DNA of 64,000 bases from Flagellimonas marinaquae (lineage in GTDB: Bacteria; Bacteroidota; Bacteroidia; Flavobacteriales; Flavobacteriaceae): positions 3,387,501-3,451,500 of the forward strand of contig NZ_CP092415.1 in NCBI RefSeq assembly GCF_023716465.1, read 5' to 3'. The translations under genes and the position numbers were made by a program. Within the stretch, counting starts at the first letter, position 1; every line of letters begins with the position of its first letter. The notes beneath the pieces are model-generated. The model did not search any database. It saw only the letters and a program-made list of their open reading frames with translations, and had not been told where the DNA came from. Positions 1-64,000 of the stretch are shown piece by piece.

Positions 1-75
1 AATCGGCATTACGTCGAACGCTGCAATATTTCCAATCTAGCGCCGTTATATAATGGAAACAATTACTTACGCTAG
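1..75 (+). CDS. 3' end of a gene cut by the window edge
   Basis: Frame 1 is open from the first base to a TAG stop at 73-75, giving 24 residues that end in NGNNYLR. The next start codon follows three bases later, which is typical of genes transcribed together. The fragment is too short to assign a family. It could be a chance open frame, but the tight junction with the next small gene makes a real C-terminus plausible. Confidence 0.4.
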   Translation, partial: NRHYVERCNISNLAPLYNGNNYLR

Positions 76-78
76 AAT

Positions 79-222
79 ATGGAAAACATTTACTCTGAAG
101 AACAAAAATCCGTAAAAACGGTAAAAGCGAGCCAGAAAACTGTTGATTTCTTACTTAGCTTTTCAAAATCGATTCATGTAGTTGACTACAAAAAACACCA
201 GTTTGAAGTAACATTGAATTAA
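79..222 (+). CDS. 47-residue hypothetical protein
   Basis: ATG at 79 and TAA at 220 give a short, soluble, lysine-rich protein beginning MENIYSEEQKSVKTVK, with no signal peptide or membrane segment. A strong intrinsic terminator begins 20 bases after the stop, and the upstream partial frame ends three bases before the start, so it looks like the last gene of a transcription unit entering from the left. I do not recognise a family and give no function. Support comes from the complete frame, context and terminator rather than homology. Confidence 0.5.
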   Translation: MENIYSEEQKSVKTVKASQKTVDFLLSFSKSIHVVDYKKHQFEVTLN

Positions 223-241
223 TTTAAGGATCAAACTGACG

Positions 242-275
242 AAAAGAGCCGCAATTAGCGGCTCTTTTTGTTTTT
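242..275 (+). terminator. Strong intrinsic terminator, bidirectional
   Basis: An 11-bp perfect stem (242-252 with 258-268, arm AAAAGAGCCGC) has a 5-nt loop and is followed on the plus strand by a T-rich run. It ends the 47-codon gene. The loop contains the stop codon of the convergent nth gene, so both units appear to end on one hairpin. Confidence 0.9.
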
Positions 276-917
276 ATAGTATTCGTTGATCACCGATTTG
301 CGCCCAATAGTCTTTGTGATAATATCCTTTTCCAAGTCCCAGCCCCTGGCAGGCGAATATTCCCGGCCATACCAAATTATTTGAAGGTGCAACCTGTTCC
401 AGATTTCTTTTGGAAATAAACGTTTGGCATCACGTTCGGTCTGTACCACATTTTTGCCATTGCTAAAACCCCAACGGTACATCAACCTATGAATATGGGT
501 GTCCACCGGAAAGGCTGGAATCCCAAAGGCTTGTGAAACCACTACACTTGCGGTTTTATGTCCCACTGCAGGCAATTCTTCCAACAAAGCAATATCCCTG
601 GGTACCTTGCCATTGTACTTTTCTATCAATATTTTGGAAAGTCCATAAATGCCTTTTGCTTTCATAGGGGATAGACCCACTGGCTTAATGATCTCCCGAA
701 TCTCTTCCTCAGATAACTTTACCATATCGTATGGATTATCGGCCTTTTCAAATAAAAGAGGGGTAATTTGATTGACACGAACATCGGTACTTTGTGCGGA
801 TAGCAAAACTGCAATCAACAAGGTATAGGGATCCTTATGATCTAAAGGTATGGGAATGGTAGGATAAAGTTCATCCAAGGTTTTTACGGCGAAATCAACC
901 TTTTCTTGTTTGGTCAT
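255..917 (-). CDS. nth: Endonuclease III (base-excision DNA glycosylase/AP lyase), cluster-less variant
   Basis: This is a 220-residue HhH-GPD glycosylase that removes oxidised pyrimidines and cleaves AP sites. The helix-hairpin-helix region with LPAVGHKTA carries the catalytic lysine (Lys121), and the conserved aspartate is in PVDTHIHR (Asp139). Bacterial Nth normally ends with four cysteines (C-x6-C-x2-C-x5-C) binding a [4Fe-4S] cluster. Here the corresponding C-terminal stretch after YGREYSPARGW has none, and the whole protein contains no cysteine. The fold and catalytic residues otherwise look intact. It is transcribed divergently from bcp and ends inside the terminator hairpin at 242-275. 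Confidence 0.92.
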   Translation of the reverse strand: MTKQEKVDFAVKTLDELYPTIPIPLDHKDPYTLLIAVLLSAQSTDVRVNQITPLLFEKADNPYDMVKLSEEEIREIIKPVGLSPMKAKGIYGLSKILIEKYNGKVPRDIALLEELPAVGHKTASVVVSQAFGIPAFPVDTHIHRLMYRWGFSNGKNVVQTERDAKRLFPKEIWNRLHLQIIWYGREYSPARGWDLEKDIITKTIGRKSVINEYYKNKKSR

Positions 918-932
918 ATTTGTTTAACTTTG
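906..932 (+). promoter_or_regulatory. Promoter of bcp
   Basis: TTG at 906-908, a 16-base spacer and TAACTTTG at 925-932 match the Bacteroidota housekeeping sigma consensus (TTG ... TAnnTTTG). Transcription would start near 939, about 34 nt before bcp. The -33 element lies inside the 5' end of nth on the other strand. Confidence 0.7.
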
Positions 933-972
933 CTTGTGTAAATATTAAACAATAAATTCAATCACAAAGATC

Positions 973-1425
973 ATGAATATGTTAAAAATAGGAGATAAAG
1001 TACCTGATTTTTCAGCAAAAGACCAAGACGGCAATACAATTAATCTTAGTGATTACAAAGGCAAGAAGTTAGTGGTATTTTTCTACCCTAAAGCAAGTAC
1101 TCCTGGATGTACGGCCGAAGCCTGTAATTTACGGGACAATTATAAGGAATTGCAAGATCAAGGTTTTGAGCTTTTGGGCGTTAGTGCCGATTCAGAAAAA
1201 AGACAATCCAATTTTAGGAACAAATACGAGTTTCCTTTTCCCTTATTGGCAGACGAAGACCATACCGTAATCAACACCTTTGGTGTTTGGGGGCCAAAAA
1301 AATTTATGGGAAAAGAATACGACGGTATTCATCGTACCACTTTTATTATTGATGGTGATGGAGTGGTAGAAAACGTTATCAGTAAAGTAAAAACCAAAGA
1401 CCACGCTGCGCAGATATTGTCTTAA
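973..1425 (+). CDS. bcp: Thioredoxin-dependent thiol peroxidase (peroxiredoxin, BCP/PrxQ type)
   Basis: A 150-residue cytoplasmic peroxiredoxin that reduces hydrogen peroxide and organic hydroperoxides with thioredoxin as donor. The peroxidatic cysteine lies in STPGCTAEAC (Cys46), with a resolving cysteine five residues on (Cys51), the atypical 2-Cys arrangement of the BCP group. The thioredoxin-like core, including VVFFYPKASTPGC and the AD(E/S) segments, is complete and the length is normal. Starts at 973 and 979 (MLKIGDKVPDF) are both possible; the second fits family starts slightly better. It is a single gene with its own promoter, divergent from nth. Confidence 0.95.
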   Translation: MNMLKIGDKVPDFSAKDQDGNTINLSDYKGKKLVVFFYPKASTPGCTAEACNLRDNYKELQDQGFELLGVSADSEKRQSNFRNKYEFPFPLLADEDHTVINTFGVWGPKKFMGKEYDGIHRTTFIIDGDGVVENVISKVKTKDHAAQILS

Positions 1426-1440
1426 AATGCTTTTTTTCTC

Positions 1441-1505
1441 ATCGAGCGTAGTCTAGATGTCAATAAACATGAGGCATTTTAAAGTTCTCGATTGCGCTCG
1501 AACGG
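1441..1505. repeat. Degenerate palindromic intergenic element
   Basis: TCGAGCGTAGTCTAGA at 1442-1457 and TCTCGATTGCGCTCGA at 1486-1501 are inverted copies of one 16-mer (13 of 16 complementary positions, two more as wobble pairs). The motif resembles the TCGAGCGCAGTCGAGA palindromes I recall as common between genes in Flavobacteriaceae. It lies between bcp and its terminator. A related degenerate copy lies at 3905-3966. Confidence 0.55.
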
Positions 1506-1525
1506 ACAATAAAACGTAATAAAGT

Positions 1526-1560
1526 AAAAAAGGCACTGATTTCAGTGCCTTTTTGTTTAT
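1526..1560 (+). terminator. Bidirectional terminator between bcp and the 485-residue gene
   Basis: AAAAAGGCACTGA and its exact complement flank a tiny loop (about 1527-1539 with 1542-1554), A-rich on one side and T-rich on the other. It can end transcription from bcp and from the convergent gene, whose stop codon is at 1557. Confidence 0.85.
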
Positions 1561-3014
1561 TCTTTTTTCTCAAGAACCTTTCTGGTAAATAAGTTTTTTT
1601 CTTTGATTATTTCGGCAATACCCTCCGGTAATTCTTCTTCCCATCCATCATCCTTGTTAATGATTCTTTTAAGAACATCCCTGGAGAAAATATGGAGCAC
1701 ATCCGGGTCATAATCAATAATGTCCATCACCTTTCCGTTATATTTAAAGAATTTGTACAATTCTTTCATTCTTGGATGAACCTTTACATTGTTGCTGGTA
1801 AGCACCTGTCCCGTTTCTGGATCTTTCATAGGGTAGAGGTACACTTTTAAATCCTTAAAGAACAGTTTGCCGAACGCTTCAAGAATACCACCGCTCAAGT
1901 GACGATAGTATTTTTCATCAAAAACATCTACCAAGTTGTTCACGCCCATGGTCAATCCAATTTTGGCCTTGGTGTAGCTGTTAAAGTATTCCACCAACTT
2001 ATAATATTCCTGAAATTTGGAAATAAGCACCGTATGCCCCAGGGAACAAAGAAGCTCCGCACGATCCATAAAGTCTTGCTCATCTATTTCACCCGAAGCT
2101 TTTAGGTTGGACAAGGTAATTTCGAAAACTACAATGGCATTGTCCATATCTACTGTTTGCTCCCGAATAAAAATATCGTACGATTTCTGGAACATGTCCA
2201 TATTCACCTTGGTCACCGGTCTAAAACTACCGCGAAGAGCCAAAATGTTTTTCTTGTAAAGCACGGCCGCAGGCAAAAGGTTGTGCCCATCGGGGCCGAA
2301 CATTACCGCATCCGTCATATCGTTTTTAATAAGTTGAAGACTCATTAAACGGTTGTCGACCTCGGAAAAATTAGGCCCGGTAAAGTTGATCATATCAATC
2401 TCCAAAGTATCGTGGTCGATATGGTCGTATAGATATTTTAAGAGCTTTTTGGGCTTATGGAACTTAAAAAAGGCGCCGTAAATTAAATTAACACCTAAAA
2501 TACCGAGGGTTTCCTGTTGTAATCTGGCCTCGTTTTGTTTAAATCGAATATGGAGAATAATTTCGTCGTACTCCTTTTGGTCCGGGTCTAATTGAAAACG
2601 AAGACCGACCCAACCATGCCCTTTGTATCTTTTTGAAAAATCGATGGTGGCCACAGTATTGGCATAACTAAAGAACAGGTAATCGGGGTTGTTGTCCCTA
2701 CTGATCCGTTCTTCCACCAAACGCATTTCGTGGTCCAACATCTTTTTTAATCGAGATTGTGTAACGTAACGGCCATCCTCTTCGATTCCATAAATGGCAT
2801 CGCTAAAAGATTTGTCGTAGGCGCTCATTGCCTTTGCAATAGTTCCGGACGCGCCACCAGCTCTAAAAAAATGTCTGGCGGTTTCTTGTCCCGCTCCGAT
2901 CTCGGCAAAAGTTCCGTAAATATCTCGATTCAAATTTATCCTTAAGGTTTTCGCCTTTATGGAAGGAATATTTTCAAAAGAATTTTCTTTGCTTGGTACG
3001 CTGGGCATTTCCAA
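1557..3014 (-). CDS. Conserved hypothetical protein, 485 residues
   Basis: A large, apparently cytoplasmic protein without signal peptide or membrane segments. The N-terminal part contains RDIYGTFAEIGAGQETARHFFRAGGASGTIAKAMSAYD in short conserved-looking blocks, followed by mixed alpha/beta sequence and an acidic/basic C-terminus ending VLEKKE. I recall homologues across Flavobacteriaceae, sometimes labelled nicotinate-nucleotide adenylyltransferase or TonB receptor. Neither name fits: there is no HxGH nucleotidyltransferase motif and no outer membrane features. ATG at 3014 or 3008 may start it. It is a single gene facing bcp, with divergent MBL hydrolase upstream. Function unknown. Confidence 0.75.
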   Translation of the reverse strand: MEMPSVPSKENSFENIPSIKAKTLRINLNRDIYGTFAEIGAGQETARHFFRAGGASGTIAKAMSAYDKSFSDAIYGIEEDGRYVTQSRLKKMLDHEMRLVEERISRDNNPDYLFFSYANTVATIDFSKRYKGHGWVGLRFQLDPDQKEYDEIILHIRFKQNEARLQQETLGILGVNLIYGAFFKFHKPKKLLKYLYDHIDHDTLEIDMINFTGPNFSEVDNRLMSLQLIKNDMTDAVMFGPDGHNLLPAAVLYKKNILALRGSFRPVTKVNMDMFQKSYDIFIREQTVDMDNAIVVFEITLSNLKASGEIDEQDFMDRAELLCSLGHTVLISKFQEYYKLVEYFNSYTKAKIGLTMGVNNLVDVFDEKYYRHLSGGILEAFGKLFFKDLKVYLYPMKDPETGQVLTSNNVKVHPRMKELYKFFKYNGKVMDIIDYDPDVLHIFSRDVLKRIINKDDGWEEELPEGIAEIIKEKNLFTRKVLEKKE

Positions 3015-3071
3015 ATTTTTAAACTACGGCAAAGTTACACTCTTCGGGCAATCTATTAAATAAATAAGTTA

Positions 3072-3079
3072 TAATTTTG
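3072..3079 (+). promoter_or_regulatory. -7 promoter box before the MBL hydrolase gene
   Basis: TAATTTTG fits TAnnTTTG. It overlaps the first possible (TTG) start at 3077, so transcription would begin after that codon. This argues for ATG 3086 or 3098 as the translation start. No clear TTG -33 element is seen. Confidence 0.5.
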
Positions 3080-3097
3080 GTTTTAATGGATGATAAG

Positions 3098-3862
3098 ATG
3101 ACCATTACTTTTTTAGGTACGGGCACTTCGCAGGGCATACCCGTGATAGGAAGCAACCATCCCGTTTGTCTAAGTACAGACCCTAAGGATAAAAGACTGC
3201 GTGTATCGGTACTGATTTCTTGGGAAGAATATAATTATGTTATTGATTGTGGCCCTGATTTTCGACAGCAAATGTTGACAAATCCCATTGAAAGACTGGA
3301 TGGCATTCTGTTTACCCACGAGCATGCCGATCATACTGCGGGCATCGATGATATTCGCCCATTTTTCTTTAGGCAGGGAGATATTCCCGTTTATGCCCAT
3401 CCACGGGTTTTGGATTCGCTCCGTAGGCGGTTTGATTATATTTTTGCCGATGAGGATCGATACCCCGGAGCCCCGGCGGTAGAAGTGCACGAAGTCTTTA
3501 AAAATAAGAATATCCCATTGGGCGATTTAGACGTGGTACCTATTGAAGCCTACCATAACCGTTTACAGGTTTTTGGCTATCGCTTTGGAGAGTTTGTTTA
3601 CATGACCGATGTTAAAAGAGTGGAGGAGGAGGAAATCAAAAAAATAAAAGGCGCAAAAATTTTAGTGGTCAATGCACTGCGTATTGAGCCCCACCATTCC
3701 CATTTTAATTTGGAGGAAGCATTGGAATTTGCAGAAAAAGTAGGCGCGGAACAAACCTATTTTACCCATATCAGCGCTTTTTTGGGTTTTCATGAAGAAG
3801 TTGAAAAAAAACTGCCAGAAAATGTACATTTGGCCTACGATAACCTAAAGATAAAAATATAG
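3098..3862 (+). CDS. MBL-fold metallo-hydrolase (PhnP-like)
   Basis: A 254-residue metallo-beta-lactamase-fold protein. THEHADHT (His74, His76, Asp78, His79 from this start) is the dinuclear metal motif, preceded by the typical TFLGTGTSQGIPV start and DCGPDFRQQ, and followed by a late histidine in HSHFN and THI. The family (PF12706, near PhnP) hydrolyses phosphodiester substrates; the actual substrate cannot be told. The frame extends back to a TTG at 3077, but the promoter box there and the family start MTITFLGTG favour ATG 3098 (3086 is an alternative). It is divergent from the 485-residue gene. Confidence 0.85.
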   Translation: MTITFLGTGTSQGIPVIGSNHPVCLSTDPKDKRLRVSVLISWEEYNYVIDCGPDFRQQMLTNPIERLDGILFTHEHADHTAGIDDIRPFFFRQGDIPVYAHPRVLDSLRRRFDYIFADEDRYPGAPAVEVHEVFKNKNIPLGDLDVVPIEAYHNRLQVFGYRFGEFVYMTDVKRVEEEEIKKIKGAKILVVNALRIEPHHSHFNLEEALEFAEKVGAEQTYFTHISAFLGFHEEVEKKLPENVHLAYDNLKIKI

Positions 3863-3904
3863 AAGTTCTTAATTCGTTATCATGGCAGGTTATAAAATAA
3901 CAGA

Positions 3905-3966
3905 TTGTCATTTTGAGTCCGACCCAACACGGGACGGAACATCTCGACTGTGTTCCATGTGACATT
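3905..3966. repeat. Second degenerate palindromic intergenic element
   Basis: The stretch starts TGTCATTTTGAGTCCGAC and ends with ATCTCGACTGTGTTCCATGTGACA, so its ends are inverted (TGTCAT.../...TGACA). The TCTCGACTG core matches the element at 1441-1505. It fills the gap between the MBL gene and the next one. Confidence 0.45.
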
Positions 3967-4001
3967 AATTGGAATTAAGGATTCATATAATTTTCAAATA
4001 C

Positions 4002-4499
4002 ATGAAGAAAAACATATTTCTATACCTATTTGTTTTTGCCGCTCTGTTGGCACTTTTTCAATACGTTACTGGTAGTAACATGCAAAAAGCATTGAGCTCT
4101 GATGTGGAAAAATTGGAAAACCAGGTAGTAAAACTCGAAGATTCCCTACAAACCATGCATCTAAAGGTACTGGATATGCAATACTTTACCTTGGAGAACA
4201 ACGACGATGCCCTGGCCTATTACGACCACTTAAAACTGGAGAACCCATCGCTCTACATCCAGGATAAATTACTGGAAACCAACGAACAAAAAGGAGACAA
4301 TCCTTTAATTCCCTACGAAGGGATGGAAAGTGATTTTAAGATAAACAAAATCAAAGTGCTGAACCATAAATGGATTTTGGCCGATTTCTCAGATGGAAAA
4401 TATTGGGGGGATATGATTATCAAATATGAGCTAAAAGATGATCTAAGCGTAGATTTTACTTTGGCCGAACATTTACTTTACGCACCACAGGACTATTAA
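4002..4499 (+). CDS. Membrane-anchored hypothetical protein with coiled coil
   Basis: From ATG 4002 the product has 165 residues: a lysine pair and hydrophobic segment (about residues 5-22, signal anchor or signal peptide), then a short heptad-like coiled coil (SSDVEKLENQVVKLEDSLQ), then a soluble C-terminal domain with a WILADFSDGKYWGD block. An in-frame TTG at 3969 adds eleven non-conserved residues inside the repeat element and is unlikely to be the start. Homologues exist in flavobacteria as I recall, without a named function. It is probably periplasmic and bound to the inner membrane. Confidence 0.75.
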   Translation: MKKNIFLYLFVFAALLALFQYVTGSNMQKALSSDVEKLENQVVKLEDSLQTMHLKVLDMQYFTLENNDDALAYYDHLKLENPSLYIQDKLLETNEQKGDNPLIPYEGMESDFKINKIKVLNHKWILADFSDGKYWGDMIIKYELKDDLSVDFTLAEHLLYAPQDY

Positions 4500-4591
4500 T
4501 TTGCCTCAAGTCAGTACTTAGCTCGACACATGCAAAAAATATGTCATCTGTAACGCATTTCTGAATTCTTAAGATTCCTTCTCAAAATAGC

Positions 4592-5251
4592 TTAAATCCG
4601 TTGTTGCAACCACTTTTTAAAGGAAAAAAAGTTTTGCTGGGAAACCCCGTGTCCCACCGGAAACTCTTCGTAAGTAGTTGGGATATTTAAGCTTTTGAGG
4701 AATTCAGGGGATTTTTGGGCCCATTCCAAAGGGATAACTTGGTCCACTTGACCATGTGAAGCATAAAAACTCAACTTACTGTGGTCTTTTTGTCCATAAT
4801 CTTCCACCAATATATTTTCATTGATGTAACCACTGAGCGCAACCACATTCTTTATTTTTTCGGGATACGACAATGCCACCGAATAACTCAAAATTGTGCC
4901 TTGGCTAAAGCCCAGAAGAGAAATATTATCCTTATCCAGATCATAAGCTTCGATGGCTTCATCAATAAAGGCTACTATCTTTTCCCTAGATTCCTTCGCT
5001 TGCTCATCATCGCTCCATTTGCCTTGTTCTGCATCAAAATTGATGGCATACCAAGCATGCCCAAAAGGTTCTAGATCATACGGGGCCTTTACGGAAAAAA
5101 CCATCAATTCTTCTGGTAATTCCGAAGCAAAAGAAAATAAATCCTCCTCGTTGCTCCCATAGCCGTGGAACATAAACAGCGCCGGTATTTTGCCGGATTG
5201 TATAGAGGAAGGGCGTAATAAATATGTTAAGGATAGGGGTTTAGGAGACAT
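4592..5251 (-). CDS. Alpha/beta hydrolase, phospholipase/carboxylesterase family
   Basis: A 219-residue serine hydrolase. FHGYGSNEEDL forms the oxyanion region, GFSQG holds the nucleophile (Ser116), and Asp170 in HGQVDQVIP and His201 in VGHGV complete the triad. Length and motif spacing match the small cytoplasmic carboxylesterase/YpfH group (PF02230), which hydrolyses short acyl esters. There is no signal peptide. The next gene on this strand, a membrane protein, ends nine bases upstream of it, so the two probably share a transcript with the dihydroorotase-like gene further upstream. Confidence 0.88.
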   Translation of the reverse strand: MSPKPLSLTYLLRPSSIQSGKIPALFMFHGYGSNEEDLFSFASELPEELMVFSVKAPYDLEPFGHAWYAINFDAEQGKWSDDEQAKESREKIVAFIDEAIEAYDLDKDNISLLGFSQGTILSYSVALSYPEKIKNVVALSGYINENILVEDYGQKDHSKLSFYASHGQVDQVIPLEWAQKSPEFLKSLNIPTTYEEFPVGHGVSQQNFFSFKKWLQQRI

Positions 5252-5260
5252 TTTTCTATT

Positions 5261-5584
5261 TTATGATATGAAAGTAAACCATTGTTGAAAATACTTGCCC
5301 AAAACCGGCAAAGGCTTTGTGTTCTCGTTTAAAACCTGTAAAAAACCAAAAACCCAAATAACCAAATAAAAAAGATAGATGGGTATGGACAAATAAGCTA
5401 ATCCGGTATAGGTCAATAATATGGCGAGGGCATGGAAAAGTATGTGAATTCCAAAGGCTTGCCTAATGTGGAAACGGGCAAATGTATTTTTTGGTTCCAT
5501 GTTCATTGTTATTGCGATCAAACAACCCACAATGGTAAGGTAAGATACTATTGCGGCGGTTTTTCCAGATTGGGGCTTACTCAT
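5261..5584 (-). CDS. Small multi-span membrane protein
   Basis: A 107-residue protein with about three hydrophobic segments (roughly residues 10-28, 43-63 and 66-85), a conserved-looking NTFARFHIRQAFGIHI block and a C-terminal aromatic tail. The pattern resembles the small DUF4870-like inner membrane family. Its start codon overlaps the stop of the upstream dihydroorotase-like gene (shared base 5584), so expression is coupled. No function can be assigned. Confidence 0.75.
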   Translation of the reverse strand: MSKPQSGKTAAIVSYLTIVGCLIAITMNMEPKNTFARFHIRQAFGIHILFHALAILLTYTGLAYLSIPIYLFYLVIWVFGFLQVLNENTKPLPVLGKYFQQWFTFIS

Positions 5585-6837
5585 TAGAAATTGCTTTGGC
5601 CGTTGTTAATGATTCCGTAAACTTTTCCTTTTAAAGAAGTACCTATAAACATACTGTTCTTAGAAGTGGATAAAATATCCTTTACTTCAAAAGTGTAGGT
5701 CTGTTCTGGGTCGAACAAGGTAAAACAGGCTTTGCTCCCTTCTGTAAATTGTGGTTCCTCGATATGATATCTGTCCCGTCCTTTGGTCAATAACCTAATG
5801 GTTTCCTCGATTTCGAACAGGGTGTTCAAAGCGCCAAAAGCAGATTCCAGACCAATACTGCCGCTTTTCGCATTATCAAATTCAACTCGTTTGTGTTCTA
5901 CATCCAACGGTATATGATCTGAGGTCACAAAATCTATGGTTCCATTTTTAACCCCCTTGATCAATGCCTTACAATCGGATTTTGCACGAAGGGGAGGGGA
6001 CACTTTAAAATTGGAATCAAAGCCCTTTAGGGTCTCATCCGAAAAAAATAGATTATGTACGGCAGTACTGCAGGTGACGTCCAAGCCTTTTTTCTTGGCT
6101 TCTGCTATTAGTTTTACCGACCCGGCCGAGGAAATGGTCGGAATATGCAATTTTCCACCGGCGTATTCCAGAATAAACAAGTCCCTGGCCACCTGAAGCT
6201 CCTCCGCCAATGCGGGAATTCCTTTTAGGCCCAACATGGTGGATATTTCTCCTTCGTTTACCACTCCTTTGCCCTTAATGTTGTTATCCTGAGGAAAGGA
6301 ATGAACCAAACCATTAAAATTTTGCGCATACAGCAGGGCAATTTTCAGTAGATTGGGATTGGCTATCTGCTTTTTAAAATCATAAAAGGCCACTGCACCT
6401 GCATTTTTCATATCATATAGCTCTGCAAGGTCTACACCGTCGGAATTTTTGGTCAGGGAGCCAATGGGGTGAACTTGTGTAGCTTTTCCCTGTCCTCTTT
6501 CTTTTAAAAAAACTATATCGGAACTGGTATCGGGAACAGGGTTCGTATTTGGATTTAACACAATATCCGTAAATCCGCTCTTCCCCGCAGTAAAAAGTCC
6601 ATTGGCAATGGTTTCACGTTCTTCAAAGCCAGGCTCACCAAAACTTACGCTGCTATCGAACCAACCTAAGGACACGTGTAGATTATCTTTTTCTACAACT
6701 TTTACATTCGAAGGGGCTTCCAAGGACACACCGATCTTATCAATTATACCTTTTTTAATGAGAATATCACGCTTTTTTAAATGCAGACCCTTGTTATCCG
6801 GGCACACAATTTTTGCAGACTTCAGCAGAATGTTCAT
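5584..6837 (-). CDS. Dihydroorotase-like amidohydrolase with degenerate metal site
   Basis: A 417-residue amidohydrolase superfamily member. The order of motifs is that of dihydroorotases: GEPGFEERETI near the N-terminus, TAVHNLFFSDE, FKVSPPLR, GTIDFVTSDHIP, and the closing GLESAFG. The HxHxR metal/substrate motif after the first beta strand is replaced: Ser63 and Ser65 stand where the two metal-binding histidines belong, and Gly67 where the arginine belongs (DSSVSFGEPG). Catalysis like a normal PyrC is therefore doubtful. It may be a non-catalytic paralogue, as with the inactive dihydroorotase subunits paired with aspartate transcarbamoylase in some bacteria. Start: ATG 6837, overlapping the upstream vWA gene's TGA; the frame runs further upstream only inside that gene. 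Confidence 0.85.
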   Translation of the reverse strand: MNILLKSAKIVCPDNKGLHLKKRDILIKKGIIDKIGVSLEAPSNVKVVEKDNLHVSLGWFDSSVSFGEPGFEERETIANGLFTAGKSGFTDIVLNPNTNPVPDTSSDIVFLKERGQGKATQVHPIGSLTKNSDGVDLAELYDMKNAGAVAFYDFKKQIANPNLLKIALLYAQNFNGLVHSFPQDNNIKGKGVVNEGEISTMLGLKGIPALAEELQVARDLFILEYAGGKLHIPTISSAGSVKLIAEAKKKGLDVTCSTAVHNLFFSDETLKGFDSNFKVSPPLRAKSDCKALIKGVKNGTIDFVTSDHIPLDVEHKRVEFDNAKSGSIGLESAFGALNTLFEIEETIRLLTKGRDRYHIEEPQFTEGSKACFTLFDPEQTYTFEVKDILSTSKNSMFIGTSLKGKVYGIINNGQSNF

Positions 6838-8756
6838 GTAACAAATTTTTGAATGAGTACCTCTATAAGTGCCAGAAGCAACGCTAAAATAACAAACCAT
6901 TTCCAATAAGCGTAAATGTTATTCTCCGCTTTTAGCTGTTCAAAAAGTTCTGGAATTGAATCCAGGGTGTTTATGTTTTGCAATGTCCCCAAATCCAGGT
7001 ATTTGAGCTGACTTTCCGTTCTTGGGTAATTAAAGCTGATATTTTGTAAAATCTCATTGTCCCGTACTATGGAATAAACCCCATCTTCTGTTGGATTCTG
7101 ATCGAAGGTGAGCTGAACCCTCGCGGGAAAACTCTGTTGCAGCGGTATAAATTCGTACCCTTCCTTGGTCACTTTTAAAATATCATCATTGTCCAATTCT
7201 ACAACAACATCCACGGTAGATGCACTGCCCAATGTGTTAAACAACTTTGGCAATCGTAAGCTCGATTGTGCCATATTATAAAAAGTGGGCACGATCAAAG
7301 GTGAATTAACAAAATTGGAATTTGCCAGCTCCAAAGGCGCCGTAAATACATATAATCTATTGTCACCAATTAAAAAAGGGTTTCCTCCGTCCATGGCCAA
7401 TGCCGTAGCAAGGTTGGTCCGTACATTAAAATATCCATTTGTGGTGGGGTATTGAAAATTGGTCACTTGTTGTTCAAAGACATTTTGGTACAAAGGATGA
7501 TCGAACGAAATCGTGGTCAACTGAGCTTCCGATGAGACTTTTTCGATAAAACGCGTAGAGGATAAACTGGATAGTAAGGAATTGTATGAAGATAGATCGG
7601 TGTTACTGGAGGGAACAATGATCACGGTGCCTCCAGTATTGAAAAACGACCGCAGAACAGTCTGCAAACTACTCGGAATAGCGTTCAAATTATCCAATAC
7701 TATAACGTTTTTATCATCCAAAACACTATAATCGAGTCGATCTGGTGAGAACTTGTTAAAATCGAACTCATCGCCTCGGAACAGACGGTTCAAATAATCA
7801 CTTTCCGATTCGCTTATGGCCAACACTTTTATTTTTTCCCTGGCATTGATATTGAAATAAAATCGGTTATCGTAGGCCAAAGCATTGTCCATAATACTCA
7901 AGTGGCCATCTAATTTTTGATGGACAGGGATGGAGAATTCAACTTCGGCATTTCCGTTCGATGTAAATTTTGCTGCCGTTTTGGCGATTAGTTCCCCATT
8001 GTCATACAACGAAATCGGCACGGGATCATCCTCGGTACCTCCTGAAAGCAGTACTTTAAGACGCCCCTGATCGTTTACACTATCATCCATAAAAACCGAA
8101 TCTATGGACACGTTTGGGACTTGCCGTGGTCGTACGGGAACAAAATGGGCGTTCATGGTAGAATCCAAAACGTTGTTTTGCGAAGCTAATCTTTCTTGAA
8201 AATCAGAAATTACGATCAGATCTTTAATCGATGTTTTGCTTGTAGAAAACAAACTATTGGCCTTTAAACCAATCTCATTCAGGTTGAGCTGTTTATAAGA
8301 GTAGGGTAGTGCCAGCAGCGTATTCTGAATATCTCCTATTCGGATGTTGGTATAGGTTTTATCGTTGGTGAACAAGCTGAATTCCGTGTCACTCCCCACA
8401 TTTTTGATAAAATCCTGAACAGCCTTTTCCAAAACTGGAATCCCATTTTGCTTGCCTTGCATACTAAAGGAATCATCCAAATAAACCACGATCTCTTTTT
8501 CTTGAAGAGCGGTGCTCGAGGAACTGAAAGGTTGTGCAAAGGCAATTATTATAGCTGCCAGTAGCAACAACCGTGTAAACAATAACAACCATTTTTTAAG
8601 GCTGTTGCTTTTTCTGGATTCGGAAACTACCTTTTGTAGCATTGCCACATTGGTAAAAGGTGTTTTGGTAAATCGACGTAATTGAAATAAATGAATCAAT
8701 ATGGGTATTACGAGAAGAAAAAGTGCCCAAAAAATTTCTGGATGTTTAAACTGCAT
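6834..8756 (-). CDS. BatA/von Willebrand type A domain membrane protein
   Basis: A 640-residue protein starting with the BatA (aerotolerance N-terminal, PF07584) region: FKHPEIFWALFLLVIPILIHL, then LLLFTRLLLLAAIII as a second membrane segment. A vWA-like domain follows with a MIDAS motif DDSFS (Asp94, Ser96, Ser98). The long middle part is probably periplasmic or cytoplasmic beta structure, and a final hydrophobic helix ends the protein. The family is inferred to take part in envelope stress or assembly; function is not proven. ATG 8756 fits the family start better than 8762. A protein of similar design lies at 51106-53139. Confidence 0.82.
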   Translation of the reverse strand: MQFKHPEIFWALFLLVIPILIHLFQLRRFTKTPFTNVAMLQKVVSESRKSNSLKKWLLLFTRLLLLAAIIIAFAQPFSSSSTALQEKEIVVYLDDSFSMQGKQNGIPVLEKAVQDFIKNVGSDTEFSLFTNDKTYTNIRIGDIQNTLLALPYSYKQLNLNEIGLKANSLFSTSKTSIKDLIVISDFQERLASQNNVLDSTMNAHFVPVRPRQVPNVSIDSVFMDDSVNDQGRLKVLLSGGTEDDPVPISLYDNGELIAKTAAKFTSNGNAEVEFSIPVHQKLDGHLSIMDNALAYDNRFYFNINAREKIKVLAISESESDYLNRLFRGDEFDFNKFSPDRLDYSVLDDKNVIVLDNLNAIPSSLQTVLRSFFNTGGTVIIVPSSNTDLSSYNSLLSSLSSTRFIEKVSSEAQLTTISFDHPLYQNVFEQQVTNFQYPTTNGYFNVRTNLATALAMDGGNPFLIGDNRLYVFTAPLELANSNFVNSPLIVPTFYNMAQSSLRLPKLFNTLGSASTVDVVVELDNDDILKVTKEGYEFIPLQQSFPARVQLTFDQNPTEDGVYSIVRDNEILQNISFNYPRTESQLKYLDLGTLQNINTLDSIPELFEQLKAENNIYAYWKWFVILALLLALIEVLIQKFVT

Positions 8757-8801
8757 TCCCAATTTTGCTTGATCAAAGATAGGGATTAAAATATTTGGAT
8801 T

Positions 8802-8964
8802 TTAGTATTGATTTGCCAATTGTCCGTAATCCTTGGGCAAAACAGTAAAAGTGTAATCATTTTTGGCCATGGGGAACCATCTTTTCAACACTGATCGCAC
8901 CGTTTTTATACTCTATTTTTGTATTTGGTATGTAAACTATACCTTTTACCGTTTCAATTTTAAA
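8802..8964 (-). pseudogene. Possible frameshifted small gene remnant
   Basis: Directly after the glycosyltransferase stop the same frame stays open for about 35 codons (KIETVKGIVYIPNTKIEY onward) until a TGA at 8857-8859. A second frame opens at ATG 8870 and runs to TAA at 8802-8804 (MAKNDYTFTVLPKDYGQL and on). Dropping one C of the CCCC run near 8871-8874 would join them into one continuous tail. It could be a remnant of a lost gene or a chance arrangement. No family is recognised. Confidence 0.25.
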
Positions 8965-9972
8965 TCAACAGAAAAAGAAATAATCCTGCATCGGGGATTG
9001 GCCCAATTCAGTAAAATAACTTCGAATTTCCTCTTGTGCTTCCTCGTTGGCAACGGTTATGATGCTTTGTGGATTTTTTAATTTCTTCAATGCATTAAAA
9101 TGTACCAATTCTTTACCATAAATGTTTTTTCCGATTTTTTTGGGATTATCGCATAGCCAAACAAAATCCAAGTTTTGTTTTTTAAGACCCTTCGCAATCT
9201 TTTTTCCCTTAAATCCCGCACCCCAGATCACTAGGGGTCTATTGGGTGTACGATTCAACTTTAAAAAATAATGGAGCTTGATCTCCAAAAAATAATTTTG
9301 TGCGTAGTGCTCATGCGTTCGAGAAGTTCGTGTATCATAGTCTCTCCATAAATGGAGTATTTGGTTACATGGGATTATTTGCAAACCATTTTCGTAAAAT
9401 CGGAACGTAAGGTCGTAGTCTTCCGGATATCTGTCCGGTATAAATCCTTGGCATATTTCAAAATCTTGGCGATGGACCATCCAGCATGGGGAGGGAATTG
9501 AGCATTCTTTGTAAATCTCTTCAAAATTGGCCCCATTTTCCGTAAGGTGATTAAGCCATTGTTCGTATCTAGCGTAGCCATTACTAATTCCCCTATGTGA
9601 AAAATATTTTACCTGCCCTACGGCCACGTACCCCATTCCTTGTTTTTTCAATGATGAAACCATTACCTCCAATCGTTCTGGCTTCATTATGTCGTCGGAA
9701 TCCATACGGGTTACATATGCGCCAGTACTTTGGGCATATCCCGTACGTAACGCTGGTATTATTCCCTGCCCCTTATTTTCAAAAACCTTGATGCGTGAAT
9801 CTTTAGTGGAATAGGCGGTTAAGAGCTCTAAACCAGTATCGGTGGAATGATCGTTTACTGCTAAGATTTCCCAATCCGGATATGTTTGGTTTAAAATTGA
9901 ATCTAGGCATTCGGGCAGATAGTGTGCAGTGTTTTTAAAGGGTATTATGATACTGATCTTGCCGTTTTGCAT
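8965..9972 (-). CDS. Family 2 glycosyltransferase
   Basis: A 335-residue GT-A glycosyltransferase. The N-terminus has the typical KISIIIPFKN strand, then ILNQTYPDWEILAVNDHS, and the nucleotide/metal motif DSDD at residues 91-94. The GT domain covers about residues 1-230. The last 95 residues look like a Rossmann-type module (VIWGAGFKGKKIAKGL), sometimes found fused to GT2 enzymes. It should act at the cytoplasmic face on a polysaccharide or glycolipid; donor and acceptor are unknown. It follows the SGNH hydrolase gene by 20 bases on the same strand. Confidence 0.85.
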   Translation of the reverse strand: MQNGKISIIIPFKNTAHYLPECLDSILNQTYPDWEILAVNDHSTDTGLELLTAYSTKDSRIKVFENKGQGIIPALRTGYAQSTGAYVTRMDSDDIMKPERLEVMVSSLKKQGMGYVAVGQVKYFSHRGISNGYARYEQWLNHLTENGANFEEIYKECSIPSPCWMVHRQDFEICQGFIPDRYPEDYDLTFRFYENGLQIIPCNQILHLWRDYDTRTSRTHEHYAQNYFLEIKLHYFLKLNRTPNRPLVIWGAGFKGKKIAKGLKKQNLDFVWLCDNPKKIGKNIYGKELVHFNALKKLKNPQSIITVANEEAQEEIRSYFTELGQSPMQDYFFFC

Positions 9973-9992
9973 AAAATAAAGGACTTGTTCTT

Positions 9993-10688
9993 TTATTGGT
10001 GTTGCAAGACCTGATCTATGGTTTCCTTGACCATTTGCTCCATAATTTTGTAGCCAGCCTTGGTTACATGTACCTCGTCCGTAGTCAATTCGGGTGGCAA
10101 TCCATTTCTGTCATCTGCCATTTTAGAAAAATAATCCAAATATACGGCACCCTTGTCCCTAGCCATATTTTTGAGCATTCTGTTAAGTTTTGGGATTTTA
10201 ATATTGGGCTGCAAACCGGGGCTCCACGGATAATCAAAAGCAGGAAGAACTGAACATACAATGGGTATGATCTGGTTGGCTTGGGCCAGTTCCACCATGG
10301 ATAGGATGTTGTCGTGAATTTGTTTCAAAGTCATAGGACCTGTGTTGCCGGCAATATCGTTCGTACCGGCTAAAATTACCACCGCTTTTGGGTTCAGGTC
10401 AATTACATCTTGCCTAAAGCGCAATAACATTTGAGGAGTTGTTTGTCCACCGATACCACGGTTTATGTACGGGTTTTTATCAAAAAAATCAGGATTTGCG
10501 CCCTTCCACATCTCGGTAATGGAATTACCCATAAAAACTACACGGTTTTCGGTTCCGTTGGAAGTCGAAATACGGGTATTCTCCTTTTTATATTTTTCCA
10601 AATTGGGCCAATCCTGAGCATTTATTTTTGATGAAATGGATAATCCTAAAAATGAAAACATGATCCAATAAATGGTTAGATTCTTCAC
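9993..10688 (-). CDS. Exported SGNH/GDSL hydrolase
   Basis: A 231-residue secreted esterase or lipase-like enzyme. A signal peptide (residues 1-24, ending near INA) precedes the four SGNH blocks: GNSITE with Ser56, GGQTT with the glycine, GTND at 108-111, and DEVHVT with Asp204 and His207. The group acts on carbohydrate esters, acyl groups or platelet-activating factor-like substrates; deacetylation of polysaccharides is a reasonable guess given the glycosyltransferase downstream. The start codon follows a short AT-rich region. Confidence 0.88.
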   Translation of the reverse strand: MKNLTIYWIMFSFLGLSISSKINAQDWPNLEKYKKENTRISTSNGTENRVVFMGNSITEMWKGANPDFFDKNPYINRGIGGQTTPQMLLRFRQDVIDLNPKAVVILAGTNDIAGNTGPMTLKQIHDNILSMVELAQANQIIPIVCSVLPAFDYPWSPGLQPNIKIPKLNRMLKNMARDKGAVYLDYFSKMADDRNGLPPELTTDEVHVTKAGYKIMEQMVKETIDQVLQHQ

Positions 10689-10720
10689 AAGGGATGGTTT
10701 TGGTTAAAAATAGAAAAATA

Positions 10721-10990
10721 TCAGGGTATTAAAAGTAAATACAGAATAAAAAAGAAGATAATAGTGGCTATAACAGCATAGATCATATGCCTTTTCTCTT
10801 TTTCTTTTTGAATAAACATTTTTTTACGAATACGAGCTATATCCCTTTGGGTGGATTTTTTAAAATATAATTCAGTAACATTTTTAGTGCCGTAAACATC
10901 GTCTTTAGATTTTAATTTTCTTTTTTTGAGCATGCTTCTATTGAGCTTCATACTCTTTATGGCATGCATCATGCTACCTTCTCCTCCCAT
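10721..10990 (-). CDS. Small basic protein with C-terminal membrane helix
   Basis: An 89-residue protein: a strongly basic N-terminal half (KLNRSMLKKRKLKSKDD), then a charged stretch, and one hydrophobic segment at the C-terminus (about residues 69-88, ending LLLIP). The topology suggests a tail-anchored inner membrane protein with its basic part in the cytoplasm. ATG codons at 10972 and 10969 (MMHAIKSMK) are alternative starts that omit six or seven residues. Similar short proteins are conserved in flavobacteria as far as I recall. Function unknown. Confidence 0.65.
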   Translation of the reverse strand: MGGEGSMMHAIKSMKLNRSMLKKRKLKSKDDVYGTKNVTELYFKKSTQRDIARIRKKMFIQKEKEKRHMIYAVIATIIFFFILYLLLIP

Positions 10991-11067
10991 AGTTGATATA
11001 TTTTAGTATATCAGTGTCTTTTATTGTGGTTTTGTTACATCATAATTTAATCCACAGGGAATTACTC

Positions 11068-11104
11068 AATAAAAAAGCGATATAACTAAAAAAGTTATAC
11101 CGCC
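11068..11104 (-). terminator. Terminator of the S10 peptidase gene
   Basis: On the minus strand GCGGTATAACT pairs with AGTTATATCGC (11077-11087 with 11093-11103, one G-U) and is followed by six Ts. It lies just past the carboxypeptidase stop codon. Confidence 0.85.
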
Positions 11105-11129
11105 TAATTTTGGTTTAATAGTATTGGGA

Positions 11130-12614
11130 TTAATATTTTGCGCTCTTGCCTTTTGCTTGTGTTCTTAAAATAAAAGCCCGTATGTCTTCATTTGCGGCCT
11201 TTAGGTCTTCTCTCCTCAAATACATCATGTGGCCGGAACGGTACCCTTTAAATTCAAAACGATCTTTCATTCTACCACTTGGATCAACTTGGGACATGGT
11301 GTATTTAGCTGCAAAATAGGTGCAAGCACCATCGTAATATCCCGATTGCACCAAAACATTCAAGTACGGGTTTTGTGCCATGGCCTGTCTTAGATTGTCA
11401 CGCACATTGTCGTTTTCATTGTCCCATGGGTGTACAGGACCGAACATATTGTATTTTATATCGGTCTTGAAGTTTAGCTCTTCCTGCAAATAATAGTTAA
11501 TTGCTGGGGTGAAGCTATGCAACCAAGAAGTCAGTTCTGGAGAGTAATCCGGGCGCGTACCTGCCAATGTTTTATCTATTCCCAAATAGCGGCTATCCAA
11601 TCGGCCAACGGTATATCCTCCTTTTTCCCTTAAAAGGGCCTTCCAAAAAAACTGTGTGGGAACATCCAAATTATGGTCTAGGATATCTTTTGCTTTTAAA
11701 CCTGAGTAGCGGGCCATTTTATCGGCGATGGACTTCCGTTCCGCATCTGCAATAAACCCACCCTTGGCAATGGCCGGTAATAATTCGTTTATGGTGAACT
11801 CTTCAACTTCTGGCAAAACTTCCAACAAATCCTTGCTTTGCAAATCGGATGGCAAAGCTTTGTGGTGCCATGCCGCAGCTGCAAAGTATGGTAAGTTCAA
11901 AGCACTGGAAACGGGATCATTGTCGCGGAACACCTTGTAATCCGCAGGTGAAACCATGATTACACCGTTCAAGTACATCCACTGTTGGTTTTGCAATGCC
12001 AAGGACAATCCCATAACACGTGTTCCACCATAGCTTTCACCCACAATATATTTTGGGGAGTTCCATCTATTGTTCCGTGTTACAAATGTATTCAGCCATT
12101 CTGCCAAATATTTGGTATCGGCATTGATCCCAAAGAATTTTTTTCGGTCTACTTCCTTTCCGGTTTCCGGTATGGTTCTGGAATAACCTGTGTTTACCGG
12201 GTTTACGTAAACAATATCGGTAACATCCAAAACAGAATATGGATTTTCCTTTACGCCATAGGGCTGAACAGGGTAACCTTCGTCATCAATTTTTAGGATT
12301 CTTGGACCGGTGTAGGCCAAATGCATCCAAACGGAACCAGAGCCCGGACCTCCATTGAACGAAATCAACAATGGACGGGAAGATCTGTCTTTTACCCCAT
12401 TTTTGGTATAATAGGTATAATGTAAGGATGCAACGGGCTCTCCCATTTCGTCCCAAACAGGTTGTGTGCCCGTGGTAGCTGAATAATCGATTCGTGCACC
12501 ATTTATGGTAACGGAGTGCTGGGTAGTAATGGTAGTGTCTACAGGAAGTTTTCTTTCTTGGGCAAATGTAATGGTCGCACAGAACGCCATACCCAATAAT
12601 AAAAGTTTTTTCAT
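11130..12614 (-). CDS. Exported S10 family serine carboxypeptidase
   Basis: A 494-residue secreted peptidase of the carboxypeptidase Y family. A signal peptide (residues 1-18, ending TFAQ) is followed by SFNGGPGSGSVW (oxyanion region), GESYGG with the nucleophile Ser194, an Asp in GYYDGACTY and the catalytic histidine in GYRSGHMMY near the C-terminus. Full length for bacterial S10 proteins. It should trim C-terminal residues of peptides in the periplasm or outside the cell, which fits a peptide-using marine flavobacterium. It is a single gene with its own terminator and a 190-base upstream region. Confidence 0.92.
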   Translation of the reverse strand: MKKLLLLGMAFCATITFAQERKLPVDTTITTQHSVTINGARIDYSATTGTQPVWDEMGEPVASLHYTYYTKNGVKDRSSRPLLISFNGGPGSGSVWMHLAYTGPRILKIDDEGYPVQPYGVKENPYSVLDVTDIVYVNPVNTGYSRTIPETGKEVDRKKFFGINADTKYLAEWLNTFVTRNNRWNSPKYIVGESYGGTRVMGLSLALQNQQWMYLNGVIMVSPADYKVFRDNDPVSSALNLPYFAAAAWHHKALPSDLQSKDLLEVLPEVEEFTINELLPAIAKGGFIADAERKSIADKMARYSGLKAKDILDHNLDVPTQFFWKALLREKGGYTVGRLDSRYLGIDKTLAGTRPDYSPELTSWLHSFTPAINYYLQEELNFKTDIKYNMFGPVHPWDNENDNVRDNLRQAMAQNPYLNVLVQSGYYDGACTYFAAKYTMSQVDPSGRMKDRFEFKGYRSGHMMYLRREDLKAANEDIRAFILRTQAKGKSAKY

Positions 12615-12806
12615 TTTATATGGTTGAATTAGTCTAGTTCATAAAAATAAGGAATTTGATATTGGTTTCCTTAAATCTAGGTTTGAAAAAAATCACCTAT
12701 CGTATTTATATCTCTCTTTGGATTTAATAAATACAAGATATAAAAATGTACAATTGGCTTTTTGATAGGTATAATCAGAATTAACTGATGATAGTTTGTT
12801 AAGGGT

Positions 12807-13571
12807 TTAGAATCTCTCAAAAACTCCCAACCCAAATAGGGCAAAATCATATTTTACAGGGTCGACGGCATCCAGTTTTCTCAGGTTTTTGTCCAGTTCC
12901 TGTAATGCCTTGGCATCGTTCTGTTTACGCTTTAGTAATTTGAGTTTGCGGGCCACATTGCCAGAATGCACATCCAACGGGCAGGAGAGTTTGGAAGGGG
13001 CAATGCCTTTCCATAAGCCAAAATCAACTCCCGTACTGCTATCACGGACCATCCATCGTAAAAACATATTGATGCGTTTTGCCGCGGATCCCTTTTTGGG
13101 GTCGGACACATGTTTTTGGGTGCGATTTTGATGAGGGAGTTCAAAAAATAGTTGTTTGAACTCCGAAATTGCGGGCTGCATGGAATCCTTGGTCTGGTAT
13201 TGGGTAAAAATCGTCTCCAATCCTCCATGTTCTTGGTAGATGTTTTGGAGACTGGTTACAAAGTAACCAAGATCAATACCATTAAAAGTGCGGTGTACAA
13301 ATGTCGAGAGTTCACTAAGGTTCTCCTCGGTATGGGTCATCACAAAATCGTAGGGCGAGTTGCCCATTAAATCCATAAGTTTGTTTGCATTGTTAATAAT
13401 GCTCTTACGGTTGCCCCAGGCTATGGTAGCCGTTAAAAAAGCGCTGATCTCAATATCCTCTTTTAATGCAAACTTGTGCGGAATCTGTAAAGGGTCGTCC
13501 TCTAAAAACTTGGGATGATCGTATTCCTCTACCTTGGCATCGAGAAATTCCTTGAGTTCTGCTTTGGTCAT
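12807..13571 (-). CDS. TIGR02757 family protein
   Basis: From ATG 13571 the product has 254 residues and matches the Bacteroidota TIGR02757 family by its ATIAWGNRKSIINNANKLM, RRTFNG-like (HRTFNGID), AAKRINMFLRWMVR and SCPLDVHSGNVARKL blocks. The last two recall HhH-type DNA glycosylase folds, so a nucleic acid role is possible but unproven. An earlier in-frame start at 13598 lies within the ABC transporter gene. The start is one base from that gene's stop, so they are almost certainly cotranscribed. Confidence 0.8.
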   Translation of the reverse strand: MTKAELKEFLDAKVEEYDHPKFLEDDPLQIPHKFALKEDIEISAFLTATIAWGNRKSIINNANKLMDLMGNSPYDFVMTHTEENLSELSTFVHRTFNGIDLGYFVTSLQNIYQEHGGLETIFTQYQTKDSMQPAISEFKQLFFELPHQNRTQKHVSDPKKGSAAKRINMFLRWMVRDSSTGVDFGLWKGIAPSKLSCPLDVHSGNVARKLKLLKRKQNDAKALQELDKNLRKLDAVDPVKYDFALFGLGVFERF

Positions 13572-13572
13572 A

Positions 13573-14241
13573 CTAATTCTTGGAGACAATCCGACCATCT
13601 ACCATGGTTAGTTTTCGGTCCGCCATATCGGCAAGGTCCAGATTATGCGTTACTAGAACAAAGGTTTGTCCAAACTCTTCCCGCAACTGAAAAAACAGTT
13701 TGTGTAGATTATCGGCACTTTCAGAATCCAAATTACCACTGGGTTCATCGGCCAAAACCACCGATGGTTTGTTCATTAAAGAACGGGCAACTGCCACTCG
13801 CTGCTGTTCCCCACCGGACAGTGCGTTGGGTTTATGGTCGTAACGGTCCTTTAATCCCAGAAAATCCAAAAGCTCTTTGGCACGTTGTTCAGCTTCGGTA
13901 CGGGATGTTTTTTTAATAAAGGCAGGTATGCATACATTTTCCAATGCGGTAAACTCGGGCAATAATTGATGAAACTGAAAAATAAACCCGATATGCTCGT
14001 TGCGAAATTGAGCCAAGTTTTTGTCATTCAATTGGTTTACGTCCGTGTTATTGATCAAAAGAGCACTTTCTTCCTTGTTGGTAGGGGTGTCCAAGGTTCC
14101 CAGAATTTGTAGCAAGGTCGTTTTTCCTGCTCCAGAAGCGCCAACAATGGAAACAACTTCACCTTTTTTAATATCGAGGTCAACTCCCTGCAATACCTTG
14201 AGGTCTCCGTAACTTTTTTGAATATTTGTAGCCTTGATCAT
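13573..14241 (-). CDS. lolD: ABC transporter ATP-binding protein, LolD/MacB type
   Basis: A 222-residue ATPase with Walker A GASGAGKT (residues 34-41), signature LSGGEQQR, Walker [13 protein letters not shown] and the H-loop VTHNLDLA. The [16 protein letters not shown]-loop region is typical of the LolD/MacB group, which drives lipoprotein release or membrane-extrusion (mechanotransmission) systems. No permease gene is next to it, so the partner is elsewhere. It leads a two-gene unit with the TIGR02757 gene. The symbol rests on subfamily resemblance only. Confidence 0.85.
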
Positions 14242-14408
14242 AACTAATTGTTCGGTGTTCGAAGATAATGATTACTGTTGTATTGTAAAGTTTGTTCGAA
14301 GTGGGATTTTTTTGCAAATACCATTTAAAAGTAATGGCCGGACAACCAAGTTCGACTAAGATGCATATAAATATTTGTTATAAATCGTAATACAATATAA
14401 ATATTGTT

Positions 14409-14416
14409 TAACTTTG
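14409..14416 (+). promoter_or_regulatory. -7 promoter box of msrA-folE
   Basis: TAACTTTG matches TAnnTTTG and ends seven bases before the msrA ATG, so the transcript would have almost no leader. The nearest suitable TTG upstream (14375-14377) is farther than usual. Confidence 0.5.
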
Positions 14417-14423
14417 AAAAGAA

Positions 14424-14987
14424 ATGAATAAACAAAATGATTCAATATTGGAAACTGCAATTTTAGCAGGAGGTTGTTTTTGGTGTACCGAAGCCGTATT
14501 CCAAAGGCTAAACGGAGTAGTGGAAGTAGTTTCCGGATATACAGGCGGGACTATAAAAAACCCAGCATACCGCGAAATTTGTACCGGTCGTACGGGCCAT
14601 GCCGAAGGTGTAAAAATAACATTTGATCCATCGATAATATCCTATGCCGAACTTTTGGAGGTGTTTTTTGCTACACATGACCCCACCACGCTCAACCGAC
14701 AGGGAAACGATGTTGGCACGCAATACCGAAGTGATATTTTTTATACTTCGCCCGAGCAAAAACAAATTGCCGAGGATTTTATCAACTTGTTGGACAACGA
14801 AAGTATCTTTGATTCTCCTATTGTTACCCAGATATCCGAGGAAAAACCTTTTTATTTGGCAGAAAAAGAGCATCACGATTATTACAACGGACATAGAGAG
14901 CAACCGTATTGTCAAATTATAATAGATCCCAAGATCAAAAAATTGAACAATTATTTTTCAAAAAAGCTAAAACATGGCACCATATAG
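14424..14987 (+). CDS. msrA: Peptide-methionine (S)-S-oxide reductase
   Basis: A 187-residue MsrA that repairs methionine-S-sulfoxide in proteins. The active-site motif [11 protein letters not shown] (Cys18) is near the N-terminus, followed by [43 protein letters not shown] and EHHDYY. No signal peptide, so it is cytoplasmic. Its last codons overlap folE by 14 bases, which suggests translational coupling. The MsrB domain found fused to some MsrA proteins is absent. Confidence 0.95.
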
Positions 14988-15573
14988 AAACCTCGAAGAA
15001 TATAACATAGAGATCACCAATGAGGTAAAAGACCATTTTTCCAAAATTGTGGACGATATCGGGGAAGATGTAACCAGGGAAGGTTTGATCAAAACACCAG
15101 AACGTGCGGCGAAGGCCATGCTTTTCTTAACACAGGGGTACAAGCAGAATGCAGAAGAAATATTAAAAGGGGCCATGTTCGCGGAAGAATATGACGACAT
15201 GGTAATAATAAAGGATATCGAATTGTATTCCTTGTGCGAACACCATATGTTGCCCTTTTTCGGGAAGGCCCATGTTGCTTATATTCCCAACGGCCACATT
15301 GTAGGATTGAGCAAAATTCCCCGCGTTGTGGATGTTTTTGCGCGCAGGTTACAGGTTCAAGAACGGTTGACCCACGATATCCTGGAGTGTATCAATTCTA
15401 CTCTAAAACCTAAGGGTGTCGCTGTGGTAATTGAGGCTTCCCATATGTGTATGATGATGCGAGGGGTGCAAAAGCAAAACTCTGTTACCACAACTTCGGG
15501 TTTTAGAGGACAGTTCGAGAAAATTGAGACCCGTAACGAGTTTTTGAAACTTATTAGTGCCGATTTGTCCTAA
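14974..15573 (+). CDS. folE: GTP cyclohydrolase I
   Basis: A 199-residue enzyme converting GTP to 7,8-dihydroneopterin triphosphate, the first step of tetrahydrofolate synthesis. Zinc ligands are Cys88 and His91 in LCEHHMLPF and Cys159 in [32 protein letters not shown] and the final TTSGFRG are also canonical. The length is normal. The start lies within the end of msrA in another frame. Confidence 0.96.
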
Positions 15574-15612
15574 TCCTTTTTCAAATTAATCGGGAATTGC
15601 TATTTTTCCCAT

Positions 15613-15915
15613 ATGGCAGAAGAAAAGGACAAAAAATACCGTAATCTACTTTTAGGTTTACTTTTTGATGGCATTGGTATGCTATCTTTTGCAATTCCGG
15701 GAATAGGAGAGTTTTCCGATGTAATTTGGGCGCCCATTGCTGGTTGGCTCATGACGCGTTTGTATAAAGGCAGGGTCGGTCAAGCTGCCGGTCTGATTAC
15801 CTTTGCGGAAGAGTTGATCCCAGGGTTGGATGTTATTCCGACCTTTACCTTAACATGGATATATACCTATTTGTTGGGCAAAAAAAGGGTCGACCCTAAA
15901 AAGATTGACCCTTAA
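15613..15915 (+). CDS. Small conserved membrane protein
   Basis: A 100-residue protein with hydrophobic segments around residues 12-32 and 72-88 and a conserved-looking middle (FSDVIWAPIAGWLMTRLYKG, FAEELIPGLDVIPTFT). The ends are charged and probably cytoplasmic. It follows folE by 39 bases and may belong to the same unit. Similar short proteins are widespread in Bacteroidota from memory, without known function. Confidence 0.75.
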   Translation: MAEEKDKKYRNLLLGLLFDGIGMLSFAIPGIGEFSDVIWAPIAGWLMTRLYKGRVGQAAGLITFAEELIPGLDVIPTFTLTWIYTYLLGKKRVDPKKIDP

Positions 15916-15940
15916 TTCTTGAAAACTTATGTCCTGCACA

Positions 15941-18235
15941 CTACAAGGGCAAATGTAAACTGAAAGAGATATTTCTTCCCATATTGGCTATGCCGTCAGC
16001 TTTTAATCTGGATAGGTGAGAAATATAATCCTTGTTGAACAGGTTGTTTGCTGTAATCGAATACCCAACTTTTTGATTGAAAATATTCAAGTCTCCTCCG
16101 ATGCCCGCATTGAACAAATTATATCGGGGCGTTCTTGTTTCAAAATCAGCAACCTTGTTCTGATCAAAAAATGTTTGAAGCGTTACAAAAGCATAGCATT
16201 TGTAGTTCTGATTTCTTTTGTTCCATTCCACTCTAAAGGTATTGGTCCAGCGATTGGCAGATATTAGCGGCAAATTGGATTTATCATCCAATTGCCCATA
16301 TACAATATCGTAACTGCTTTCCAGGTGCAGCCAATCAATAGGGTGGGGGTGTAGGTGGAACCCAAACTCGCCTCCGTACAAAATGGCATCTTGTTGTTGG
16401 AAATTATAAATGGGATCCAGTTCCCTAAATTCACCGGTAGGCTCCAAATAAATATAGTCGTTTACAATATTATAAAACGAATTAATATAGGCTTCCACAT
16501 GTTTGTTCCCGTACTCTAGGGCAAGATCTATCTGAAAGTTTTGTTCGCTATCTAGGTCCGGATTTCCTATTTCTACTCGATTGGCGCCACTGTGCAGGCC
16601 ATTGGAAGACAGTTCGGATAGGTTGGGGGCCCTAAAACCGGTCGCCAAGTTTAAACGTCCTATAATAGTTTTGGCAAGGTCCGTTCGGTAGCCCAAGGCC
16701 GCATTAAAATTATTAAAATTTCTGTCCAGTGCCGGAATATATTCCTCATCGCCCTCAATGCCACTGGCTTCACCGTTTATAGACCTTAGATCATAACGCA
16801 ATCCAATTTGCAGATCACTTTTATCAAAATGAATGTGAGAAGTGGCCAAAACCCCAAAATCGTTGGTCACGGCATCGGGAACCAAGATTTCCTCCCCAAA
16901 GTTTTCGTTGGTTTGATGCATGCCCTGCACCCCAAAAATAGTTGTTATATTTCCCCACTGCGGGTTAAACTGTATGTTGTAGTTAAAGGTTTTCAGCTTC
17001 ATGTCCAGGGCAGCGCCTTCTTCCTCTTCTTCATGTTCTTCTTCGTGTTCTTCTTCATGTTCCTCGCCTTCTTCGTGCTCATGTTCGTGCCCATCTTCCT
17101 CGTGGTGATGCTCTTCAAACTCCTTTCTGTTGTTTATAGTATACCCGAACGTAGCCTCCAAACTCGATTTTTTAAAAAACAAATTGTTTTTGGAGCTTAA
17201 TATATGTGTGGAGAGCTCTTGGTAGGGCAACAAAGGGTCGCGATCGTTGTTTTGAACCCCGATTTCTTCGGGAATGCCCAATTCCGTAGTATTGTAGTTA
17301 TACCTTAATTCTGTTTTAAATTTGGACGCTTGGTAGGCAAGTCCCGTTTTTAAATCGGCTTCATTAAACCTCGAATTGGTAACGCTTGTGCCATCGCCCG
17401 TTTCATAATCGGCATTGGATGCGTATGCACCCCTTACCAAGAATTTTAATTTTTCCCCTGACGTTTTAAAACCTGCGTTTGCATTATAACCCAAAGTATT
17501 GGTAAAATACCTCATGTTTATATCTCCAGAGCTTTCACCTGCTATTTCAAATTTCTCGGGATTTAAGTACAAAACACCTCCTAGGGCATCCGAACCATAT
17601 AGTAATGAGGCAGGTCCTTTTATAACTTCTACACTTGAAATTCCGGCGTCGTTGAGTCCCAGCCCGTGCTCACCGCCAAACTGCTGGTTTTCCAATCTAA
17701 CCCCTTGGGTATACACCAAAACTCGGTTAAAACTTAAGCCACGTATTACAGGTTTTCCAATACCGACACCGGTCGATACCGAGGAAACTCCTGGAATGTT
17801 CGTTATTCCTTCTGAAAGGGTAATTCCTCCTTGTTGTTTGAGCTCCTCCATGGACTTTTGCTCCACTTTCATTACATTTTCGCGCTGTAATTTGTGAAAA
17901 GGCGTGGAGAGCACCACTTCGTCCATTTCTATGGCCGATGGTTCCATTTTATAATCGAACCGGTTATTTCCTTCACTGATCTCAATGGATGTGGAATAGG
18001 TTTCAAAACCTATATAGGAAACAACCAACTTATAGATACCTTCTGGCAAGTTTTTCAAAGAAAAGTTCCCATTTTTATCGGTTACAGTACCGTTTTCAAG
18101 TTGTGGAACATATACGGATACTTGTTCCAAGGGCGCTCCCGTTTCCATATCTGATATATTTCCGGAGAGTGTATGTTGTGAATAGCTATAAACTACCGTA
18201 AATATCATTAATAGGGTGATGTATAGTTGTTTCAT
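15941..18235 (-). CDS. TonB-dependent outer membrane receptor with His/Glu-rich segment (probable metal uptake)
   Basis: A 764-residue outer membrane transporter. Signal peptide residues 1-19 (ending SYSQ), a CarboxypepD_reg-like beta domain at about 21-105, a plug at about 115-230 (VIRGLSFNRVLVYTQGVRLENQQFG, VEVIKGPASLLYGSDALGG), and a beta barrel to the C-terminal aromatic-rich strand. Residues about 373-407 form a low-complexity stretch with nine histidines among many glutamates, placed in an extracellular loop between barrel strands. Such loops occur in ZnuD-type zinc receptors, so zinc or another divalent metal is the likely substrate. This is inference. The other Bacteroidota option, a SusC-like glycan receptor, is less likely at this length and without a SusD partner. 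Confidence 0.88.
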   Translation of the reverse strand: MKQLYITLLMIFTVVYSYSQHTLSGNISDMETGAPLEQVSVYVPQLENGTVTDKNGNFSLKNLPEGIYKLVVSYIGFETYSTSIEISEGNNRFDYKMEPSAIEMDEVVLSTPFHKLQRENVMKVEQKSMEELKQQGGITLSEGITNIPGVSSVSTGVGIGKPVIRGLSFNRVLVYTQGVRLENQQFGGEHGLGLNDAGISSVEVIKGPASLLYGSDALGGVLYLNPEKFEIAGESSGDINMRYFTNTLGYNANAGFKTSGEKLKFLVRGAYASNADYETGDGTSVTNSRFNEADLKTGLAYQASKFKTELRYNYNTTELGIPEEIGVQNNDRDPLLPYQELSTHILSSKNNLFFKKSSLEATFGYTINNRKEFEEHHHEEDGHEHEHEEGEEHEEEHEEEHEEEEEGAALDMKLKTFNYNIQFNPQWGNITTIFGVQGMHQTNENFGEEILVPDAVTNDFGVLATSHIHFDKSDLQIGLRYDLRSINGEASGIEGDEEYIPALDRNFNNFNAALGYRTDLAKTIIGRLNLATGFRAPNLSELSSNGLHSGANRVEIGNPDLDSEQNFQIDLALEYGNKHVEAYINSFYNIVNDYIYLEPTGEFRELDPIYNFQQQDAILYGGEFGFHLHPHPIDWLHLESSYDIVYGQLDDKSNLPLISANRWTNTFRVEWNKRNQNYKCYAFVTLQTFFDQNKVADFETRTPRYNLFNAGIGGDLNIFNQKVGYSITANNLFNKDYISHLSRLKADGIANMGRNISFSLHLPL

Positions 18236-18250
18236 TTTAAACTAATAAAG

Positions 18251-18279
18251 GTTGAACATATGGTTCCGTACATTTCAAC
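18251..18279. promoter_or_regulatory. Inverted repeat upstream of the TonB receptor
   Basis: GTTGAA at 18251-18256 and TTCAAC at 18274-18279 are exact inverted 6-mers with a 17-base spacer, 16 bases upstream of the receptor start. It could be an operator for a metal-responsive regulator. The match is short and could be chance. Confidence 0.25.
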
Positions 18280-18336
18280 ATTTGTCGTGAACGAACCAAA
18301 AACTTATCTAGCTCTTAAAAATTTAATTTTCCCCGG

Positions 18337-18852
18337 TTATCGCAAAAATGAGCCCAAGCCCATGCGTTTCAGCATTTTTTTTTCAAAATTCCAGAAGAAT
18401 TGATATTGTCCAAACAGCCAACCGATCAAAACAAGTAAAATTTGATAGATAGGAAATATCAATAGGATCCGAAGGGTCCAATATAAGGCACCAGGTATAT
18501 TCTCCGCATCCAAGCCAAGCCAGTGAACCAAAGGGCCGGCCAATTTACCGGATAAACTACCTGTTATGGCAAAAACAATAAATATGGCGATCATTTCCCA
18601 TTTGTAGTCCACTCTCCATTTATTCTCCAGTTTTTTGAAACACCATAGAAAAAACTTGATCAGTACCAGATGAATGGCAAGCATAACCCCTAGGGTAAAA
18701 AACCATTCGTAAATAGTATTGTTCAAATTAAAAATATGAAGTAGACTTCGAGAAATAAGATAAGCTGTAAGTAAATTTAGGAATGTGCCCAAGATCGGAA
18801 ACAAGAACTGCCAATTCTTTTGGATTTCCCAACGCTGTTTTATTTTTTGCAT
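18337..18852 (-). CDS. Four-span membrane protein (DUF6787-like)
   Basis: A 171-residue integral membrane protein with about four hydrophobic helices (roughly residues 15-38, 46-68, 85-103, 122-148) and a KLENKWRVDYKWEMIAIF block before the third. From memory such flavobacterial proteins are named diacylglyceryl transferase or DUF6787, but none of the Lgt signature (HGG, RGG) is present. It lies between the DUF6146 lipoprotein gene and the TonB receptor gene on the same strand, 33 bases after the former. Confidence 0.7.
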   Translation of the reverse strand: MQKIKQRWEIQKNWQFLFPILGTFLNLLTAYLISRSLLHIFNLNNTIYEWFFTLGVMLAIHLVLIKFFLWCFKKLENKWRVDYKWEMIAIFIVFAITGSLSGKLAGPLVHWLGLDAENIPGALYWTLRILLIFPIYQILLVLIGWLFGQYQFFWNFEKKMLKRMGLGSFLR

Positions 18853-18885
18853 TTTTAATCTCGTAATTGATGCAAAAATAGCACT

Positions 18886-19335
18886 TTAAATCCGTGGTAG
18901 AAAAGGGCCTAGCCTTTGATTGTACTTTCTTTGAAAATAAATGAAGTAATTGTACAATTTATAGTTCACCTCGTATCCATAATCAATACTTGGGTCGTAG
19001 TTGATCTGCAATTCGTACAAATTTGGGTTGAACCTGTTGGGTTGCAATACTCTCTGGTTCCAGGTAATTACCATAATGGCATTTCTATTTTCCAAAAAGG
19101 ATTTGGAATAGTAGCCTTCCGGCCTGGCAATGGAGTTTAGCCATGTATAAAACCCTGGCTCAATAATAATGATCTCGTATTCGGATTCTGCATCCTTGAT
19201 TTCTACCGGTTCCTCATCATCAGAATCAAAAAGGGTTTGTTCCTCGTTGGACACATCCAATGTAGCTTTTTGAGAAATACACGAAACAAACGCGATACAA
19301 AACGTCAAACCAAAAAGTAATATTCTCTTTTTCAT
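18886..19335 (-). CDS. DUF6146 family lipoprotein
   Basis: A 149-residue exported protein. The signal peptide ends in a lipobox (FVSC, Cys19), so it should be a lipoprotein. An acidic linker follows, then a conserved-looking domain (YEIIIIEPGFYTWLNSIARPEGYYS, then FLENRN, then WNQRVLQPNRFNPNLYELQINYDPSIDYG) that I recognise as the DUF6146 pattern of flavobacteria. Function unknown; the context with membrane proteins and DUF937 does not point to a pathway. Confidence 0.78.
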   Translation of the reverse strand: MKKRILLFGLTFCIAFVSCISQKATLDVSNEEQTLFDSDDEEPVEIKDAESEYEIIIIEPGFYTWLNSIARPEGYYSKSFLENRNAIMVITWNQRVLQPNRFNPNLYELQINYDPSIDYGYEVNYKLYNYFIYFQRKYNQRLGPFLPRI

Positions 19336-19347
19336 GATATTAATTTA

Positions 19348-19382
19348 CAAAAAAAGCCACTTGAATGTTCAAATGGCTTTGT
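19348..19382 (-). terminator. Terminator of the DUF937 gene
   Basis: Minus-strand stem AAAGCCATTTGAA with TTCAAGTGGCTTT (one mismatch, 19354-19365 with 19368-19379) is followed by a run of Ts. It separates DUF937 from the DUF6146 gene. Confidence 0.8.
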
Positions 19383-19404
19383 TAAATATTGATCGATTTG
19401 ACCT

Positions 19405-20046
19405 TTATTTTCCAAAAAGTCCTCCCAGCATACCGCCGAGTCCACTTTTTTTGCTGCTTCCACTGTTAAGCACCATACCTGCTAGATCATCGATAACACT
19501 TCCGTCACCATCGCTGTCCAAAAAGCTTTCCACTAAGGATTGTTGCTTGGATGCCGCGGCACCTCCGCCCATTAAGCCGCCCAATAGACCGTTGAGTCCT
19601 TCAGGACTGCTTACGTTTTGTTGTCTGGTCTGTTTTCCCAAATATCCCAAAAGGATTGGTGCTGCTATTTTCAATATTTGGGCAATCGACCCCGCATCGA
19701 TCCCTGATTTAGAACTTAGCGCATTCTCTACCTGTGGTTGTTTGGCCCCAAGGATATGGCCCAATATCCCGGCACCATCATCCATTACATTCTGATCTAC
19801 ACCTCCACCGAAAAGACCTCCTAAATCATCCAAAATACCACCATCGTGCTTGGAGGATAGGGCATTCATCAATCCTTGGGCTCCACCTGGTGTGGATGCA
19901 TTCTTTTTCATGGCTCCCATAAGCAATGGCATGGCCATGCTCAATACTTCTGCCGTCTTATTTTCCGATTGCCCTGTTTGTCCGGCAACACCGCTGACCA
20001 ACTGTTTTCCCATTGGGCTATTGATCATGTCTAGTAATCCTGTCAT
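19405..20046 (-). CDS. DUF937 domain protein
   Basis: A 213-residue, glycine- and serine-rich protein from ATG 20046 (the longer frame to 20082 is less likely). LLDMINSPMGKQLVSGVAGQTG, LLMGAMKKNAS, GILGHILGAKQ and LLGYLGKQT repeat the DUF937 pattern, a helical domain distantly related to YidB. Near the C-terminus DSDGDGSVIDDL resembles a single EF-hand or dockerin-type calcium loop. The end is Gly/Leu-rich (GLGGMLGGLFGK). No signal peptide. Role unknown. Confidence 0.8.
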   Translation of the reverse strand: MTGLLDMINSPMGKQLVSGVAGQTGQSENKTAEVLSMAMPLLMGAMKKNASTPGGAQGLMNALSSKHDGGILDDLGGLFGGGVDQNVMDDGAGILGHILGAKQPQVENALSSKSGIDAGSIAQILKIAAPILLGYLGKQTRQQNVSSPEGLNGLLGGLMGGGAAASKQQSLVESFLDSDGDGSVIDDLAGMVLNSGSSKKSGLGGMLGGLFGK

Positions 20047-20123
20047 TATGTTAGTGTTAAGGTTAAAGGTGGCAATGTACAAAAAAGCAGGTTTTGTCTT
20101 CTTTCACAAGCCTATAAAAGTTG

Positions 20124-21077
20124 TTATTTAAGCAGGTCAATTACGTTTTGTGCCAGTTCTTTGCCTATTCGCTGTTGCGCCTCCAATGTAGAACCGCCAA
20201 TATGGGGACTAAGGGATATCTTCGGATTCATAAGTATCTTGATTTCTGGAGTGGGCTCGGATTCAAAAACATCCAATCCAGCGAATGCCAGGTGATTGTT
20301 TTCCAAGGCCTCGACCAATGCTACTTCGTCCAGTACACCACCTCGTGAGGTATTGATTATTCCCGCTCCGGGTTTCATTAGGCCCAATTCTTTTTTCCCA
20401 ATCAGGTAGGTGTCCTGTGAAGGTACGTGTAGACTCACAAAGTCTGAATTGGCCAGAACATCTTTCAATTCACTTTTTTGAAGGGAAAAGTCTATAGTCT
20501 GTCCGTTGTAAAAAGAAAGGGTCAAGGTTGTTTCGTCTGCATGATGGTCGGTGTACAAGACCTCCATGCCCAAAGCAAGTGCCATTTTTGCAGTAGCTTG
20601 TCCAATTCTTCCAAAACCAACGATACCCAAGGTTTTGCCTTTGAGCTCGACACCCACAGAATAACTTTTTTTAAGTTGTTTGAACTGGCTATCGCCATCC
20701 AATGGCATGTTACGATTGGAATCGTGCAAAAACCGGACACCGTTCAACAAGTGGGCAAAAACCAACTCTGCAACGGATTCGGAGGACGCTTCTGGTGTAT
20801 TGAATACCTTAATTCCTTTTGATTCGGCATATTTTACATCAATATTGTCCATGCCTACGCCTCCACGACCGATCAACTTTAGATCGGGGCACGCATCGAT
20901 AAGTTTTTTATCCACTCTGGTAGCACTGCGTACCAAAAGGGCATCGACTTTATTTGTGTTGATATAGTTTGCCAACTGTTCTTCGGCAACCCTGGTATTT
21001 TTGACTTGGAATCCTTCCTTTTCCAGTAGAACAATTCCTTCCTGGGCAATTCCGTCATTCGCCAATATGACCTTCAT
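20124..21077 (-). CDS. serA: D-3-phosphoglycerate dehydrogenase
   Basis: A 317-residue D-2-hydroxyacid dehydrogenase with NAD motif GIVGFGRIGQ (151-160), the catalytic Arg in NTSRGG, a Glu in FESEP and the catalytic His in LSPHIGG. It is the short form without a C-terminal ACT or ASB domain, so it would lack serine feedback through that route. Adjacent serC supports a role in serine synthesis (3-phosphoglycerate to phosphohydroxypyruvate) rather than another 2-hydroxyacid substrate. Confidence 0.9.
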   Translation of the reverse strand: MKVILANDGIAQEGIVLLEKEGFQVKNTRVAEEQLANYINTNKVDALLVRSATRVDKKLIDACPDLKLIGRGGVGMDNIDVKYAESKGIKVFNTPEASSESVAELVFAHLLNGVRFLHDSNRNMPLDGDSQFKQLKKSYSVGVELKGKTLGIVGFGRIGQATAKMALALGMEVLYTDHHADETTLTLSFYNGQTIDFSLQKSELKDVLANSDFVSLHVPSQDTYLIGKKELGLMKPGAGIINTSRGGVLDEVALVEALENNHLAFAGLDVFESEPTPEIKILMNPKISLSPHIGGSTLEAQQRIGKELAQNVIDLLK

Positions 21078-21196
21078 AAATGTTTTTATTTAAAAATTTG
21101 AGTACTGCATTTCTTTTTGGGTATTGTCCTCTGGGGCCCATCACCATCAATATGGCAAGTAATGGTAAGTGAAGACGTCCGAACTCGAACAACTTC

Positions 21197-21204
21197 CAAA
21201 ATTA
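21197..21204 (-). promoter_or_regulatory. Possible internal promoter box of serA
   Basis: Minus-strand TAATTTTG matches TAnnTTTG just past the serC stop. If used, serA would have a leader of about 110 nt, unusually long for this window. No riboswitch or attenuator was recognised in it. Confidence 0.35.
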
Positions 21205-21211
21205 AGTACAG

Positions 21212-22276
21212 TTATCCTTTCTTTTCGAGTTCGCTCATTATATCGACCAATACGCCGACACTTTCCATTGGCAGTGCGTTGTACATGGAGGCTCTGTAAC
21301 CGCCAACCGATCTATGTCCATTGATACCGCTTATTCCAGCTTCTTTGCACATTTCGTCGAACACATCCTTTAACTCATCATCTGTAATATTAAAAGTAGC
21401 GTTCATACTAGAGCGATCCTCTTTGGCGGCAATGCCAGAAAAAACTGGGTTCAGTTCTATTTCTGAATAAATAAGGTTGGCTTTACGCTCGTTAATTTCT
21501 TCTATGGCGGCTATACCTCCCAAATCTTTTAACCACTGCATGGTAAGCATGGATACATACACCGCAAAAACAGGGGGCGTGTTGAACATGCTGTCCTTGG
21601 CAATATGTACCGAGTAATCCATCATAGAGGGAATTTTGCGCGATACTTTGCCCAAGATATCTTCTTTTACCACCACCAGGGTTGTTCCGGCAGGTCCCAT
21701 ATTCTTTTGCGCTCCGGCATAGATCAAATCGAACTGGAAAAAGTCCATTTGTCTGGAAAATATATCTGAACTCATATCGCAGACTAATGGAACAGCTGTT
21801 TTTGGAAACTCCTTAAACTGCGTTCCATAGATGGTATTGTTGGAGGTTAAATGAAGGAAATCCAGATCAGTTGGGATCTCGAATCCCTTTGGTATGTACC
21901 TAAAATTATCTTTTTGAGACGAAGCCACTTCTACAATATCTCCGAACATTCGGGCTTCCTTGATCGCCTTCTGACTCCATGTTCCCGTGTTCACATACCC
22001 GGCTTTTGCATCCAAAAGGTTAAAGGCGGTCATTAAAAATTGCATACTGGCCCCACCTTGTAAGAACAAGGCATGGTATCCTTTGCCCTGGAGTCCCAAA
22101 AGCTCTAGGGCCAGGGAACGGGCTTTTTCCATTATTTCAACAAATTCTTTGCTGCGATGGGATATTTCAATCAGTGAAAGTCCAATGCCATCCAATTCCA
22201 GAACAGCTTCGGAAGCCTTCTGCATTACCTCTGCGGGCAGAATGCAGGGACCGGCGCTAAAATTATGCTTTTTCAT
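21212..22276 (-). CDS. serC: Phosphoserine aminotransferase
   Basis: A 354-residue PLP enzyme of fold type I. It starts KKHNFSAGPCILP, has the PLP lysine in YAGAQKNMGPAG (Lys191), and ends with GHRSVGGYRASMYNALP, all typical of SerC. It makes 3-phosphoserine from 3-phosphohydroxypyruvate and glutamate and also serves vitamin B6 synthesis in some bacteria. It is in one run with the acyl-CoA reductase gene (upstream) and serA (downstream). Confidence 0.95.
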   Translation of the reverse strand: MKKHNFSAGPCILPAEVMQKASEAVLELDGIGLSLIEISHRSKEFVEIMEKARSLALELLGLQGKGYHALFLQGGASMQFLMTAFNLLDAKAGYVNTGTWSQKAIKEARMFGDIVEVASSQKDNFRYIPKGFEIPTDLDFLHLTSNNTIYGTQFKEFPKTAVPLVCDMSSDIFSRQMDFFQFDLIYAGAQKNMGPAGTTLVVVKEDILGKVSRKIPSMMDYSVHIAKDSMFNTPPVFAVYVSMLTMQWLKDLGGIAAIEEINERKANLIYSEIELNPVFSGIAAKEDRSSMNATFNITDDELKDVFDEMCKEAGISGINGHRSVGGYRASMYNALPMESVGVLVDIMSELEKKG

Positions 22277-22348
22277 TTCCTAGGTTTAAGGGGTAAAGGT
22301 CTTAAAAATTGTTGTATCTAAAAATGGCTCCAACGGTTGGGGACTTTC

Positions 22349-23389
22349 TTAAAGTCCCAATAAAAATTTCATGGTATCAATTCCGTCGGCGTAGTCGCTC
22401 AAGCTTGGTTTTTGGGTTTGTCCAAAATTTATGTCTCCTTCCTTTTTGGAGACCACACATTGAATTTGCTTTTCCATCCTCCGTAAATCCAATTCCAAGC
22501 TGGCTTCATCATCATAAAATGAATAGAACAATGCGGAAATGGGAGAGGAAAGACTTTGATCCTCTTTTAAGATCAAAAAACCGTTATCCAAAATCTTGAA
22601 CTCACTCATCAAATAAACAGCTTTGTTGTAATCGTAGTTATTGGCATATTTATGTTGGTGGATAATATCTTTATAAGTGTAGAGTGCTTGGAACAGCCTG
22701 TCAAAATTGTATCCCTTGGGTACAAATATTTTGGATACGTTGCGGCAACCCAGCCCATAATATCTAAAAATATCCTCGCCAAGTGCCCCTAGTTCTTCTT
22801 CGGTTTCATCTCCGGCGAGCACTGCCACCGAATTTCTATTTTTTCTGATGATATTCGGCTTCTTTCCAAAATAATATTCAAAATAACGACTTGTATTATT
22901 GCTCCCAGTGGCGATCACTGCATCGAAATTTTCTAGTTTTTCGTCTACAAATTCGATTTTATCTGCGAGCGAGGGCTCTTGTTCCATTAAGTAATCGGAG
23001 AGAAATGGGAGAAGCACTTTGTCATTGGAGGACTGCTTAATCAATACAGAATTACCGGAAAGCAATACACATAAAAAATCGTGAAAACCTACCAATGGTA
23101 TATTGCCCGCCATTACTACCCCCACTTTTTTAGTGTTTTCTCCACTTTTAAAGGAGTATTGGGACAACCAATCGTTTATATGCGGCCTGGACAGGATATT
23201 TCCCCATTGTTCCAGGGAAAATAAAATGTTTTCCTCCGTAAACCATCCGTTATGATGACCTGCTCTTGCAACGACCTCTTTTAGTCCCGGGTCGGTTTTT
23301 GGGCTTTTTTGAGAACAATCTTGACAAAATTCCGTTAGGTATTTTCCAAGTTTAACAAAAGCATCTATGGTATTTGTATCTGGTGCCAT
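22349..23389 (-). CDS. LuxC-like acyl-CoA reductase
   Basis: A 346-residue member of the PF05893 family (LuxC/acyl-CoA reductase). VVMAGNIPLVGFHDFLCVLLSGNSVLIKQSSNDKVLLP forms the nucleotide-binding part and GLGCRNVSK holds the catalytic cysteine (Cys215). In bioluminescent bacteria the relative makes fatty aldehyde from acyl-CoA, but the substrate here is unknown. It stands at the head of the serine gene run and is divergent from a ferredoxin gene, a layout I recall from many flavobacteria. This suggests a redox link, which is inference. Confidence 0.85.
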   Translation of the reverse strand: MAPDTNTIDAFVKLGKYLTEFCQDCSQKSPKTDPGLKEVVARAGHHNGWFTEENILFSLEQWGNILSRPHINDWLSQYSFKSGENTKKVGVVMAGNIPLVGFHDFLCVLLSGNSVLIKQSSNDKVLLPFLSDYLMEQEPSLADKIEFVDEKLENFDAVIATGSNNTSRYFEYYFGKKPNIIRKNRNSVAVLAGDETEEELGALGEDIFRYYGLGCRNVSKIFVPKGYNFDRLFQALYTYKDIIHQHKYANNYDYNKAVYLMSEFKILDNGFLILKEDQSLSSPISALFYSFYDDEASLELDLRRMEKQIQCVVSKKEGDINFGQTQKPSLSDYADGIDTMKFLLGL

Positions 23390-23394
23390 TAAAT

Positions 23395-23425
23395 TTGTAC
23401 ACTAATTAACTAGGGTTTATTTTTG
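23395..23425 (+). promoter_or_regulatory. Promoter of the ferredoxin gene
   Basis: TTG at 23395-23397, a 20-base spacer and TATTTTTG at 23418-23425 fit the Bacteroidota promoter. The start would be near 23432, about 40 nt before the ATG. Confidence 0.6.
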
Positions 23426-23474
23426 TCAAAAGTAAGCATGCTGATCAGAATCAACCCAAAAGGAAAAGAAAATT

Positions 23475-23828
23475 ATGGCAATAATAATTACGGATGAATG
23501 CATAAATTGTGGTGCTTGCGAGCCAGAATGCCCAAATACAGCAATTTACGAGGGAGCGGACGAATGGAGATATAGCGATGGAACTTCTCTTAGCGGTGAT
23601 GTGGTTTTGCCAGATGGTAAAGAAGTCAATGCCGATGAAGTTCAAGAACCGGTCAGCGATGAACTCTATTATATTGTACCCGATAAATGTACGGAATGCA
23701 AAGGCTTCCACGAAGAGCCACAGTGCGCGGCCGTATGTCCGGTAGACTGTTGTGTGCCCGATGACGATCATGTAGAAACAGAGGAGGAGCTTTTAGGCAA
23801 GCAAAAGTTTATGCACCCAGAAGGTTAA
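23475..23828 (+). CDS. Two-cluster 4Fe-4S ferredoxin
   Basis: A 117-residue bacterial-type ferredoxin. The first motif is [12 protein letters not shown] (Cys9, 12, 15, 19). The second is [23 protein letters not shown] (Cys72, 75, 84, 88 and one of 92/93), with the extended spacing typical of the Alvin/FdxN group. About 50 acidic residues separate the clusters and an acidic tail follows. It should carry electrons at low potential in the cytoplasm; its partners cannot be told. Divergent from the acyl-CoA reductase gene. Confidence 0.92.
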
Positions 23829-23843
23829 GATGTAAAAAACTTA

Positions 23844-23851
23844 TAATTTTG
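23844..23851 (+). promoter_or_regulatory. -7 box before the 42-residue membrane protein
   Basis: TAATTTTG matches TAnnTTTG and sits immediately upstream of the hairpin at 23852-23877. If active, that hairpin would be the 5' leader of the small gene at 23878 rather than only a terminator. Confidence 0.35.
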
Positions 23852-23877
23852 CCCCGGACCAAGGTTCGGGGTTTTTT
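23852..23877 (+). terminator. Hairpin with T-run after the ferredoxin gene
   Basis: CCCCGGACC pairs with GGTTCGGGG (one G-U) and is followed by TTTTTT, a good intrinsic terminator for ferredoxin. The T-run directly abuts the ATG of the next small gene. Confidence 0.75.
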
Positions 23878-24006
23878 ATGCAGGAAAAAGAAAAGGAATA
23901 TAACGGTTTTTGGAAACAGCTCGGCTGTACATTGTCTCTTGTAGCCATTTTTGGAATTATAGCATTGCTAATTATTGGCTTCTATCTACTGATTGGCAAT
24001 TATTAG
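23878..24006 (+). CDS. 42-residue single-span membrane protein
   Basis: ATG at 23878 opens a 42-codon frame ending TAG at 24004. Residues 1-14 are charged (MQEKEKEYNGFWKQ) and residues 16-40 form one strong hydrophobic helix (SLVAIFGIIALLIIGFYLL). The start lies at the end of the ferredoxin terminator, with a promoter-like box before the hairpin. The amphipathic plan of the frame (charged head, uninterrupted membrane helix) makes a real small protein likely, but no homologue is known to me. Confidence 0.55.
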   Translation: MQEKEKEYNGFWKQLGCTLSLVAIFGIIALLIIGFYLLIGNY

Positions 24007-24029
24007 GTCGGAGTACCAAAACTTCAACT

Positions 24030-24037
24030 TATATTTG
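24030..24037 (+). promoter_or_regulatory. -7 promoter box of ychF
   Basis: TATATTTG followed by CACC is a common flavobacterial promoter form. Transcription would start near 24044, leaving a leader of about 100 nt before ychF. Confidence 0.5.
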
Positions 24038-24141
24038 CACCCTCAAATCGGTATTTGGTAGGTTATCGGTGTTTTATATTGATAGCACCATACCTAAAAT
24101 ACTGTTTTGTAATCTGAACTCTTAAATCTAATTTCTAGCGA

Positions 24142-25236
24142 ATGAAAGCAGGTATCGTAGGATTGCCGAATGTAGGAAAATCAACGCTGTTCAATTGTTT
24201 GTCCAATGCAAAGGCACAAAGTGCCAACTTTCCTTTTTGTACCATAGAGCCCAATATTGGAGTTGTAAATGTGCCCGACCAACGATTGGAGAAGTTGGAA
24301 GAGTTGGTGAATCCTGAACGCGTAATTCCGGCCACCGTGGAAATTGTGGACATTGCCGGTCTGGTAAAAGGCGCCAGTAAAGGAGAAGGGTTGGGAAACC
24401 AGTTCTTGGGAAACATCCGAGAAACCGATGCTATTCTGCACGTGCTACGCTGTTTTGACAATGACAATGTAGTTCACGTTGACGGCTCCGTAGATCCGAT
24501 AAGGGACAAGGAAACCATTGATATGGAATTGCAGTTGAAGGATTTGGAAAGTGTAGAAAAAAAGCTTGACAAAGTAAAACGTGCCGCTAAAACTGGAAAC
24601 AAAGAAGCCCAAAAAGAAGAAGCGGTTCTGATTAAATTGAAAGATGGTTTGGAAGCTGGAACTTCCGTACGTGCCATTGAATTTTCAGACGATGAACGCC
24701 TTGAGTTCGTGAAACCCTTGCAACTGATTACGGACAAACCCGTAATGTACGTTTGCAATGTAGACGAAGCTGCCGCCGTAGAGGGCAATGCCTACGTGGA
24801 GAAAGTAAAAGAAGCAGTAGCCCACGAAAATGCCGAAGTCATTTTTTTGGCCGTCGGTACAGAAGCAGATATTACCGAATTGGAAACCTACGAAGAACGT
24901 CAAATGTTTTTGGAAGATCTTGGACTATCCGAACCAGGTTCCGCCAAATTGATTCGTGGGGCATATAAACTTCTGGACCTGGAAACATATTTCACCGCAG
25001 GTGTAAAAGAAGTGAGGGCCTGGACCATACCTGTTGGCGCCACCGCACCACAAGCCGCAGGAGTAATCCATACGGATTTTGAAAAAGGATTTATCCGAGC
25101 AGAAGTAATTGCCTACGATGATTATGTGCAATTTGGAAGCGAAGCCAAAGTTAAAGAAGCTGGTCGTATGCGCGTAGAAGGCAAAGAATATATCGTAAAA
25201 GATGGTGATGTTATGCATTTTAGGTTCAATGTGTAA
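24142..25236 (+). CDS. ychF: YchF/OLA1-type P-loop ATPase
   Basis: A 364-residue Obg-family protein. P-loop GLPNVGKS (7-14), Switch I region PFCTIEPNIGVV, DIAGLVKGASKGEGLGN and the unusual NVDE in place of NKxD that shifts specificity to ATP. The C-terminal TGS domain ends FNV. YchF binds ribosomes and affects the oxidative stress response. Complete and of normal length; a single gene with its own promoter. Confidence 0.96.
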   Translation: MKAGIVGLPNVGKSTLFNCLSNAKAQSANFPFCTIEPNIGVVNVPDQRLEKLEELVNPERVIPATVEIVDIAGLVKGASKGEGLGNQFLGNIRETDAILHVLRCFDNDNVVHVDGSVDPIRDKETIDMELQLKDLESVEKKLDKVKRAAKTGNKEAQKEEAVLIKLKDGLEAGTSVRAIEFSDDERLEFVKPLQLITDKPVMYVCNVDEAAAVEGNAYVEKVKEAVAHENAEVIFLAVGTEADITELETYEERQMFLEDLGLSEPGSAKLIRGAYKLLDLETYFTAGVKEVRAWTIPVGATAPQAAGVIHTDFEKGFIRAEVIAYDDYVQFGSEAKVKEAGRMRVEGKEYIVKDGDVMHFRFNV

Positions 25237-25291
25237 GCACTGGCTGTTGTAATCCATAAAATTTCCGACACAGTAGTTTCCGGACGCAAAA

Positions 25292-25299
25292 TAACTTTG
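25292..25299 (+). promoter_or_regulatory. -7 promoter box of the EamA transporter gene
   Basis: TAACTTTG ends four bases before the ATG at 25304, so the mRNA would start at or next to the start codon (leaderless or nearly so). Confidence 0.5.
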
Positions 25300-25303
25300 C
25301 TGT

Positions 25304-26206
25304 ATGTCCAGTAAAAGTTTAGGTGTTTTATACGGGGTCTTGGGAGTTGTACTGTTTTCCTCCAAAGCTGTATTGGTAAAGTTGGCCTATCGGTACCATG
25401 TCGACACACTCGACCTTTTATTGTTTCGGATGTTGTTCTCATTGCCCTTTTATATCCTTATTTTATTTTTGATTCGCAAAAAATCAACAGAAACAATAGT
25501 TTTGCCCAAAGATTATGTTTGGCTGTTTCTTTTTGGGTTTGTTGGTTACTATTTGGCCAGTTATTTCGATTTCTTGGGCCTCAATTACATCAAAGCCGGC
25601 CTGGAACGTATTATTCTTTTTGTGTACCCGACCATAGTGGTGTTTCTTAGTTGGCTGATTTTTAGACAGAAAATTACACGCGTACAGCTCACTGCAATAC
25701 TTATCACATATTTAGGTGTGCTGATCACGTTCTGGGAAGAATTGGATATGTCCGGTAACAAAGTCCTCATGGGTGGTTTTTTGGTTTTATTGAGTGCAAT
25801 TACCTATGCTTCGTATTTGGTGGGAAGTGGATGGTTGATTCCAAAATTTGGGGTCTTACGGTTTACATGCAATGCCATGATCGTATCCACCCTTTGTATT
25901 ATGGTCCACTATTCAATAGCTGGTAATTGGACATTTATGGATTACCCATGGCCCGTGTATGCATATGGTGTGGCCATGGCCATTTTCGCCACATTGATTC
26001 CTTCTTTTTTGGTTTCCGCGGCAATAAAGCGATTGGGCGCCTCCAACTTTTCAATTTTGGGAAGCTTGGGCCCCATTTCCACAATTTTGCTCGCTTTTCT
26101 GTTTTTGGACGAAAAACTCACTCTCGGACAACTGATCGGAATGCTTGTGGTAATATTCGGGGTAACATACCTCTCCATCCAAAGCAAAAAGAGGGCTAAG
26201 GACTAA
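25304..26206 (+). CDS. EamA/DMT family transporter
   Basis: A 300-residue inner membrane protein with about ten hydrophobic helices arranged as two five-helix EamA repeats. KAVLVKLAYRY, LGLNYIKAGLERIILFVYPTIVV and the second-repeat match NFSILGSLGPISTILLAFLFLDEKLTLGQ are typical drug/metabolite exporter motifs. Substrate unknown; amino acids, nucleotides or small metabolites are usual. The start may be preceded by no leader at all. Confidence 0.9.
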   Translation: MSSKSLGVLYGVLGVVLFSSKAVLVKLAYRYHVDTLDLLLFRMLFSLPFYILILFLIRKKSTETIVLPKDYVWLFLFGFVGYYLASYFDFLGLNYIKAGLERIILFVYPTIVVFLSWLIFRQKITRVQLTAILITYLGVLITFWEELDMSGNKVLMGGFLVLLSAITYASYLVGSGWLIPKFGVLRFTCNAMIVSTLCIMVHYSIAGNWTFMDYPWPVYAYGVAMAIFATLIPSFLVSAAIKRLGASNFSILGSLGPISTILLAFLFLDEKLTLGQLIGMLVVIFGVTYLSIQSKKRAKD

Positions 26207-26262
26207 TATATATTAACAATTATTATTTTTCATTGTTGATTACTTTCTAGCGTTCACCCTTT

Positions 26263-26270
26263 TATTTTTG
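26263..26270 (+). promoter_or_regulatory. -7 promoter box of parE-parC
   Basis: TATTTTTG followed by CCCC, 38 bases before the parE start, fits TAnnTTTG. TTG triplets at 26233-26238 lie 24-27 bases upstream, a little farther than the usual spacing. Confidence 0.5.
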
Positions 26271-26308
26271 CCCCGAAATTTTATATTGCAATGATTAACC
26301 CTTAACTA

Positions 26309-28177
26309 ATGGCAGATACCCAATATACTGAGGATAACATCCGTTCGCTGGACTGGAAGGAGCATATTCGAATGCGTCCGGGAATGTACATTGGAAAATT
26401 GGGAGATGGTTCCTCCGCGGACGACGGAATTTATATTCTTCTAAAAGAAGTCCTCGACAACTCCATTGACGAATTTGTGATGGGGGCAGGAAAAACCATT
26501 GAAATCAATATTAAGGAAAACACCGTTCACGTTCGAGATTATGGTCGTGGCATTCCACTTGGTAAAGTGGTAGATGTAGTTTCCAAAATGAATACCGGGG
26601 GAAAATACGATACCCGGGCCTTTAAAAAATCCGTAGGCCTTAACGGGGTAGGGACCAAAGCGGTCAATGCGTTATCCACCTATTTTAGAGTGGAATCCAA
26701 CAGGGACGGCCAATCCAAGTCTGCAGAATTTGAGACCGGTAACTTGGTGAACGAGGAACTTTTGGAAGAATCATCCAGGAGAAAGGGAACCAAAGTAAGT
26801 TTCACTCCAGATGAAACTATTTTCAAAAAATACAAATACCGTAACGAGTATGTGGAACGCATGCTCAAAAATTATGTATATCTAAATCCTGGATTGACCA
26901 TTGTTTTTAACGGGGAAAAATTCTATTCTGATAACGGATTAAAGGATTTGCTCGAGGACAACAATAACCAAGAGGATTTTCTGTACCCGGTGATCCACTT
27001 AAAAGGGGATGATATCGAGGTGGCCATGACCCATAGCAAAACCCAATATAGCGAAGAGTACCACTCTTTTGTCAATGGACAACACACCACACAGGGCGGA
27101 ACTCACCAAGCTGCTTTTAGGGAAGCCATTGTTAAGACCATACGTGATTTTTACGGAAAAAACTACGATGCTTCGGATATTCGAAAGTCCATTATCTCGG
27201 CAATTTCCATTAAAGTGATGGAGCCCGTTTTCGAGAGTCAGACCAAGACCAAATTGGGTTCCACCGATATGGGGGGCGATCTACCAACAGTGCGCACCTA
27301 TGTCAATGATTTTATTGGCACCCATCTGGACAACTACCTCCATAAGAATCAGGCAACGGCAGATGCGCTCCAAAAGAAAATTGTACAGGCTGAGAAAGAA
27401 CGCAAGGAACTTTCCGGCATACGGAAATTAGCCAGAGATCGCGCCAAAAAAGCGAGCCTTCACAATAAAAAACTACGGGATTGCCGAATTCATTTGCAGG
27501 ATATGAAAAAGGACCGACGCTTGGAAACCACCCTTTTTATTACCGAGGGAGATTCCGCATCTGGTTCCATAACAAAATCCAGGGACGTGAACACACAGGC
27601 TGTATTCAGCTTACGGGGAAAACCGTTGAACTCCTACGGCATGTCCAAAAAAATCGTTTACGAGAACGAAGAGTTCAATCTCCTGCAAGCCGCGCTCAAC
27701 ATTGAGGACTCTATGGAGGACTTGCGCTACAACAATATCGTCATAGCTACCGATGCCGATGTGGATGGGATGCACATTCGTTTATTACTGATTACGTTCT
27801 TTTTACAATTTTTCCCCGAATTGATCAAAGAGAATCACTTATACATTTTACAAACCCCGTTATTTCGGGTACGCAATAAAAAAGAAACCATTTATTGCTA
27901 CAGTGAAGAGGAAAGAAGACAAGCCATTGAAAAATTGTCCGGTAAACCGGAAATTACCCGATTTAAGGGATTGGGCGAAATTTCACCGGACGAGTTCAAA
28001 AACTTTATCGGCGATGATATCCGTTTGGAACCTGTGATGCTGGACAAAGCCATGAGCATAGACGCCCTATTAAAATTTTATATGGGCAAAAACACACCGG
28101 ACCGTCAGGAATTCATCATCAACAACCTTAAAGTAGAGCTTGACCTTGTTGAAGAAAACCAACTACAACCCAAATAA
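26309..28177 (+). CDS. parE: DNA topoisomerase IV subunit B
   Basis: A 622-residue type IIA topoisomerase ATPase subunit. The GHKL ATPase module includes [25 protein letters not shown] and [13 protein letters not shown]. The transducer has [13 protein letters not shown], and the TOPRIM part has ITEGDSASG and [11 protein letters not shown]. Together with the adjacent subunit A it decatenates daughter chromosomes. Assignment to ParE rather than GyrB follows from the adjacent parC; flavobacterial gyrA and gyrB are usually not adjacent, as I recall. Confidence 0.93.
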
Positions 28178-28192
28178 ATGCCACCTTTCTAA

Positions 28193-30820
28193 ATGGAAGA
28201 GAACGAAGAACTGAACGATGAAAGTTTAGAAAACCAAGAAGAGTCCCAAGATAGCCTGGTAAAGGTGACCGGAATGTACAAGGATTGGTTTTTGGATTAC
28301 GCTTCGTATGTAATATTGGAGCGAGCAGTACCCGCCATCGAAGATGGATTTAAGCCAGTTCAAAGAAGAATTATGCATTCGCTAAAAGAACTGGACGACG
28401 GTCGGTACAACAAGGTCGCGAATGTAGTGGGGCACACCATGCAATACCATCCTCATGGCGATGCCAGTATTGCAGATGCCATGGTACAGATCGGACAAAA
28501 AGATCTACTGATAGACACTCAAGGTAACTGGGGGAACATCCTAACCGGTGATGGAGCAGCCGCACCACGTTATATCGAAGCAAGACTTTCCAAGTTCGCC
28601 CTTGAAGTAATTTATAGTCCAAAAATTACCGAATGGCAGCTAAGTTATGACGGTAGAAAAAAAGAACCCGTTAATTTACCGGTAAAATTTCCGCTTTTGC
28701 TCGCGCAAGGGGCGGAAGGAATTGCAGTGGGCCTTTCCACCAAGATACTGCCACACAACTTTAACGAGCTTATCGATGCCTCGATAAAACACTTGCAGGG
28801 CAAGCGGTTCACCATTGTTCCAGATTTCCCTACAGCAGGGATTATTGATGTGACGAATTATAACGATGGTATGCGAGGCGGTAAGATCAGGGTAAGGGCC
28901 AAAATTTCGACTTTGGACAAGAATACCTTGGTCATCAACGAAATACCTTACGGCACCAACACGTCCTCTTTAATTGACTCCATCTTAAAGGCTAACGATA
29001 AGGGGAAAATCAAAATAAAAAAGATTGAGGACAATACCGCAGCAGAGGTAGAAATCTTGGTACATTTACCAAACGGTATCTCGCCGGATAAAACCATCGA
29101 CGCACTTTACGCCTTTACCGCTTGCGAATCCTCCATCTCACCCTTAGGTTGTGTTATCGAGGACAACAAGCCCTTGTTTATTGGAGTAAAAGAAATGCTT
29201 CAAAGATCCACGGACAACACGGTAGAGTTGCTCAAAGCCGAGCTCCAAATTCAATTGGATGAACTGGAAGAACAGTGGCACTTTTCTTCATTGGAACGCA
29301 TTTTTATTGAGAATAGGATCTATCGGGAAATTGAAGAAGAGGAGACATGGGAAGGTGTTATCGATGCCATAGACAAAGGTCTAAAGCCGCATATTGCCCA
29401 TTTGAAAAGAGCTGTGACCAAAGATGATATTGTGAGATTGACGGAAATCCGAATTAAGCGTATTTCAAAGTTTGATTTAGATAAGGCGCAACAACTCATT
29501 GAAAGTCTTGAAGATAGGATAAAAGAAACCAAACACCATCTAGAGCATTTGGTGGACTATGCCATTGCGTATTTTAAAGAGCTCAAAAAGAAATATGGAG
29601 CAGGCCGGGAACGGAAATCAGAGGTCAAGATTTTTGACGATATCGAAGCCACCAAAGTGGTTATCCGCAACACTAAGCTCTACGTAAACCGCGAAGAAGG
29701 CTTTATTGGCACCTCCCTTAAACGCGACGAATACGTTACGGACTGCAGCGATATTGATGACATTATCGTTTTTACCCAAAAAGGGGACATGATGGTCACC
29801 AAGGTGGATTCCAAAGTATTTATCGGGAAGAATATTATACATGTTGCCGTTTTTAAAAAGAAGGACAAGCGAACCACCTACAACATGATCTATAAAAGCA
29901 TGAAAGGTGGCCCGAGCTATGTAAAGCGGTTTAACGTAACCAGCATTACCCGGGATAAACTTTACCCCCTGGCCGGTGACAAAACCTCTTCCGAAGTACT
30001 TTATTTTTCCGCCAATCCAAACGGTGAAGCCGAAGTTGTTACCGTAATGCTACGGCAGTCCGGCAGTATTAAAAAGCTGAAATGGGACCTTGACTTTTCC
30101 GATGTGCTGATCAAGGGGCGCAGTTCCAAAGGAAATTTGGTTACAAAATATACCATTAAACGCATTGAACTCAAAGAAAAAGGAGTGTCAACCCTGAAAC
30201 CAAGGAAAATTTGGTTCGATGATGTTGTGAACAGATTGAACGTTGACGGTAGGGGAGAACTACTCGGTGAATTTAAAGGAGATGATCTTCTTTTGGTGAT
30301 CGACCAAAAAGGTATTGTAAAAACCATCCCACCGGATATGCTCACTCGTTTTAACGACGATATGATCGTACTGGAAAAATGGAATCCAGAAAAACCCATT
30401 TCCGTTGTGCACTATGTAGGGGACAAAGAACGTTTTTACTTAAAAAGATTTCTGATAGAAAATCCAAACAGGGAAGAAGTGGTGATCGATGAAGATCCCA
30501 AATCGTATTTGGAGCTTGTATCAACCGATTGGAGGCCCAGACTGGAAATTGAATTTGTTAAGCCCCGCGGAAAAGACCCGAAGCCAAATCTTGAGGTAAA
30601 CGTTGAGGATTTCATTGCGATAAAAGGAATTAAAGCCCTCGGAAATCAGCTTACTCCAGAGAAAGTGAAAAATATAAACACCATGGAACCATTGCCCTTC
30701 GAGGAACCCGAAGAGCAAAAAACCGAAGAAATCGAAGTAGTGGACGAAGAACAGATAGAAACCGATGATAACGATATAGGCACAAAGAATGATAGTTCCG
30801 ATCAAACCTCTTTGTTTTAA
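28193..30820 (+). CDS. parC: DNA topoisomerase IV subunit A
   Basis: An 875-residue cleavage subunit. The N-terminal winged-helix region has DGFKPVQRRI and YHPHGDAS, and the catalytic tyrosine is Tyr127 in AAPRYIEARLS. The coiled-coil tower follows (DRIKETKHHLEHLVDYAIAYFKELKKKYG). The C-terminal half is a beta-pinwheel-like domain ending in an acidic tail (about residues 840-875). No gyrase-type GyrA box (QRRGGKG) is seen, which supports topoisomerase IV. It starts 15 bases after parE, so the two are cotranscribed. Confidence 0.93.
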   Translation: MEENEELNDESLENQEESQDSLVKVTGMYKDWFLDYASYVILERAVPAIEDGFKPVQRRIMHSLKELDDGRYNKVANVVGHTMQYHPHGDASIADAMVQIGQKDLLIDTQGNWGNILTGDGAAAPRYIEARLSKFALEVIYSPKITEWQLSYDGRKKEPVNLPVKFPLLLAQGAEGIAVGLSTKILPHNFNELIDASIKHLQGKRFTIVPDFPTAGIIDVTNYNDGMRGGKIRVRAKISTLDKNTLVINEIPYGTNTSSLIDSILKANDKGKIKIKKIEDNTAAEVEILVHLPNGISPDKTIDALYAFTACESSISPLGCVIEDNKPLFIGVKEMLQRSTDNTVELLKAELQIQLDELEEQWHFSSLERIFIENRIYREIEEEETWEGVIDAIDKGLKPHIAHLKRAVTKDDIVRLTEIRIKRISKFDLDKAQQLIESLEDRIKETKHHLEHLVDYAIAYFKELKKKYGAGRERKSEVKIFDDIEATKVVIRNTKLYVNREEGFIGTSLKRDEYVTDCSDIDDIIVFTQKGDMMVTKVDSKVFIGKNIIHVAVFKKKDKRTTYNMIYKSMKGGPSYVKRFNVTSITRDKLYPLAGDKTSSEVLYFSANPNGEAEVVTVMLRQSGSIKKLKWDLDFSDVLIKGRSSKGNLVTKYTIKRIELKEKGVSTLKPRKIWFDDVVNRLNVDGRGELLGEFKGDDLLLVIDQKGIVKTIPPDMLTRFNDDMIVLEKWNPEKPISVVHYVGDKERFYLKRFLIENPNREEVVIDEDPKSYLELVSTDWRPRLEIEFVKPRGKDPKPNLEVNVEDFIAIKGIKALGNQLTPEKVKNINTMEPLPFEEPEEQKTEEIEVVDEEQIETDDNDIGTKNDSSDQTSLF

Positions 30821-30882
30821 TTCTTTTTATGTCTAATTTTCCGAACAACGCACACCTAGAGCTTAAAGCTTAATATTGCTAT

Positions 30883-31839
30883 ATGGATTTTACAAACCCC
30901 TTGGTATATGGAGTACCAGTTTTTATTGCCTTTATTTTACTCGAATTAACTTACAGCAAAACTCACGACGACGACCATCTTTACAACTGGAAAGATCTCG
31001 CCGCCAGTAGTTTTATGGGCATTGGCTCCGCCATTTTGGGACCTTTGTTCAAAGTTGCCTTCGCCATCCTCCTTTTTGAAGGGACCTATGAGCTTTTTAA
31101 TCCCGAGATAGACGGGGTCAGAACCAACCTTATGGGATACCAATCCTTTGGGTATGCTTGGTATATTTGGATTTTATGTCAATTGGCCGACGATTTTACC
31201 TATTATTGGTTTCATAGGGCCAATCACGAGGTCCGTATTCTTTGGGCAGCCCATATCGTACACCACTCTTCGGACAATTTTAATTTAGGTACCGCAATTC
31301 GCAATGGATGGTTCACCATATTGTACAAACCTTTCTTTTACATTTGGATGCCAGCTATTGGTTTTCCACCGGAAATGGTAGTGGTCTGTTTGGGTATTGA
31401 AGCATTGTGGCAGTTCCAGCTACACACTGTTTATGTACCTAAACTCGGTTTTTTGGAGAAAATATTCAACACCCATACCATGCACCAAGTGCACCACGCT
31501 CAAAATGTGGAGTATTTGGACAAGAACCATGGGGGCTTCTTAAATATTTTCGATAAAATGTTTGGGACCTGGAAAGAACTTGATGATAATATTGATGTAA
31601 AGTACGGTGTAATCCATGCCCCTAATTCCTATAATCCAGTGGTTATCCTAACCCATGAATTCAAAGATATTTGGAACGACGTTAAAAAAGTGGACAAACT
31701 ATCGCACAAGCTGATGTATATTTTTGGACCTCCGGGATGGAGCCACGACGGAAGCACATTGACCGTAAAACAGCAACAACGATTGTTCAAAAAACACAAA
31801 GAGTCCAGTCCGGAACTGGCATATCAAAGACCCAATTAA
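30883..31839 (+). CDS. Fatty acid hydroxylase/sterol desaturase family membrane enzyme
   Basis: A 318-residue integral membrane di-iron enzyme (PF04116). Histidine boxes: HRANH at 111-115, HIVHH at 124-128, HQVHHAQNVEYLDKNHGG further on, with four or more hydrophobic helices around them. In Bacteroidota such enzymes can hydroxylate ornithine- or sphingo-lipid acyl chains, so lipid hydroxylation is the best guess. Substrate unproven. It follows parC by 62 bases and is followed by a terminator. Confidence 0.88.
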   Translation: MDFTNPLVYGVPVFIAFILLELTYSKTHDDDHLYNWKDLAASSFMGIGSAILGPLFKVAFAILLFEGTYELFNPEIDGVRTNLMGYQSFGYAWYIWILCQLADDFTYYWFHRANHEVRILWAAHIVHHSSDNFNLGTAIRNGWFTILYKPFFYIWMPAIGFPPEMVVVCLGIEALWQFQLHTVYVPKLGFLEKIFNTHTMHQVHHAQNVEYLDKNHGGFLNIFDKMFGTWKELDDNIDVKYGVIHAPNSYNPVVILTHEFKDIWNDVKKVDKLSHKLMYIFGPPGWSHDGSTLTVKQQQRLFKKHKESSPELAYQRPN

Positions 31840-31868
31840 TAGAAAAGCAGGGATTTAACCCTTATTTT

Positions 31869-31907
31869 AACCTTCGAAGAAATCATTTCTGTCGGAGGTT
31901 TTTTTTA
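31869..31907 (+). terminator. Terminator after the fatty acid hydroxylase gene
   Basis: AACCTTCGA pairs with TCGGAGGTT (with one G-U pair), the inner stem AGAAA/TTTCT continues the hairpin, and a run of eight Ts follows. It ends the parE-parC-hydroxylase unit. Confidence 0.85.
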
Positions 31908-31989
31908 AAACAACATAAGCGAAAGACGGTCAATCAATCAAATTGAAAAAGGTCGTATTTCAATTACAATACAACCTGATTGTCATACG

Positions 31990-32367
31990 TCAATCTATTT
32001 TATGGGCAGTACCTTTGAACTTTTTGCTTTCACCGACAATATTGTATTCAAAAGTGTAGGAAGACCCTGAGGTCGTCAGGATCTTAATGTGAATAGGTTT
32101 TTCTTCTGCCTTGCTTTTTGGATTCAGATTTTTTAAAACGTATTCGCAGTCATTTATCCAGCGAACCGAAGAAGAATCTGTTTCACCCTCGAACTCATCA
32201 ACTTCCAAATCCATTGTTCTTCGAAAAATCGTCTCTTTTTCCTCCCCATTTATGGTAGCTTTAAAAGAAAATGTTCCCGTTTTAAAATCTTCGCAATTTC
32301 GCTCCGGTGGTTGACCACAAGAGAAACACAATAGAATAATGGCAGTTGTAAGTAGAAATCTTGTCAT
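31990..32367 (-). CDS. Small lipoprotein (often mislabelled DNA topoisomerase IV)
   Basis: From ATG 32367 the product has 125 residues. The signal peptide ends in a lipobox (LLCFSC, Cys17), so it is a lipoprotein. The mature part (PERNCEDFKTGTFSFKATINGE, then SSVRWINDCEYVLKNLNPKSKAE) matches a short flavobacterial protein that databases, from memory, call DNA topoisomerase IV. It has none of the topoisomerase domains and probably took that name from its place near parC. Function unknown. The frame extends to 32403 but the upstream residues are not needed. Confidence 0.8.
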   Translation of the reverse strand: MTRFLLTTAIILLCFSCGQPPERNCEDFKTGTFSFKATINGEEKETIFRRTMDLEVDEFEGETDSSSVRWINDCEYVLKNLNPKSKAEEKPIHIKILTTSGSSYTFEYNIVGESKKFKGTAHKID

Positions 32368-32399
32368 AAGTGCAAAGAAACGGAAACTAGTCGAAAGGT

Positions 32400-32810
32400 T
32401 CAATCCTTTTTTGGATCAAAAGTCTTAAAGCTACCATCCCTGTAGAGCAATATAATTTGAGCAGGGTTCTCTTTCCTTGAGCCGGATTTTTCAATTTGCG
32501 CTGAAGACATAGCTTCCGTGTATTTTGCATCCGTACTTTCAACAATAGATTGTCTTTCTCTGATCTGGACAGGACCCTCCGTATCGCTCTCTATTGGAAA
32601 GGAACCCTTACCTTTCAACAACCAATATAGGTCAATCTCAGGGTAGGTATCGACCAACTTCATAACAAAGTCCAAGCTGGGTTTGTTTCTTCCGCTCAAC
32701 AAATGGGATATACTGGATCTTTGCACGCCAATAGCATCGGCAAAAGCGGAAACGGACAACCCCAAATGATCTATGATCTGTTGTATGCGCAATATTAAAT
32801 CGGAATTCAC
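32400..32810 (-). CDS. XRE-family transcriptional regulator
   Basis: A 136-residue DNA-binding protein if translation starts at the GTG at 32810 (VNSDLILRIQQIIDHLG). The frame runs on to an ATG at 32870, but those extra residues look like promoter DNA. Residues 1-65 form a Cro/C1-type helix-turn-helix (SVSAFADAIGVQRSSISHLLSGRNKPSLDF), followed by an unstructured C-terminal half. It is divergent from an M14 peptidase gene, and the gap has long repeated operator-like boxes, so it probably controls that gene and itself. Confidence 0.8.
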   Translation of the reverse strand: MNSDLILRIQQIIDHLGLSVSAFADAIGVQRSSISHLLSGRNKPSLDFVMKLVDTYPEIDLYWLLKGKGSFPIESDTEGPVQIRERQSIVESTDAKYTEAMSSAQIEKSGSRKENPAQIILLYRDGSFKTFDPKKD

Positions 32811-32962
32811 ATCTGTAAATTTATATACAATAAAAGTAATACAAATAAAATTCCCCACAATGATATTCACTTAAATATCACCTTTATACTTGCATTATAG
32901 ATTTAAATAAATAAGATTACTCACCTGATATAAAGAGATATAACTGTATTAAAATACATTCT

Positions 32963-32978
32963 GTTTACATTTGTATAA
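32963..32978. promoter_or_regulatory. Operator-like box 1 in the regulator/peptidase gap
   Basis: GTTTACATTTGTATAA resembles boxes 2 and 3 at 33005-33054 (shared GTTTACA and TTTGTA cores). It could be a weaker binding site of the XRE regulator. Confidence 0.4.
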
Positions 32979-33004
32979 AAAGCAATGTTATTAGTAAATT
33001 TTAT

Positions 33005-33054
33005 AGTTTACAAATGTGTAATTATTTTACAAGCATGTGTTACATTTGTAAACT
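33005..33054. promoter_or_regulatory. Perfect 13-bp inverted repeat, probable operator
   Basis: AGTTTACAAATGT at 33005-33017 and ACATTTGTAAACT at 33042-33054 are exact reverse complements, 24 bases apart. The right arm covers the -33 TTG (33046-33048) of the peptidase promoter, as expected for a repressor site. Confidence 0.6.
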
Positions 33055-33072
33055 TATCCTATGGTATTTTTG
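33046..33072 (+). promoter_or_regulatory. Promoter of the M14 peptidase gene
   Basis: TTG at 33046-33048, 16-base spacer, TATTTTTG at 33065-33072, predicted start near 33079 and ATG at 33095. Both elements fit the consensus, and the -33 part lies inside the inverted repeat. Confidence 0.7.
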
Positions 33073-33094
33073 TACGCTTTAATTAACGGTATAC

Positions 33095-34198
33095 ATGATT
33101 CACTATTCAAAGTTTAAAGAAAGCTCTATTCAAGGCAGGTACATAAACATGGACTCTATCCAAAAATGCTTTTCCAAACTTTCGGAGCCTCTTATTGAAA
33201 TCGGCAAATCGGTCAACCAAGTTCAAATTCATGCTTTTCAATTGGGGAATGGACCTATCAAGGTACTCTTGTGGTCTCAAATGCATGGTAACGAATCCAC
33301 GACCACTAAAGCGTTATGGGATTTGGTGAATTTTTTACGGTCTAACGACCCCTTGGCCTATACTATATTAAAGGAATGCAGTTTAATGGTCGTACCCATG
33401 TTAAATCCAGATGGGGCAAATGTTTATACTCGAGAAAATAGTAATGGTGTGGATTTGAATAGGGACGCCAAGATGCAATCGCAGCCTGAAAGCGTTACGC
33501 TTCGTAGATTGTTCAATTCTTTTCAACCAGATTTCTGTTTTAATTTACACGATCAACGCACACTGTTCAGTGCCGGGAACACCAACAAACCTGCAACAGT
33601 GTCGTTTTTATCTCCTGCCAGTAATAAAGAACGTGAGATCACCCCAACACGAGAAACGACAATGAAATTAATAGCTGGGATGAATGTTATGCTGCAAGAA
33701 CATATTCCCGGTCAAGTTGGGCGGTACGATGATGGTTTTAACGATAACTGCGTAGGGGATACGTTCCAAATGCTCGGTGTACCAACTGTATTGTTCGAGT
33801 CTGGACACTATCCGGGGGATTATGATCGTGAGATTACCCGGAAATACATATTTCTTTCCTTACTGGAAGCTTTCAAAATTATTGCCGAGTATCAGGTAGA
33901 TGAGTTTTCTGTTGGAGATTATTTTTCTATTCCCGGAAACCGTAAATTATTTTTTGACATCATCATAGAAAATGCCGGAATAGTCAATCCCAGAATTTCT
34001 AACACTCACAAAGTTGGTGTCCGATACAAAGAAGTTTTGGTCGACGGCACTGTAGTTTTTGAGCCCCAAATAACGGAAGTAGGCACGCTAAATGGATTTT
34101 ACGGACATAAAACCATTGAATGTGTTGATACCAAGGGATTTGGATTTACATACGCCGATACACCCTTACTGGATTTACTTAAAAACACCAAGGAATAA
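33095..34198 (+). CDS. M14 family zinc carboxypeptidase-like protein
   Basis: A 367-residue protein of the M14 (carboxypeptidase A/succinylglutamate desuccinylase-like) family. Zinc ligands: MHGNE (His64, Glu67) and NLHDQ (His152). VPMLNPDGANVYTRENSNGVDLNRDA is the substrate-binding region, and FESGHY (Glu235) is the likely catalytic glutamate. No signal peptide, so it acts in the cytoplasm on peptide or amidated substrates. The C-terminal third is a small beta domain. The divergent XRE gene and overlapping operator suggest tight control. Confidence 0.88.
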   Translation: MIHYSKFKESSIQGRYINMDSIQKCFSKLSEPLIEIGKSVNQVQIHAFQLGNGPIKVLLWSQMHGNESTTTKALWDLVNFLRSNDPLAYTILKECSLMVVPMLNPDGANVYTRENSNGVDLNRDAKMQSQPESVTLRRLFNSFQPDFCFNLHDQRTLFSAGNTNKPATVSFLSPASNKEREITPTRETTMKLIAGMNVMLQEHIPGQVGRYDDGFNDNCVGDTFQMLGVPTVLFESGHYPGDYDREITRKYIFLSLLEAFKIIAEYQVDEFSVGDYFSIPGNRKLFFDIIIENAGIVNPRISNTHKVGVRYKEVLVDGTVVFEPQITEVGTLNGFYGHKTIECVDTKGFGFTYADTPLLDLLKNTKE

Positions 34199-34272
34199 CC
34201 GTTAATACGAACCTGTTCTTGCATTTTATTTAAAAAAAAACCATTTTTATTACGTAAATTTCCTTTTTTAAC

Positions 34273-34280
34273 TAATTTTG
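34273..34280 (+). promoter_or_regulatory. -7 promoter box of the Lrp-type regulator
   Basis: TAATTTTG ends 16 bases before the ATG at 34297, giving a leader of about 10 nt. Confidence 0.5.
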
Positions 34281-34296
34281 CTGCAAAATCAATGTA

Positions 34297-34776
34297 ATGA
34301 ATAAAGTCAAATTAGACGAAATAGACCACCAGATATTGGACATGTTAATCGACAATACCCGTACACCGTTCACGGATATTGCCAAAAAATTGCTGATTTC
34401 TGCGGGTACGGTACATGTACGCGTTAAAAAAATGGAAGAGTCCGGAATCATCAAAGGATCTTCTTTAACCTTGGATTATGTGAAGTTGGGCTATTCCTTT
34501 ATCGCATATGTGGGTATATTTTTGGAAAAAACCCATCAAACCAAATTCGTGCTCGAACGTCTAAGTCAAATACCTTACGTGACCGTGGCCCATATTACCA
34601 CCGGGAAATTCAATATTTTCTGTAAAATTAGGGCCAGGGATACAACGCACGCAAAAAACATCATTTTTAAAATAGATGATATTGATGGTATTAGTAGAAC
34701 GGAAACTATGATTTCTCTTGAAGAAAGCATCAACGATAAAAGACGTCTGATGCACACCATCTTCAACGAGCTGTAA
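34297..34776 (+). CDS. Lrp/AsnC family transcriptional regulator
   Basis: A 159-residue regulator. The N-terminal winged helix is typical (LDEIDHQILDMLIDNTRTPFTDIAKKLLISAGTVHVRVKKMEESGIIKG). The C-terminal RAM ligand domain (FIAYVGIFLEKTHQ, then VAHITTGKFNIFCKIRARD) probably binds an amino acid. Members sense amino acids such as leucine or asparagine; the effector here is unknown. It is 14 bases upstream of the DinB gene. Confidence 0.92.
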   Translation: MNKVKLDEIDHQILDMLIDNTRTPFTDIAKKLLISAGTVHVRVKKMEESGIIKGSSLTLDYVKLGYSFIAYVGIFLEKTHQTKFVLERLSQIPYVTVAHITTGKFNIFCKIRARDTTHAKNIIFKIDDIDGISRTETMISLEESINDKRRLMHTIFNEL

Positions 34777-34790
34777 TCCATACCTCTTAT

Positions 34791-35309
34791 ATGTTGCTTT
34801 CGGAACTGCCTTCTTCTGAATACAATCCATTTTACCGAACCTATATTATGGCTTTGGGAAACGTGGATCTCTTGGAGGAGCTAAAAATGGGCAGAACCGC
34901 TTTTTTGTCTCTTTTTGATGAAATTACAGACAAAAAAATGAGTTTTGCCTATGCCGAGGGCAAATGGACGTTGGCAGAGTCGATTGTCCATATGATCGAT
35001 ACGGAAAGAATCTTTCAATATAGGGCACTATGTTTTGCCAGAAAAGACAAAACACCGTTGCCCGGGTTCGATCAAGATGATTATGTCCCAAACTCCAATG
35101 CCCATCTGAGGACGAAGCAAAGTCTGATTGAAGAATATGAGGCTGTAAGAGCTGCAACCATCACCCTGTTTTCCTCTTTTGATGATGTGGCGATGAACCA
35201 AATAGGTATTGCCAGCGATTCCAAAATGAGTGTAAGGGCATTAGGGTTTATCATTAGTGGCCACCAGGCCCATCACCTAAAAATTATCCAAGAAAGGTAC
35301 TTGGTGTAG
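34791..35309 (+). CDS. DinB family metal-binding protein
   Basis: A 172-residue four-helix protein of the DinB/YfiT superfamily. The three metal histidines are in WTLAESIVHMIDTE (first) and GHQAHHLKIIQERY (second and third). GFDQDDYV is a further conserved block. Family members are thiol transferases or metal-dependent hydrolases, often related to bacillithiol; Bacteroidota make bacillithiol-like thiols only in part, so the role is open. It may start later at MALGNVDLLEELKMG. Its stop lies one base from the stop of the convergent gene. Confidence 0.85.
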   Translation: MLLSELPSSEYNPFYRTYIMALGNVDLLEELKMGRTAFLSLFDEITDKKMSFAYAEGKWTLAESIVHMIDTERIFQYRALCFARKDKTPLPGFDQDDYVPNSNAHLRTKQSLIEEYEAVRAATITLFSSFDDVAMNQIGIASDSKMSVRALGFIISGHQAHHLKIIQERYLV

Positions 35310-35310
35310 A

Positions 35311-35637
35311 TCAATAGTCGGTTTCACCATCCAATTCGTCGGAAGCGGATTCCATACCATCCAAACCATCTTCCTCAAATTCAGAAGCAACCAAGTCGTT
35401 GTCCAACTCCTTTTCAATGGCTTCCTCGAAATTGGCTATAAAATTGGAAAGGCTTTTGCTGATTTTTACCATATAAATAGTGTCGTCCGTTTTAACTTCC
35501 ACTGCCTCGATCACTTCCCCATTCGGTTTTTTTATGGTAATTATGTCGTCGTCACCATAACCGTCGGGATAGGAATCGATCAAAGTGCCCGCAACGTGGT
35601 GGTCCAACTTTTTGTAGTCTATCAAAATTCGTTTCAT
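35311..35637 (-). CDS. Acidic conserved hypothetical protein
   Basis: A 108-residue soluble protein with a beta-rich first half (MKRILIDYKKLDHHVAGTLIDSYPDGYGDDDIITIKK in short blocks) and a very acidic C-terminal tail. No membrane segment or cysteine motif. It is conserved in flavobacteria as I recall. It sits between aroB and the DinB gene. Function unknown; it may bind nucleic acid or protein through the acidic tail. Confidence 0.7.
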   Translation of the reverse strand: MKRILIDYKKLDHHVAGTLIDSYPDGYGDDDIITIKKPNGEVIEAVEVKTDDTIYMVKISKSLSNFIANFEEAIEKELDNDLVASEFEEDGLDGMESASDELDGETDY

Positions 35638-35731
35638 AATGGTTAGTTATAAATTCCAATCCTAAACTAGAAATTTTTAAACTTGATAGGTACAGAGAGT
35701 TGCGTAAATTAAAAAAAAGTAGGTGAACGGC

Positions 35732-36787
35732 TTATTCGCTGTAGTATGCAAATGCTTTGTGGAACAATTCCTCGGGCACTTTTATATCGGTCACTGCCTC
35801 GCCAATCGCCTGCAACAGCACAAAATTGACATTTCCGTGAGAGTTTTTCTTGTCATATTTTAGCAATTTTAGGATGGCATCAATATCATCTTCGGTGAAC
35901 TCTACACGGTCAAAATGCTGCAGAAACCCCATTTTTATCTCGTCCAGGTCTAACTTGGAGAGACCTCGAAGTTCGTGAGACAGGTATCCTTCCAAGATCA
36001 TACCAACGGCAATCGCCTCACCATGTAACAAGGTTGTTCTATTTGGGTTGTCCAAACAATACGACTCAATGGCATGCCCCAAGGTGTGACCGTAATTCAA
36101 TATTTTACGGAGTCCCTGTTCTGTAGGGTCCTGCATAACCACTTCATTTTTAATGGCTATGGATTTTTGAATACAGCTAGCTTCGGCAAAATTACCTTCT
36201 AAGGTGAGTTCTTTCCAATATTCCTTGTTTTGAATAAGCCCGTGCTTCAACATCTCGGCATAGCCACTTTTGGTCTGCCTTGAATCTAATGTTTTAAGAA
36301 ATTCAGGAAAAATCAATACCATTTGTGGCTGGTTGATCACCCCGATCTGGTTTTTCAAAGAACCTAGGTCTACCCCCGTTTTACCTCCAATAGAGGCATC
36401 TACCATAGAAAGCAGGGTAGTGGGTATATTAATAAAATCTATCCCTCTTTTAAAGGTAGAAGCAACAAATCCACCCATGTCGGTCAAAACGCCACCTCCC
36501 AAATTGATCAAAAGGCTTTTTCTGTCTCCATCCAACTGCGAAAGCTCCTCCCAAAGTTGTAAACAAGTCCTAATGTGCTTATTTTCTTCACCGGATGCTA
36601 TTTCCAAGATGGCATCCACCGGTCCATCAAAAATATTTTTAAGGACAGGCAAACAATGTTCCTTGGTATTTTCATCTACCAAAAGAAATACTTTTGAATA
36701 TTTTTTTTGGGCAACATGTTGATTGAGAGCAGCTTTTGCCAATTCGTTGATGTGTACCTCGTAGGATTGTGATTTAACCGACTCCAT
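35732..36787 (-). CDS. aroB: 3-dehydroquinate synthase
   Basis: A 351-residue shikimate pathway enzyme converting DAHP to 3-dehydroquinate with NAD and a divalent metal. GGGVLTDMGGFVASTFKRGIDFINIPTTLLSMVDASIGGKTGVD contains the NAD- and substrate-binding motifs, and HGEAIAVGM with GHTLGHAIE holds metal-binding histidines. Full length. Single gene, divergent from proline dehydrogenase. Confidence 0.95.
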   Translation of the reverse strand: MESVKSQSYEVHINELAKAALNQHVAQKKYSKVFLLVDENTKEHCLPVLKNIFDGPVDAILEIASGEENKHIRTCLQLWEELSQLDGDRKSLLINLGGGVLTDMGGFVASTFKRGIDFINIPTTLLSMVDASIGGKTGVDLGSLKNQIGVINQPQMVLIFPEFLKTLDSRQTKSGYAEMLKHGLIQNKEYWKELTLEGNFAEASCIQKSIAIKNEVVMQDPTEQGLRKILNYGHTLGHAIESYCLDNPNRTTLLHGEAIAVGMILEGYLSHELRGLSKLDLDEIKMGFLQHFDRVEFTEDDIDAILKLLKYDKKNSHGNVNFVLLQAIGEAVTDIKVPEELFHKAFAYYSE

Positions 36788-36848
36788 AATTTTATTTACA
36801 CCGCTAAATAAAGACTAATTTTAATTATATGGTTATAGATTCCGTACT

Positions 36849-36856
36849 TATCTTTG
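36849..36856 (+). promoter_or_regulatory. -7 promoter box of proline dehydrogenase
   Basis: TATCTTTG fits TAnnTTTG, 23 bases before the ATG at 36879. No clear -33 TTG was found. Confidence 0.45.
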
Positions 36857-36878
36857 AATCTTTAATGTATTGTAAATA

Positions 36879-38054
36879 ATGCGACCAAATTTTGAGAATA
36901 CTGCAATAGCATTCGAGCTAAAGTCGGACTCCCAGCTGGAGCGAGCTTATTTTCTTTTTAAAATGATTTCCAAAGAACCCCTGGTACGAATCGGTACTGC
37001 GGTCACGAATTTTGCCATAAAGGCGCATCTTCCCGTAGAAGGGTTGATCCGGGCAACGGTATTCGACCATTTTTGTGGCGGGGTAAGCGAAAAAGACTGT
37101 CTGCCGATCATAGATAATATGTACGGTAACGGGGTATATTCCATTTTGGATTATTCCGCCGAGGGCAAGGAGGTGGACAATCAGTTCGATTTTACCATGG
37201 AAAAAACCTTGGAGATCCTAGATTTTGTAAAAGAAAAAGACGCCATGCCCTTTGCCGTGTTCAAACCCACGGGTTTTGGTCGTTTTAAGCTTTTTGAAAA
37301 AGTATCTGCACGGAAGGAACTTACGGAATCTGAGCAAGCAGAGTGGGGGAGAATTGTACAGAGATTTGAGAAAGTATGCCAAAAAGCATACAATTTGGAT
37401 GTTGCGCTGTTGATAGACGCCGAAGAAAGTTGGATGCAAGATGCCGCGGATGACCTGATTTTGGACCTAATGCGCAAATACAACAAAAAGAAGGCCGTTG
37501 TATTCAATACCTTTCAAATGTACCGTTGGGACCGCATGGAGTATATTAAAAAAATATATGGACTGGCCACCTCGGAAGGATTTAAAATTGGGGCCAAGGT
37601 AGTTCGGGGCGCCTACATGGAAAAGGAAAACGATCGTGCCCATGAAAACGGATATGAAAGCCCGATCTGCAAGTCCAAAAAGGACACGGACGAAAATTAT
37701 GATGCTGCCATTGCATTTATGATGGAGCATTTAGAACATTTTATCATCTTCGCAGGTACTCATAACGAGCAGAGTAGCCTTAAACTGGTAGATCTTATGG
37801 AAAAGAATGGAGTTCCATCGAACGATGAACATATTTGGTTTGGGCAGTTGTTTGGCATGAGCGACCATATTACCTATAATTTGGCCGCAGAAGGTTATAA
37901 CTCTGTAAAATACTTGCCCTACGGTCCTGTTCGCGACGTAATGCCCTATCTGATAAGAAGAGCAGAGGAAAACACTTCGGTTGCCGGACAAACATCCCGG
38001 GAGCTTGCCCTGATCACCAAAGAACGGAAGCGGAGGAAGTTGGGGGATCAGTAA
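36879..38054 (+). CDS. Proline dehydrogenase (monofunctional)
   Basis: A 391-residue FAD enzyme that oxidises proline to pyrroline-5-carboxylate. The TIM-barrel core contains VRGAYMEKEN (flavin and substrate region), GTHNEQS and YLPYGPVRDVMPYLIRRAEENTS, all hallmarks of the PutA PRODH domain. The second, P5C dehydrogenase half of bifunctional PutA is absent, so that step must be encoded elsewhere. The enzyme is membrane-associated and passes electrons to quinone. Proline is a common carbon source for marine flavobacteria. Confidence 0.93.
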   Translation: MRPNFENTAIAFELKSDSQLERAYFLFKMISKEPLVRIGTAVTNFAIKAHLPVEGLIRATVFDHFCGGVSEKDCLPIIDNMYGNGVYSILDYSAEGKEVDNQFDFTMEKTLEILDFVKEKDAMPFAVFKPTGFGRFKLFEKVSARKELTESEQAEWGRIVQRFEKVCQKAYNLDVALLIDAEESWMQDAADDLILDLMRKYNKKKAVVFNTFQMYRWDRMEYIKKIYGLATSEGFKIGAKVVRGAYMEKENDRAHENGYESPICKSKKDTDENYDAAIAFMMEHLEHFIIFAGTHNEQSSLKLVDLMEKNGVPSNDEHIWFGQLFGMSDHITYNLAAEGYNSVKYLPYGPVRDVMPYLIRRAEENTSVAGQTSRELALITKERKRRKLGDQ

Positions 38055-38073
38055 CCAAACTGTAACAATTCTC

Positions 38074-38081
38074 TACTTTTG
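38074..38081 (+). promoter_or_regulatory. -7 promoter box of the 210-residue membrane protein
   Basis: TACTTTTG matches TAnnTTTG. It overlaps the TTG codon at 38079, so the real start should be the ATG at 38109. Confidence 0.5.
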
Positions 38082-38108
38082 GACACTTATAGGTCAAATC
38101 CCATTTTT

Positions 38109-38741
38109 ATGGAACTGGACCTACTAAAAAAGAGTTGGAAAAAATTAAACTTTGAAACAGGTGAAGATGCAGTGCCCGATTTTTCTATTATCAGAAAAAA
38201 AGAGTCTGTTTTAGCTTTAAATACCGCCCGAAAGCTATTTGTTTTTTCAATGTTAGAGTTCGCTCTTTGGGGTGTTCTAGGAATAGTACTTCAAGTTTAT
38301 TTTCAAAAAGACATCCCTGAATCTTTCTTGCAGTTTAAGCCATTGATTATTTTGGAAAAAATAAATTACTTGGTATTGGCTGTTTTTATTGCTGCATTTT
38401 TATGGTCTTACAATACAATTAAAACAAATATCGGGGTTAGAGAGATGCTATCCCGAATATTGCAAAGCAAACAACTTGTCACGTACTATGTAAACTATAA
38501 CATCATAGTGTTTGGTATAACGTTTTTAACAAGTTTTGTTTGGGAGCTTTTCAACAATGAACAGCTTGTAGTGTTGTTGCAAAACAAGCATGGGCTGGTG
38601 ATTCCCGGGCTTATAGTTTTTGGTACTGCATTGACCCTTATCCTTACCGTACTGGTTTATAAGGCCTACATGTTTTTTTATGAAAGATTCATTCTAAGCT
38701 TTAATACACTACTGAAAAACCTTAAAGAACTGGAAGAATAA
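38109..38741 (+). CDS. Membrane protein of the MELDLLKKSW type
   Basis: A 210-residue protein starting MELDLLKKSWKKLN, a beginning I recall in flavobacterial proteins encoded after ECF sigma factors. Four hydrophobic segments (about residues 50-70, 85-103, 135-155, 170-190) follow a cytoplasmic N-terminal part. There is no sigma factor gene here. It could be an anti-sigma-like or regulatory membrane protein; this is speculative. The longer frame from TTG 38079 includes a promoter box and is not chosen. Confidence 0.7.
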   Translation: MELDLLKKSWKKLNFETGEDAVPDFSIIRKKESVLALNTARKLFVFSMLEFALWGVLGIVLQVYFQKDIPESFLQFKPLIILEKINYLVLAVFIAAFLWSYNTIKTNIGVREMLSRILQSKQLVTYYVNYNIIVFGITFLTSFVWELFNNEQLVVLLQNKHGLVIPGLIVFGTALTLILTVLVYKAYMFFYERFILSFNTLLKNLKELEE

Positions 38742-38749
38742 TAGAATTT

Positions 38750-39127
38750 TTAGTCAATAGTCGGTTTTACTGCCTGAACTTCAATGTCTTTATCACAATT
38801 TTTTACTTTCAGTTCCAACTCTTCCCCATTGTAATCGTGTGAGATAAAATAGGTTTTGCATGGCTTGGATTTAGTGTCGCTTTTACTAAAATCCACATCG
38901 CCATCCTTAAAGAAAGATTGGATAAGCAGAGTGTCTCTGTACTGCTCGCGTAGGGATTCGGAGAAAGTCAAGGGTTTGGATCGCATGTCCTTGAGCACCC
39001 TGCAATTGGGCAAATAGCAGAAATCGATTCCCCCTTCACCTGATTTTTTCTTCAAAAAGAATACTAAAAATATCAATCCTATGGATAGTCCAACCAAGTA
39101 CCACCCCAATCGTTTCAAAAAACCCAT
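38750..39127 (-). CDS. Membrane-anchored DUF4258 domain protein
   Basis: A 125-residue protein: a single N-terminal hydrophobic helix (residues 6-27, WYLVGLSIGLIFLVFFL), then a soluble domain with three cysteines (FCYLPNCRVLKD, SKPCKTYF, VKNCDKD). I recognise the KxxSGEGGIDFCYLPNCRVLKDMRSKP pattern as the DUF4258 group of flavobacteria. It lies seven bases after the alanine dehydrogenase gene on the same strand, so they are probably cotranscribed. Function unknown. Confidence 0.75.
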   Translation of the reverse strand: MGFLKRLGWYLVGLSIGLIFLVFFLKKKSGEGGIDFCYLPNCRVLKDMRSKPLTFSESLREQYRDTLLIQSFFKDGDVDFSKSDTKSKPCKTYFISHDYNGEELELKVKNCDKDIEVQAVKPTID

Positions 39128-39133
39128 TTACAA

Positions 39134-40333
39134 TTAAAAAATAAGAAAGTTAATATCGTTGTAATTTAACCCAAACCAATCCCCGACCGATTTATTGGTT
39201 AAAATACCGTGGTACATATAAAGTCCGTTGCGCAAACCTTTGTCGAACCTAAGGGAATGTTCCAATCCCCCTTCTTCACCAATTTTTAACAAATACGGCG
39301 TAAATATATTGCTAATGGAAATCGAAGAGGTACGAGGATATCTAGATGGAATATTGGGAACACCGTAATGAATCACGCCATATTTTTCGAAGGTCGGTTT
39401 CCGGTGTGTGGTCACTTCGGAAGTTTCAAAACAACCGCCCATATCAATACTGACATCTATAACTACTGCGCCTTTTTTCATATTTTCCACCATGGAACTG
39501 GATACAACAACGGGCGAACGGTCCTTGCCTCGGGTCGCACCAATGGCAACATCGCAACGTTTTAAGGATTTTATCAGGTTCTTGGGCTGCACGGTAGAGG
39601 TGTACAGGGTCTGGTTCAGGTTGGTCTGTAATTTTCGCAGTTTACTGATGGAATTATCAAAAACTTTTACATTGGCGCCCAAACCCAAGGCCGAACGTGC
39701 TGCGAATTCACCTACGGTTCCAGCGCCTATAATCACAACTTCTACAGGCGGCACACCACTTATGTTACCGAACATTAAACCGTTCCCCTCGCTGGGCATG
39801 GCCATTAACTCCGCAGCTATTAAAATAGAGGAAATCCCAGCTATCTCGCTTAGGGATCGAACTGCAGGATAATTACCATCGTCGTCCCGAATGTATTCAA
39901 ATGCGATGGCCGTCAATCGCTTTTTGGCCATAACCTCAAAATATTCCTTGTTCTGCGTCTTGATCTGCAAGGCAGAAATAATAATGGTCTGCGGATTCAG
40001 GTAATCAATTTCGGTAAGGGTAGGTGGCTCAACTTTTAAGATTATAGGGCAAGAAAACACTTTTTTGGTGTCGCGGGTAATTTCTGCGCCTGCGTTGGTA
40101 TAATCTATATCCAAAAAATTGGCCCCTTCACCAGCCCCGGATTCAATTAAGACCCTATGCCCATGTGCCGTGATGGCATTAACGGCATCTGGTGTAAGGC
40201 ACACCCGCTTTTCTTGATATTGATTTTCTTTTGGGATACCTATAAAAAGCTCACCTTTTTGTTTATCGATCTCTAAAGTTTCTTCTTGTGGAAGTAACTG
40301 TTGTTTGCTAAATGGAGAGGAAGCTTGGCTCAT
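39134..40333 (-). CDS. ald: Alanine dehydrogenase
   Basis: A 399-residue NAD-dependent L-alanine dehydrogenase. IGIPKENQYQEKRVCLTPDAV is the N-terminal signature, VVIIGAGTVGEFAARSALGLGANVKVFD the Rossmann motif and VVIDVSIDMGGCFETS the substrate side. The N-terminal 25 residues (MSQASSPFSKQQLLPQEET) are a flexible extension. It interconverts alanine and pyruvate plus ammonia, linking nitrogen to central metabolism. It lies downstream of a membrane protein gene and upstream of the DUF4258 gene, in the same orientation. Confidence 0.93.
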   Translation of the reverse strand: MSQASSPFSKQQLLPQEETLEIDKQKGELFIGIPKENQYQEKRVCLTPDAVNAITAHGHRVLIESGAGEGANFLDIDYTNAGAEITRDTKKVFSCPIILKVEPPTLTEIDYLNPQTIIISALQIKTQNKEYFEVMAKKRLTAIAFEYIRDDDGNYPAVRSLSEIAGISSILIAAELMAMPSEGNGLMFGNISGVPPVEVVIIGAGTVGEFAARSALGLGANVKVFDNSISKLRKLQTNLNQTLYTSTVQPKNLIKSLKRCDVAIGATRGKDRSPVVVSSSMVENMKKGAVVIDVSIDMGGCFETSEVTTHRKPTFEKYGVIHYGVPNIPSRYPRTSSISISNIFTPYLLKIGEEGGLEHSLRFDKGLRNGLYMYHGILTNKSVGDWFGLNYNDINFLIF

Positions 40334-40378
40334 ATAGGGTAAATCTATTCTAAACGCCCCAAGGGCATTTGAGCAAAT

Positions 40379-40924
40379 TTACATTTTTTTTGAAGTAGTC
40401 TTTTGGCGTTGCTCCAATTTCTCGCGTTCCTTGCGCAATTCCTCTTTTTCCTTAAGAATTTGAAGTTCGGTATCCATAGCCTCAAGATCGATGCCATGTA
40501 CGTGTTTATCCACCAACTTGACCCTAATAAAATAAACAACGGGAATCACTACCATGGTTACGGCAATTATGTACAAGATTTCATTTTCATCGATCCGCTC
40601 ACTGTTAGAATAGTTCAAAACTGTAAACAATTGAAAACTATACATAGCAATGGGAATCAGTATAGCATGGTACCACCAATTCTTGGATGTAACGAACCAA
40701 ACAACCAATAAAATCAAGGGAACCAATTTATTCAAATAATAATAAAATGCCAGACTTACATCATCAAATCCGTTGTCACCAAATTCAATGCCAAGAAAAC
40801 TCCAGCTTGTAACACCGACAGGCAAGTACTTATATCCATAAAAAAATATTGGGGAAACAGCGATAAGCAATGCAACTACCCCTTCTATAATAAACTTCTT
40901 TCGTATTCTGGCCTTGTCCTTCAT
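40379..40924 (-). CDS. Multi-span membrane protein with charged C-terminal tail
   Basis: A 181-residue protein with four hydrophobic segments (about residues 13-30, 63-80, 86-105, 117-133) followed by a long charged helix, probably coiled coil (LEAMDTELQILKEKEELRKEREKLEQRQ), in the cytoplasm. No recognisable family. It precedes ald by 45 bases on the same strand. No function can be given. Confidence 0.65.
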   Translation of the reverse strand: MKDKARIRKKFIIEGVVALLIAVSPIFFYGYKYLPVGVTSWSFLGIEFGDNGFDDVSLAFYYYLNKLVPLILLVVWFVTSKNWWYHAILIPIAMYSFQLFTVLNYSNSERIDENEILYIIAVTMVVIPVVYFIRVKLVDKHVHGIDLEAMDTELQILKEKEELRKEREKLEQRQKTTSKKM

Positions 40925-40957
40925 TGTTGTAGATAACTACAAAAACAAAAGATTATT

Positions 40958-40996
40958 GTAAAAAAATAATCCCTTCTCGAAAAAAGGGATTATTAA
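40958..40996 (-). terminator. Terminator of the 44-residue secreted protein gene
   Basis: AATAATCCCTT (40965-40975) pairs perfectly with AAGGGATTATT (40984-40994) around an 8-nt loop, and minus-strand Ts follow. Confidence 0.85.
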
Positions 40997-41016
40997 AACA
41001 ATTAGGATAAAGTCTA

Positions 41017-41151
41017 CTATAATTTTTTTAGCTGACTTTTTTTAATGCTAGTTGTTTGATCTTTGTCAACTTTAACAACATCTGTAGAAACAGCTGTCAT
41101 TGCCAAAAATGCAACAGCTAGCAATCCAAAAAAAACTTTTTTAGTGTTCAT
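41017..41151 (-). CDS. 44-residue exported protein
   Basis: MNTKKVFFGLLAVAFLAMTA begins the product: a basic start and a hydrophobic signal sequence to about residue 22, then a short charged mature part ending SQLKKL. A promoter box (41195-41202) and a good terminator frame it, so it is an independent small gene. I recall similar 40-50 residue proteins in many flavobacteria. The role is unknown; a mature peptide of about 22 residues in the periplasm is inferred. Confidence 0.7.
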   Translation of the reverse strand: MNTKKVFFGLLAVAFLAMTAVSTDVVKVDKDQTTSIKKSQLKKL

Positions 41152-41194
41152 CGTAAAAGAGTTTTTGGTTAATAAATGAATTCATTCTTCTGAA

Positions 41195-41202
41195 CAAATG
41201 TA
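41195..41202 (-). promoter_or_regulatory. -7 promoter box of the 44-residue gene
   Basis: Minus-strand TACATTTG fits TAnnTTTG and would start transcription about 37 nt before the ATG. The rest of the 176-base gap to tsaE shows nothing else. Confidence 0.5.
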
Positions 41203-41327
41203 GGAAAATATTTCAACTTTCCATGCCATTTATCGATAAAATTGGTTTTTAAACGCGAAAAAACAACACTTTGTCGAAAATGACCCGTCCAGAACAATAA
41301 TTTGTTTGAATATAGACCTATTGACTT

Positions 41328-41747
41328 TTAAGAAATATTTAACTCGATTGAACGTGTGTTTTCATCGATAAAATGCAAGAATACCCCCACAGCATCTTCC
41401 GGTAGTAGGGACGATATTTTATCGGGCCATTCTATAAATAGCCAAGCATCCGAGTTCAAGTAATCATCAAACCCCATATCCAACGCCTCCATTTCATCGT
41501 TGAGTCGATAAAAATCGAAATGATAGGCCAGGGGGGTGTTATTTTTATCCGAATATTCGTTAACCAAACCGAATGTAGGGCTGTTGGCCACATCGGCCGC
41601 GCCAAGTTCCTTTACCATGGCCTTCACCAAAGTGGTTTTGCCCACGCCCATTTCGCCATAGAGGCACAGCACTTTGTTCGGGGCTTTTTGCAAAACAGTC
41701 TTGGCAATTTCATGGATCTCCTTCAATTGAAACGTTCTCTTCGACAT
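41328..41747 (-). CDS. tsaE: tRNA threonylcarbamoyladenosine synthesis ATPase
   Basis: A 139-residue P-loop ATPase with Walker A GEMGVGKT (31-38), SPTFGLVNEY and HFDFYRL blocks typical of TsaE. With TsaB and TsaD it makes t6A37 in tRNAs that read ANN codons. It follows porX by four bases, so the two are cotranscribed, an arrangement I recall in many Bacteroidota. Confidence 0.93.
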   Translation of the reverse strand: MSKRTFQLKEIHEIAKTVLQKAPNKVLCLYGEMGVGKTTLVKAMVKELGAADVANSPTFGLVNEYSDKNNTPLAYHFDFYRLNDEMEALDMGFDDYLNSDAWLFIEWPDKISSLLPEDAVGVFLHFIDENTRSIELNIS

Positions 41748-41751
41748 AACT

Positions 41752-43296
41752 TTATTTTGGGTCCAAAACTACAAAAGGAACAATCATTTCTTCCAATGAA
41801 ACCCCACCATGTTGATAAGTGTTGCGGTAGTAACTTACGTAATGATTATAATTATTGGGATAGGCAAAAAAGAGGTCGTTCTTGGCAAAAATAAAACTGC
41901 TGCTCAGGTTAATGTTGGGCAAATGTATTTCTTGTGGGTTCTTTGTTGCCAGCACTTCTTTTTCTTGATAAGTTAGGCTTCGCCCGGTTTTGTAGCGCAG
42001 ATTTAAGCTAGTTTCTCTATCACCGATAACTTTGGAAGGTTGCTTTACATTAATGGTACCATGATCGGTGGTAAGAATGAGTTTCATTCCCAAGTCTTGT
42101 GCTTGTTGAATGATTTCCAGCAAAGGGGAATTTTTAAACCAGCTTAGGGTAAGGGAACGATAAGCCTTGTCATTCGAAGCAAGTTCCTTTACCACTTCCA
42201 TTTCGGTTTTGGAATGGGAGAGCATATCCACAAAATTGTAGACCAAAACGGTTAAATCGTTGTCCTTTTGGGATTTAAAATTTTGGGCCAATTGTTTTCC
42301 TTGCTTTAGGTTGATAATTTTATGGTATTCCCAATTTAAATCCAGCCCCAAACGTTGTAATTGTTCGCCCAAAAACTCTGCTTCAAAAAGATTTTTCCCT
42401 CCTTCGTCCGTATCATTTTTCCACCAATCCGGATAACGCCTTTCCATTTCCGAGGGCATTAGGCCAGAAAAAAGGGCGTTACGGGCATACTGCGTAGCCG
42501 TTGGCAAAATGCTGAAATATGCGCATTCCTGTTTTTTCTTGTAATGCACGGATAAAGATTTCTCAAATGCCAACCATTGATCGTATCTTAAGTTATCTAT
42601 GACCACCAAAAGGGTTTTACTGCCTTCCAGCTCCGGTTGTATTTTATTTTTGAACAAGGTATGCGACATAATGGGAGCGTTATCGCCCTTGAACCATTCC
42701 TTATAGTTCTTGTCCACAAATTTTCCGAATTGCGAGTTGGCTTCCACTTTTTGGGATTCCAGTATTTCGAACATTCCGGAATCCTCGATCTGTTCCAGTT
42801 CCAATTCCCAATAAATCAATTTTTTATACAGCTCCATCCACTCCTCATATGTATTGATCATGGAAAGGTCCATAGCAATCTTTCGAAATTCCTGTTGATA
42901 ATTGGCTGTAGTTTTTTCCGATACCAATCGGGAGTTGTCCAAACTCTTTTTTAGGGACAATAAAATTTGGTTGGGATTTACGGGTTTTATAAGATAGTCG
43001 GCGATTTTGGATCCGATCGCCTCGTCCATGATGTATTCTTCCTCACTTTTGGTGATCATCACCACAGGAATGGAACCATCGTATTTTTTTATTTCGGTCA
43101 AGGTTTCCAAACCAGAAAGACCTGGCATATTTTCATCCAAAAACACAATATCAAAAAAGGTCTCCTTGATCTCCTCGATGGCATCTTGTCCACTCTGGCT
43201 CGTAACTACATTGTACCCTTTACTTTGTAAAAATAATATGTGCGGTTTTAACAGGTCTATTTCATCATCGACCCATAGAATTGTAATCTTGTTCAT
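41752..43296 (-). CDS. porX: T9SS response regulator PorX (receiver plus PglZ domain)
   Basis: A 514-residue regulator from ATG 43296 (MNKITILWVDDE). The receiver has acidic Asp10-Asp11 and the phosphorylated Asp54 in VFLDENMPG, then a linker, then a PglZ alkaline phosphatase-like domain: LLVVIDNLRYDQW, LILTTDHGTINV and HGGVSLEEMIVPF. PorX responds to the PorY histidine kinase and controls the type IX secretion system, and its PglZ half hydrolyses oligonucleotides in other species. Upstream codons to 43365 lie beyond the likely start. Confidence 0.93.
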   Translation of the reverse strand: MNKITILWVDDEIDLLKPHILFLQSKGYNVVTSQSGQDAIEEIKETFFDIVFLDENMPGLSGLETLTEIKKYDGSIPVVMITKSEEEYIMDEAIGSKIADYLIKPVNPNQILLSLKKSLDNSRLVSEKTTANYQQEFRKIAMDLSMINTYEEWMELYKKLIYWELELEQIEDSGMFEILESQKVEANSQFGKFVDKNYKEWFKGDNAPIMSHTLFKNKIQPELEGSKTLLVVIDNLRYDQWLAFEKSLSVHYKKKQECAYFSILPTATQYARNALFSGLMPSEMERRYPDWWKNDTDEGGKNLFEAEFLGEQLQRLGLDLNWEYHKIINLKQGKQLAQNFKSQKDNDLTVLVYNFVDMLSHSKTEMEVVKELASNDKAYRSLTLSWFKNSPLLEIIQQAQDLGMKLILTTDHGTINVKQPSKVIGDRETSLNLRYKTGRSLTYQEKEVLATKNPQEIHLPNINLSSSFIFAKNDLFFAYPNNYNHYVSYYRNTYQHGGVSLEEMIVPFVVLDPK

Positions 43297-43304
43297 ATAG
43301 TAGT

Positions 43305-43312
43305 TATCTTTG
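43305..43312 (+). promoter_or_regulatory. -7 promoter box of the HD hydrolase gene
   Basis: TATCTTTG includes the TTG codon at 43310, the first possible start. Transcription near 43319 would exclude that codon and leave TTG 43334 as the start. Confidence 0.5.
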
Positions 43313-43333
43313 TGGGAAATAAAACAAAAAACT

Positions 43334-44557
43334 TTGGTAAAAACCAATAAGCTTAATGTTTTCAACGATCCAATTTACGGTTTTATTGGAACTCCCAACG
43401 AACTAATTTTTAGTCTGATCGCACACCCTTACTTTCAAAGGCTGAGGCGAATATCCCAAATGGGACTTTCTTATTTGGTTTACCCGGGAGCACACCACAC
43501 TCGGTTTTCACATGCCTTGGGCAGTATGCATTTAATGACGAAGGCCATCCAGGTACTAAAAATAAAAAACGTTCCCATAACCGAAGAGGAAGAAAAAGGC
43601 CTTCTGTGCGCCATATTGCTTCACGATATTGGTCATGGACCATTTTCCCACGCCTTGGAGGGTTTTGTTGCCAAGGAAATTAGCCATGAGCAGATTTCCT
43701 TAAAATTTATGCAGGAGCTCAACAAAGAGTTCAATGGACAATTGGATACGGCCATTGCCATTTTTAAGGGGGATTACCCAAAAACCTTTCTAAACCAATT
43801 AGTATCCAGTCAACTGGATATGGACCGATTGGATTATTTAAAGCGGGACAGTTTTTATTCTGGGGTAACGGAAGGCAACATAAATTCTGAAAGGCTTATT
43901 TCCATGCTCAATGTAGTGGAAGGAAACTTAGTGTTGGAAGAGAAAGCCATATATGCGGTGGAAAAATTTTTGATGGCCCGTAGATTTATGTACTGGCAAG
44001 TGTATTTGCACAAAACTGGATTGGTAGCGGAACAATTATTGGTCCGGGTCATGCAACGCGCCCGCCTTCTCTTGAGTAAAAACACCGAACTTACCTGCAG
44101 CAAGCCCTTATTGTTTTTTTTAAAGAACAATGGCACGTTGAAATTTAATGCCGAAATTTTAAGGACCTTTGCCAATCTTGATGATATGGATATCCTGGGA
44201 GCTCTGAAAACTTGGCAATTCCATGAAGATTTTGTCCTATCCAAACTTTGCAAAATGCTATTGGAAAGAAGACTGCTCCATGTTAAGGTAAAGAAAAGGG
44301 CCCTTTCCACAGAAAAAATGGAAGAGAAATTGAATTGGATCATGGAAAAACACGATCTTTCCATAGAAGAAGCTTCCAATTTTGTGTTTCAAGGGGAGAT
44401 ATCCAACAAGGCCTATAGCAAAGATGAGGCCATCAAAATTTTAAAGAGTAACGGCAAAATATCGGATGTTCTGAAGGAATCGGACCAACTCAGCTTAAAA
44501 GCACTGGCAAAAACCGTGACCAAATATTATAGCTGTTATCCTAAGAAAGCCGTTTAA
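43334..44557 (+). CDS. HD domain phosphohydrolase
   Basis: A 407-residue protein that probably uses a TTG start at 43334 (MVKTNKLNVFNDPIYGFIG). The HD signature is complete: HTRFSHALGSMH with His60, LLHDIGHGPFSHALE with His97-Asp98 and His101, and a distal QLDMDRLDYLKRD. The family resembles SamHD1/YdhJ-type dNTP or nucleotide hydrolases. It is divergent from porX and upstream of the lpxD gene on the same strand. Confidence 0.88.
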   Translation: MVKTNKLNVFNDPIYGFIGTPNELIFSLIAHPYFQRLRRISQMGLSYLVYPGAHHTRFSHALGSMHLMTKAIQVLKIKNVPITEEEEKGLLCAILLHDIGHGPFSHALEGFVAKEISHEQISLKFMQELNKEFNGQLDTAIAIFKGDYPKTFLNQLVSSQLDMDRLDYLKRDSFYSGVTEGNINSERLISMLNVVEGNLVLEEKAIYAVEKFLMARRFMYWQVYLHKTGLVAEQLLVRVMQRARLLLSKNTELTCSKPLLFFLKNNGTLKFNAEILRTFANLDDMDILGALKTWQFHEDFVLSKLCKMLLERRLLHVKVKKRALSTEKMEEKLNWIMEKHDLSIEEASNFVFQGEISNKAYSKDEAIKILKSNGKISDVLKESDQLSLKALAKTVTKYYSCYPKKAV

Positions 44558-44567
44558 CAAATTTTGT

Positions 44568-44575
44568 TACTTTTG
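44568..44575 (+). promoter_or_regulatory. -7 promoter box of lpxD
   Basis: TACTTTTG followed by CACCA ends five bases before the lpxD ATG at 44581. The transcript would be leaderless or have almost no leader. Confidence 0.55.
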
Positions 44576-44580
44576 CACCA

Positions 44581-45615
44581 ATGAAATTTACAGCTACCCA
44601 AATTGCCGGAATCCTAGAGGGGGAAGTTGAGGGAAATCCTCAAATCGCTGTCCATAAATTATCTAAGATCGAAGAGGGTGAAAAAGGGTCGTTGACCTTT
44701 TTGGCCAATCCTAAATACACCTCTTATATTTATTCCACTAAGGCATCCATTACTATAGTAAACAAGGATTTTGTTCCAGAGCAGTCCATTACAACAACAT
44801 TGATCAAAGTTGATGATGCGTACAAATCCTTTTCCAAATTATTGGAATACTATAATCAGGTTAAAAATAACAAAGTGGGTATAGAAAACCCCTGTTATAT
44901 TTCGGAAACCGCAAAGTATGGCGAAGAATTTTACCTGGGAGCGTTTGCTTACCTCGGAAACAATGTGAACATAGGCAATAATGTAAAAGTCTATCCCAAT
45001 GCCTACATTGGCGATAACGTGACCATTGGAAACAATGTAATCGTTTTTGCAGGAGCCAAAGTCTATTCCGAAACCATAATCGGCAACAACTGTGTAATCC
45101 ATGGTGGTGCCATTATCGGTGCGGACGGATTTGGATTTACGCCCAATGCCAACGGAGAATATAGTAAAGTGCCCCAAACAGGCAACGTTATTATAGAGGA
45201 CAACGTTGATATTGGTGCAGGAACTACAATAGACCGAGCAACCCTAGGGTCCACTATATTAAGGAAGGGAGTAAAACTGGACAATCAAATCCAGATTGCC
45301 CACAACGTAGAAATTGGTGAACATACAGCCATTGCGGCCCAAACAGGTGTGGCTGGTTCCACCAAAATTGGCAAAAACTGTTTAATCGGCGGCCAGGTAG
45401 GTATCGTAGGTCATATTACCATTGGCGATAGAGTTCGTATACAGGCACAATCCGGAATAGGCAGAAATGTAAAGGACGATGAAGTACTCCAGGGATCTCC
45501 TGCCTTAAATTATGGTGATTTCAACAAATCGTACGTACACTTTAAGAATTTGCCAAAATTGGCAAATCAAATCTCCAACATAGAAAAAAAAGTTGAAGGT
45601 GAGCAAAACAAGTAA
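44581..45615 (+). CDS. lpxD: UDP-3-O-acylglucosamine N-acyltransferase
   Basis: A 344-residue LpxD that adds the N-linked 3-hydroxyacyl chain in lipid A synthesis. Residues 1-100 form the uridine-binding domain; the rest is a left-handed beta helix of hexapeptide repeats with the catalytic histidine in QIQIAHNVEIGEH. The C-terminal helix region ends with KKVEGEQNK. It leads lpxD-lpxC/fabZ-lpxA, with a second lpxD-like gene downstream. Confidence 0.94.
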   Translation: MKFTATQIAGILEGEVEGNPQIAVHKLSKIEEGEKGSLTFLANPKYTSYIYSTKASITIVNKDFVPEQSITTTLIKVDDAYKSFSKLLEYYNQVKNNKVGIENPCYISETAKYGEEFYLGAFAYLGNNVNIGNNVKVYPNAYIGDNVTIGNNVIVFAGAKVYSETIIGNNCVIHGGAIIGADGFGFTPNANGEYSKVPQTGNVIIEDNVDIGAGTTIDRATLGSTILRKGVKLDNQIQIAHNVEIGEHTAIAAQTGVAGSTKIGKNCLIGGQVGIVGHITIGDRVRIQAQSGIGRNVKDDEVLQGSPALNYGDFNKSYVHFKNLPKLANQISNIEKKVEGEQNK

Positions 45616-47011
45616 CAAACAACGCACAATAGCCAAAAAAGTAAGCCTACAAGGTGTAGGATTGCACACTGGGGAAAATGTAACAATGAGTTTTCTTCCT
45701 GCTGACGAAAACCATGGTTTTGCGTTTAAAAGAATAGATCTCGAAGGTGAACCCATAATAGAGGCCGATGCCAATTATGTGGTAAACACCCAACGTGGGA
45801 CCAATCTGGAAAAGAACGGAGTCAAGATCCACACATCGGAGCATGTTTTAGCAGCTTTGGTAGGTTTGGATATAGACAATGTTCTCATAGAGTTGGATGC
45901 ACCGGAACCTCCGATCATGGACGGTTCTTCCAAATTTTTTGTCGAAGCTTTGGAAGAGGCCGGGATAGTGGAACAAGAGCAGGAACGTGAAGAGTATGTG
46001 GTAAAAGATGTGATTTCTTATAAAGATGAGACCACGGGAAGCGAAATCACCATTATTCCCGCAGAAGAATACCAAGTAACCACCATGGTAGACTTTGGCA
46101 CCAAAGTTTTGGGAACACAGAATGCCACATTGGAAAAAATGTCGGATTTTAAAGAAGAAATTGCCGATGCCCGCACATTTAGCTTTCTACATGAACTCGA
46201 AATGTTGTTGGAGCATGGACTAATAAAAGGTGGGGACCTAAACAATGCCATTGTGTATGTGGACAAGGAAATCTCCGAATCCACCATGAAAAAGTTGGAG
46301 AAAGCCTTCAATAAAGAAAAACTCTCCGTTAAGCCCAACGGTATTTTGGATAACCTGACTTTGCACCACCCAAATGAAGCTGCACGTCATAAGTTATTGG
46401 ATGTGATCGGCGATTTGGCACTTGCCGGAACCCGGATCAGAGGAAAAGTAATCGCCAACAAACCCGGGCATTTTGTGAACACCCAATTTGCAAAAAAACT
46501 ATCCAAAATCATAAAGATCGAGAAAAGGAACAAAGTTCCCACATACGACCTGAACCAAGAACCATTGATGGATGTGAACGAAATTATGGCAAGACTGCCG
46601 CACAGACCTCCATTTTTATTGGTCGATAAGATTTTGGAACTATCCGACACACATGTGGTGGGCGTAAAAAACGTGACCATGAACGAGCCGTTCTTTGTGG
46701 GCCATTTTCCTGGTGCACCGGTAATGCCAGGGGTATTGCAAGTGGAAGCAATGGCTCAAACAGGAGGAATTCTTGTATTGAGCACTGTTCCCGACCCTGA
46801 GAATTACCTAACATTCTTTATGAAGATCGATAAGGTAAAATTTAAGCAACAAGTAGTTCCGGGAGATACCTTAATTTTTAAATGTGATCTAATTTCTCCC
46901 ATTCGAAGAGGAATTTGCCATATGCAGGCCTATGCCTATGCCAACGGGAAGTTGGTTTCGGAAGCAGAACTAATGGCGCAGATCGTAAAAACAAAAAACA
47001 CAGATTCGTAG
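45599..47011 (+). CDS. lpxC/fabZ: Fused LpxC deacetylase/FabZ dehydratase
   Basis: A bifunctional protein of about 470 residues, a fusion characteristic of Bacteroidota. The LpxC part (about residues 1-310) deacetylates UDP-3-O-acyl-GlcNAc and carries a zinc-binding His in HTSEHVLAAL and a later HHPNEAARHKLLDVIGDL. The FabZ part (about 315-470) has PHRPPFLLVDKI and the catalytic GHFPGAPVMPGV. A GTG at 45599 gives MSKTSNKQRTIAKKV; TTG 45593 is an alternative. It overlaps lpxD by 17 bases. Confidence 0.95.
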   Translation: MSKTSNKQRTIAKKVSLQGVGLHTGENVTMSFLPADENHGFAFKRIDLEGEPIIEADANYVVNTQRGTNLEKNGVKIHTSEHVLAALVGLDIDNVLIELDAPEPPIMDGSSKFFVEALEEAGIVEQEQEREEYVVKDVISYKDETTGSEITIIPAEEYQVTTMVDFGTKVLGTQNATLEKMSDFKEEIADARTFSFLHELEMLLEHGLIKGGDLNNAIVYVDKEISESTMKKLEKAFNKEKLSVKPNGILDNLTLHHPNEAARHKLLDVIGDLALAGTRIRGKVIANKPGHFVNTQFAKKLSKIIKIEKRNKVPTYDLNQEPLMDVNEIMARLPHRPPFLLVDKILELSDTHVVGVKNVTMNEPFFVGHFPGAPVMPGVLQVEAMAQTGGILVLSTVPDPENYLTFFMKIDKVKFKQQVVPGDTLIFKCDLISPIRRGICHMQAYAYANGKLVSEAELMAQIVKTKNTDS

Positions 47012-47797
47012 ATGAACCAACCTTTAGCATATGTTCACCCCGGGGCCAAAATTGCCAAAAACGTGGTAATTGAACCCTTTACCACCATACACAACAATGT
47101 TACCATAGGTGAAGGCACATGGATAGGCTCCAATGTGACCATTATGGAGGGCGCCCGTATCGGGAAAAACTGTAATATATTCCCCGGTGCCGTAATTTCG
47201 GCCATGCCCCAGGACTTAAAATATCAAGGAGAAGATACCACGGTCCAGATTGGCGACAATACCACCATTCGTGAATGCGCCACTATCAACAAGGGAACAT
47301 CCGACCGGATGAAGACCGTAATCGGCAACAATTGTCTAATTATGGCCTATTGCCATATTGCACACGATTGTTTGGTGGGCGACGGTTGTATATTTAGCAA
47401 TAATTCCACTTTGGCAGGACACGTCACCATAGGTCAAAATGTAGTTCTGGCAGGTATGGTGGCAGTTCACCAATTTGTATCCATTGGAAACCACGCATTT
47501 GTAACAGGTGGTTCCTTGGTTCGTAAAGATGTACCTCCTTATGTAAAGGCCGCAAGAGAACCACTTTCCTATGTTGGCATCAATTCCATTGGATTGCGAA
47601 GAAGAGGTTTCGAATCCGATAAGATTCGTGAGATTCAAAATATTTACAGACTACTTTATCAACAAAACTATAACAATTCCCAAGCTGCGTCCATTATAGA
47701 AGCAGAAATGGAGGCAACCCCGGAAAGGGATGAGATTCTTCAATTCATCAGAGATTCGCAGAGAGGAATTATGAAAGGATATTTCAGTTCAAACTAA
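47012..47797 (+). CDS. lpxA: UDP-GlcNAc acyltransferase
   Basis: A 261-residue hexapeptide-repeat acyltransferase for the first lipid A step. Catalytic histidine is in YCHIAHDC, with GHVTIGQN and MVAVHQFVSIGNHAFVTGGSLVRKDVPPYVKA following. The C-terminal helical domain is complete. It begins immediately after the lpxC/fabZ stop, so translation is tightly coupled. Confidence 0.96.
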   Translation: MNQPLAYVHPGAKIAKNVVIEPFTTIHNNVTIGEGTWIGSNVTIMEGARIGKNCNIFPGAVISAMPQDLKYQGEDTTVQIGDNTTIRECATINKGTSDRMKTVIGNNCLIMAYCHIAHDCLVGDGCIFSNNSTLAGHVTIGQNVVLAGMVAVHQFVSIGNHAFVTGGSLVRKDVPPYVKAAREPLSYVGINSIGLRRRGFESDKIREIQNIYRLLYQQNYNNSQAASIIEAEMEATPERDEILQFIRDSQRGIMKGYFSSN

Positions 47798-47802
47798 AAT
47801 TT

Positions 47803-48369
47803 ATGGCAAGTACTTCAGATATAAGAAAAGGATTGTGCATCAAGTACAACAACGACATCTACAAAATTGTGGAGTTTCTTCATGTTAAACCAGGTAAAGG
47901 GCCTGCATTTGTCCGTACCAAATTAAAGAGCGTAACCACCGGAAAAGTAATCGACAACACTTTTTCCGCCGGTCATAAAATTGAGGACGTCCGTGTAGAA
48001 ACACGCAGCTATCAATTTTTGTACAACGAAGGTGAAACATATCATTTTATGAACACCGACGATTACACTCAGATCGCATTGCAAAGAGACGCATTGGATG
48101 CTTACGATCTTTTGAAAGAAAGTGAAGTGGTAACCATTATTTTCAATGCTGAGGACAACATGCCGCTTTCCGTTGAAATGCCCGCAAGCGTAGTTTTGGA
48201 AGTTACCCACACTGAGCCAGGTGTGAAGGGAAACACCGCTACAAACGCAACAAAACCTGCTACGGTAGAAACTGGGGCCACGATCAATGTTCCTCTTTTT
48301 ATCAACGAAGGTGATAAGATAAAAATCGATACGGAGAAAGCTTCCTATTTGGAGCGCTCCAAAGAATAA
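47803..48369 (+). CDS. efp: Elongation factor P
   Basis: A 188-residue three-domain EF-P. KPGKGPAFVRTKLK at residues 29-42 contains the tip Lys32, the position that is modified in species with EpmA or deoxyhypusine-type enzymes. It relieves ribosome stalling at polyproline. The C-terminal domain ends SYLERSKE. It is five bases after lpxA and six bases before the second lpxD-like gene. Confidence 0.95.
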   Translation: MASTSDIRKGLCIKYNNDIYKIVEFLHVKPGKGPAFVRTKLKSVTTGKVIDNTFSAGHKIEDVRVETRSYQFLYNEGETYHFMNTDDYTQIALQRDALDAYDLLKESEVVTIIFNAEDNMPLSVEMPASVVLEVTHTEPGVKGNTATNATKPATVETGATINVPLFINEGDKIKIDTEKASYLERSKE

Positions 48370-48375
48370 GGCTGA

Positions 48376-49311
48376 ATGAAATTCCCAAAAACCTATACCT
48401 TAAAAGAAATTTCGGAACTTATTGATGCCGATTTTGTAGGGAATAAGGATTTTCCTGTTTTGGGCATGAACGAGATCCATGTGGTGGAAGAAGGTGACAT
48501 TGTATTTGTGGACCATCCCAAGTATTATGACAAGGCACTGCAGTCAAAGGCTACCGTAGTTCTCATCAATAAAGAGGTGGAATGTCCAGAGGGTAAAGCT
48601 TTGCTTGTCTCGGATGATCCCTTTAGGGATTTCAATAAGTTAACGCGTCATTTCAAACCTTTTGAAAGTGCAGTAATATCCATAGCGGAATCTGCAAAAA
48701 TAGGGGAGGGAACCATTATCCAGCCCAACGTATTTATCGGCAACCATGTAGAAATTGGTAAAAATTGCGTAATTCATCCCAACGTAACCATTTACGATGG
48801 ATGCAAATTGGGCGATAACGTAACCATACATGCAGGAACCGTGTTGGGGGCCGATGCGTTCTACTATAAAAACAGGCCCGAAGGTTTTGACAAATTGCTT
48901 TCTGGTGGGAATGTCGTGATAGAGAACAATGTGGATATTGGAGCCGGATGCACCATTGACCGTGGAGTAACAGGCTCAACTACCATAAAAGAAGGGGCTA
49001 AATTGGATAACCAAATCCAAGTGGGGCACGATACCGTTATCGGAAAAAAATGTTTGATCGCATCCCACGTAGGTATCGCTGGTTGTTGCATTATTGAGGA
49101 CGAAGTGACACTTTGGGGCCAGGTGGGTATCACCAGTGGTGCTACCATTGGGAAAAAGGCGGTAATATTGGCTCAATCCGGTATTTCCAAATCCCTGGAA
49201 GGCGGTAAAACCTATTTTGGTTACCCGGCAGAGGAAGCTCGGGAAAAACTCAAACAAATTGCATACATCAAAAAGATTCCAGAAATCTTGAAAAAACTAA
49301 AAAAGATTTAA
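48376..49311 (+). CDS. Second LpxD-like acyltransferase
   Basis: A 311-residue hexapeptide-repeat protein with an N-terminal LpxD-like uridine-binding domain (IVFVDHPKYYDKALQSKATVVLINKE) and a left-handed beta helix with the catalytic histidine kept in QIQVGHDTVIG. It lacks the C-terminal helix seen in the first lpxD. It may acylate another sugar nucleotide, or be a paralogue with changed substrate. Family naming is safe; function as a lipid A enzyme is not established. Confidence 0.85.
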   Translation: MKFPKTYTLKEISELIDADFVGNKDFPVLGMNEIHVVEEGDIVFVDHPKYYDKALQSKATVVLINKEVECPEGKALLVSDDPFRDFNKLTRHFKPFESAVISIAESAKIGEGTIIQPNVFIGNHVEIGKNCVIHPNVTIYDGCKLGDNVTIHAGTVLGADAFYYKNRPEGFDKLLSGGNVVIENNVDIGAGCTIDRGVTGSTTIKEGAKLDNQIQVGHDTVIGKKCLIASHVGIAGCCIIEDEVTLWGQVGITSGATIGKKAVILAQSGISKSLEGGKTYFGYPAEEAREKLKQIAYIKKIPEILKKLKKI

Positions 49312-49342
49312 GAAATCAATAGAAAAAAACTTTAGTAAACCA

Positions 49343-49350
49343 TATTTTTG
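49343..49350 (+). promoter_or_regulatory. -7 promoter box of sucD
   Basis: TATTTTTG fits TAnnTTTG, 22 bases before the ATG at 49372. No clear -33 TTG was found. Confidence 0.45.
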
Positions 49351-49371
49351 TATCTACATTAAGTTAAATAT

Positions 49372-50244
49372 ATGAGCGTCTTAGTAAACAAGGATTCAAA
49401 CATAATTATACAAGGATTTACCGGTAGTGAAGGAACTTTCCATGCCGAACAAATGATTGAATACGGAACCAACGTAGTCGGTGGTGTGACCCCAGGAAAA
49501 GGTGGTCAGGAACATTTGGGAAAACCAGTTTTCAACACCGTTGCCGAAGCTGTAAAAGAAGTTGGTGCCGATACCACGATTATTTTTGTTCCACCCGCAT
49601 TTGCTGCGGATGCCATTATGGAAGCTGCCGATGCAGGAATCAAGGTGATCATTACCATTACCGAAGGTATTCCCGTAGCGGATATGGTAAAAGCCAACGA
49701 TTACATCAAGGATATGGACTGTACGTTGATCGGTCCAAACTGCCCAGGAGTAATTACTCCGGGTGAGGCAAAAGTTGGTATTATGCCAGGATTTGTCTTC
49801 AAAAAAGGAAAAGTAGGCATTGTGTCCAAATCCGGAACATTGACTTATGAAGCTGCTGATCAAGTTGTTCGCCAGGGATTGGGAATCACAACAGCCATTG
49901 GAATTGGTGGTGACCCTATTATTGGGACCACGACAAAACAAGCTGTTGAATTGTTGATCAACGATCCGGAAACCGAATGTGTGGTAATGATCGGTGAAAT
50001 TGGTGGCCAATTGGAGGCCGAAGCGGCAAGATGGTACAAAGAAAGCGGAAGCAAAAAGCCTGTTGTAGGTTTTATTGCTGGTGAAACTGCTCCTGCCGGA
50101 CGCACCATGGGACACGCCGGAGCTATTGTAGGCGGTAGTGATGATACCGCACAGGCCAAGAAAAAAATCATGCGCGACTGTGGTATCCATGTTGTGGATT
50201 CTCCCGCAGAAATTGGCGTAAAAGTTAAAGAAGTGGTTGGATAA
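49372..50244 (+). CDS. sucD: Succinate-CoA ligase alpha subunit
   Basis: A 290-residue subunit of the TCA cycle enzyme making succinate and ATP or GTP from succinyl-CoA. Features: [13 protein letters not shown] (CoA binding), [31 protein letters not shown] and the phosphorylated histidine in [13 protein letters not shown]. The usual partner sucC is not adjacent and must lie elsewhere. It is followed by a terminator. Confidence 0.95.
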
Positions 50245-50263
50245 TCAACCGTTAAATCCATAC

Positions 50264-50293
50264 TAAATCCCGTTTTATGCGGGATTTTTTTTC
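50264..50293 (+). terminator. Terminator of sucD
   Basis: AAATCCCG (50265-50272) pairs with CGGGATTT (50280-50287), loop 7 nt, followed by Ts. Confidence 0.85.
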
Positions 50294-50314
50294 GTCTAAA
50301 CATAAAACAACGAC

Positions 50315-50322
50315 TATATTTG
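50315..50322 (+). promoter_or_regulatory. -7 promoter box of the fabG run
   Basis: TATATTTG matches TAnnTTTG, 29 bases before the fabG ATG at 50352. It begins a new unit after the sucD terminator. Confidence 0.55.
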
Positions 50323-50351
50323 GTTAATAACCATTCAAACACCATCGATTT

Positions 50352-51101
50352 ATGAAACTTTTGGAAGGGAAAAACGTAATTATAACAGGAGCAAGTAGGG
50401 GCATTGGAAAAGGAATCGCAGAAGTATTTGCCAAACATGGAGCAAATGTGGCGTTTACTTACAGCTCTAGTGAAGCTCCAGCATTGGAACTGGAACAAGA
50501 ATTGACCAAACTTGGCGTCAAAGCCAAAGCCTATAAAAGTAACGCCGCAAGTTTTGAAGAGTCCGAAGCACTTATTGCCAAGGTCTTGGAGGATTTTGAT
50601 GGCAGGATTGATGTACTCATCAACAATGCAGGCATTACCAAGGACAATTTATTGATGCGAATGGGAGAGGACGATTTTGATAAAGTAATCGAAATCAACC
50701 TAAAATCAGTTTTCAATATGACCAAAGCAGTGCAACGTACTATGTTGAAGCAACGTAAAGGCTCTATAATCAATATGAGCAGTGTGGTTGGTGTAAAAGG
50801 CAATGCGGGTCAGACCAATTACGCAGCTTCCAAAGCAGGAATGATCGGGTTTACAAAATCCGTTGCCTTGGAACTAGGGTCTAGGAATATACGTTGCAAT
50901 GCCATTGCGCCAGGTTTTATCGAAACTGAAATGACCGAAAAGTTGGACGAAAAAACAGTTCAAGGTTGGAGGGAAGGTATTCCTTTAAAACGAGGTGGTA
51001 GCCCCGAGGATGTTGCCAACGCCTGTGTTTTCTTGGCATCGGACTTATCTGATTATGTCACCGGACAGGTATTGAACGTTGATGGTGGAATGTTAACATA
51101 A
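50352..51101 (+). CDS. fabG: 3-oxoacyl-ACP reductase
   Basis: A 249-residue short-chain dehydrogenase. NADPH motif TGASRGIG (12-19), NNAG at 91-94, catalytic Ser143 or Ser144, Tyr157 and Lys161 (YAASK) and the C-terminal GQVLNVDGG. It reduces 3-oxoacyl-ACP in fatty acid elongation. Two genes further on in the same orientation are a vWA membrane protein and an SPFH protein, with only short gaps. Confidence 0.95.
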   Translation: MKLLEGKNVIITGASRGIGKGIAEVFAKHGANVAFTYSSSEAPALELEQELTKLGVKAKAYKSNAASFEESEALIAKVLEDFDGRIDVLINNAGITKDNLLMRMGEDDFDKVIEINLKSVFNMTKAVQRTMLKQRKGSIINMSSVVGVKGNAGQTNYAASKAGMIGFTKSVALELGSRNIRCNAIAPGFIETEMTEKLDEKTVQGWREGIPLKRGGSPEDVANACVFLASDLSDYVTGQVLNVDGGMLT

Positions 51102-51105
51102 GTGA

Positions 51106-53139
51106 ATGGAACTGAGCACGGTACTTCTTATTGTTTTAGCAGTTGCTGCCGCGCTTGCCCTTGTCTATTTTCAATATTACCATAAAGACCCGAGAAAGGG
51201 TTCACTTAAATTTATATTGGCCGCACTGAGGTTTGTCACCTTGTTTTGCGGCCTTTTACTTTTGGTAAATCCAAAGTTTGTCAATAGGGATTATTTTATC
51301 GAAAAAGCCAATTTGATTCTATTGGTGGACCATTCCGAATCCATGCAGGAAGCCTCATCAGAGGGCGAAATTTACCAAGCCATACAACAAATAAAGCAGG
51401 GTGAAGCCATAAATGAAAGGTTTGCTGTGCATCAATATGGTTTTGGCGATATTGTTTCAGTAACCGATTCCATTCGTTTTGATCAAGGAAATACCGATCT
51501 TTCCAAAGCGCTGACTACCGTAAATGATGTTTTTGTAAACGGAAACAATGTTATTGCATTATTTTCTGATGGGAACCAGACCTTGGGCAAGGATTTCGAA
51601 TACATCAACTTAAAGGAAAATTTAGCTGTAAATCCCGTAGTTGTAGGTGACACCACTCAATACGAGGATATCGCCGTAGGCTTTATCAACGTTAATAAAT
51701 ACGCATTTTTACGTAATACCTTTCCGATTGAGACCTCTGTCCGTTATCAAGGAAACAGTTCAGCATCCAGTACCATTTCTATTTATCTAGATGGCAGTAG
51801 GGTTCACCAGGAACGTATTGAACTGAGCGCGGAAAATAACAGCCGGACGATTAAAACTTTGGTCGAGGCAAAAAGTGTAGGGGTTAAAACCATAAAAATA
51901 GAAATCAGACCTTTGGACAGTGAACGAAATGTTACCAATAACTCCAAAGAAACGGCCATAGAGGTCATCGATGAAAAAACCAATATTGCGATTGTTTCGG
52001 ATATACTTCATCCGGATATCGGTGCGCTCAAAAAATCCATAGAATCCAACGAACAACGCTCCGTAATCCTTCTAAAGCCAGATGCCACCCCATCCGAGTT
52101 GGAAGAAATAGGTTTGTTCATCCTATATCAGCCTAACAGGAATTTTAAAACTATATACGATTATTTGGAAAAATATGGGGGAAACTATCTCACTATTGTA
52201 GGGACAAAAACAGATTGGAATTTTGTGAATGCCTCGCAAAATAGCTTCACGATATCCGGTAGTAGGCAGCAAGAGGATGTTTTACCCGTTTTAAACAATG
52301 CATTTGGGATGTTTGGATTGGGCGAATTTTCGGTTGACGACTTTCCGCCCCTGCAAGGAACCCTGGGTGAAATAGAACTTAACAAGGAGAGCGAAACCTT
52401 AATGTACCAACAGTTACAAGGTGTAAATTTGGATAAACCCCTATTCACCATTCTTACGGAGCGCAATAAAAAGGAAGCGATATTGTTTGGGGAAGATATT
52501 TGGAGATGGAGGGCCCAAACGTACAGAAACGAGCAAAATTTTAAAAAGTTTGATGACTTTATAGGTAATTTAATGATTTATCTAGTTTCCAATAAACAAC
52601 GGAATCGACTGGAACTGGACTACGAACTGGTATTTGACAATGCCAATTTGGCCAAGATCAGAGCTTCCTATTTTGATGAAAGCTACCAGTTTAATGCCAA
52701 CGCAAGTATTTCTATCAAAATAGAAGGAGAAGACAATGATTTTACCAGAGTATCTCCATTACTTCTTAAAGGGGGCTTTTACGAAATCGATCTAAGCAAC
52801 TTAGAGGCCGGCACCTATAAATTTACCGTCAAGGTGGAAGATGAAAACTTGAATAGGTCCGGGACATTTAGAATCTTGGACTTTAATCCCGAGAAGCAAC
52901 TAATCTCCGCCAACTATAAAAAAATGGGTCGTTTGGCATCCAAAAGTAACGGATACCTTTACTTTTTGAACAATCTGGACGATTTACAATCGGAATTGAC
53001 CACTTCCGGAAAATTCTTGCCCGTACAAAAGACCAAGGAGAATGTCGTATCTTTAATAGATTTCCGTATTTTATTGGGATTAATTGCTCTATCCCTAACG
53101 TCGGAGTGGTTCATCAGAAAATATAATGGATTAATATAA
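51106..53139 (+). CDS. Second vWA/BatA-like membrane protein
   Basis: A 677-residue protein with N-terminal hydrophobic segments (about 5-23 and 36-55), then a vWA-type MIDAS motif DHSES (Asp75, Ser77, Ser79), a long beta-rich region and a C-terminal hydrophobic helix (about 655-672). It resembles the vWA protein at 6834-8756 in architecture though sequence similarity is only in general layout. It starts four bases after fabG. Function unknown; envelope-associated assembly is a guess. Confidence 0.75.
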   Translation: MELSTVLLIVLAVAAALALVYFQYYHKDPRKGSLKFILAALRFVTLFCGLLLLVNPKFVNRDYFIEKANLILLVDHSESMQEASSEGEIYQAIQQIKQGEAINERFAVHQYGFGDIVSVTDSIRFDQGNTDLSKALTTVNDVFVNGNNVIALFSDGNQTLGKDFEYINLKENLAVNPVVVGDTTQYEDIAVGFINVNKYAFLRNTFPIETSVRYQGNSSASSTISIYLDGSRVHQERIELSAENNSRTIKTLVEAKSVGVKTIKIEIRPLDSERNVTNNSKETAIEVIDEKTNIAIVSDILHPDIGALKKSIESNEQRSVILLKPDATPSELEEIGLFILYQPNRNFKTIYDYLEKYGGNYLTIVGTKTDWNFVNASQNSFTISGSRQQEDVLPVLNNAFGMFGLGEFSVDDFPPLQGTLGEIELNKESETLMYQQLQGVNLDKPLFTILTERNKKEAILFGEDIWRWRAQTYRNEQNFKKFDDFIGNLMIYLVSNKQRNRLELDYELVFDNANLAKIRASYFDESYQFNANASISIKIEGEDNDFTRVSPLLLKGGFYEIDLSNLEAGTYKFTVKVEDENLNRSGTFRILDFNPEKQLISANYKKMGRLASKSNGYLYFLNNLDDLQSELTTSGKFLPVQKTKENVVSLIDFRILLGLIALSLTSEWFIRKYNGLI

Positions 53140-53151
53140 ATAGAAGTAAAA

Positions 53152-53967
53152 ATGGACAAATTGCCCAAGATTGCGTTGCCTGCACTGGCAACGGTTATTT
53201 TCTTAATTATCATCATTTCAAAATCTGCAGTGACCATAGGTTCCGGTGAAGCAGGTGTATTGTATAAAACCTTTGGTGGCGGTGTTGTTACGGATGCCCC
53301 ACCCTTGGGAGAAGGCTTTCATTTAGTAGCGCCTTGGAACAGGGTATATATTTATGAAGTAAGACAGCAGGAAAAAACCGAAAAAATGAATGTGCTATCG
53401 TCGAACGGACTGGATATTAAATTGGAAGCTTCCGTATGGTTCCAGCCTAAATACGATGAATTGGGAAAACTACACCAAGAAAAGAGCGAACAGTACATCG
53501 ACCGAGTACTTCTTCCCGCTATACGCTCTGCGGCAAGAAGTGTTGTTGGAAGATATACGCCCGAACAACTTTATTCGAGCAAAAGGGATGCCATACAACA
53601 AGAGATATTTGAAGAAACCCAAAAAATAGTTGAGGATCAATACATCCAATTGAACGAAGTTTTGGTAAGGGATGTAACATTGCCTCCCACTATTAAAGAT
53701 GCCATTGAACGCAAATTAAAACAAGAACAGGAATCTTTGGAGTACGAATTTAGATTGGTCACAGCCGAAAAAGAAGCTGAAAAAGTTAGGATAGAAGCAC
53801 AAGGTAAGGCAGATGCCAACCGTATTTTAAGTGCTTCACTTACCGATAAAATATTGCAGGACAAAGGTATAGACGCTACAATAAAACTATCCGAATCACC
53901 AAATACCAAAGTAATCGTGGTAGGATCGGGAGACGACGGCCTACCATTAATTTTGGGAAATAACTAA
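53152..53967 (+). CDS. Prohibitin/SPFH family membrane protein
   Basis: A 271-residue protein with an N-terminal membrane segment (about residues 8-25, ATVIFLIIIISKSAV), then the SPFH/PHB domain (SGEAGVLYKTFGG, GFHLVAPWNRVYIYEVRQQEKTEKM) and a coiled-coil C-terminal part (RLVTAEKEAEKVRIEAQGKADANRI). Such proteins form membrane rings that control proteases or membrane organisation. It ends 201 bases before hisG and is the last gene of the fabG run. Confidence 0.88.
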   Translation: MDKLPKIALPALATVIFLIIIISKSAVTIGSGEAGVLYKTFGGGVVTDAPPLGEGFHLVAPWNRVYIYEVRQQEKTEKMNVLSSNGLDIKLEASVWFQPKYDELGKLHQEKSEQYIDRVLLPAIRSAARSVVGRYTPEQLYSSKRDAIQQEIFEETQKIVEDQYIQLNEVLVRDVTLPPTIKDAIERKLKQEQESLEYEFRLVTAEKEAEKVRIEAQGKADANRILSASLTDKILQDKGIDATIKLSESPNTKVIVVGSGDDGLPLILGNN

Positions 53968-53978
53968 ATAACTCTTTT

Positions 53979-54005
53979 TTGATATAAAAATATATCCTAC
54001 TTTTG
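53979..54005 (+). promoter_or_regulatory. Promoter of the his operon
   Basis: TTG at 53979-53981, 16-base spacer, TACTTTTG at 53998-54005. The start should fall near 54010-54013, so the leader peptide ATG is at the very 5' end of the mRNA. Confidence 0.75.
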
Positions 54006-54012
54006 ACGTATA

Positions 54013-54069
54013 ATGAAAACGAATAACGTACATCATCATCATTTTTATACTTGCTCTCAAGCGAGATAG
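54013..54069 (+). CDS. hisL: Histidine operon leader peptide
   Basis: ATG at 54013 to TAG at 54067-54069 encodes MKTNNVHHHHFYTCSQAR, 18 residues with four consecutive histidine codons at 54031-54042. It lies between a good promoter and an intrinsic terminator, upstream of hisG. This is the typical plan of a ribosome-mediated attenuator. Codons after the His run (Ser-Gln-Ala, 54055-54063) are complementary to the terminator 5' arm. The symbol follows enterobacterial use by analogy. Confidence 0.88.
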   Translation: MKTNNVHHHHFYTCSQAR

Positions 54070-54133
54070 GAATGTATTGCTGTATTTAAAATATATTCTA
54101 ACCCGTTTGAGAAATCAAACGGGTTTGTTTTTT
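54055..54133 (+). promoter_or_regulatory. His attenuator: terminator and antiterminator structures
   Basis: Terminator: AACCCGTTTGA (54100-54110) pairs with TCAAACGGGTT (54115-54125), 11 bp, GAAA loop, then a T-rich run to about 54133. Antiterminator: TCTCAAGCG (54055-54063) pairs with CGTTTGAGA (54104-54112), 9 bp with one G-U, mutually exclusive with the terminator. Between them GAATGTATT (54070-54078) and AATATATTC (54090-54098) form a further hairpin. A ribosome stalled at the His codons would leave 54055-54063 free and permit read-through into hisG; one that reaches the stop would cover it and allow termination. RNA structures are inferred from pairing only. Confidence 0.8.
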
Positions 54134-54168
54134 GTACCCCTTTGGTTTTTCGGACAAAAACTTGAAAA

Positions 54169-55026
54169 ATGACAAAAATTAGAATTGCTGTTCAAAAGAG
54201 TGGGCGTTTAAACGAAGATTCGCTCAAAATTTTAAAAGATTGCGGTATTTCCATAGACAACGGGAAAGATCAATTAAAAGCTACTTCCCGCAATTTTCCC
54301 TTGGAAGTATTTTATCTAAGAAATGGGGATATTCCACAGTACCTGCGAGATGGGGTAGTGGACATAGCCATTATCGGAGAGAACGTCCTTATAGAAAAAG
54401 GGAAGGACATTTCCATAGCCGAACGTTTGGGTTTTTCCAAATGTCGGGTTTCCCTGGCAGTTCCAAAAAGCGAGAGTTACAATTCCATTAAGGATTTCGA
54501 AGGGAAGAAAATCGCAACTTCCTACCCAAACACGGTCAAGGAGTATCTGGCCGCCAGAGGGGTAAACGCAGAACTTCATATTATAAATGGTTCCGTGGAA
54601 ATTGCTCCCAATATCGGTTTGGCTTATGGAATCTGTGATATTGTTTCGAGCGGTAGTACGTTGTTCAAAAACAACTTAAAGGAAGTCGAGGTAATGCTAA
54701 AAAGTGAAGCAGTGCTCGCTGTTTCGCCTACCATTTCCGAAGAGCGCAAAGAACTCTTAAAAAAAATACAGTTCAGGATCAAATCGGTTTTGCAGGCACG
54801 CCAGAACAAATATGTGCTCATGAATGCACCAAACGAGAAACTGGACGAGATTATTTCCATTCTCCCCGGAATGCGGAGCCCCACGGTATTGCCCTTGGCT
54901 GAAGAAGGATGGAGCTCTGTGCACACGGTAATAAATCGAGAGACTTTTTGGGAAGTAATCGATGAACTGAAACAAGCGGGAGCAGAAGGTATCTTGGTTT
55001 GTCCAATCGAAAAAATGGTCCTTTAA
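54169..55026 (+). CDS. hisG: ATP phosphoribosyltransferase, long form
   Basis: A 285-residue enzyme catalysing the first step of histidine synthesis (ATP plus PRPP). The catalytic part has IRIAVQKSGRLNEDSL and DIVSSGSTLFKNNL. The C-terminal part, about 75 residues, is the HisG_C regulatory domain that binds histidine in the long form, so feedback inhibition is likely and no HisZ is needed. It starts 36 bases after the attenuator T-run. Confidence 0.95.
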   Translation: MTKIRIAVQKSGRLNEDSLKILKDCGISIDNGKDQLKATSRNFPLEVFYLRNGDIPQYLRDGVVDIAIIGENVLIEKGKDISIAERLGFSKCRVSLAVPKSESYNSIKDFEGKKIATSYPNTVKEYLAARGVNAELHIINGSVEIAPNIGLAYGICDIVSSGSTLFKNNLKEVEVMLKSEAVLAVSPTISEERKELLKKIQFRIKSVLQARQNKYVLMNAPNEKLDEIISILPGMRSPTVLPLAEEGWSSVHTVINRETFWEVIDELKQAGAEGILVCPIEKMVL

Positions 55027-55037
55027 AATTAGGTAGA

Positions 55038-55475
55038 ATGATAGGTGAGTTCAACATAAAATGGATTCCCGAAGAGAATCTGTCCTCAATTTTACCTTTG
55101 GCATTTGTGCTGAACAATAAAAAGGTTTGCATGGATATCTTACAGCAACGATTGGCCGCTATGATTCCCATGGGATATAAATGTATCGGGGTTTATGATC
55201 AAGAAAGATTAGTGGGAATATGTGGGGTATGGGAACTGAACAAACTCTATGCAGGAAAGCATTTGGAACCGGATAATGTGATTATTGATCCCGAATATCA
55301 AGGAAAGAAAATCGGCGACTTAATGATGTCCTTTTTAACGGATTATGCAAAATCCATAGGTTGCGAAACCATGGAACTTAACTGTTATGCCAATAATAAC
55401 AGAGGTAAACAATTCTGGGAAAACCAAGGTTACGAAGCCTTGGGCTTTCACATGATCAAAAGACTAAAACCATGA
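55038..55475 (+). CDS. GNAT acetyltransferase in the his operon
   Basis: A 145-residue N-acetyltransferase from ATG 55038 (the longer frame from TTG 54999 lies inside hisG). The acetyl-CoA loop is in YQGKKIGDLMMSFL, followed by NCYANNNRGKQFWENQGYEALGFHMIKR, the typical second half of GNATs. Substrate unknown. It starts 11 bases after hisG and its TGA overlaps the hisD ATG (ATGA), so it is translated with the his enzymes. Whether it acts on histidine or histidine precursors is open. Confidence 0.85.
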   Translation: MIGEFNIKWIPEENLSSILPLAFVLNNKKVCMDILQQRLAAMIPMGYKCIGVYDQERLVGICGVWELNKLYAGKHLEPDNVIIDPEYQGKKIGDLMMSFLTDYAKSIGCETMELNCYANNNRGKQFWENQGYEALGFHMIKRLKP

Positions 55476-56758
55476 AAAAGTATATAAATCCAGATAAAGA
55501 CACTTGGCCAAAACTACTTCAAAGGCCAACACAGACTGTTTCCGACATAGAGGAAACGGTGAACGATATTTTTAAGGCTGTACAGACCGGTGGTGATGGG
55601 GTCATCAAAAAGTACACTGCGCAATTCGATAAGGTAGAATTGGACTCTGTTTTAGTGACTGCTTCAGAAATTGAAACTGCCAACAACAACGTTTCAGATG
55701 CTTTAAAGCAAGCTATCAATTTGGCCAAATCCAATATTGAAAAGTTCCACGCAGCCCAAAAAACTGATAAAGTTGAAGTCGAGACCATGCCTGGTGTGGA
55801 ATGTTGGCAGGAAAAACGTCCTATTCAAAAAGTGGGGTTGTACATTCCAGGGGGAACAGCACCTCTATTTTCAACCATTTTGATGCTGGCCATTCCAGCG
55901 AAGCTTGCTGGCTGCAAAGAAATAGTACTATGTAGCCCGCCAGATAAAAATGGTAAAATCAATCCTGCCATTTTATATGCCGCCCAACTTTGTGGCGTAA
56001 CACAAATTTTTATGGTTGGAGGTATTCAGGCCATTGCAGGGATGACCTTTGGCACGGAGAGTGTTCCGAAAGTGTACAAAATATTTGGTCCAGGTAACCA
56101 ATATGTAACCGTTGCAAAGCAATTGGCCACCAAGTATGGTGTGGCAATCGACATGCCTGCGGGTCCAAGTGAGTTGTTGGTGGTTGCTGATGATTCTGCC
56201 AATGCTGCATTTGTTGCTTCGGATTTATTGAGTCAGGCTGAACACGGAGTAGACAGTCAGGTAATTTTGGTTTCTACTTCTGAGAAAATGATTGAAGCTG
56301 TTGAAAAGGAAGTTGAAATTCAGCTTGAACAACTACCAAGGGTCGATATTGCTCGAAAATCTATCGGCAACAGTAGATTGATTTTGGTCAAAGACCATAA
56401 AGAAGCCATAGAGCTCATCAACGAATATGGTCCGGAGCACTTTATTGTTTGTGTGGAAAACGAGGAATTTTATTTGGATAATATCCAGAATGCTGGTTCG
56501 GTTTTCATAGGAAATTACACCCCAGAAAGTGCGGGTGATTATGCTTCCGGCACCAACCACACCTTGCCGACCAATGGTTATGCCAAACAATACAGCGGTG
56601 TAAACCTGGATAGTTTTATGAAGAGCATGACCTTTCAGAAGATTTCAGAAAAGGGAATTCAAGGAATCGGGACTGCCATAGAATTAATGGCCGAAGCAGA
56701 AGGATTACAAGCACACAAAAACGCAGTAACCCTTAGATTAAATAGTTTGAAACAATGA
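55472..56758 (+). CDS. hisD: Histidinol dehydrogenase
   Basis: A 428-residue zinc enzyme for the last two steps (histidinol to histidine). Motifs IQKVGLYIPGGTAPLFST, GPGNQYVTVAKQLA, DMPAGPSELLVVAD, SQAEHGVDSQ and the C-terminal GDYASGTNHTLPT are complete. It overlaps hisC by four bases (ATGA). Confidence 0.96.
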   Translation: MKKYINPDKDTWPKLLQRPTQTVSDIEETVNDIFKAVQTGGDGVIKKYTAQFDKVELDSVLVTASEIETANNNVSDALKQAINLAKSNIEKFHAAQKTDKVEVETMPGVECWQEKRPIQKVGLYIPGGTAPLFSTILMLAIPAKLAGCKEIVLCSPPDKNGKINPAILYAAQLCGVTQIFMVGGIQAIAGMTFGTESVPKVYKIFGPGNQYVTVAKQLATKYGVAIDMPAGPSELLVVADDSANAAFVASDLLSQAEHGVDSQVILVSTSEKMIEAVEKEVEIQLEQLPRVDIARKSIGNSRLILVKDHKEAIELINEYGPEHFIVCVENEEFYLDNIQNAGSVFIGNYTPESAGDYASGTNHTLPTNGYAKQYSGVNLDSFMKSMTFQKISEKGIQGIGTAIELMAEAEGLQAHKNAVTLRLNSLKQ

Positions 56759-57801
56759 AAGGGTTTGATTTAAATACATTGGTTAGGGAGTCCGTACAAA
56801 AACTACAGCCATACTCTTCGGCACGAGACGAATATGTCTCCGATGGTTCCGAAATGCTATTCTTGGACGCAAACGAGAACCCGTTCGATAATGGGGTAAA
56901 TCGGTACCCCGACCCATATCAACGCAGCTTAAAATTATTATTGGCCGAACAAAAAGGAGTATCAGAAAGTCAAATTTTGTTAGGTAATGGAAGCGACGAA
57001 GTATTGGATTTAATTTATCGGGCGTTTTGCGAACCAAATCAAGATAATATCATTACGTTGCCACCAACTTATGGTATGTACAAGGTACTGTCAGGCATTA
57101 ATGCGGTGGAAAACAGGGAAGTGTTACTGACTGACGATTTTGAACCGAATGTGAAAGAAATTTTAGGCGTAGTGGATGCCAAATCCAAGCTACTTTTTAT
57201 TTGTTCCCCGAACAATCCCACAGGAAATTCCTTTAAAAAAGAAAGAATCGAACAATTATTGGCATCTTTCAGTGGATTGGTTGTTATCGATGAAGCCTAC
57301 ATCGACTTTTCAAAAGATGAAAGTTGGTTATCGCAACTGAATAACTATCCCAACTTAATCGTGACGCAAACCTTGTCAAAAGCCTATGGTTTGGCAGGTA
57401 TTCGGTTAGGCATATGCTATGCATCCGAAGAAATAATAAAGGTTTTGAACAAAATCAAACCACCGTACAATGTTAATCAATTAACTCAGCAAAGAGCACT
57501 CGAGCGTGTTTTAAACCAAGATTTGGTCAATAAAGAAATACTACAAATACTACAGGAACGAGATCAACTGATCACTGCTTTAAATAACTTGGGATTTGTA
57601 AAAAAAATATACCCCACCGACGCCAATTTTGTGTTGGCCAAGGTGGATAATGCCAACAAACGTTACCAACAACTTTTGGAAAAGCAAGTAGTGGTGCGAA
57701 ACCGCAGTACGCAGCCGCTTTGTGAAAACACTTTGCGCTTTACCGTTGGTACACCAGAAGAAAACAAAAAATTGATAGCCACTTTAAAAGAATTGAACTA
57801 A
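56755..57801 (+). CDS. hisC: Histidinol-phosphate aminotransferase
   Basis: A 348-residue fold type I PLP enzyme. DANENPF and [10 protein letters not shown] open the family signature, [12 protein letters not shown] and CSPNNPTG follow, and the PLP lysine is in [16 protein letters not shown]. It transfers an amino group to imidazole acetol phosphate. Overlaps hisD, and its last base is the first of hisB. Confidence 0.95.
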
Positions 57802-58937
57802 TGGCCAAAAAAGTACTATTTATTGATCGTGATGGAACGATCATCAAAGAAACTGTCGATGAGCAGATAGATGCCTTTGAAAAAATGATTTTCTATCCCA
57901 AGGCATTTACGTATTTAGGAAAAATTGCAAAGGAATTGGACTATGAATTGGTGATGATCACCAACCAAGATGGTTTGGGAACCGATATTTTTCCCGAGGA
58001 TACCTTTTGGCCCGTTCATAATTTTATCATGAAATCTTTTGAAAATGAAGGTGTGGTTTTCGATGCGGTTTACATCGATAAAACCTTTCCAAAGGACAAT
58101 GCCGACACTCGTAAACCCGGCACCGGCATGTTGACTTCCTATTTTTCCGAGGAATATGATTTGGAAAATTCATTTGTGATCGGTGACCGTTTGACAGATG
58201 TGGAGTTGGCCAAGAATCTTGGAGCGAAAGGCATCTTCATCAATGACAATACCCATTTAGGAACAGGAGAAATCACAGTAAAACGTGAAGAATTGGATGA
58301 CTTCATCGCTCTGGAAAGTAATGATTGGGAGAAAATCTACGAGTTCTTGAAATTGGAAAATCGTATTGCTGAAATCTCACGTAAAACCAATGAGACTGAT
58401 ATTCAAATCAAAATAAACCTCGACGGAACTGGAAAAAGCAATATCAACACGGGATTGGCATTTTTTGACCATATGTTGGACCAATTGGCCAGACATGGAC
58501 AAATGGATTTAAATATTAAAGTAGATGGTGATTTAGAGGTAGATGAACACCACACCATTGAAGACACAGCAATTGCATTGGGAGAGCTGTTTTCCAAAGC
58601 TTTGGGCAATAAATTGGGTATTGAACGCTATGGTTTTGCATTGCCCATGGATGATTGCTTGGCACAAGTGGCCATCGATTTTGGTGGTCGAAATTGGTTG
58701 GTTTGGGATACTGAGTTCAAGCGAGAGAAAGTAGGAGATATGCCAACCGAAATGTTCATGCACTTTTTTAAATCGTTCACTGATGGAGCCAAGGCGAACT
58801 TGAACATTAAAGCCGAAGGTACCAACGAACACCATAAAATTGAAGCTATATTCAAGGCCTTTGCCAAATCCATTAAAATGGCGGTAAAACGAGATGCTGA
58901 AAAAATGGTGTTGCCGTCTACTAAAGGAATGCTGTAA
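57801..58937 (+). CDS. hisB: Bifunctional histidinol-phosphatase/IGP dehydratase
   Basis: A 378-residue fusion. The N-terminal HAD phosphatase (about 1-165) has DRDGTII with nucleophile Asp9 and ITNQDGLG. The C-terminal imidazoleglycerol-phosphate dehydratase (about 180-378) has [38 protein letters not shown] and [19 protein letters not shown]. Both domains have their catalytic motifs. It is followed by an inserted small gene rather than hisH. Confidence 0.95.
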
Positions 58938-58964
58938 AAGTCAGAAGTACAAAGTCAGAAGTAC
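58937..58964 (+). repeat. Two tandem 14-bp units left of the four-helix bundle gene
   Basis: AAAGTCAGAAGTAC occurs exactly twice in tandem at 58937-58950 and 58951-58964. The first unit begins with the last base of the hisB stop codon. Inverted counterparts lie at 59350-59380. Confidence 0.85.
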
Positions 58965-58989
58965 AAAATAAAAAGTTAGGAACAGTCCA

Positions 58990-59343
58990 ATGAGAAAGGA
59001 TTTGAAGGATAGAACAAAAGCATTTGCTATTAGTACTTGGAACTTATGTTCAAATATTCCAAAATCTAGAGAGTTTAATGCCTATGTCAATCAATTAATC
59101 AGATGTTCGAGTTCTGTTGGAGCAAATTACAGAGCCTCACAACGAGCAAAATCTCGTGCCGATTTCATCAACAAACTCAAAATAGTTGAGGAAGAAATAG
59201 ATGAAAGCATGTACTTTTTAGAACTTCTAATGGAAATAAGCGAAAATAACCTCTCAGAAATGAAATCATTGCACACCGAAGCAACTGAAATTTTAGCCAT
59301 TGTTGTTTCATCTATTAAAACCGCACGAGAAAATGGGAAATAA
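58990..59343 (+). CDS. Four-helix bundle protein (S23/IVS-encoded family, TIGR02436)
   Basis: A 117-residue helical protein. The signature blocks VNQLIRCSSSVGANYRAS, RAKSRADFINKLKIVEEEIDESMYFLELL define the TIGR02436/PF05635 family, first found inside intervening sequences of 23S rRNA genes in Leptospira and Coxiella and related to the Avd protein of diversity-generating retroelements. No enzymatic motif; nucleic acid binding is inferred from the relatives. It has no promoter and is read through from hisB. Confidence 0.88.
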   Translation: MRKDLKDRTKAFAISTWNLCSNIPKSREFNAYVNQLIRCSSSVGANYRASQRAKSRADFINKLKIVEEEIDESMYFLELLMEISENNLSEMKSLHTEATEILAIVVSSIKTARENGK

Positions 59344-59349
59344 AATAGA

Positions 59350-59380
59350 ACTTCGTACTTCTAACTTCAAACCTTGTACT
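59350..59380 (-). repeat. Inverted, degenerate counterpart repeats right of the four-helix bundle gene
   Basis: On the minus strand GTTAGAAGTACGAAGT (59350-59365) and AGTACAA (59374-59380) repeat the left units with two or more changes. They end shortly before the hisH ATG at 59386. Confidence 0.7.
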
Positions 59381-59385
59381 TTTCT

Positions 59386-59967
59386 ATGAAAATTGTAATT
59401 ATCGATTACGGAGCAGGAAACATTCAAAGCATCATATTTGCCATAAAACGGTTAGGATATGAAGCCGTTTTGAGTCATGATACCGAAGAAATCCGAAATG
59501 CCGATAAAGTTATTTTTCCTGGAGTTGGCGAGGCAAGTTCCGCTATGGAAAAATTAAGAGCCACGGGATTGGATACGCTTATTCCAAAGCTAAAACAACC
59601 AGTTTTGGGCATCTGTTTGGGCATGCAGCTCATGTGTAATGCTTCTGAAGAGGGCAACACCGAAGGATTAGGAATTTTTGATTTGGATGTGGTAAAATTT
59701 TCAAACAAAGTAAAAGTTCCTCAAATAGGATGGAACCAGATTTCAGATTTAAAAAGTGAGCTTTTTGCCAATGTTCCTGATAAATCATACATCTATTTAG
59801 TGCACAGTTTTTATGCACCTATCGGTAAAGAATCCATTGCTTTATCTGAATATGAGGTCGAATATAGCGCTGCTTTGCAGAAAGATAATTTTTATGGGGT
59901 ACAGTTTCATCCAGAAAAAAGTAGTGAAGTAGGAAGTGGAATTTTGCAAAATTTCTTAAATCTATAA
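59386..59967 (+). CDS. hisH: Imidazole glycerol phosphate synthase glutaminase subunit
   Basis: A 193-residue class I glutamine amidotransferase that supplies ammonia to HisF. Nucleophile Cys77 in LGICLGMQL, with His and Glu in VQFHPEKSS completing the triad. Start ATG 59386 ([12 protein letters not shown]); four further codons upstream open with TTG and lie in the repeat. Followed by hisA after two bases. Confidence 0.95.
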
Positions 59968-59969
59968 GT

Positions 59970-60701
59970 ATGAGGATAATACCAGCCATAGATATCATTG
60001 ACGGTAAATGCGTGCGTCTTTCCAAAGGCGATTACAATACCAAAAAAGTCTATAACGAAAACCCTTTGGAAGTAGCCAAGGAGTTTGAGGAACATGGTAT
60101 TCAACATCTTCATTTGGTGGATTTGGATGGCGCAAAATCCAAACATATTGTCAACCATAAAGTTTTGGAGTCCATTGCATCAAAAACCAATCTTCAAATT
60201 GATTTTGGTGGGGGGTTAAAATCCAATGAAGATCTGCACATTGCTTTTGAAAGTGGTGCAAAACAAATCACAGGTGGGAGCATCGCTGTAAAAGACCGAG
60301 ACACGTTTTTGGGTTGGTTGGAAAAATATGGGCCGGAAAAAATTATTCTGGGTGCAGATGCCAATAATGAAAAGGTGGCCGTTTCTGGCTGGCAAGAAGA
60401 ATCAGATTTACAACTTATTCCTTTTGTTCAACAATACCAATCGGAAGGCATAACCTATGTGATTTGTACAGATATAAGTAAGGATGGTATGTTACAAGGA
60501 CCATCATTCCAGTTATACAAAAAAATGCTGTCCCAAACCAAAAAAGGATTACATTTAATAGCCAGTGGTGGAATCTCCACTTTTGACGAACTTCCCAAAC
60601 TTGCCGAAATTGGTTGTGAGGGCACAATCATAGGCAAAGCCATTTATGAAGGTAAGATCAGTTTAAAACAATTGGAACATTATATTCTTGAGAATGGATA
60701 A
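59970..60701 (+). CDS. hisA: ProFAR isomerase
   Basis: A 243-residue TIM-barrel isomerase. General acid/base Asp8 in [10 protein letters not shown] and Asp about 132 in [13 protein letters not shown], with phosphate-binding GGGL and ASGGIST. It rearranges the histidine intermediate ProFAR. It overlaps the start of the DUF1572 gene by a few bases. Confidence 0.95.
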
Positions 60702-61209
60702 AGAAAAAGAACTCCAAGAAGAATTGGTTTGGAATGCAGGGTATCGTATGAACGAAAACCTCCGTATGATCAAAATTTGTTTAGATCAACTTTCTGAAGA
60801 ACAAGTTTGGCAGAAGCCGAACAGCTCGTGCAACAGCATTGCAAATCTTATTCTTCATTTATGCGGAAACATCACCCAATATGGGATTGCTTCCATTCAA
60901 AACTTGGAGGATGAACGTAAAAGGGATGAAGAATTTGCCACCGAATCTGGCTACACCAAAGCTGAGTTAATCAAAAAACTAGAAGATACGGTCGATGAAG
61001 CTAAAAGAGCATTTTATGATGCTCCCTTACATGAGCTTTTGCGCAAACGTTATGTTCAAGGGTTTAATTTTTCTGGGGTCGGCAACATTATCCATGTAAC
61101 AGAGCATTTATCTTACCACACGGGTCAGATTGCACTGTACACTAAAATGTTGAACGATCAGGATCTTGGATTTTATTCTGGGGTAAACTTGAATGTGAAG
61201 AACGAATAA
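60694..61209 (+). CDS. DinB-like DUF1572 protein in the his operon
   Basis: A 171-residue four-helix DinB superfamily protein of the DUF1572 group from ATG 60694. Metal-binding positions: [17 protein letters not shown] and [21 protein letters not shown] ([12 protein letters not shown]). The in-frame TTG at 60688 is inside hisA and not needed. It lies between hisA and hisF, overlapping hisA by eight bases and two bases before hisF. A role in histidine synthesis is not known; the neighbour relation recurs in flavobacteria as I recall. Confidence 0.85.
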
Positions 61210-61211
61210 TT

Positions 61212-61967
61212 ATGTTAACAAAAAGAATAATTCCCTGCCTCGACATAAAAGATGGTAGAACCGTTAAAGGTGTCAATTTTGTGGATTTACGTGATGCTGG
61301 TGACCCAGTAGAATTGGCACAACGGTATGCTGATGAAGGTGCAGATGAACTTGTTTTCTTAGATATTTCTGCCACCGAGCAAAAGCGTAAAACGCTGGCG
61401 GAGTTGGTGTATCACGTAGCAGAAAAATTAAATATACCATTTACAGTAGGTGGTGGAATCTCTTCCGTGGAAGATGTAGATATCTTACTTAAAAACGGAG
61501 CAGATAAAGTTTCTATCAATTCATCAGCGGTTAAAAATCCAGAATTAATCAACGAATTGGTGGCCAAATTTGGTTCGCAATGTATAGTTGTTGCCATAGA
61601 TGCTCGTAAAACTACCGATGGCTGGAAAGTGCATTTGGTGGGAGGCAAAGTGCCTACGGAATTGGATTTATTTGATTGGGCAAAAGAGGTAGAGCAGCGT
61701 GGTGCTGGTGAAATTTTATTTACCTCCATGGACCATGATGGTACTAAAAATGGCTTTGCTGACGAGGAATTGGCTAAACTATCGAGTTTGGTAAACATTC
61801 CCATAATTGCCTCTGGTGGGGCGGGAGCGGTGTCTCATTTCACAGATACTTTTAAATATGGTAAGGCAGATGCAGCTTTAGCGGCAAGCGTTTTTCATTT
61901 TAAGGAAATCGAAATCAATTCACTCAAAAAAGAATTAAAGGAAAAAGGAATTCCTGTAAGATTATAA
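61212..61967 (+). CDS. hisF: Imidazole glycerol phosphate synthase cyclase subunit
   Basis: A 251-residue TIM-barrel cyclase. Asp11 in [16 protein letters not shown] and Asp about 130 in VVAIDARK are the catalytic pair; GGGISSVED and [12 protein letters not shown] bind phosphate. With HisH it makes imidazole glycerol phosphate and AICAR. Followed by hisIE after two bases. Confidence 0.96.
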
Positions 61968-61969
61968 TA

Positions 61970-62566
61970 ATGCAAATAGACTTCAATAAAAATTCAGACG
62001 GACTAGTTCCTGCAATAATTCAAGATGCAACAACCAAAAATGTGTTGATGCTAGGGTACATGGATCAGGAAGCATTCAAAAAAACCCAAGAAACGGGTAA
62101 AGTCACTTTTTTTAGTCGTTCTAAAAATAGGTTGTGGACAAAAGGTGAGGAAAGTGGCAACTTTTTGGAATTGGTTTCTATGAAGGTAGATTGCGATAAG
62201 GATACCTTATTGGTCCAAGTGAAGCCAGCTGGGCCCACCTGTCATACGGGTACAGATACCTGTTGGGATGAAGAAAACACACCCAACTTTAGCTTTTTAT
62301 CAGAATTAGAGAATGTAATCGCTTCCCGAAAAGAAAACAAAGAGGATGAAAAAAGCTATGTAGCTTCACTTTTTAGAAAAGGAATCAATAAAATTGCCCA
62401 AAAAGTAGGGGAAGAAGCTGTTGAAACGGTAATTGAAGCCAAAGACGATAACGAAGAATTGTTCTTAAACGAAAGTGCAGATCTTTTATTCCATTACTTG
62501 ATTTTACTCCAAGCCAAAGGATACACTTTAAAAGATATTGAAAAAGTATTGATAGAAAGGCATTAA
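61970..62566 (+). CDS. hisIE: Bifunctional PR-AMP cyclohydrolase/PR-ATP pyrophosphatase
   Basis: A 198-residue fusion covering steps two and three. HisI part (about 1-105): MLGYMDQEAFKKT, SRSKNRLWTKGEESGN, CDKDTLLVQVKPAGPTCHTGTDTCW with zinc cysteines. HisE part (about 110-198): SYVASLFRKGINKIAQKVGEEAVETVIEA. Last gene of the his operon. Confidence 0.96.
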   Translation: MQIDFNKNSDGLVPAIIQDATTKNVLMLGYMDQEAFKKTQETGKVTFFSRSKNRLWTKGEESGNFLELVSMKVDCDKDTLLVQVKPAGPTCHTGTDTCWDEENTPNFSFLSELENVIASRKENKEDEKSYVASLFRKGINKIAQKVGEEAVETVIEAKDDNEELFLNESADLLFHYLILLQAKGYTLKDIEKVLIERH

Positions 62567-62716
62567 AAAAGACTTTTTTATAAGGTAACGGGAGACCAAG
62601 TTAATTGGATTGGTTTTATAATCTTGTCCTGATTACAAATATAAACGGTATTGTTTTTAACAAATACTCTAGTCACAGGAATAGTTATTTTACTAGGTGC
62701 TTTTTCTCCCTTCATC

Positions 62717-63391
62717 CTAATCTATTTGTTTCTTATAACGGTTTTTACCCATGTTAAATATACCTACTTTAATACCCAAACCAGCAGAGAAGCCGTTAAT
62801 GCGATCCAGTGCTTGTTGCTCCAATTCAATTTTACTAGAAAACCGGTATTTACCAGTAGCTTCTAACTGTACGTACCTATTGATATTAAATAATAAACTT
62901 ACTCCTGGTTCGTAAACAAATATGTAGTCCGAAGTGTCAAAATCCTCATTATCAAAATCGTTGTCATCGTTCTCAAAGGTGTCGCCATCTACATAACCAA
63001 TAGCTCCGCCACCTATAAATTGAGGAAAGGACAGGCTAATTGTTCTTTTACCAAAAAGAATTGGTTCCAAGTGTAAGCCTACATAACCACCTATTAAATC
63101 TTCATTATCTATAGATAATTCGCCAGATAAGTTTTGTTGCGAATAAAACCCATAGGTTGCTAAGCCTATTTCTAATTTACGGTTAGCAACGTAAGCGAGT
63201 TTTAGACCGGCAAAAAAAGTGTCCTTTCCATCAATTTCACCAATAGCCAATGGAATACCGAGATATATACCATGGACTACATTGTTACGGTCGTTAAAGG
63301 TGATGTATTCGTCATTACTTTTTTGTTGCGCATGCGTGGTGATTATACTAACTAATGCTATAAATAATACTGTCGTTTTTTGATTGAACAT
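62717..63391 (-). CDS. Probable outer membrane beta-barrel protein
   Basis: A 224-residue exported protein with signal peptide (residues 1-21, ending THAQ). Alternating hydrophobic strands (GIYLGIPLAIGEID, LIGGYVGLHLEPILFG, QFIGGGAIGYVDGD) and aromatic girdles look like a small barrel of about eight strands. An acidic Asp/Asn-rich segment (ENDDNDFDNEDFD) fits an extracellular loop. Specific family not recognised; the 150 bases between it and hisIE hold no feature I can support. Confidence 0.7.
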   Translation of the reverse strand: MFNQKTTVLFIALVSIITTHAQQKSNDEYITFNDRNNVVHGIYLGIPLAIGEIDGKDTFFAGLKLAYVANRKLEIGLATYGFYSQQNLSGELSIDNEDLIGGYVGLHLEPILFGKRTISLSFPQFIGGGAIGYVDGDTFENDDNDFDNEDFDTSDYIFVYEPGVSLLFNINRYVQLEATGKYRFSSKIELEQQALDRINGFSAGLGIKVGIFNMGKNRYKKQID

Positions 63392-63460
63392 TATTCAAAT
63401 TTTGATTGATATAATTTAAAGACAACCCAATTTTAAAAAGGTTGCATGTGTAAGACTATT

Positions 63461-64000
63461 TTAATCATTTATGGTTACAATTCCTTTAACTCCAGAAATA
63501 GTAATTTTTCCCAGGGCATTATTACCGTAGGTAGCTTCTATTTTTCTAAGTTTTTTACCCTTATCCAACATTTTGGAAGCAACATTATCAAAGGTTTTAG
63601 GTAGTCTTACAACTCCTTGTTCCAGTGTAGCTATAAAGCGATGGGGGAAATTTGTGGTTTTGATGGTAATATCAGAGGATTCTTGGGTGAGCGTTATAGC
63701 AGCATCGGGATTACCTATTTTAGCAACTACAAAATCTACAATCTTTAATTCGCTATCTATATCCTTTTGCAATTGCTCTATTCTAATGGAAGAGAATTTA
63801 AGACTTCCAAAAAGGTGTTTAACTTCTTCTACATGTATTTCATCCTTGTTTGAATACAACTCAAGTGTGGCTATAGCATTCAATTGTATTTCGCTCCCTT
63901 CCGTTGTTAATTGCAAGTTTTTGGCGTCATCCATGCTTAACTCGCCATTTTTTAGGACTATTCTGGCATAATTGATGTTTTTAGCACGTATTTTTCCAAA
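63461..64000 (-). CDS. Beta-rich hypothetical protein, cut by the window edge
   Basis: The frame is open from the stop at 63461 to the last base of the window, so the true start lies beyond 64000. The visible 179 codons are rich in alternating beta-strand residues and short repeats (LTTEGSEIQLNAIATLELYS, SSDITIKTTNFPHRF), recalling the DUF4097/DUF2807 adhesin-like beta-helix group. ATG 63934 is an internal methionine and probably not the start. It may be exported, but the signal sequence would be outside the window. Confidence 0.6.
   Translation of the reverse strand, partial: FGKIRAKNINYARIVLKNGELSMDDAKNLQLTTEGSEIQLNAIATLELYSNKDEIHVEEVKHLFGSLKFSSIRIEQLQKDIDSELKIVDFVVAKIGNPDAAITLTQESSDITIKTTNFPHRFIATLEQGVVRLPKTFDNVASKMLDKGKKLRKIEATYGNNALGKITISGVKGIVTIND

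Follow-up and report, generated by a model that had tools for sequence, protein, structure and literature searches.

The his operon and its leader

The window analysed here, a stretch of 64,000 nucleotides of Flagellimonas marinaquae DNA, contains a histidine operon whose open reading frames run in the same direction in the order hisG, GNAT, hisD, hisC, hisB, 23S_rRNA_IVP-family, hisH, hisA, DUF1572/DinB-type, hisF and hisIE. Pfam supports hisG, the GNAT gene, hisB, 23S_rRNA_IVP, DUF1572 and hisIE; the others we take, from their translations, to be hisD, hisC, hisH, hisA and hisF. Three members of the series are not his genes: the GNAT acetyltransferase (54999–55475), the 23S_rRNA_IVP-family gene (58990–59343) and the DUF1572/DinB-type gene (60697–61209). 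The HisG protein is 95–97% identical to its seven nearest relatives, all of them from Allomuricauda and Muricauda.

Between the operon and the gene upstream lies a compact set of elements (Table 1). Read directly, the leader ORF has 18 sense codons between its ATG and the TAG at 54067–54069, and four of these, in succession, encode histidine. Since the genes downstream are his genes, histidine is both what the run encodes and what the operon makes. Arm 2 starts 12 nt after the run and can form an alternative helix of 9 bp, one of them G-U, with part of arm 3, which otherwise belongs to the 11-bp stem of a terminator (54100–54110/54115–54125) with a 4-nt loop, followed by TGTTTTTT. An earlier note on this DNA had called the arrangement a complete histidine attenuator, and its leader, terminator and pairing are all real and where it placed them. 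Its hairpin inside the antiterminator, given as 9 bp at 54070–54098, is present too, but folds as 10 bp, with an extra G-U pair at its base. Absent from that note were a hairpin that would protect arm 2 (54040–54074) and a third partner for arm 3 (54145–54155). Nowhere else on either strand of the window does a terminator follow a His-rich ORF, and the exact arm 2…arm 3 pattern is present once in the organism's own genome, upstream of hisG.

Table 1. Elements of the his leader region, numbered from the first base of the window
Feature	Position	Strand	Basis
−33-like promoter element, TTTG	53978–53981	+	sequence; TTTG recurs in relatives
−7 promoter box TACTTTTG of the TAnnTTTG class, 7 nt upstream of the leader ATG	53998–54005	+	conserved spacing
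Predicted transcription start (3-nt 5' UTR)	54010	+	inferred from box position
Leader peptide ORF MKTNNVHHHHFYTCSQAR, stop TAG	54013–54069	+	sequence; HHH or longer near hisG
Proposed stalling site, four His codons, all CAT	54031–54042	+	sequence; conserved
Protecting hairpin, arm 1 (54040–54055) with 54060–54074	54040–54074	+	folding, covariation
Arm 2, antiterminator 5' arm TCTCAAGCG	54055–54063	+	pairing probability 0.98–0.99 with 54104–54112 before arm 4 exists
Hairpin looped inside the antiterminator (54069–54078/54090–54099)	54069–54099	+	folding
Arm 3, terminator 5' arm; the part pairing with arm 2 is 54104–54112, CGTTTGAGA	54100–54110	+	folding, conservation
Target of arm 5, upper arm 3 and loop GTTTGAGAAAT	54105–54115	+	complementarity
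Arm 4 (54115–54125) and U-run (54126–54133)	54115–54133	+	sequence; pairing conserved
Arm 5 GTTTTTCGGAC, able to pair with the loop and upper arm 3; 13 nt before hisG	54145–54155	+	matches enriched across Flavobacteriales loci
hisG, at the head of the regulated operon	54169–55026	+	Pfam HisG, HisG_C

Predicted alternative structures of the leader RNA

The 162-nt leader is far more stable than its composition calls for (folding z −6.0; equally stable shuffles, 0/200). When the RNA has been made as far as 54113 and a ribosome occupies one of the four His codons, whichever it is, the arm 2–arm 3 helix is predicted at a probability of 0.98–0.99; a ribosome at the stop codon covers arm 2, and the terminator then reaches 0.99. 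The antiterminator, then, excludes the terminator, is covered by a ribosome at the stop and is free of one at the His run, and these relations come together with a short ORF rich in codons for the operon's own amino acid and an intrinsic terminator between that ORF and the first gene. With no ribosome, the antiterminator has a probability of 0.98 at 54113 at equilibrium, and has not yet formed at 54110. In each of the four ribosome states that were folded, the complete terminator wins, so the choice between the structures would be kinetic, and the switch would depend on transcription and translation being properly timed.

As long as arm 3 has yet to be transcribed, a leader with no ribosome on its His run forms a 15-bp hairpin that takes in about half of arm 2; for RNA ending at 54075 its folding energy is −14.9 kcal/mol. 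A ribosome on the first His codon reduces it to −8.6 kcal/mol, and one on the last to −3.1 kcal/mol. In an alignment of close relatives (63 of 81 loci, 62 of them distinct), simulated ribosome cover of the 18 nt that begin at the His run costs the hairpin at least 3 kcal/mol in 63/63 loci, the mean moving from −13.1 to −5.2. Within this set 7 of its 15 pairs have changed on both sides; such double-sided changes fill 36 cells of the alignment, against 13.5 in shuffles (0/500 as high) and 4–21 in slid versions of the hairpin. Overall 81.9% of its cells pair, the tip pair by the loop being mostly unpaired. The enteric his leader has a protecting hairpin as well. Because the one described here would form first, before the antiterminator, an untranslated leader would probably terminate, as in enterics.

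Conservation of the leader, the terminator and the antiterminator

Among the best 80 hisG loci of near relatives, 79 have HHH or HHHH in an ATG ORF, the conservation for which the earlier note had proposed to look; the exception, L041, reads Tyr-His-His, with two adjacent His codons. Farther afield we took samples, not exhaustive sets: from the order, 60 regions from 59 of the 104 genomes (196 searched) in which hisG was matched; from the class and the phylum, 20 regions each, the phylum search having matched 213 genomes, from which 40 regions were taken. A His-rich ORF, defined as no more than 45 codons long and no more than 300 nt from hisG, is found upstream of the gene in 59/60 of the order loci, 17/20 of the class loci and 15/20 of the phylum loci (91/100), and in 25/2000 of the shuffled windows that serve as control for these three samples; some of the phylum-level ORFs (L163, L171, L179 and L181) are loose, and may be there by chance. 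A terminator hairpin of the same kind accompanies the leader in 81/81 near loci and 164/181 loci overall. The predicted attenuator, then, recurs widely across the phylum as sampled, and in much of that sample annotation could use a His-rich leader with a terminator behind it as a marker of hisG.

Two variants deserve mention. The order sample includes 1 of 29 matching 0.6-Mb genomes, from family f16, and at this locus (L136) the run pattern finds no His-rich leader; a hairpin with a T-run is still present. In family f5 (L112, L115, L116, L121–L123 and L125–L130) the leader is of the MKPNFLTVHHYHHHLC type, and the antiterminator arm spans and passes the stop codon, a geometry different from that of the 54013–54069 leader.

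Pairing is kept in 99.9% of the cells of the terminator, and in 91.2% of those of the antiterminator, across the 62 distinct close relatives. The earlier note had proposed compensatory changes between 54055–54063 and 54104–54112 as a check on the antiterminator. In close relatives they number 10 cells against 9.3 in shuffles, 222/500 of which are as high, and RNAalifold returns only the terminator from this set; because the arms hardly vary in the 63 aligned loci and there is no excess over shuffles, the test gives no support by itself. Between distant groups the pairing of the arms is kept across quite different sequences. Arm 2 pairs with arm 3 better than shuffles do (p ≤ 0.05) in 75/80 near, 45/56 order, 10/13 class and 10/13 phylum loci (140/162 altogether), and no antiterminator was found in L131 (p 0.73) or L179 (p 0.63). 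When 31 distinct arm-3 tops, one locus each, were confronted with arm-2 partners, their own gave a mean of −14.6 kcal/mol, against −9.8 for permuted ones (sd 0.48; best of 5000 permutations, −11.7 kcal/mol); the own partner ranked top in only 10/31 rows and 6/31 columns of this swap test. By these measures the predicted antiterminator persists through the turnover of its sequence between distant groups. In three loci (L047, L051 and L054) a stop replaces the Gln codon of the leader yet the RNA arm is retained, which points to selection on the RNA.

A promoter close to the leader start codon

The earlier note had placed a consensus promoter in front of the leader. There is one, of the flavobacterial TAnnTTTG form (TTTG and the −7 box, with a spacer of 16); it is not a promoter that a sigma-70 scan listed. 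From the end of the TAnnTTT(G/A) box to the leader ATG the distance is 7 nt in 62/81 near loci and 8 nt in 13/81 (75/81 together); in the remainder it is 18–19 nt (L070, L073 and L074) or there is no box (L069, L072 and L078). TTTG recurs 15–24 nt upstream of the box in 49/62 of the loci with spacing 7. In Flavobacterium psychrophilum this box has been placed at −12 to −5 relative to the start site, in the part of the transcriptome report that bears on it (PMC9723704), and from this position and the spacing of 7–8 nt we predict a 5' UTR of 3 or 4 nt. The base at −4 is a pyrimidine in 61/62, and that at −3 a purine in 59/62, of the spacing-7 loci, which fits a start site at −3. It is not unique evidence for one, because adenine at −3 also aids initiation in F. 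johnsoniae, according to the portion of PMC6847099 that deals with it. The earlier note's remark that the leader peptide is possibly leaderless is strengthened by the fixed spacing and by the pyrimidine–purine step. Leaderless mRNAs make up only 5.5% in F. psychrophilum.

The predicted near-leaderless layout is a clade trait. Among the 60 order loci, spacing is 7 in 4, 8 in 4 and less in 3, and most have at least 16 nt or no box. That every attenuator has a near-leaderless start was considered and rejected: trp leaders and some his leaders break this rule. The distance from box to ATG is 5 to 21 nt among 29 trp leaders from the family, one of which has no box, and in 6/29, the genome's own included, it is 5 nt; a thirtieth trp locus, L202, is without an ATG leader.

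How the leader might work

From the sequence, the pairing and their conservation we are confident in reading the region as the his operon's transcription attenuator, of the ribosome-mediated kind, in which ribosome stalling, termination and the response to histidine would be connected as follows. RNA would start about 3 nt before the leader ATG, and a ribosome would start on this near-leaderless message. Were charged His-tRNA scarce, the ribosome would stall at the His run, cover the 5' half of the protecting hairpin and so free arm 2, which could pair with arm 3 as it emerges from the polymerase; no terminator would form, and hisG and the genes that follow would be transcribed. Were His-tRNA plentiful, the ribosome would reach the stop codon and cover arm 2, and arms 3 and 4 would form the terminator. 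With no ribosome at all, the protecting hairpin would be the first to take up half of arm 2, and termination should be favoured; we are unsure of this step, since at equilibrium the antiterminator would still win briefly.

For attenuation of this kind a ribosome must be on the leader by the time about 115 nucleotides have been transcribed. Its wide conservation in a phylum without Shine–Dalgarno sequences, together with a start codon predicted, in one clade, almost at the 5' end of the RNA, would make the coupling of transcription and translation in Bacteroidota testable.

A possible third partner for arm 3

Arm 5 lies beyond the terminator and is complementary to the upper part of arm 3 and the loop. 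In the window itself this pairing is no better than in shuffles (p 0.21), and by RNAduplex it reaches p ≤ 0.05 in 66/161 loci, these being all that have enough sequence after the terminator. As a class, it is enriched in Flavobacteriales. Contiguous matches of 10/10 within 60 nt before hisG occur in 31/77 near loci (2.6 expected) and 22/51 order loci (0.19 expected), or 53/128 together (2.8 expected), and matches of at least 9/10 in 47/77 (18.7 expected) and 38/51 (3.3 expected). Outside the order, 9/10 matches number 0/10 in the class and 0/12 in the phylum (0/22), and there are 0/21 in trp attenuators of the same family, making 0/43 controls with the class and phylum loci. These counts drew on 77/81 near, 51/57 order, 10/13 class and 12/13 phylum loci. 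Shifting the definition by one base leaves 9/10 matches in 36/78 near (9.9 expected) and 24/53 order loci (1.6 expected), 71/131 loci having none, and there are no 10/10 matches, because arm 5 ends just short of arm 3's C. G follows arm 5 on its 3' side in 0/85 cases, the G fraction there being 0.11; by chance this would have a probability of about 4e-5 if the loci were independent, which they are not.

One further approach avoids choosing sites by their pairing. When arm 5 was sought at fixed distances in the 54 near loci with at least 40 nt after the terminator, pairing peaked 14 nt before hisG (6.5/10 pairs, with 6.1 at 15 nt and 3.4–5.2 elsewhere); 46 order loci gave no single peak. Anchored on the arm alone, arm 5 can be placed in 98/133 loci, 12–25 nt before hisG in 78/98 of them. 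The loop bases, free of constraint by the terminator, pair in 274/389 cases in these anchored loci, against 219 when permuted (sd 6.3; best of 2000, 240), and at the second base after the anchored arm the loop/arm 5 combinations are A-T in 26, T-A in 22 and C-G in 14 of the 98. When each genus was represented by a single locus (54 groups, unclassified loci being kept separate), own pairing came to a mean of 8.58/10 against 8.01 when swapped, and exceeded all 1000 swaps in 20/20 draws. Independent contrasts of loop and arm 5 on the hisG tree yielded only 2 supported pairs, too few to have power. The pairing of arms 3 and 5 is thus probably under selection.

Because the terminator is transcribed first, arm 5 can have no say in termination. 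It could, we infer, hamper the entry of ribosomes on hisG, in cis or by way of released leader RNA. The fullest form of this idea adds a post-transcriptional layer to the attenuator: once arm 2 is covered, arm 3 and the loop would also pair with arm 5, in read-through RNA or, with a terminated leader, in trans, and lower the translation of hisG. The exact matches far above expectation, the absence of G next to arm 5, the peak before hisG in near loci, the loop and per-genus tests and the lack of the element in trp attenuators and outside the order all speak for it; the window's own pairing, no better than that of shuffles, the RNAduplex total, the lack of a single peak in the order sample, the scarcity of independent contrasts and the loci without a 9/10 match under the shifted definition speak against, as does the preference, in most cases, for the terminator hairpin at equilibrium. 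There, the arm 5 state has a probability of 0.13 in the window and 0.00–0.51 in 15 chosen loci; the idea that read-through RNA folds mainly with arm 5 was considered, and most of these 15 do not bear it out. On balance we regard this added layer as possible, but less likely than not. The whole proposition—a three-way his switch of Flavobacteriales, in which arms 2, 4 and 5 control both transcription and hisG translation, in cis or in trans, with a near-leaderless leader start in one clade, in bacteria that make no use of Shine–Dalgarno pairing—we put forward a shade more tentatively still. If arm 5 is what it seems, one arm would serve two levels of control.

Complementarity could arise in another way. 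Arms 3 and 5 might be two DNA sites for a regulator protein, complementary only because they are inverted with respect to each other; arm 5 is near the gene start, and both arms are conserved. A protein site should be constant at both places, however, and loop and arm 5 tend to change together; moreover, arm 5 goes no further than arm 3's CC, G never following. We think this improbable. Least credible of all is an ordinary terminator of the SPFH gene upstream, which ends some 130 nt before it on the same strand, beside a His-rich ORF that arose by chance: the His run, arm 2 and the promoter spacing are conserved before hisG across many genera.

Relation to known attenuators

The attenuator reading puts the region beside several known systems. 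Attenuation of the enteric his operon, in Escherichia coli and Salmonella, is classical. Its Rfam model, His_leader, which we take to be RF00514, is not among the 6 Rfam matches up to E 5 in 53000–55000, and neither is the T-box model. The element in the window differs from the enteric one in its predicted near-leaderless start, TAnnTTTG promoter, arm 5 and lack of an Rfam match; scans of this leader and those of six relatives gave no family at the curated score.

The earlier note had set this lineage apart from the enteric bacteria in which leader-peptide attenuation is classical, but such attenuators are not new to it: Bacteroid-trp (RF01692), which belongs to the same phylum and is likewise an amino-acid operon's leader-peptide attenuator, occurs in the same genome (L182, 62 bits). 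It uses Trp codons, precedes trpE and lacks arm 5 (0/21), and its model misses the his leader; RF01692 is not among the matches up to E 5 there, and gives none at the gathering score in six relatives' his loci. Bacteroid-trp is a curated leader RNA of Bacteroidetes, tabled in PMC2864571. For the his element itself, the parts consulted of a 2021 transcriptome of F. psychrophilum (PMC9723704) describe a conserved element before hisG, absent from Rfam and shared with other Flavobacteriaceae, and find strong clues for leader-peptide attenuation before amino-acid operons. Very probably the F. psychrophilum element is the same as that in the window. In those parts of the main text hisG is named once, with no leader sequence, arms or start position.

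More distant likenesses come from excerpts of other reports. In Sinorhizobium meliloti the attenuator RNA of trpL begins at the leader ATG, and the released RNA acts in trans as an sRNA (PMC7298713); that system responds to Trp, in another phylum, and the short 5' UTR of the his leader is a prediction only. By analogy with rnTrpL, the released his leader could have a role in trans. Firmicutes have His-leader attenuators with three to five consecutive His codons, an antiterminator and a terminator (PMC9413887; hisS/hisZ in bacilli, PMC2965389), likened here by description, and again in another phylum. A survey of his genes in the superphylum uses the word attenuation once, for enterics, in the portion seen (PMC8305728). 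Leader-peptide attenuation in Bacteroidota is thus known, and the his element is partly foreseen in print. We came upon no description of the his leader's arms, start-site spacing or arm 5 in the full-text literature on leader-peptide attenuation in Bacteroidota or on histidine, as covered by titles, the openings of abstracts and passages of some papers; the breadth of the element with its turnover of sequence, its near-leaderless layout in one clade and arm 5 were not found described.

Two other leaders in the same genome were looked at in passing. At L182 (1309–1421, upstream of trpE, G000:C1 near 440,650–440,770), where Bacteroid-trp matches, the Trp leader is MINRIANNWWWINLRQTS; its −7 box ends 5 nt before the ATG, for a predicted 5' UTR of 1 nt, and the end of the leader, judged by eye, pairs not with the terminator's 5' arm but with its loop and 3' arm (GTCGTGA/TCACGAC). 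At L184, just upstream of 1489 (before pheA, G000:C1 near 2,374,300), a Phe/Tyr-rich ORF, MTNTYFWNRFYFYFFFQRGTGLF, is followed by a terminator that ends about 12 nt before the pheA start and whose AGTCCCG is complementary, by eye, to a CGGGACT; this is likely a further attenuator.
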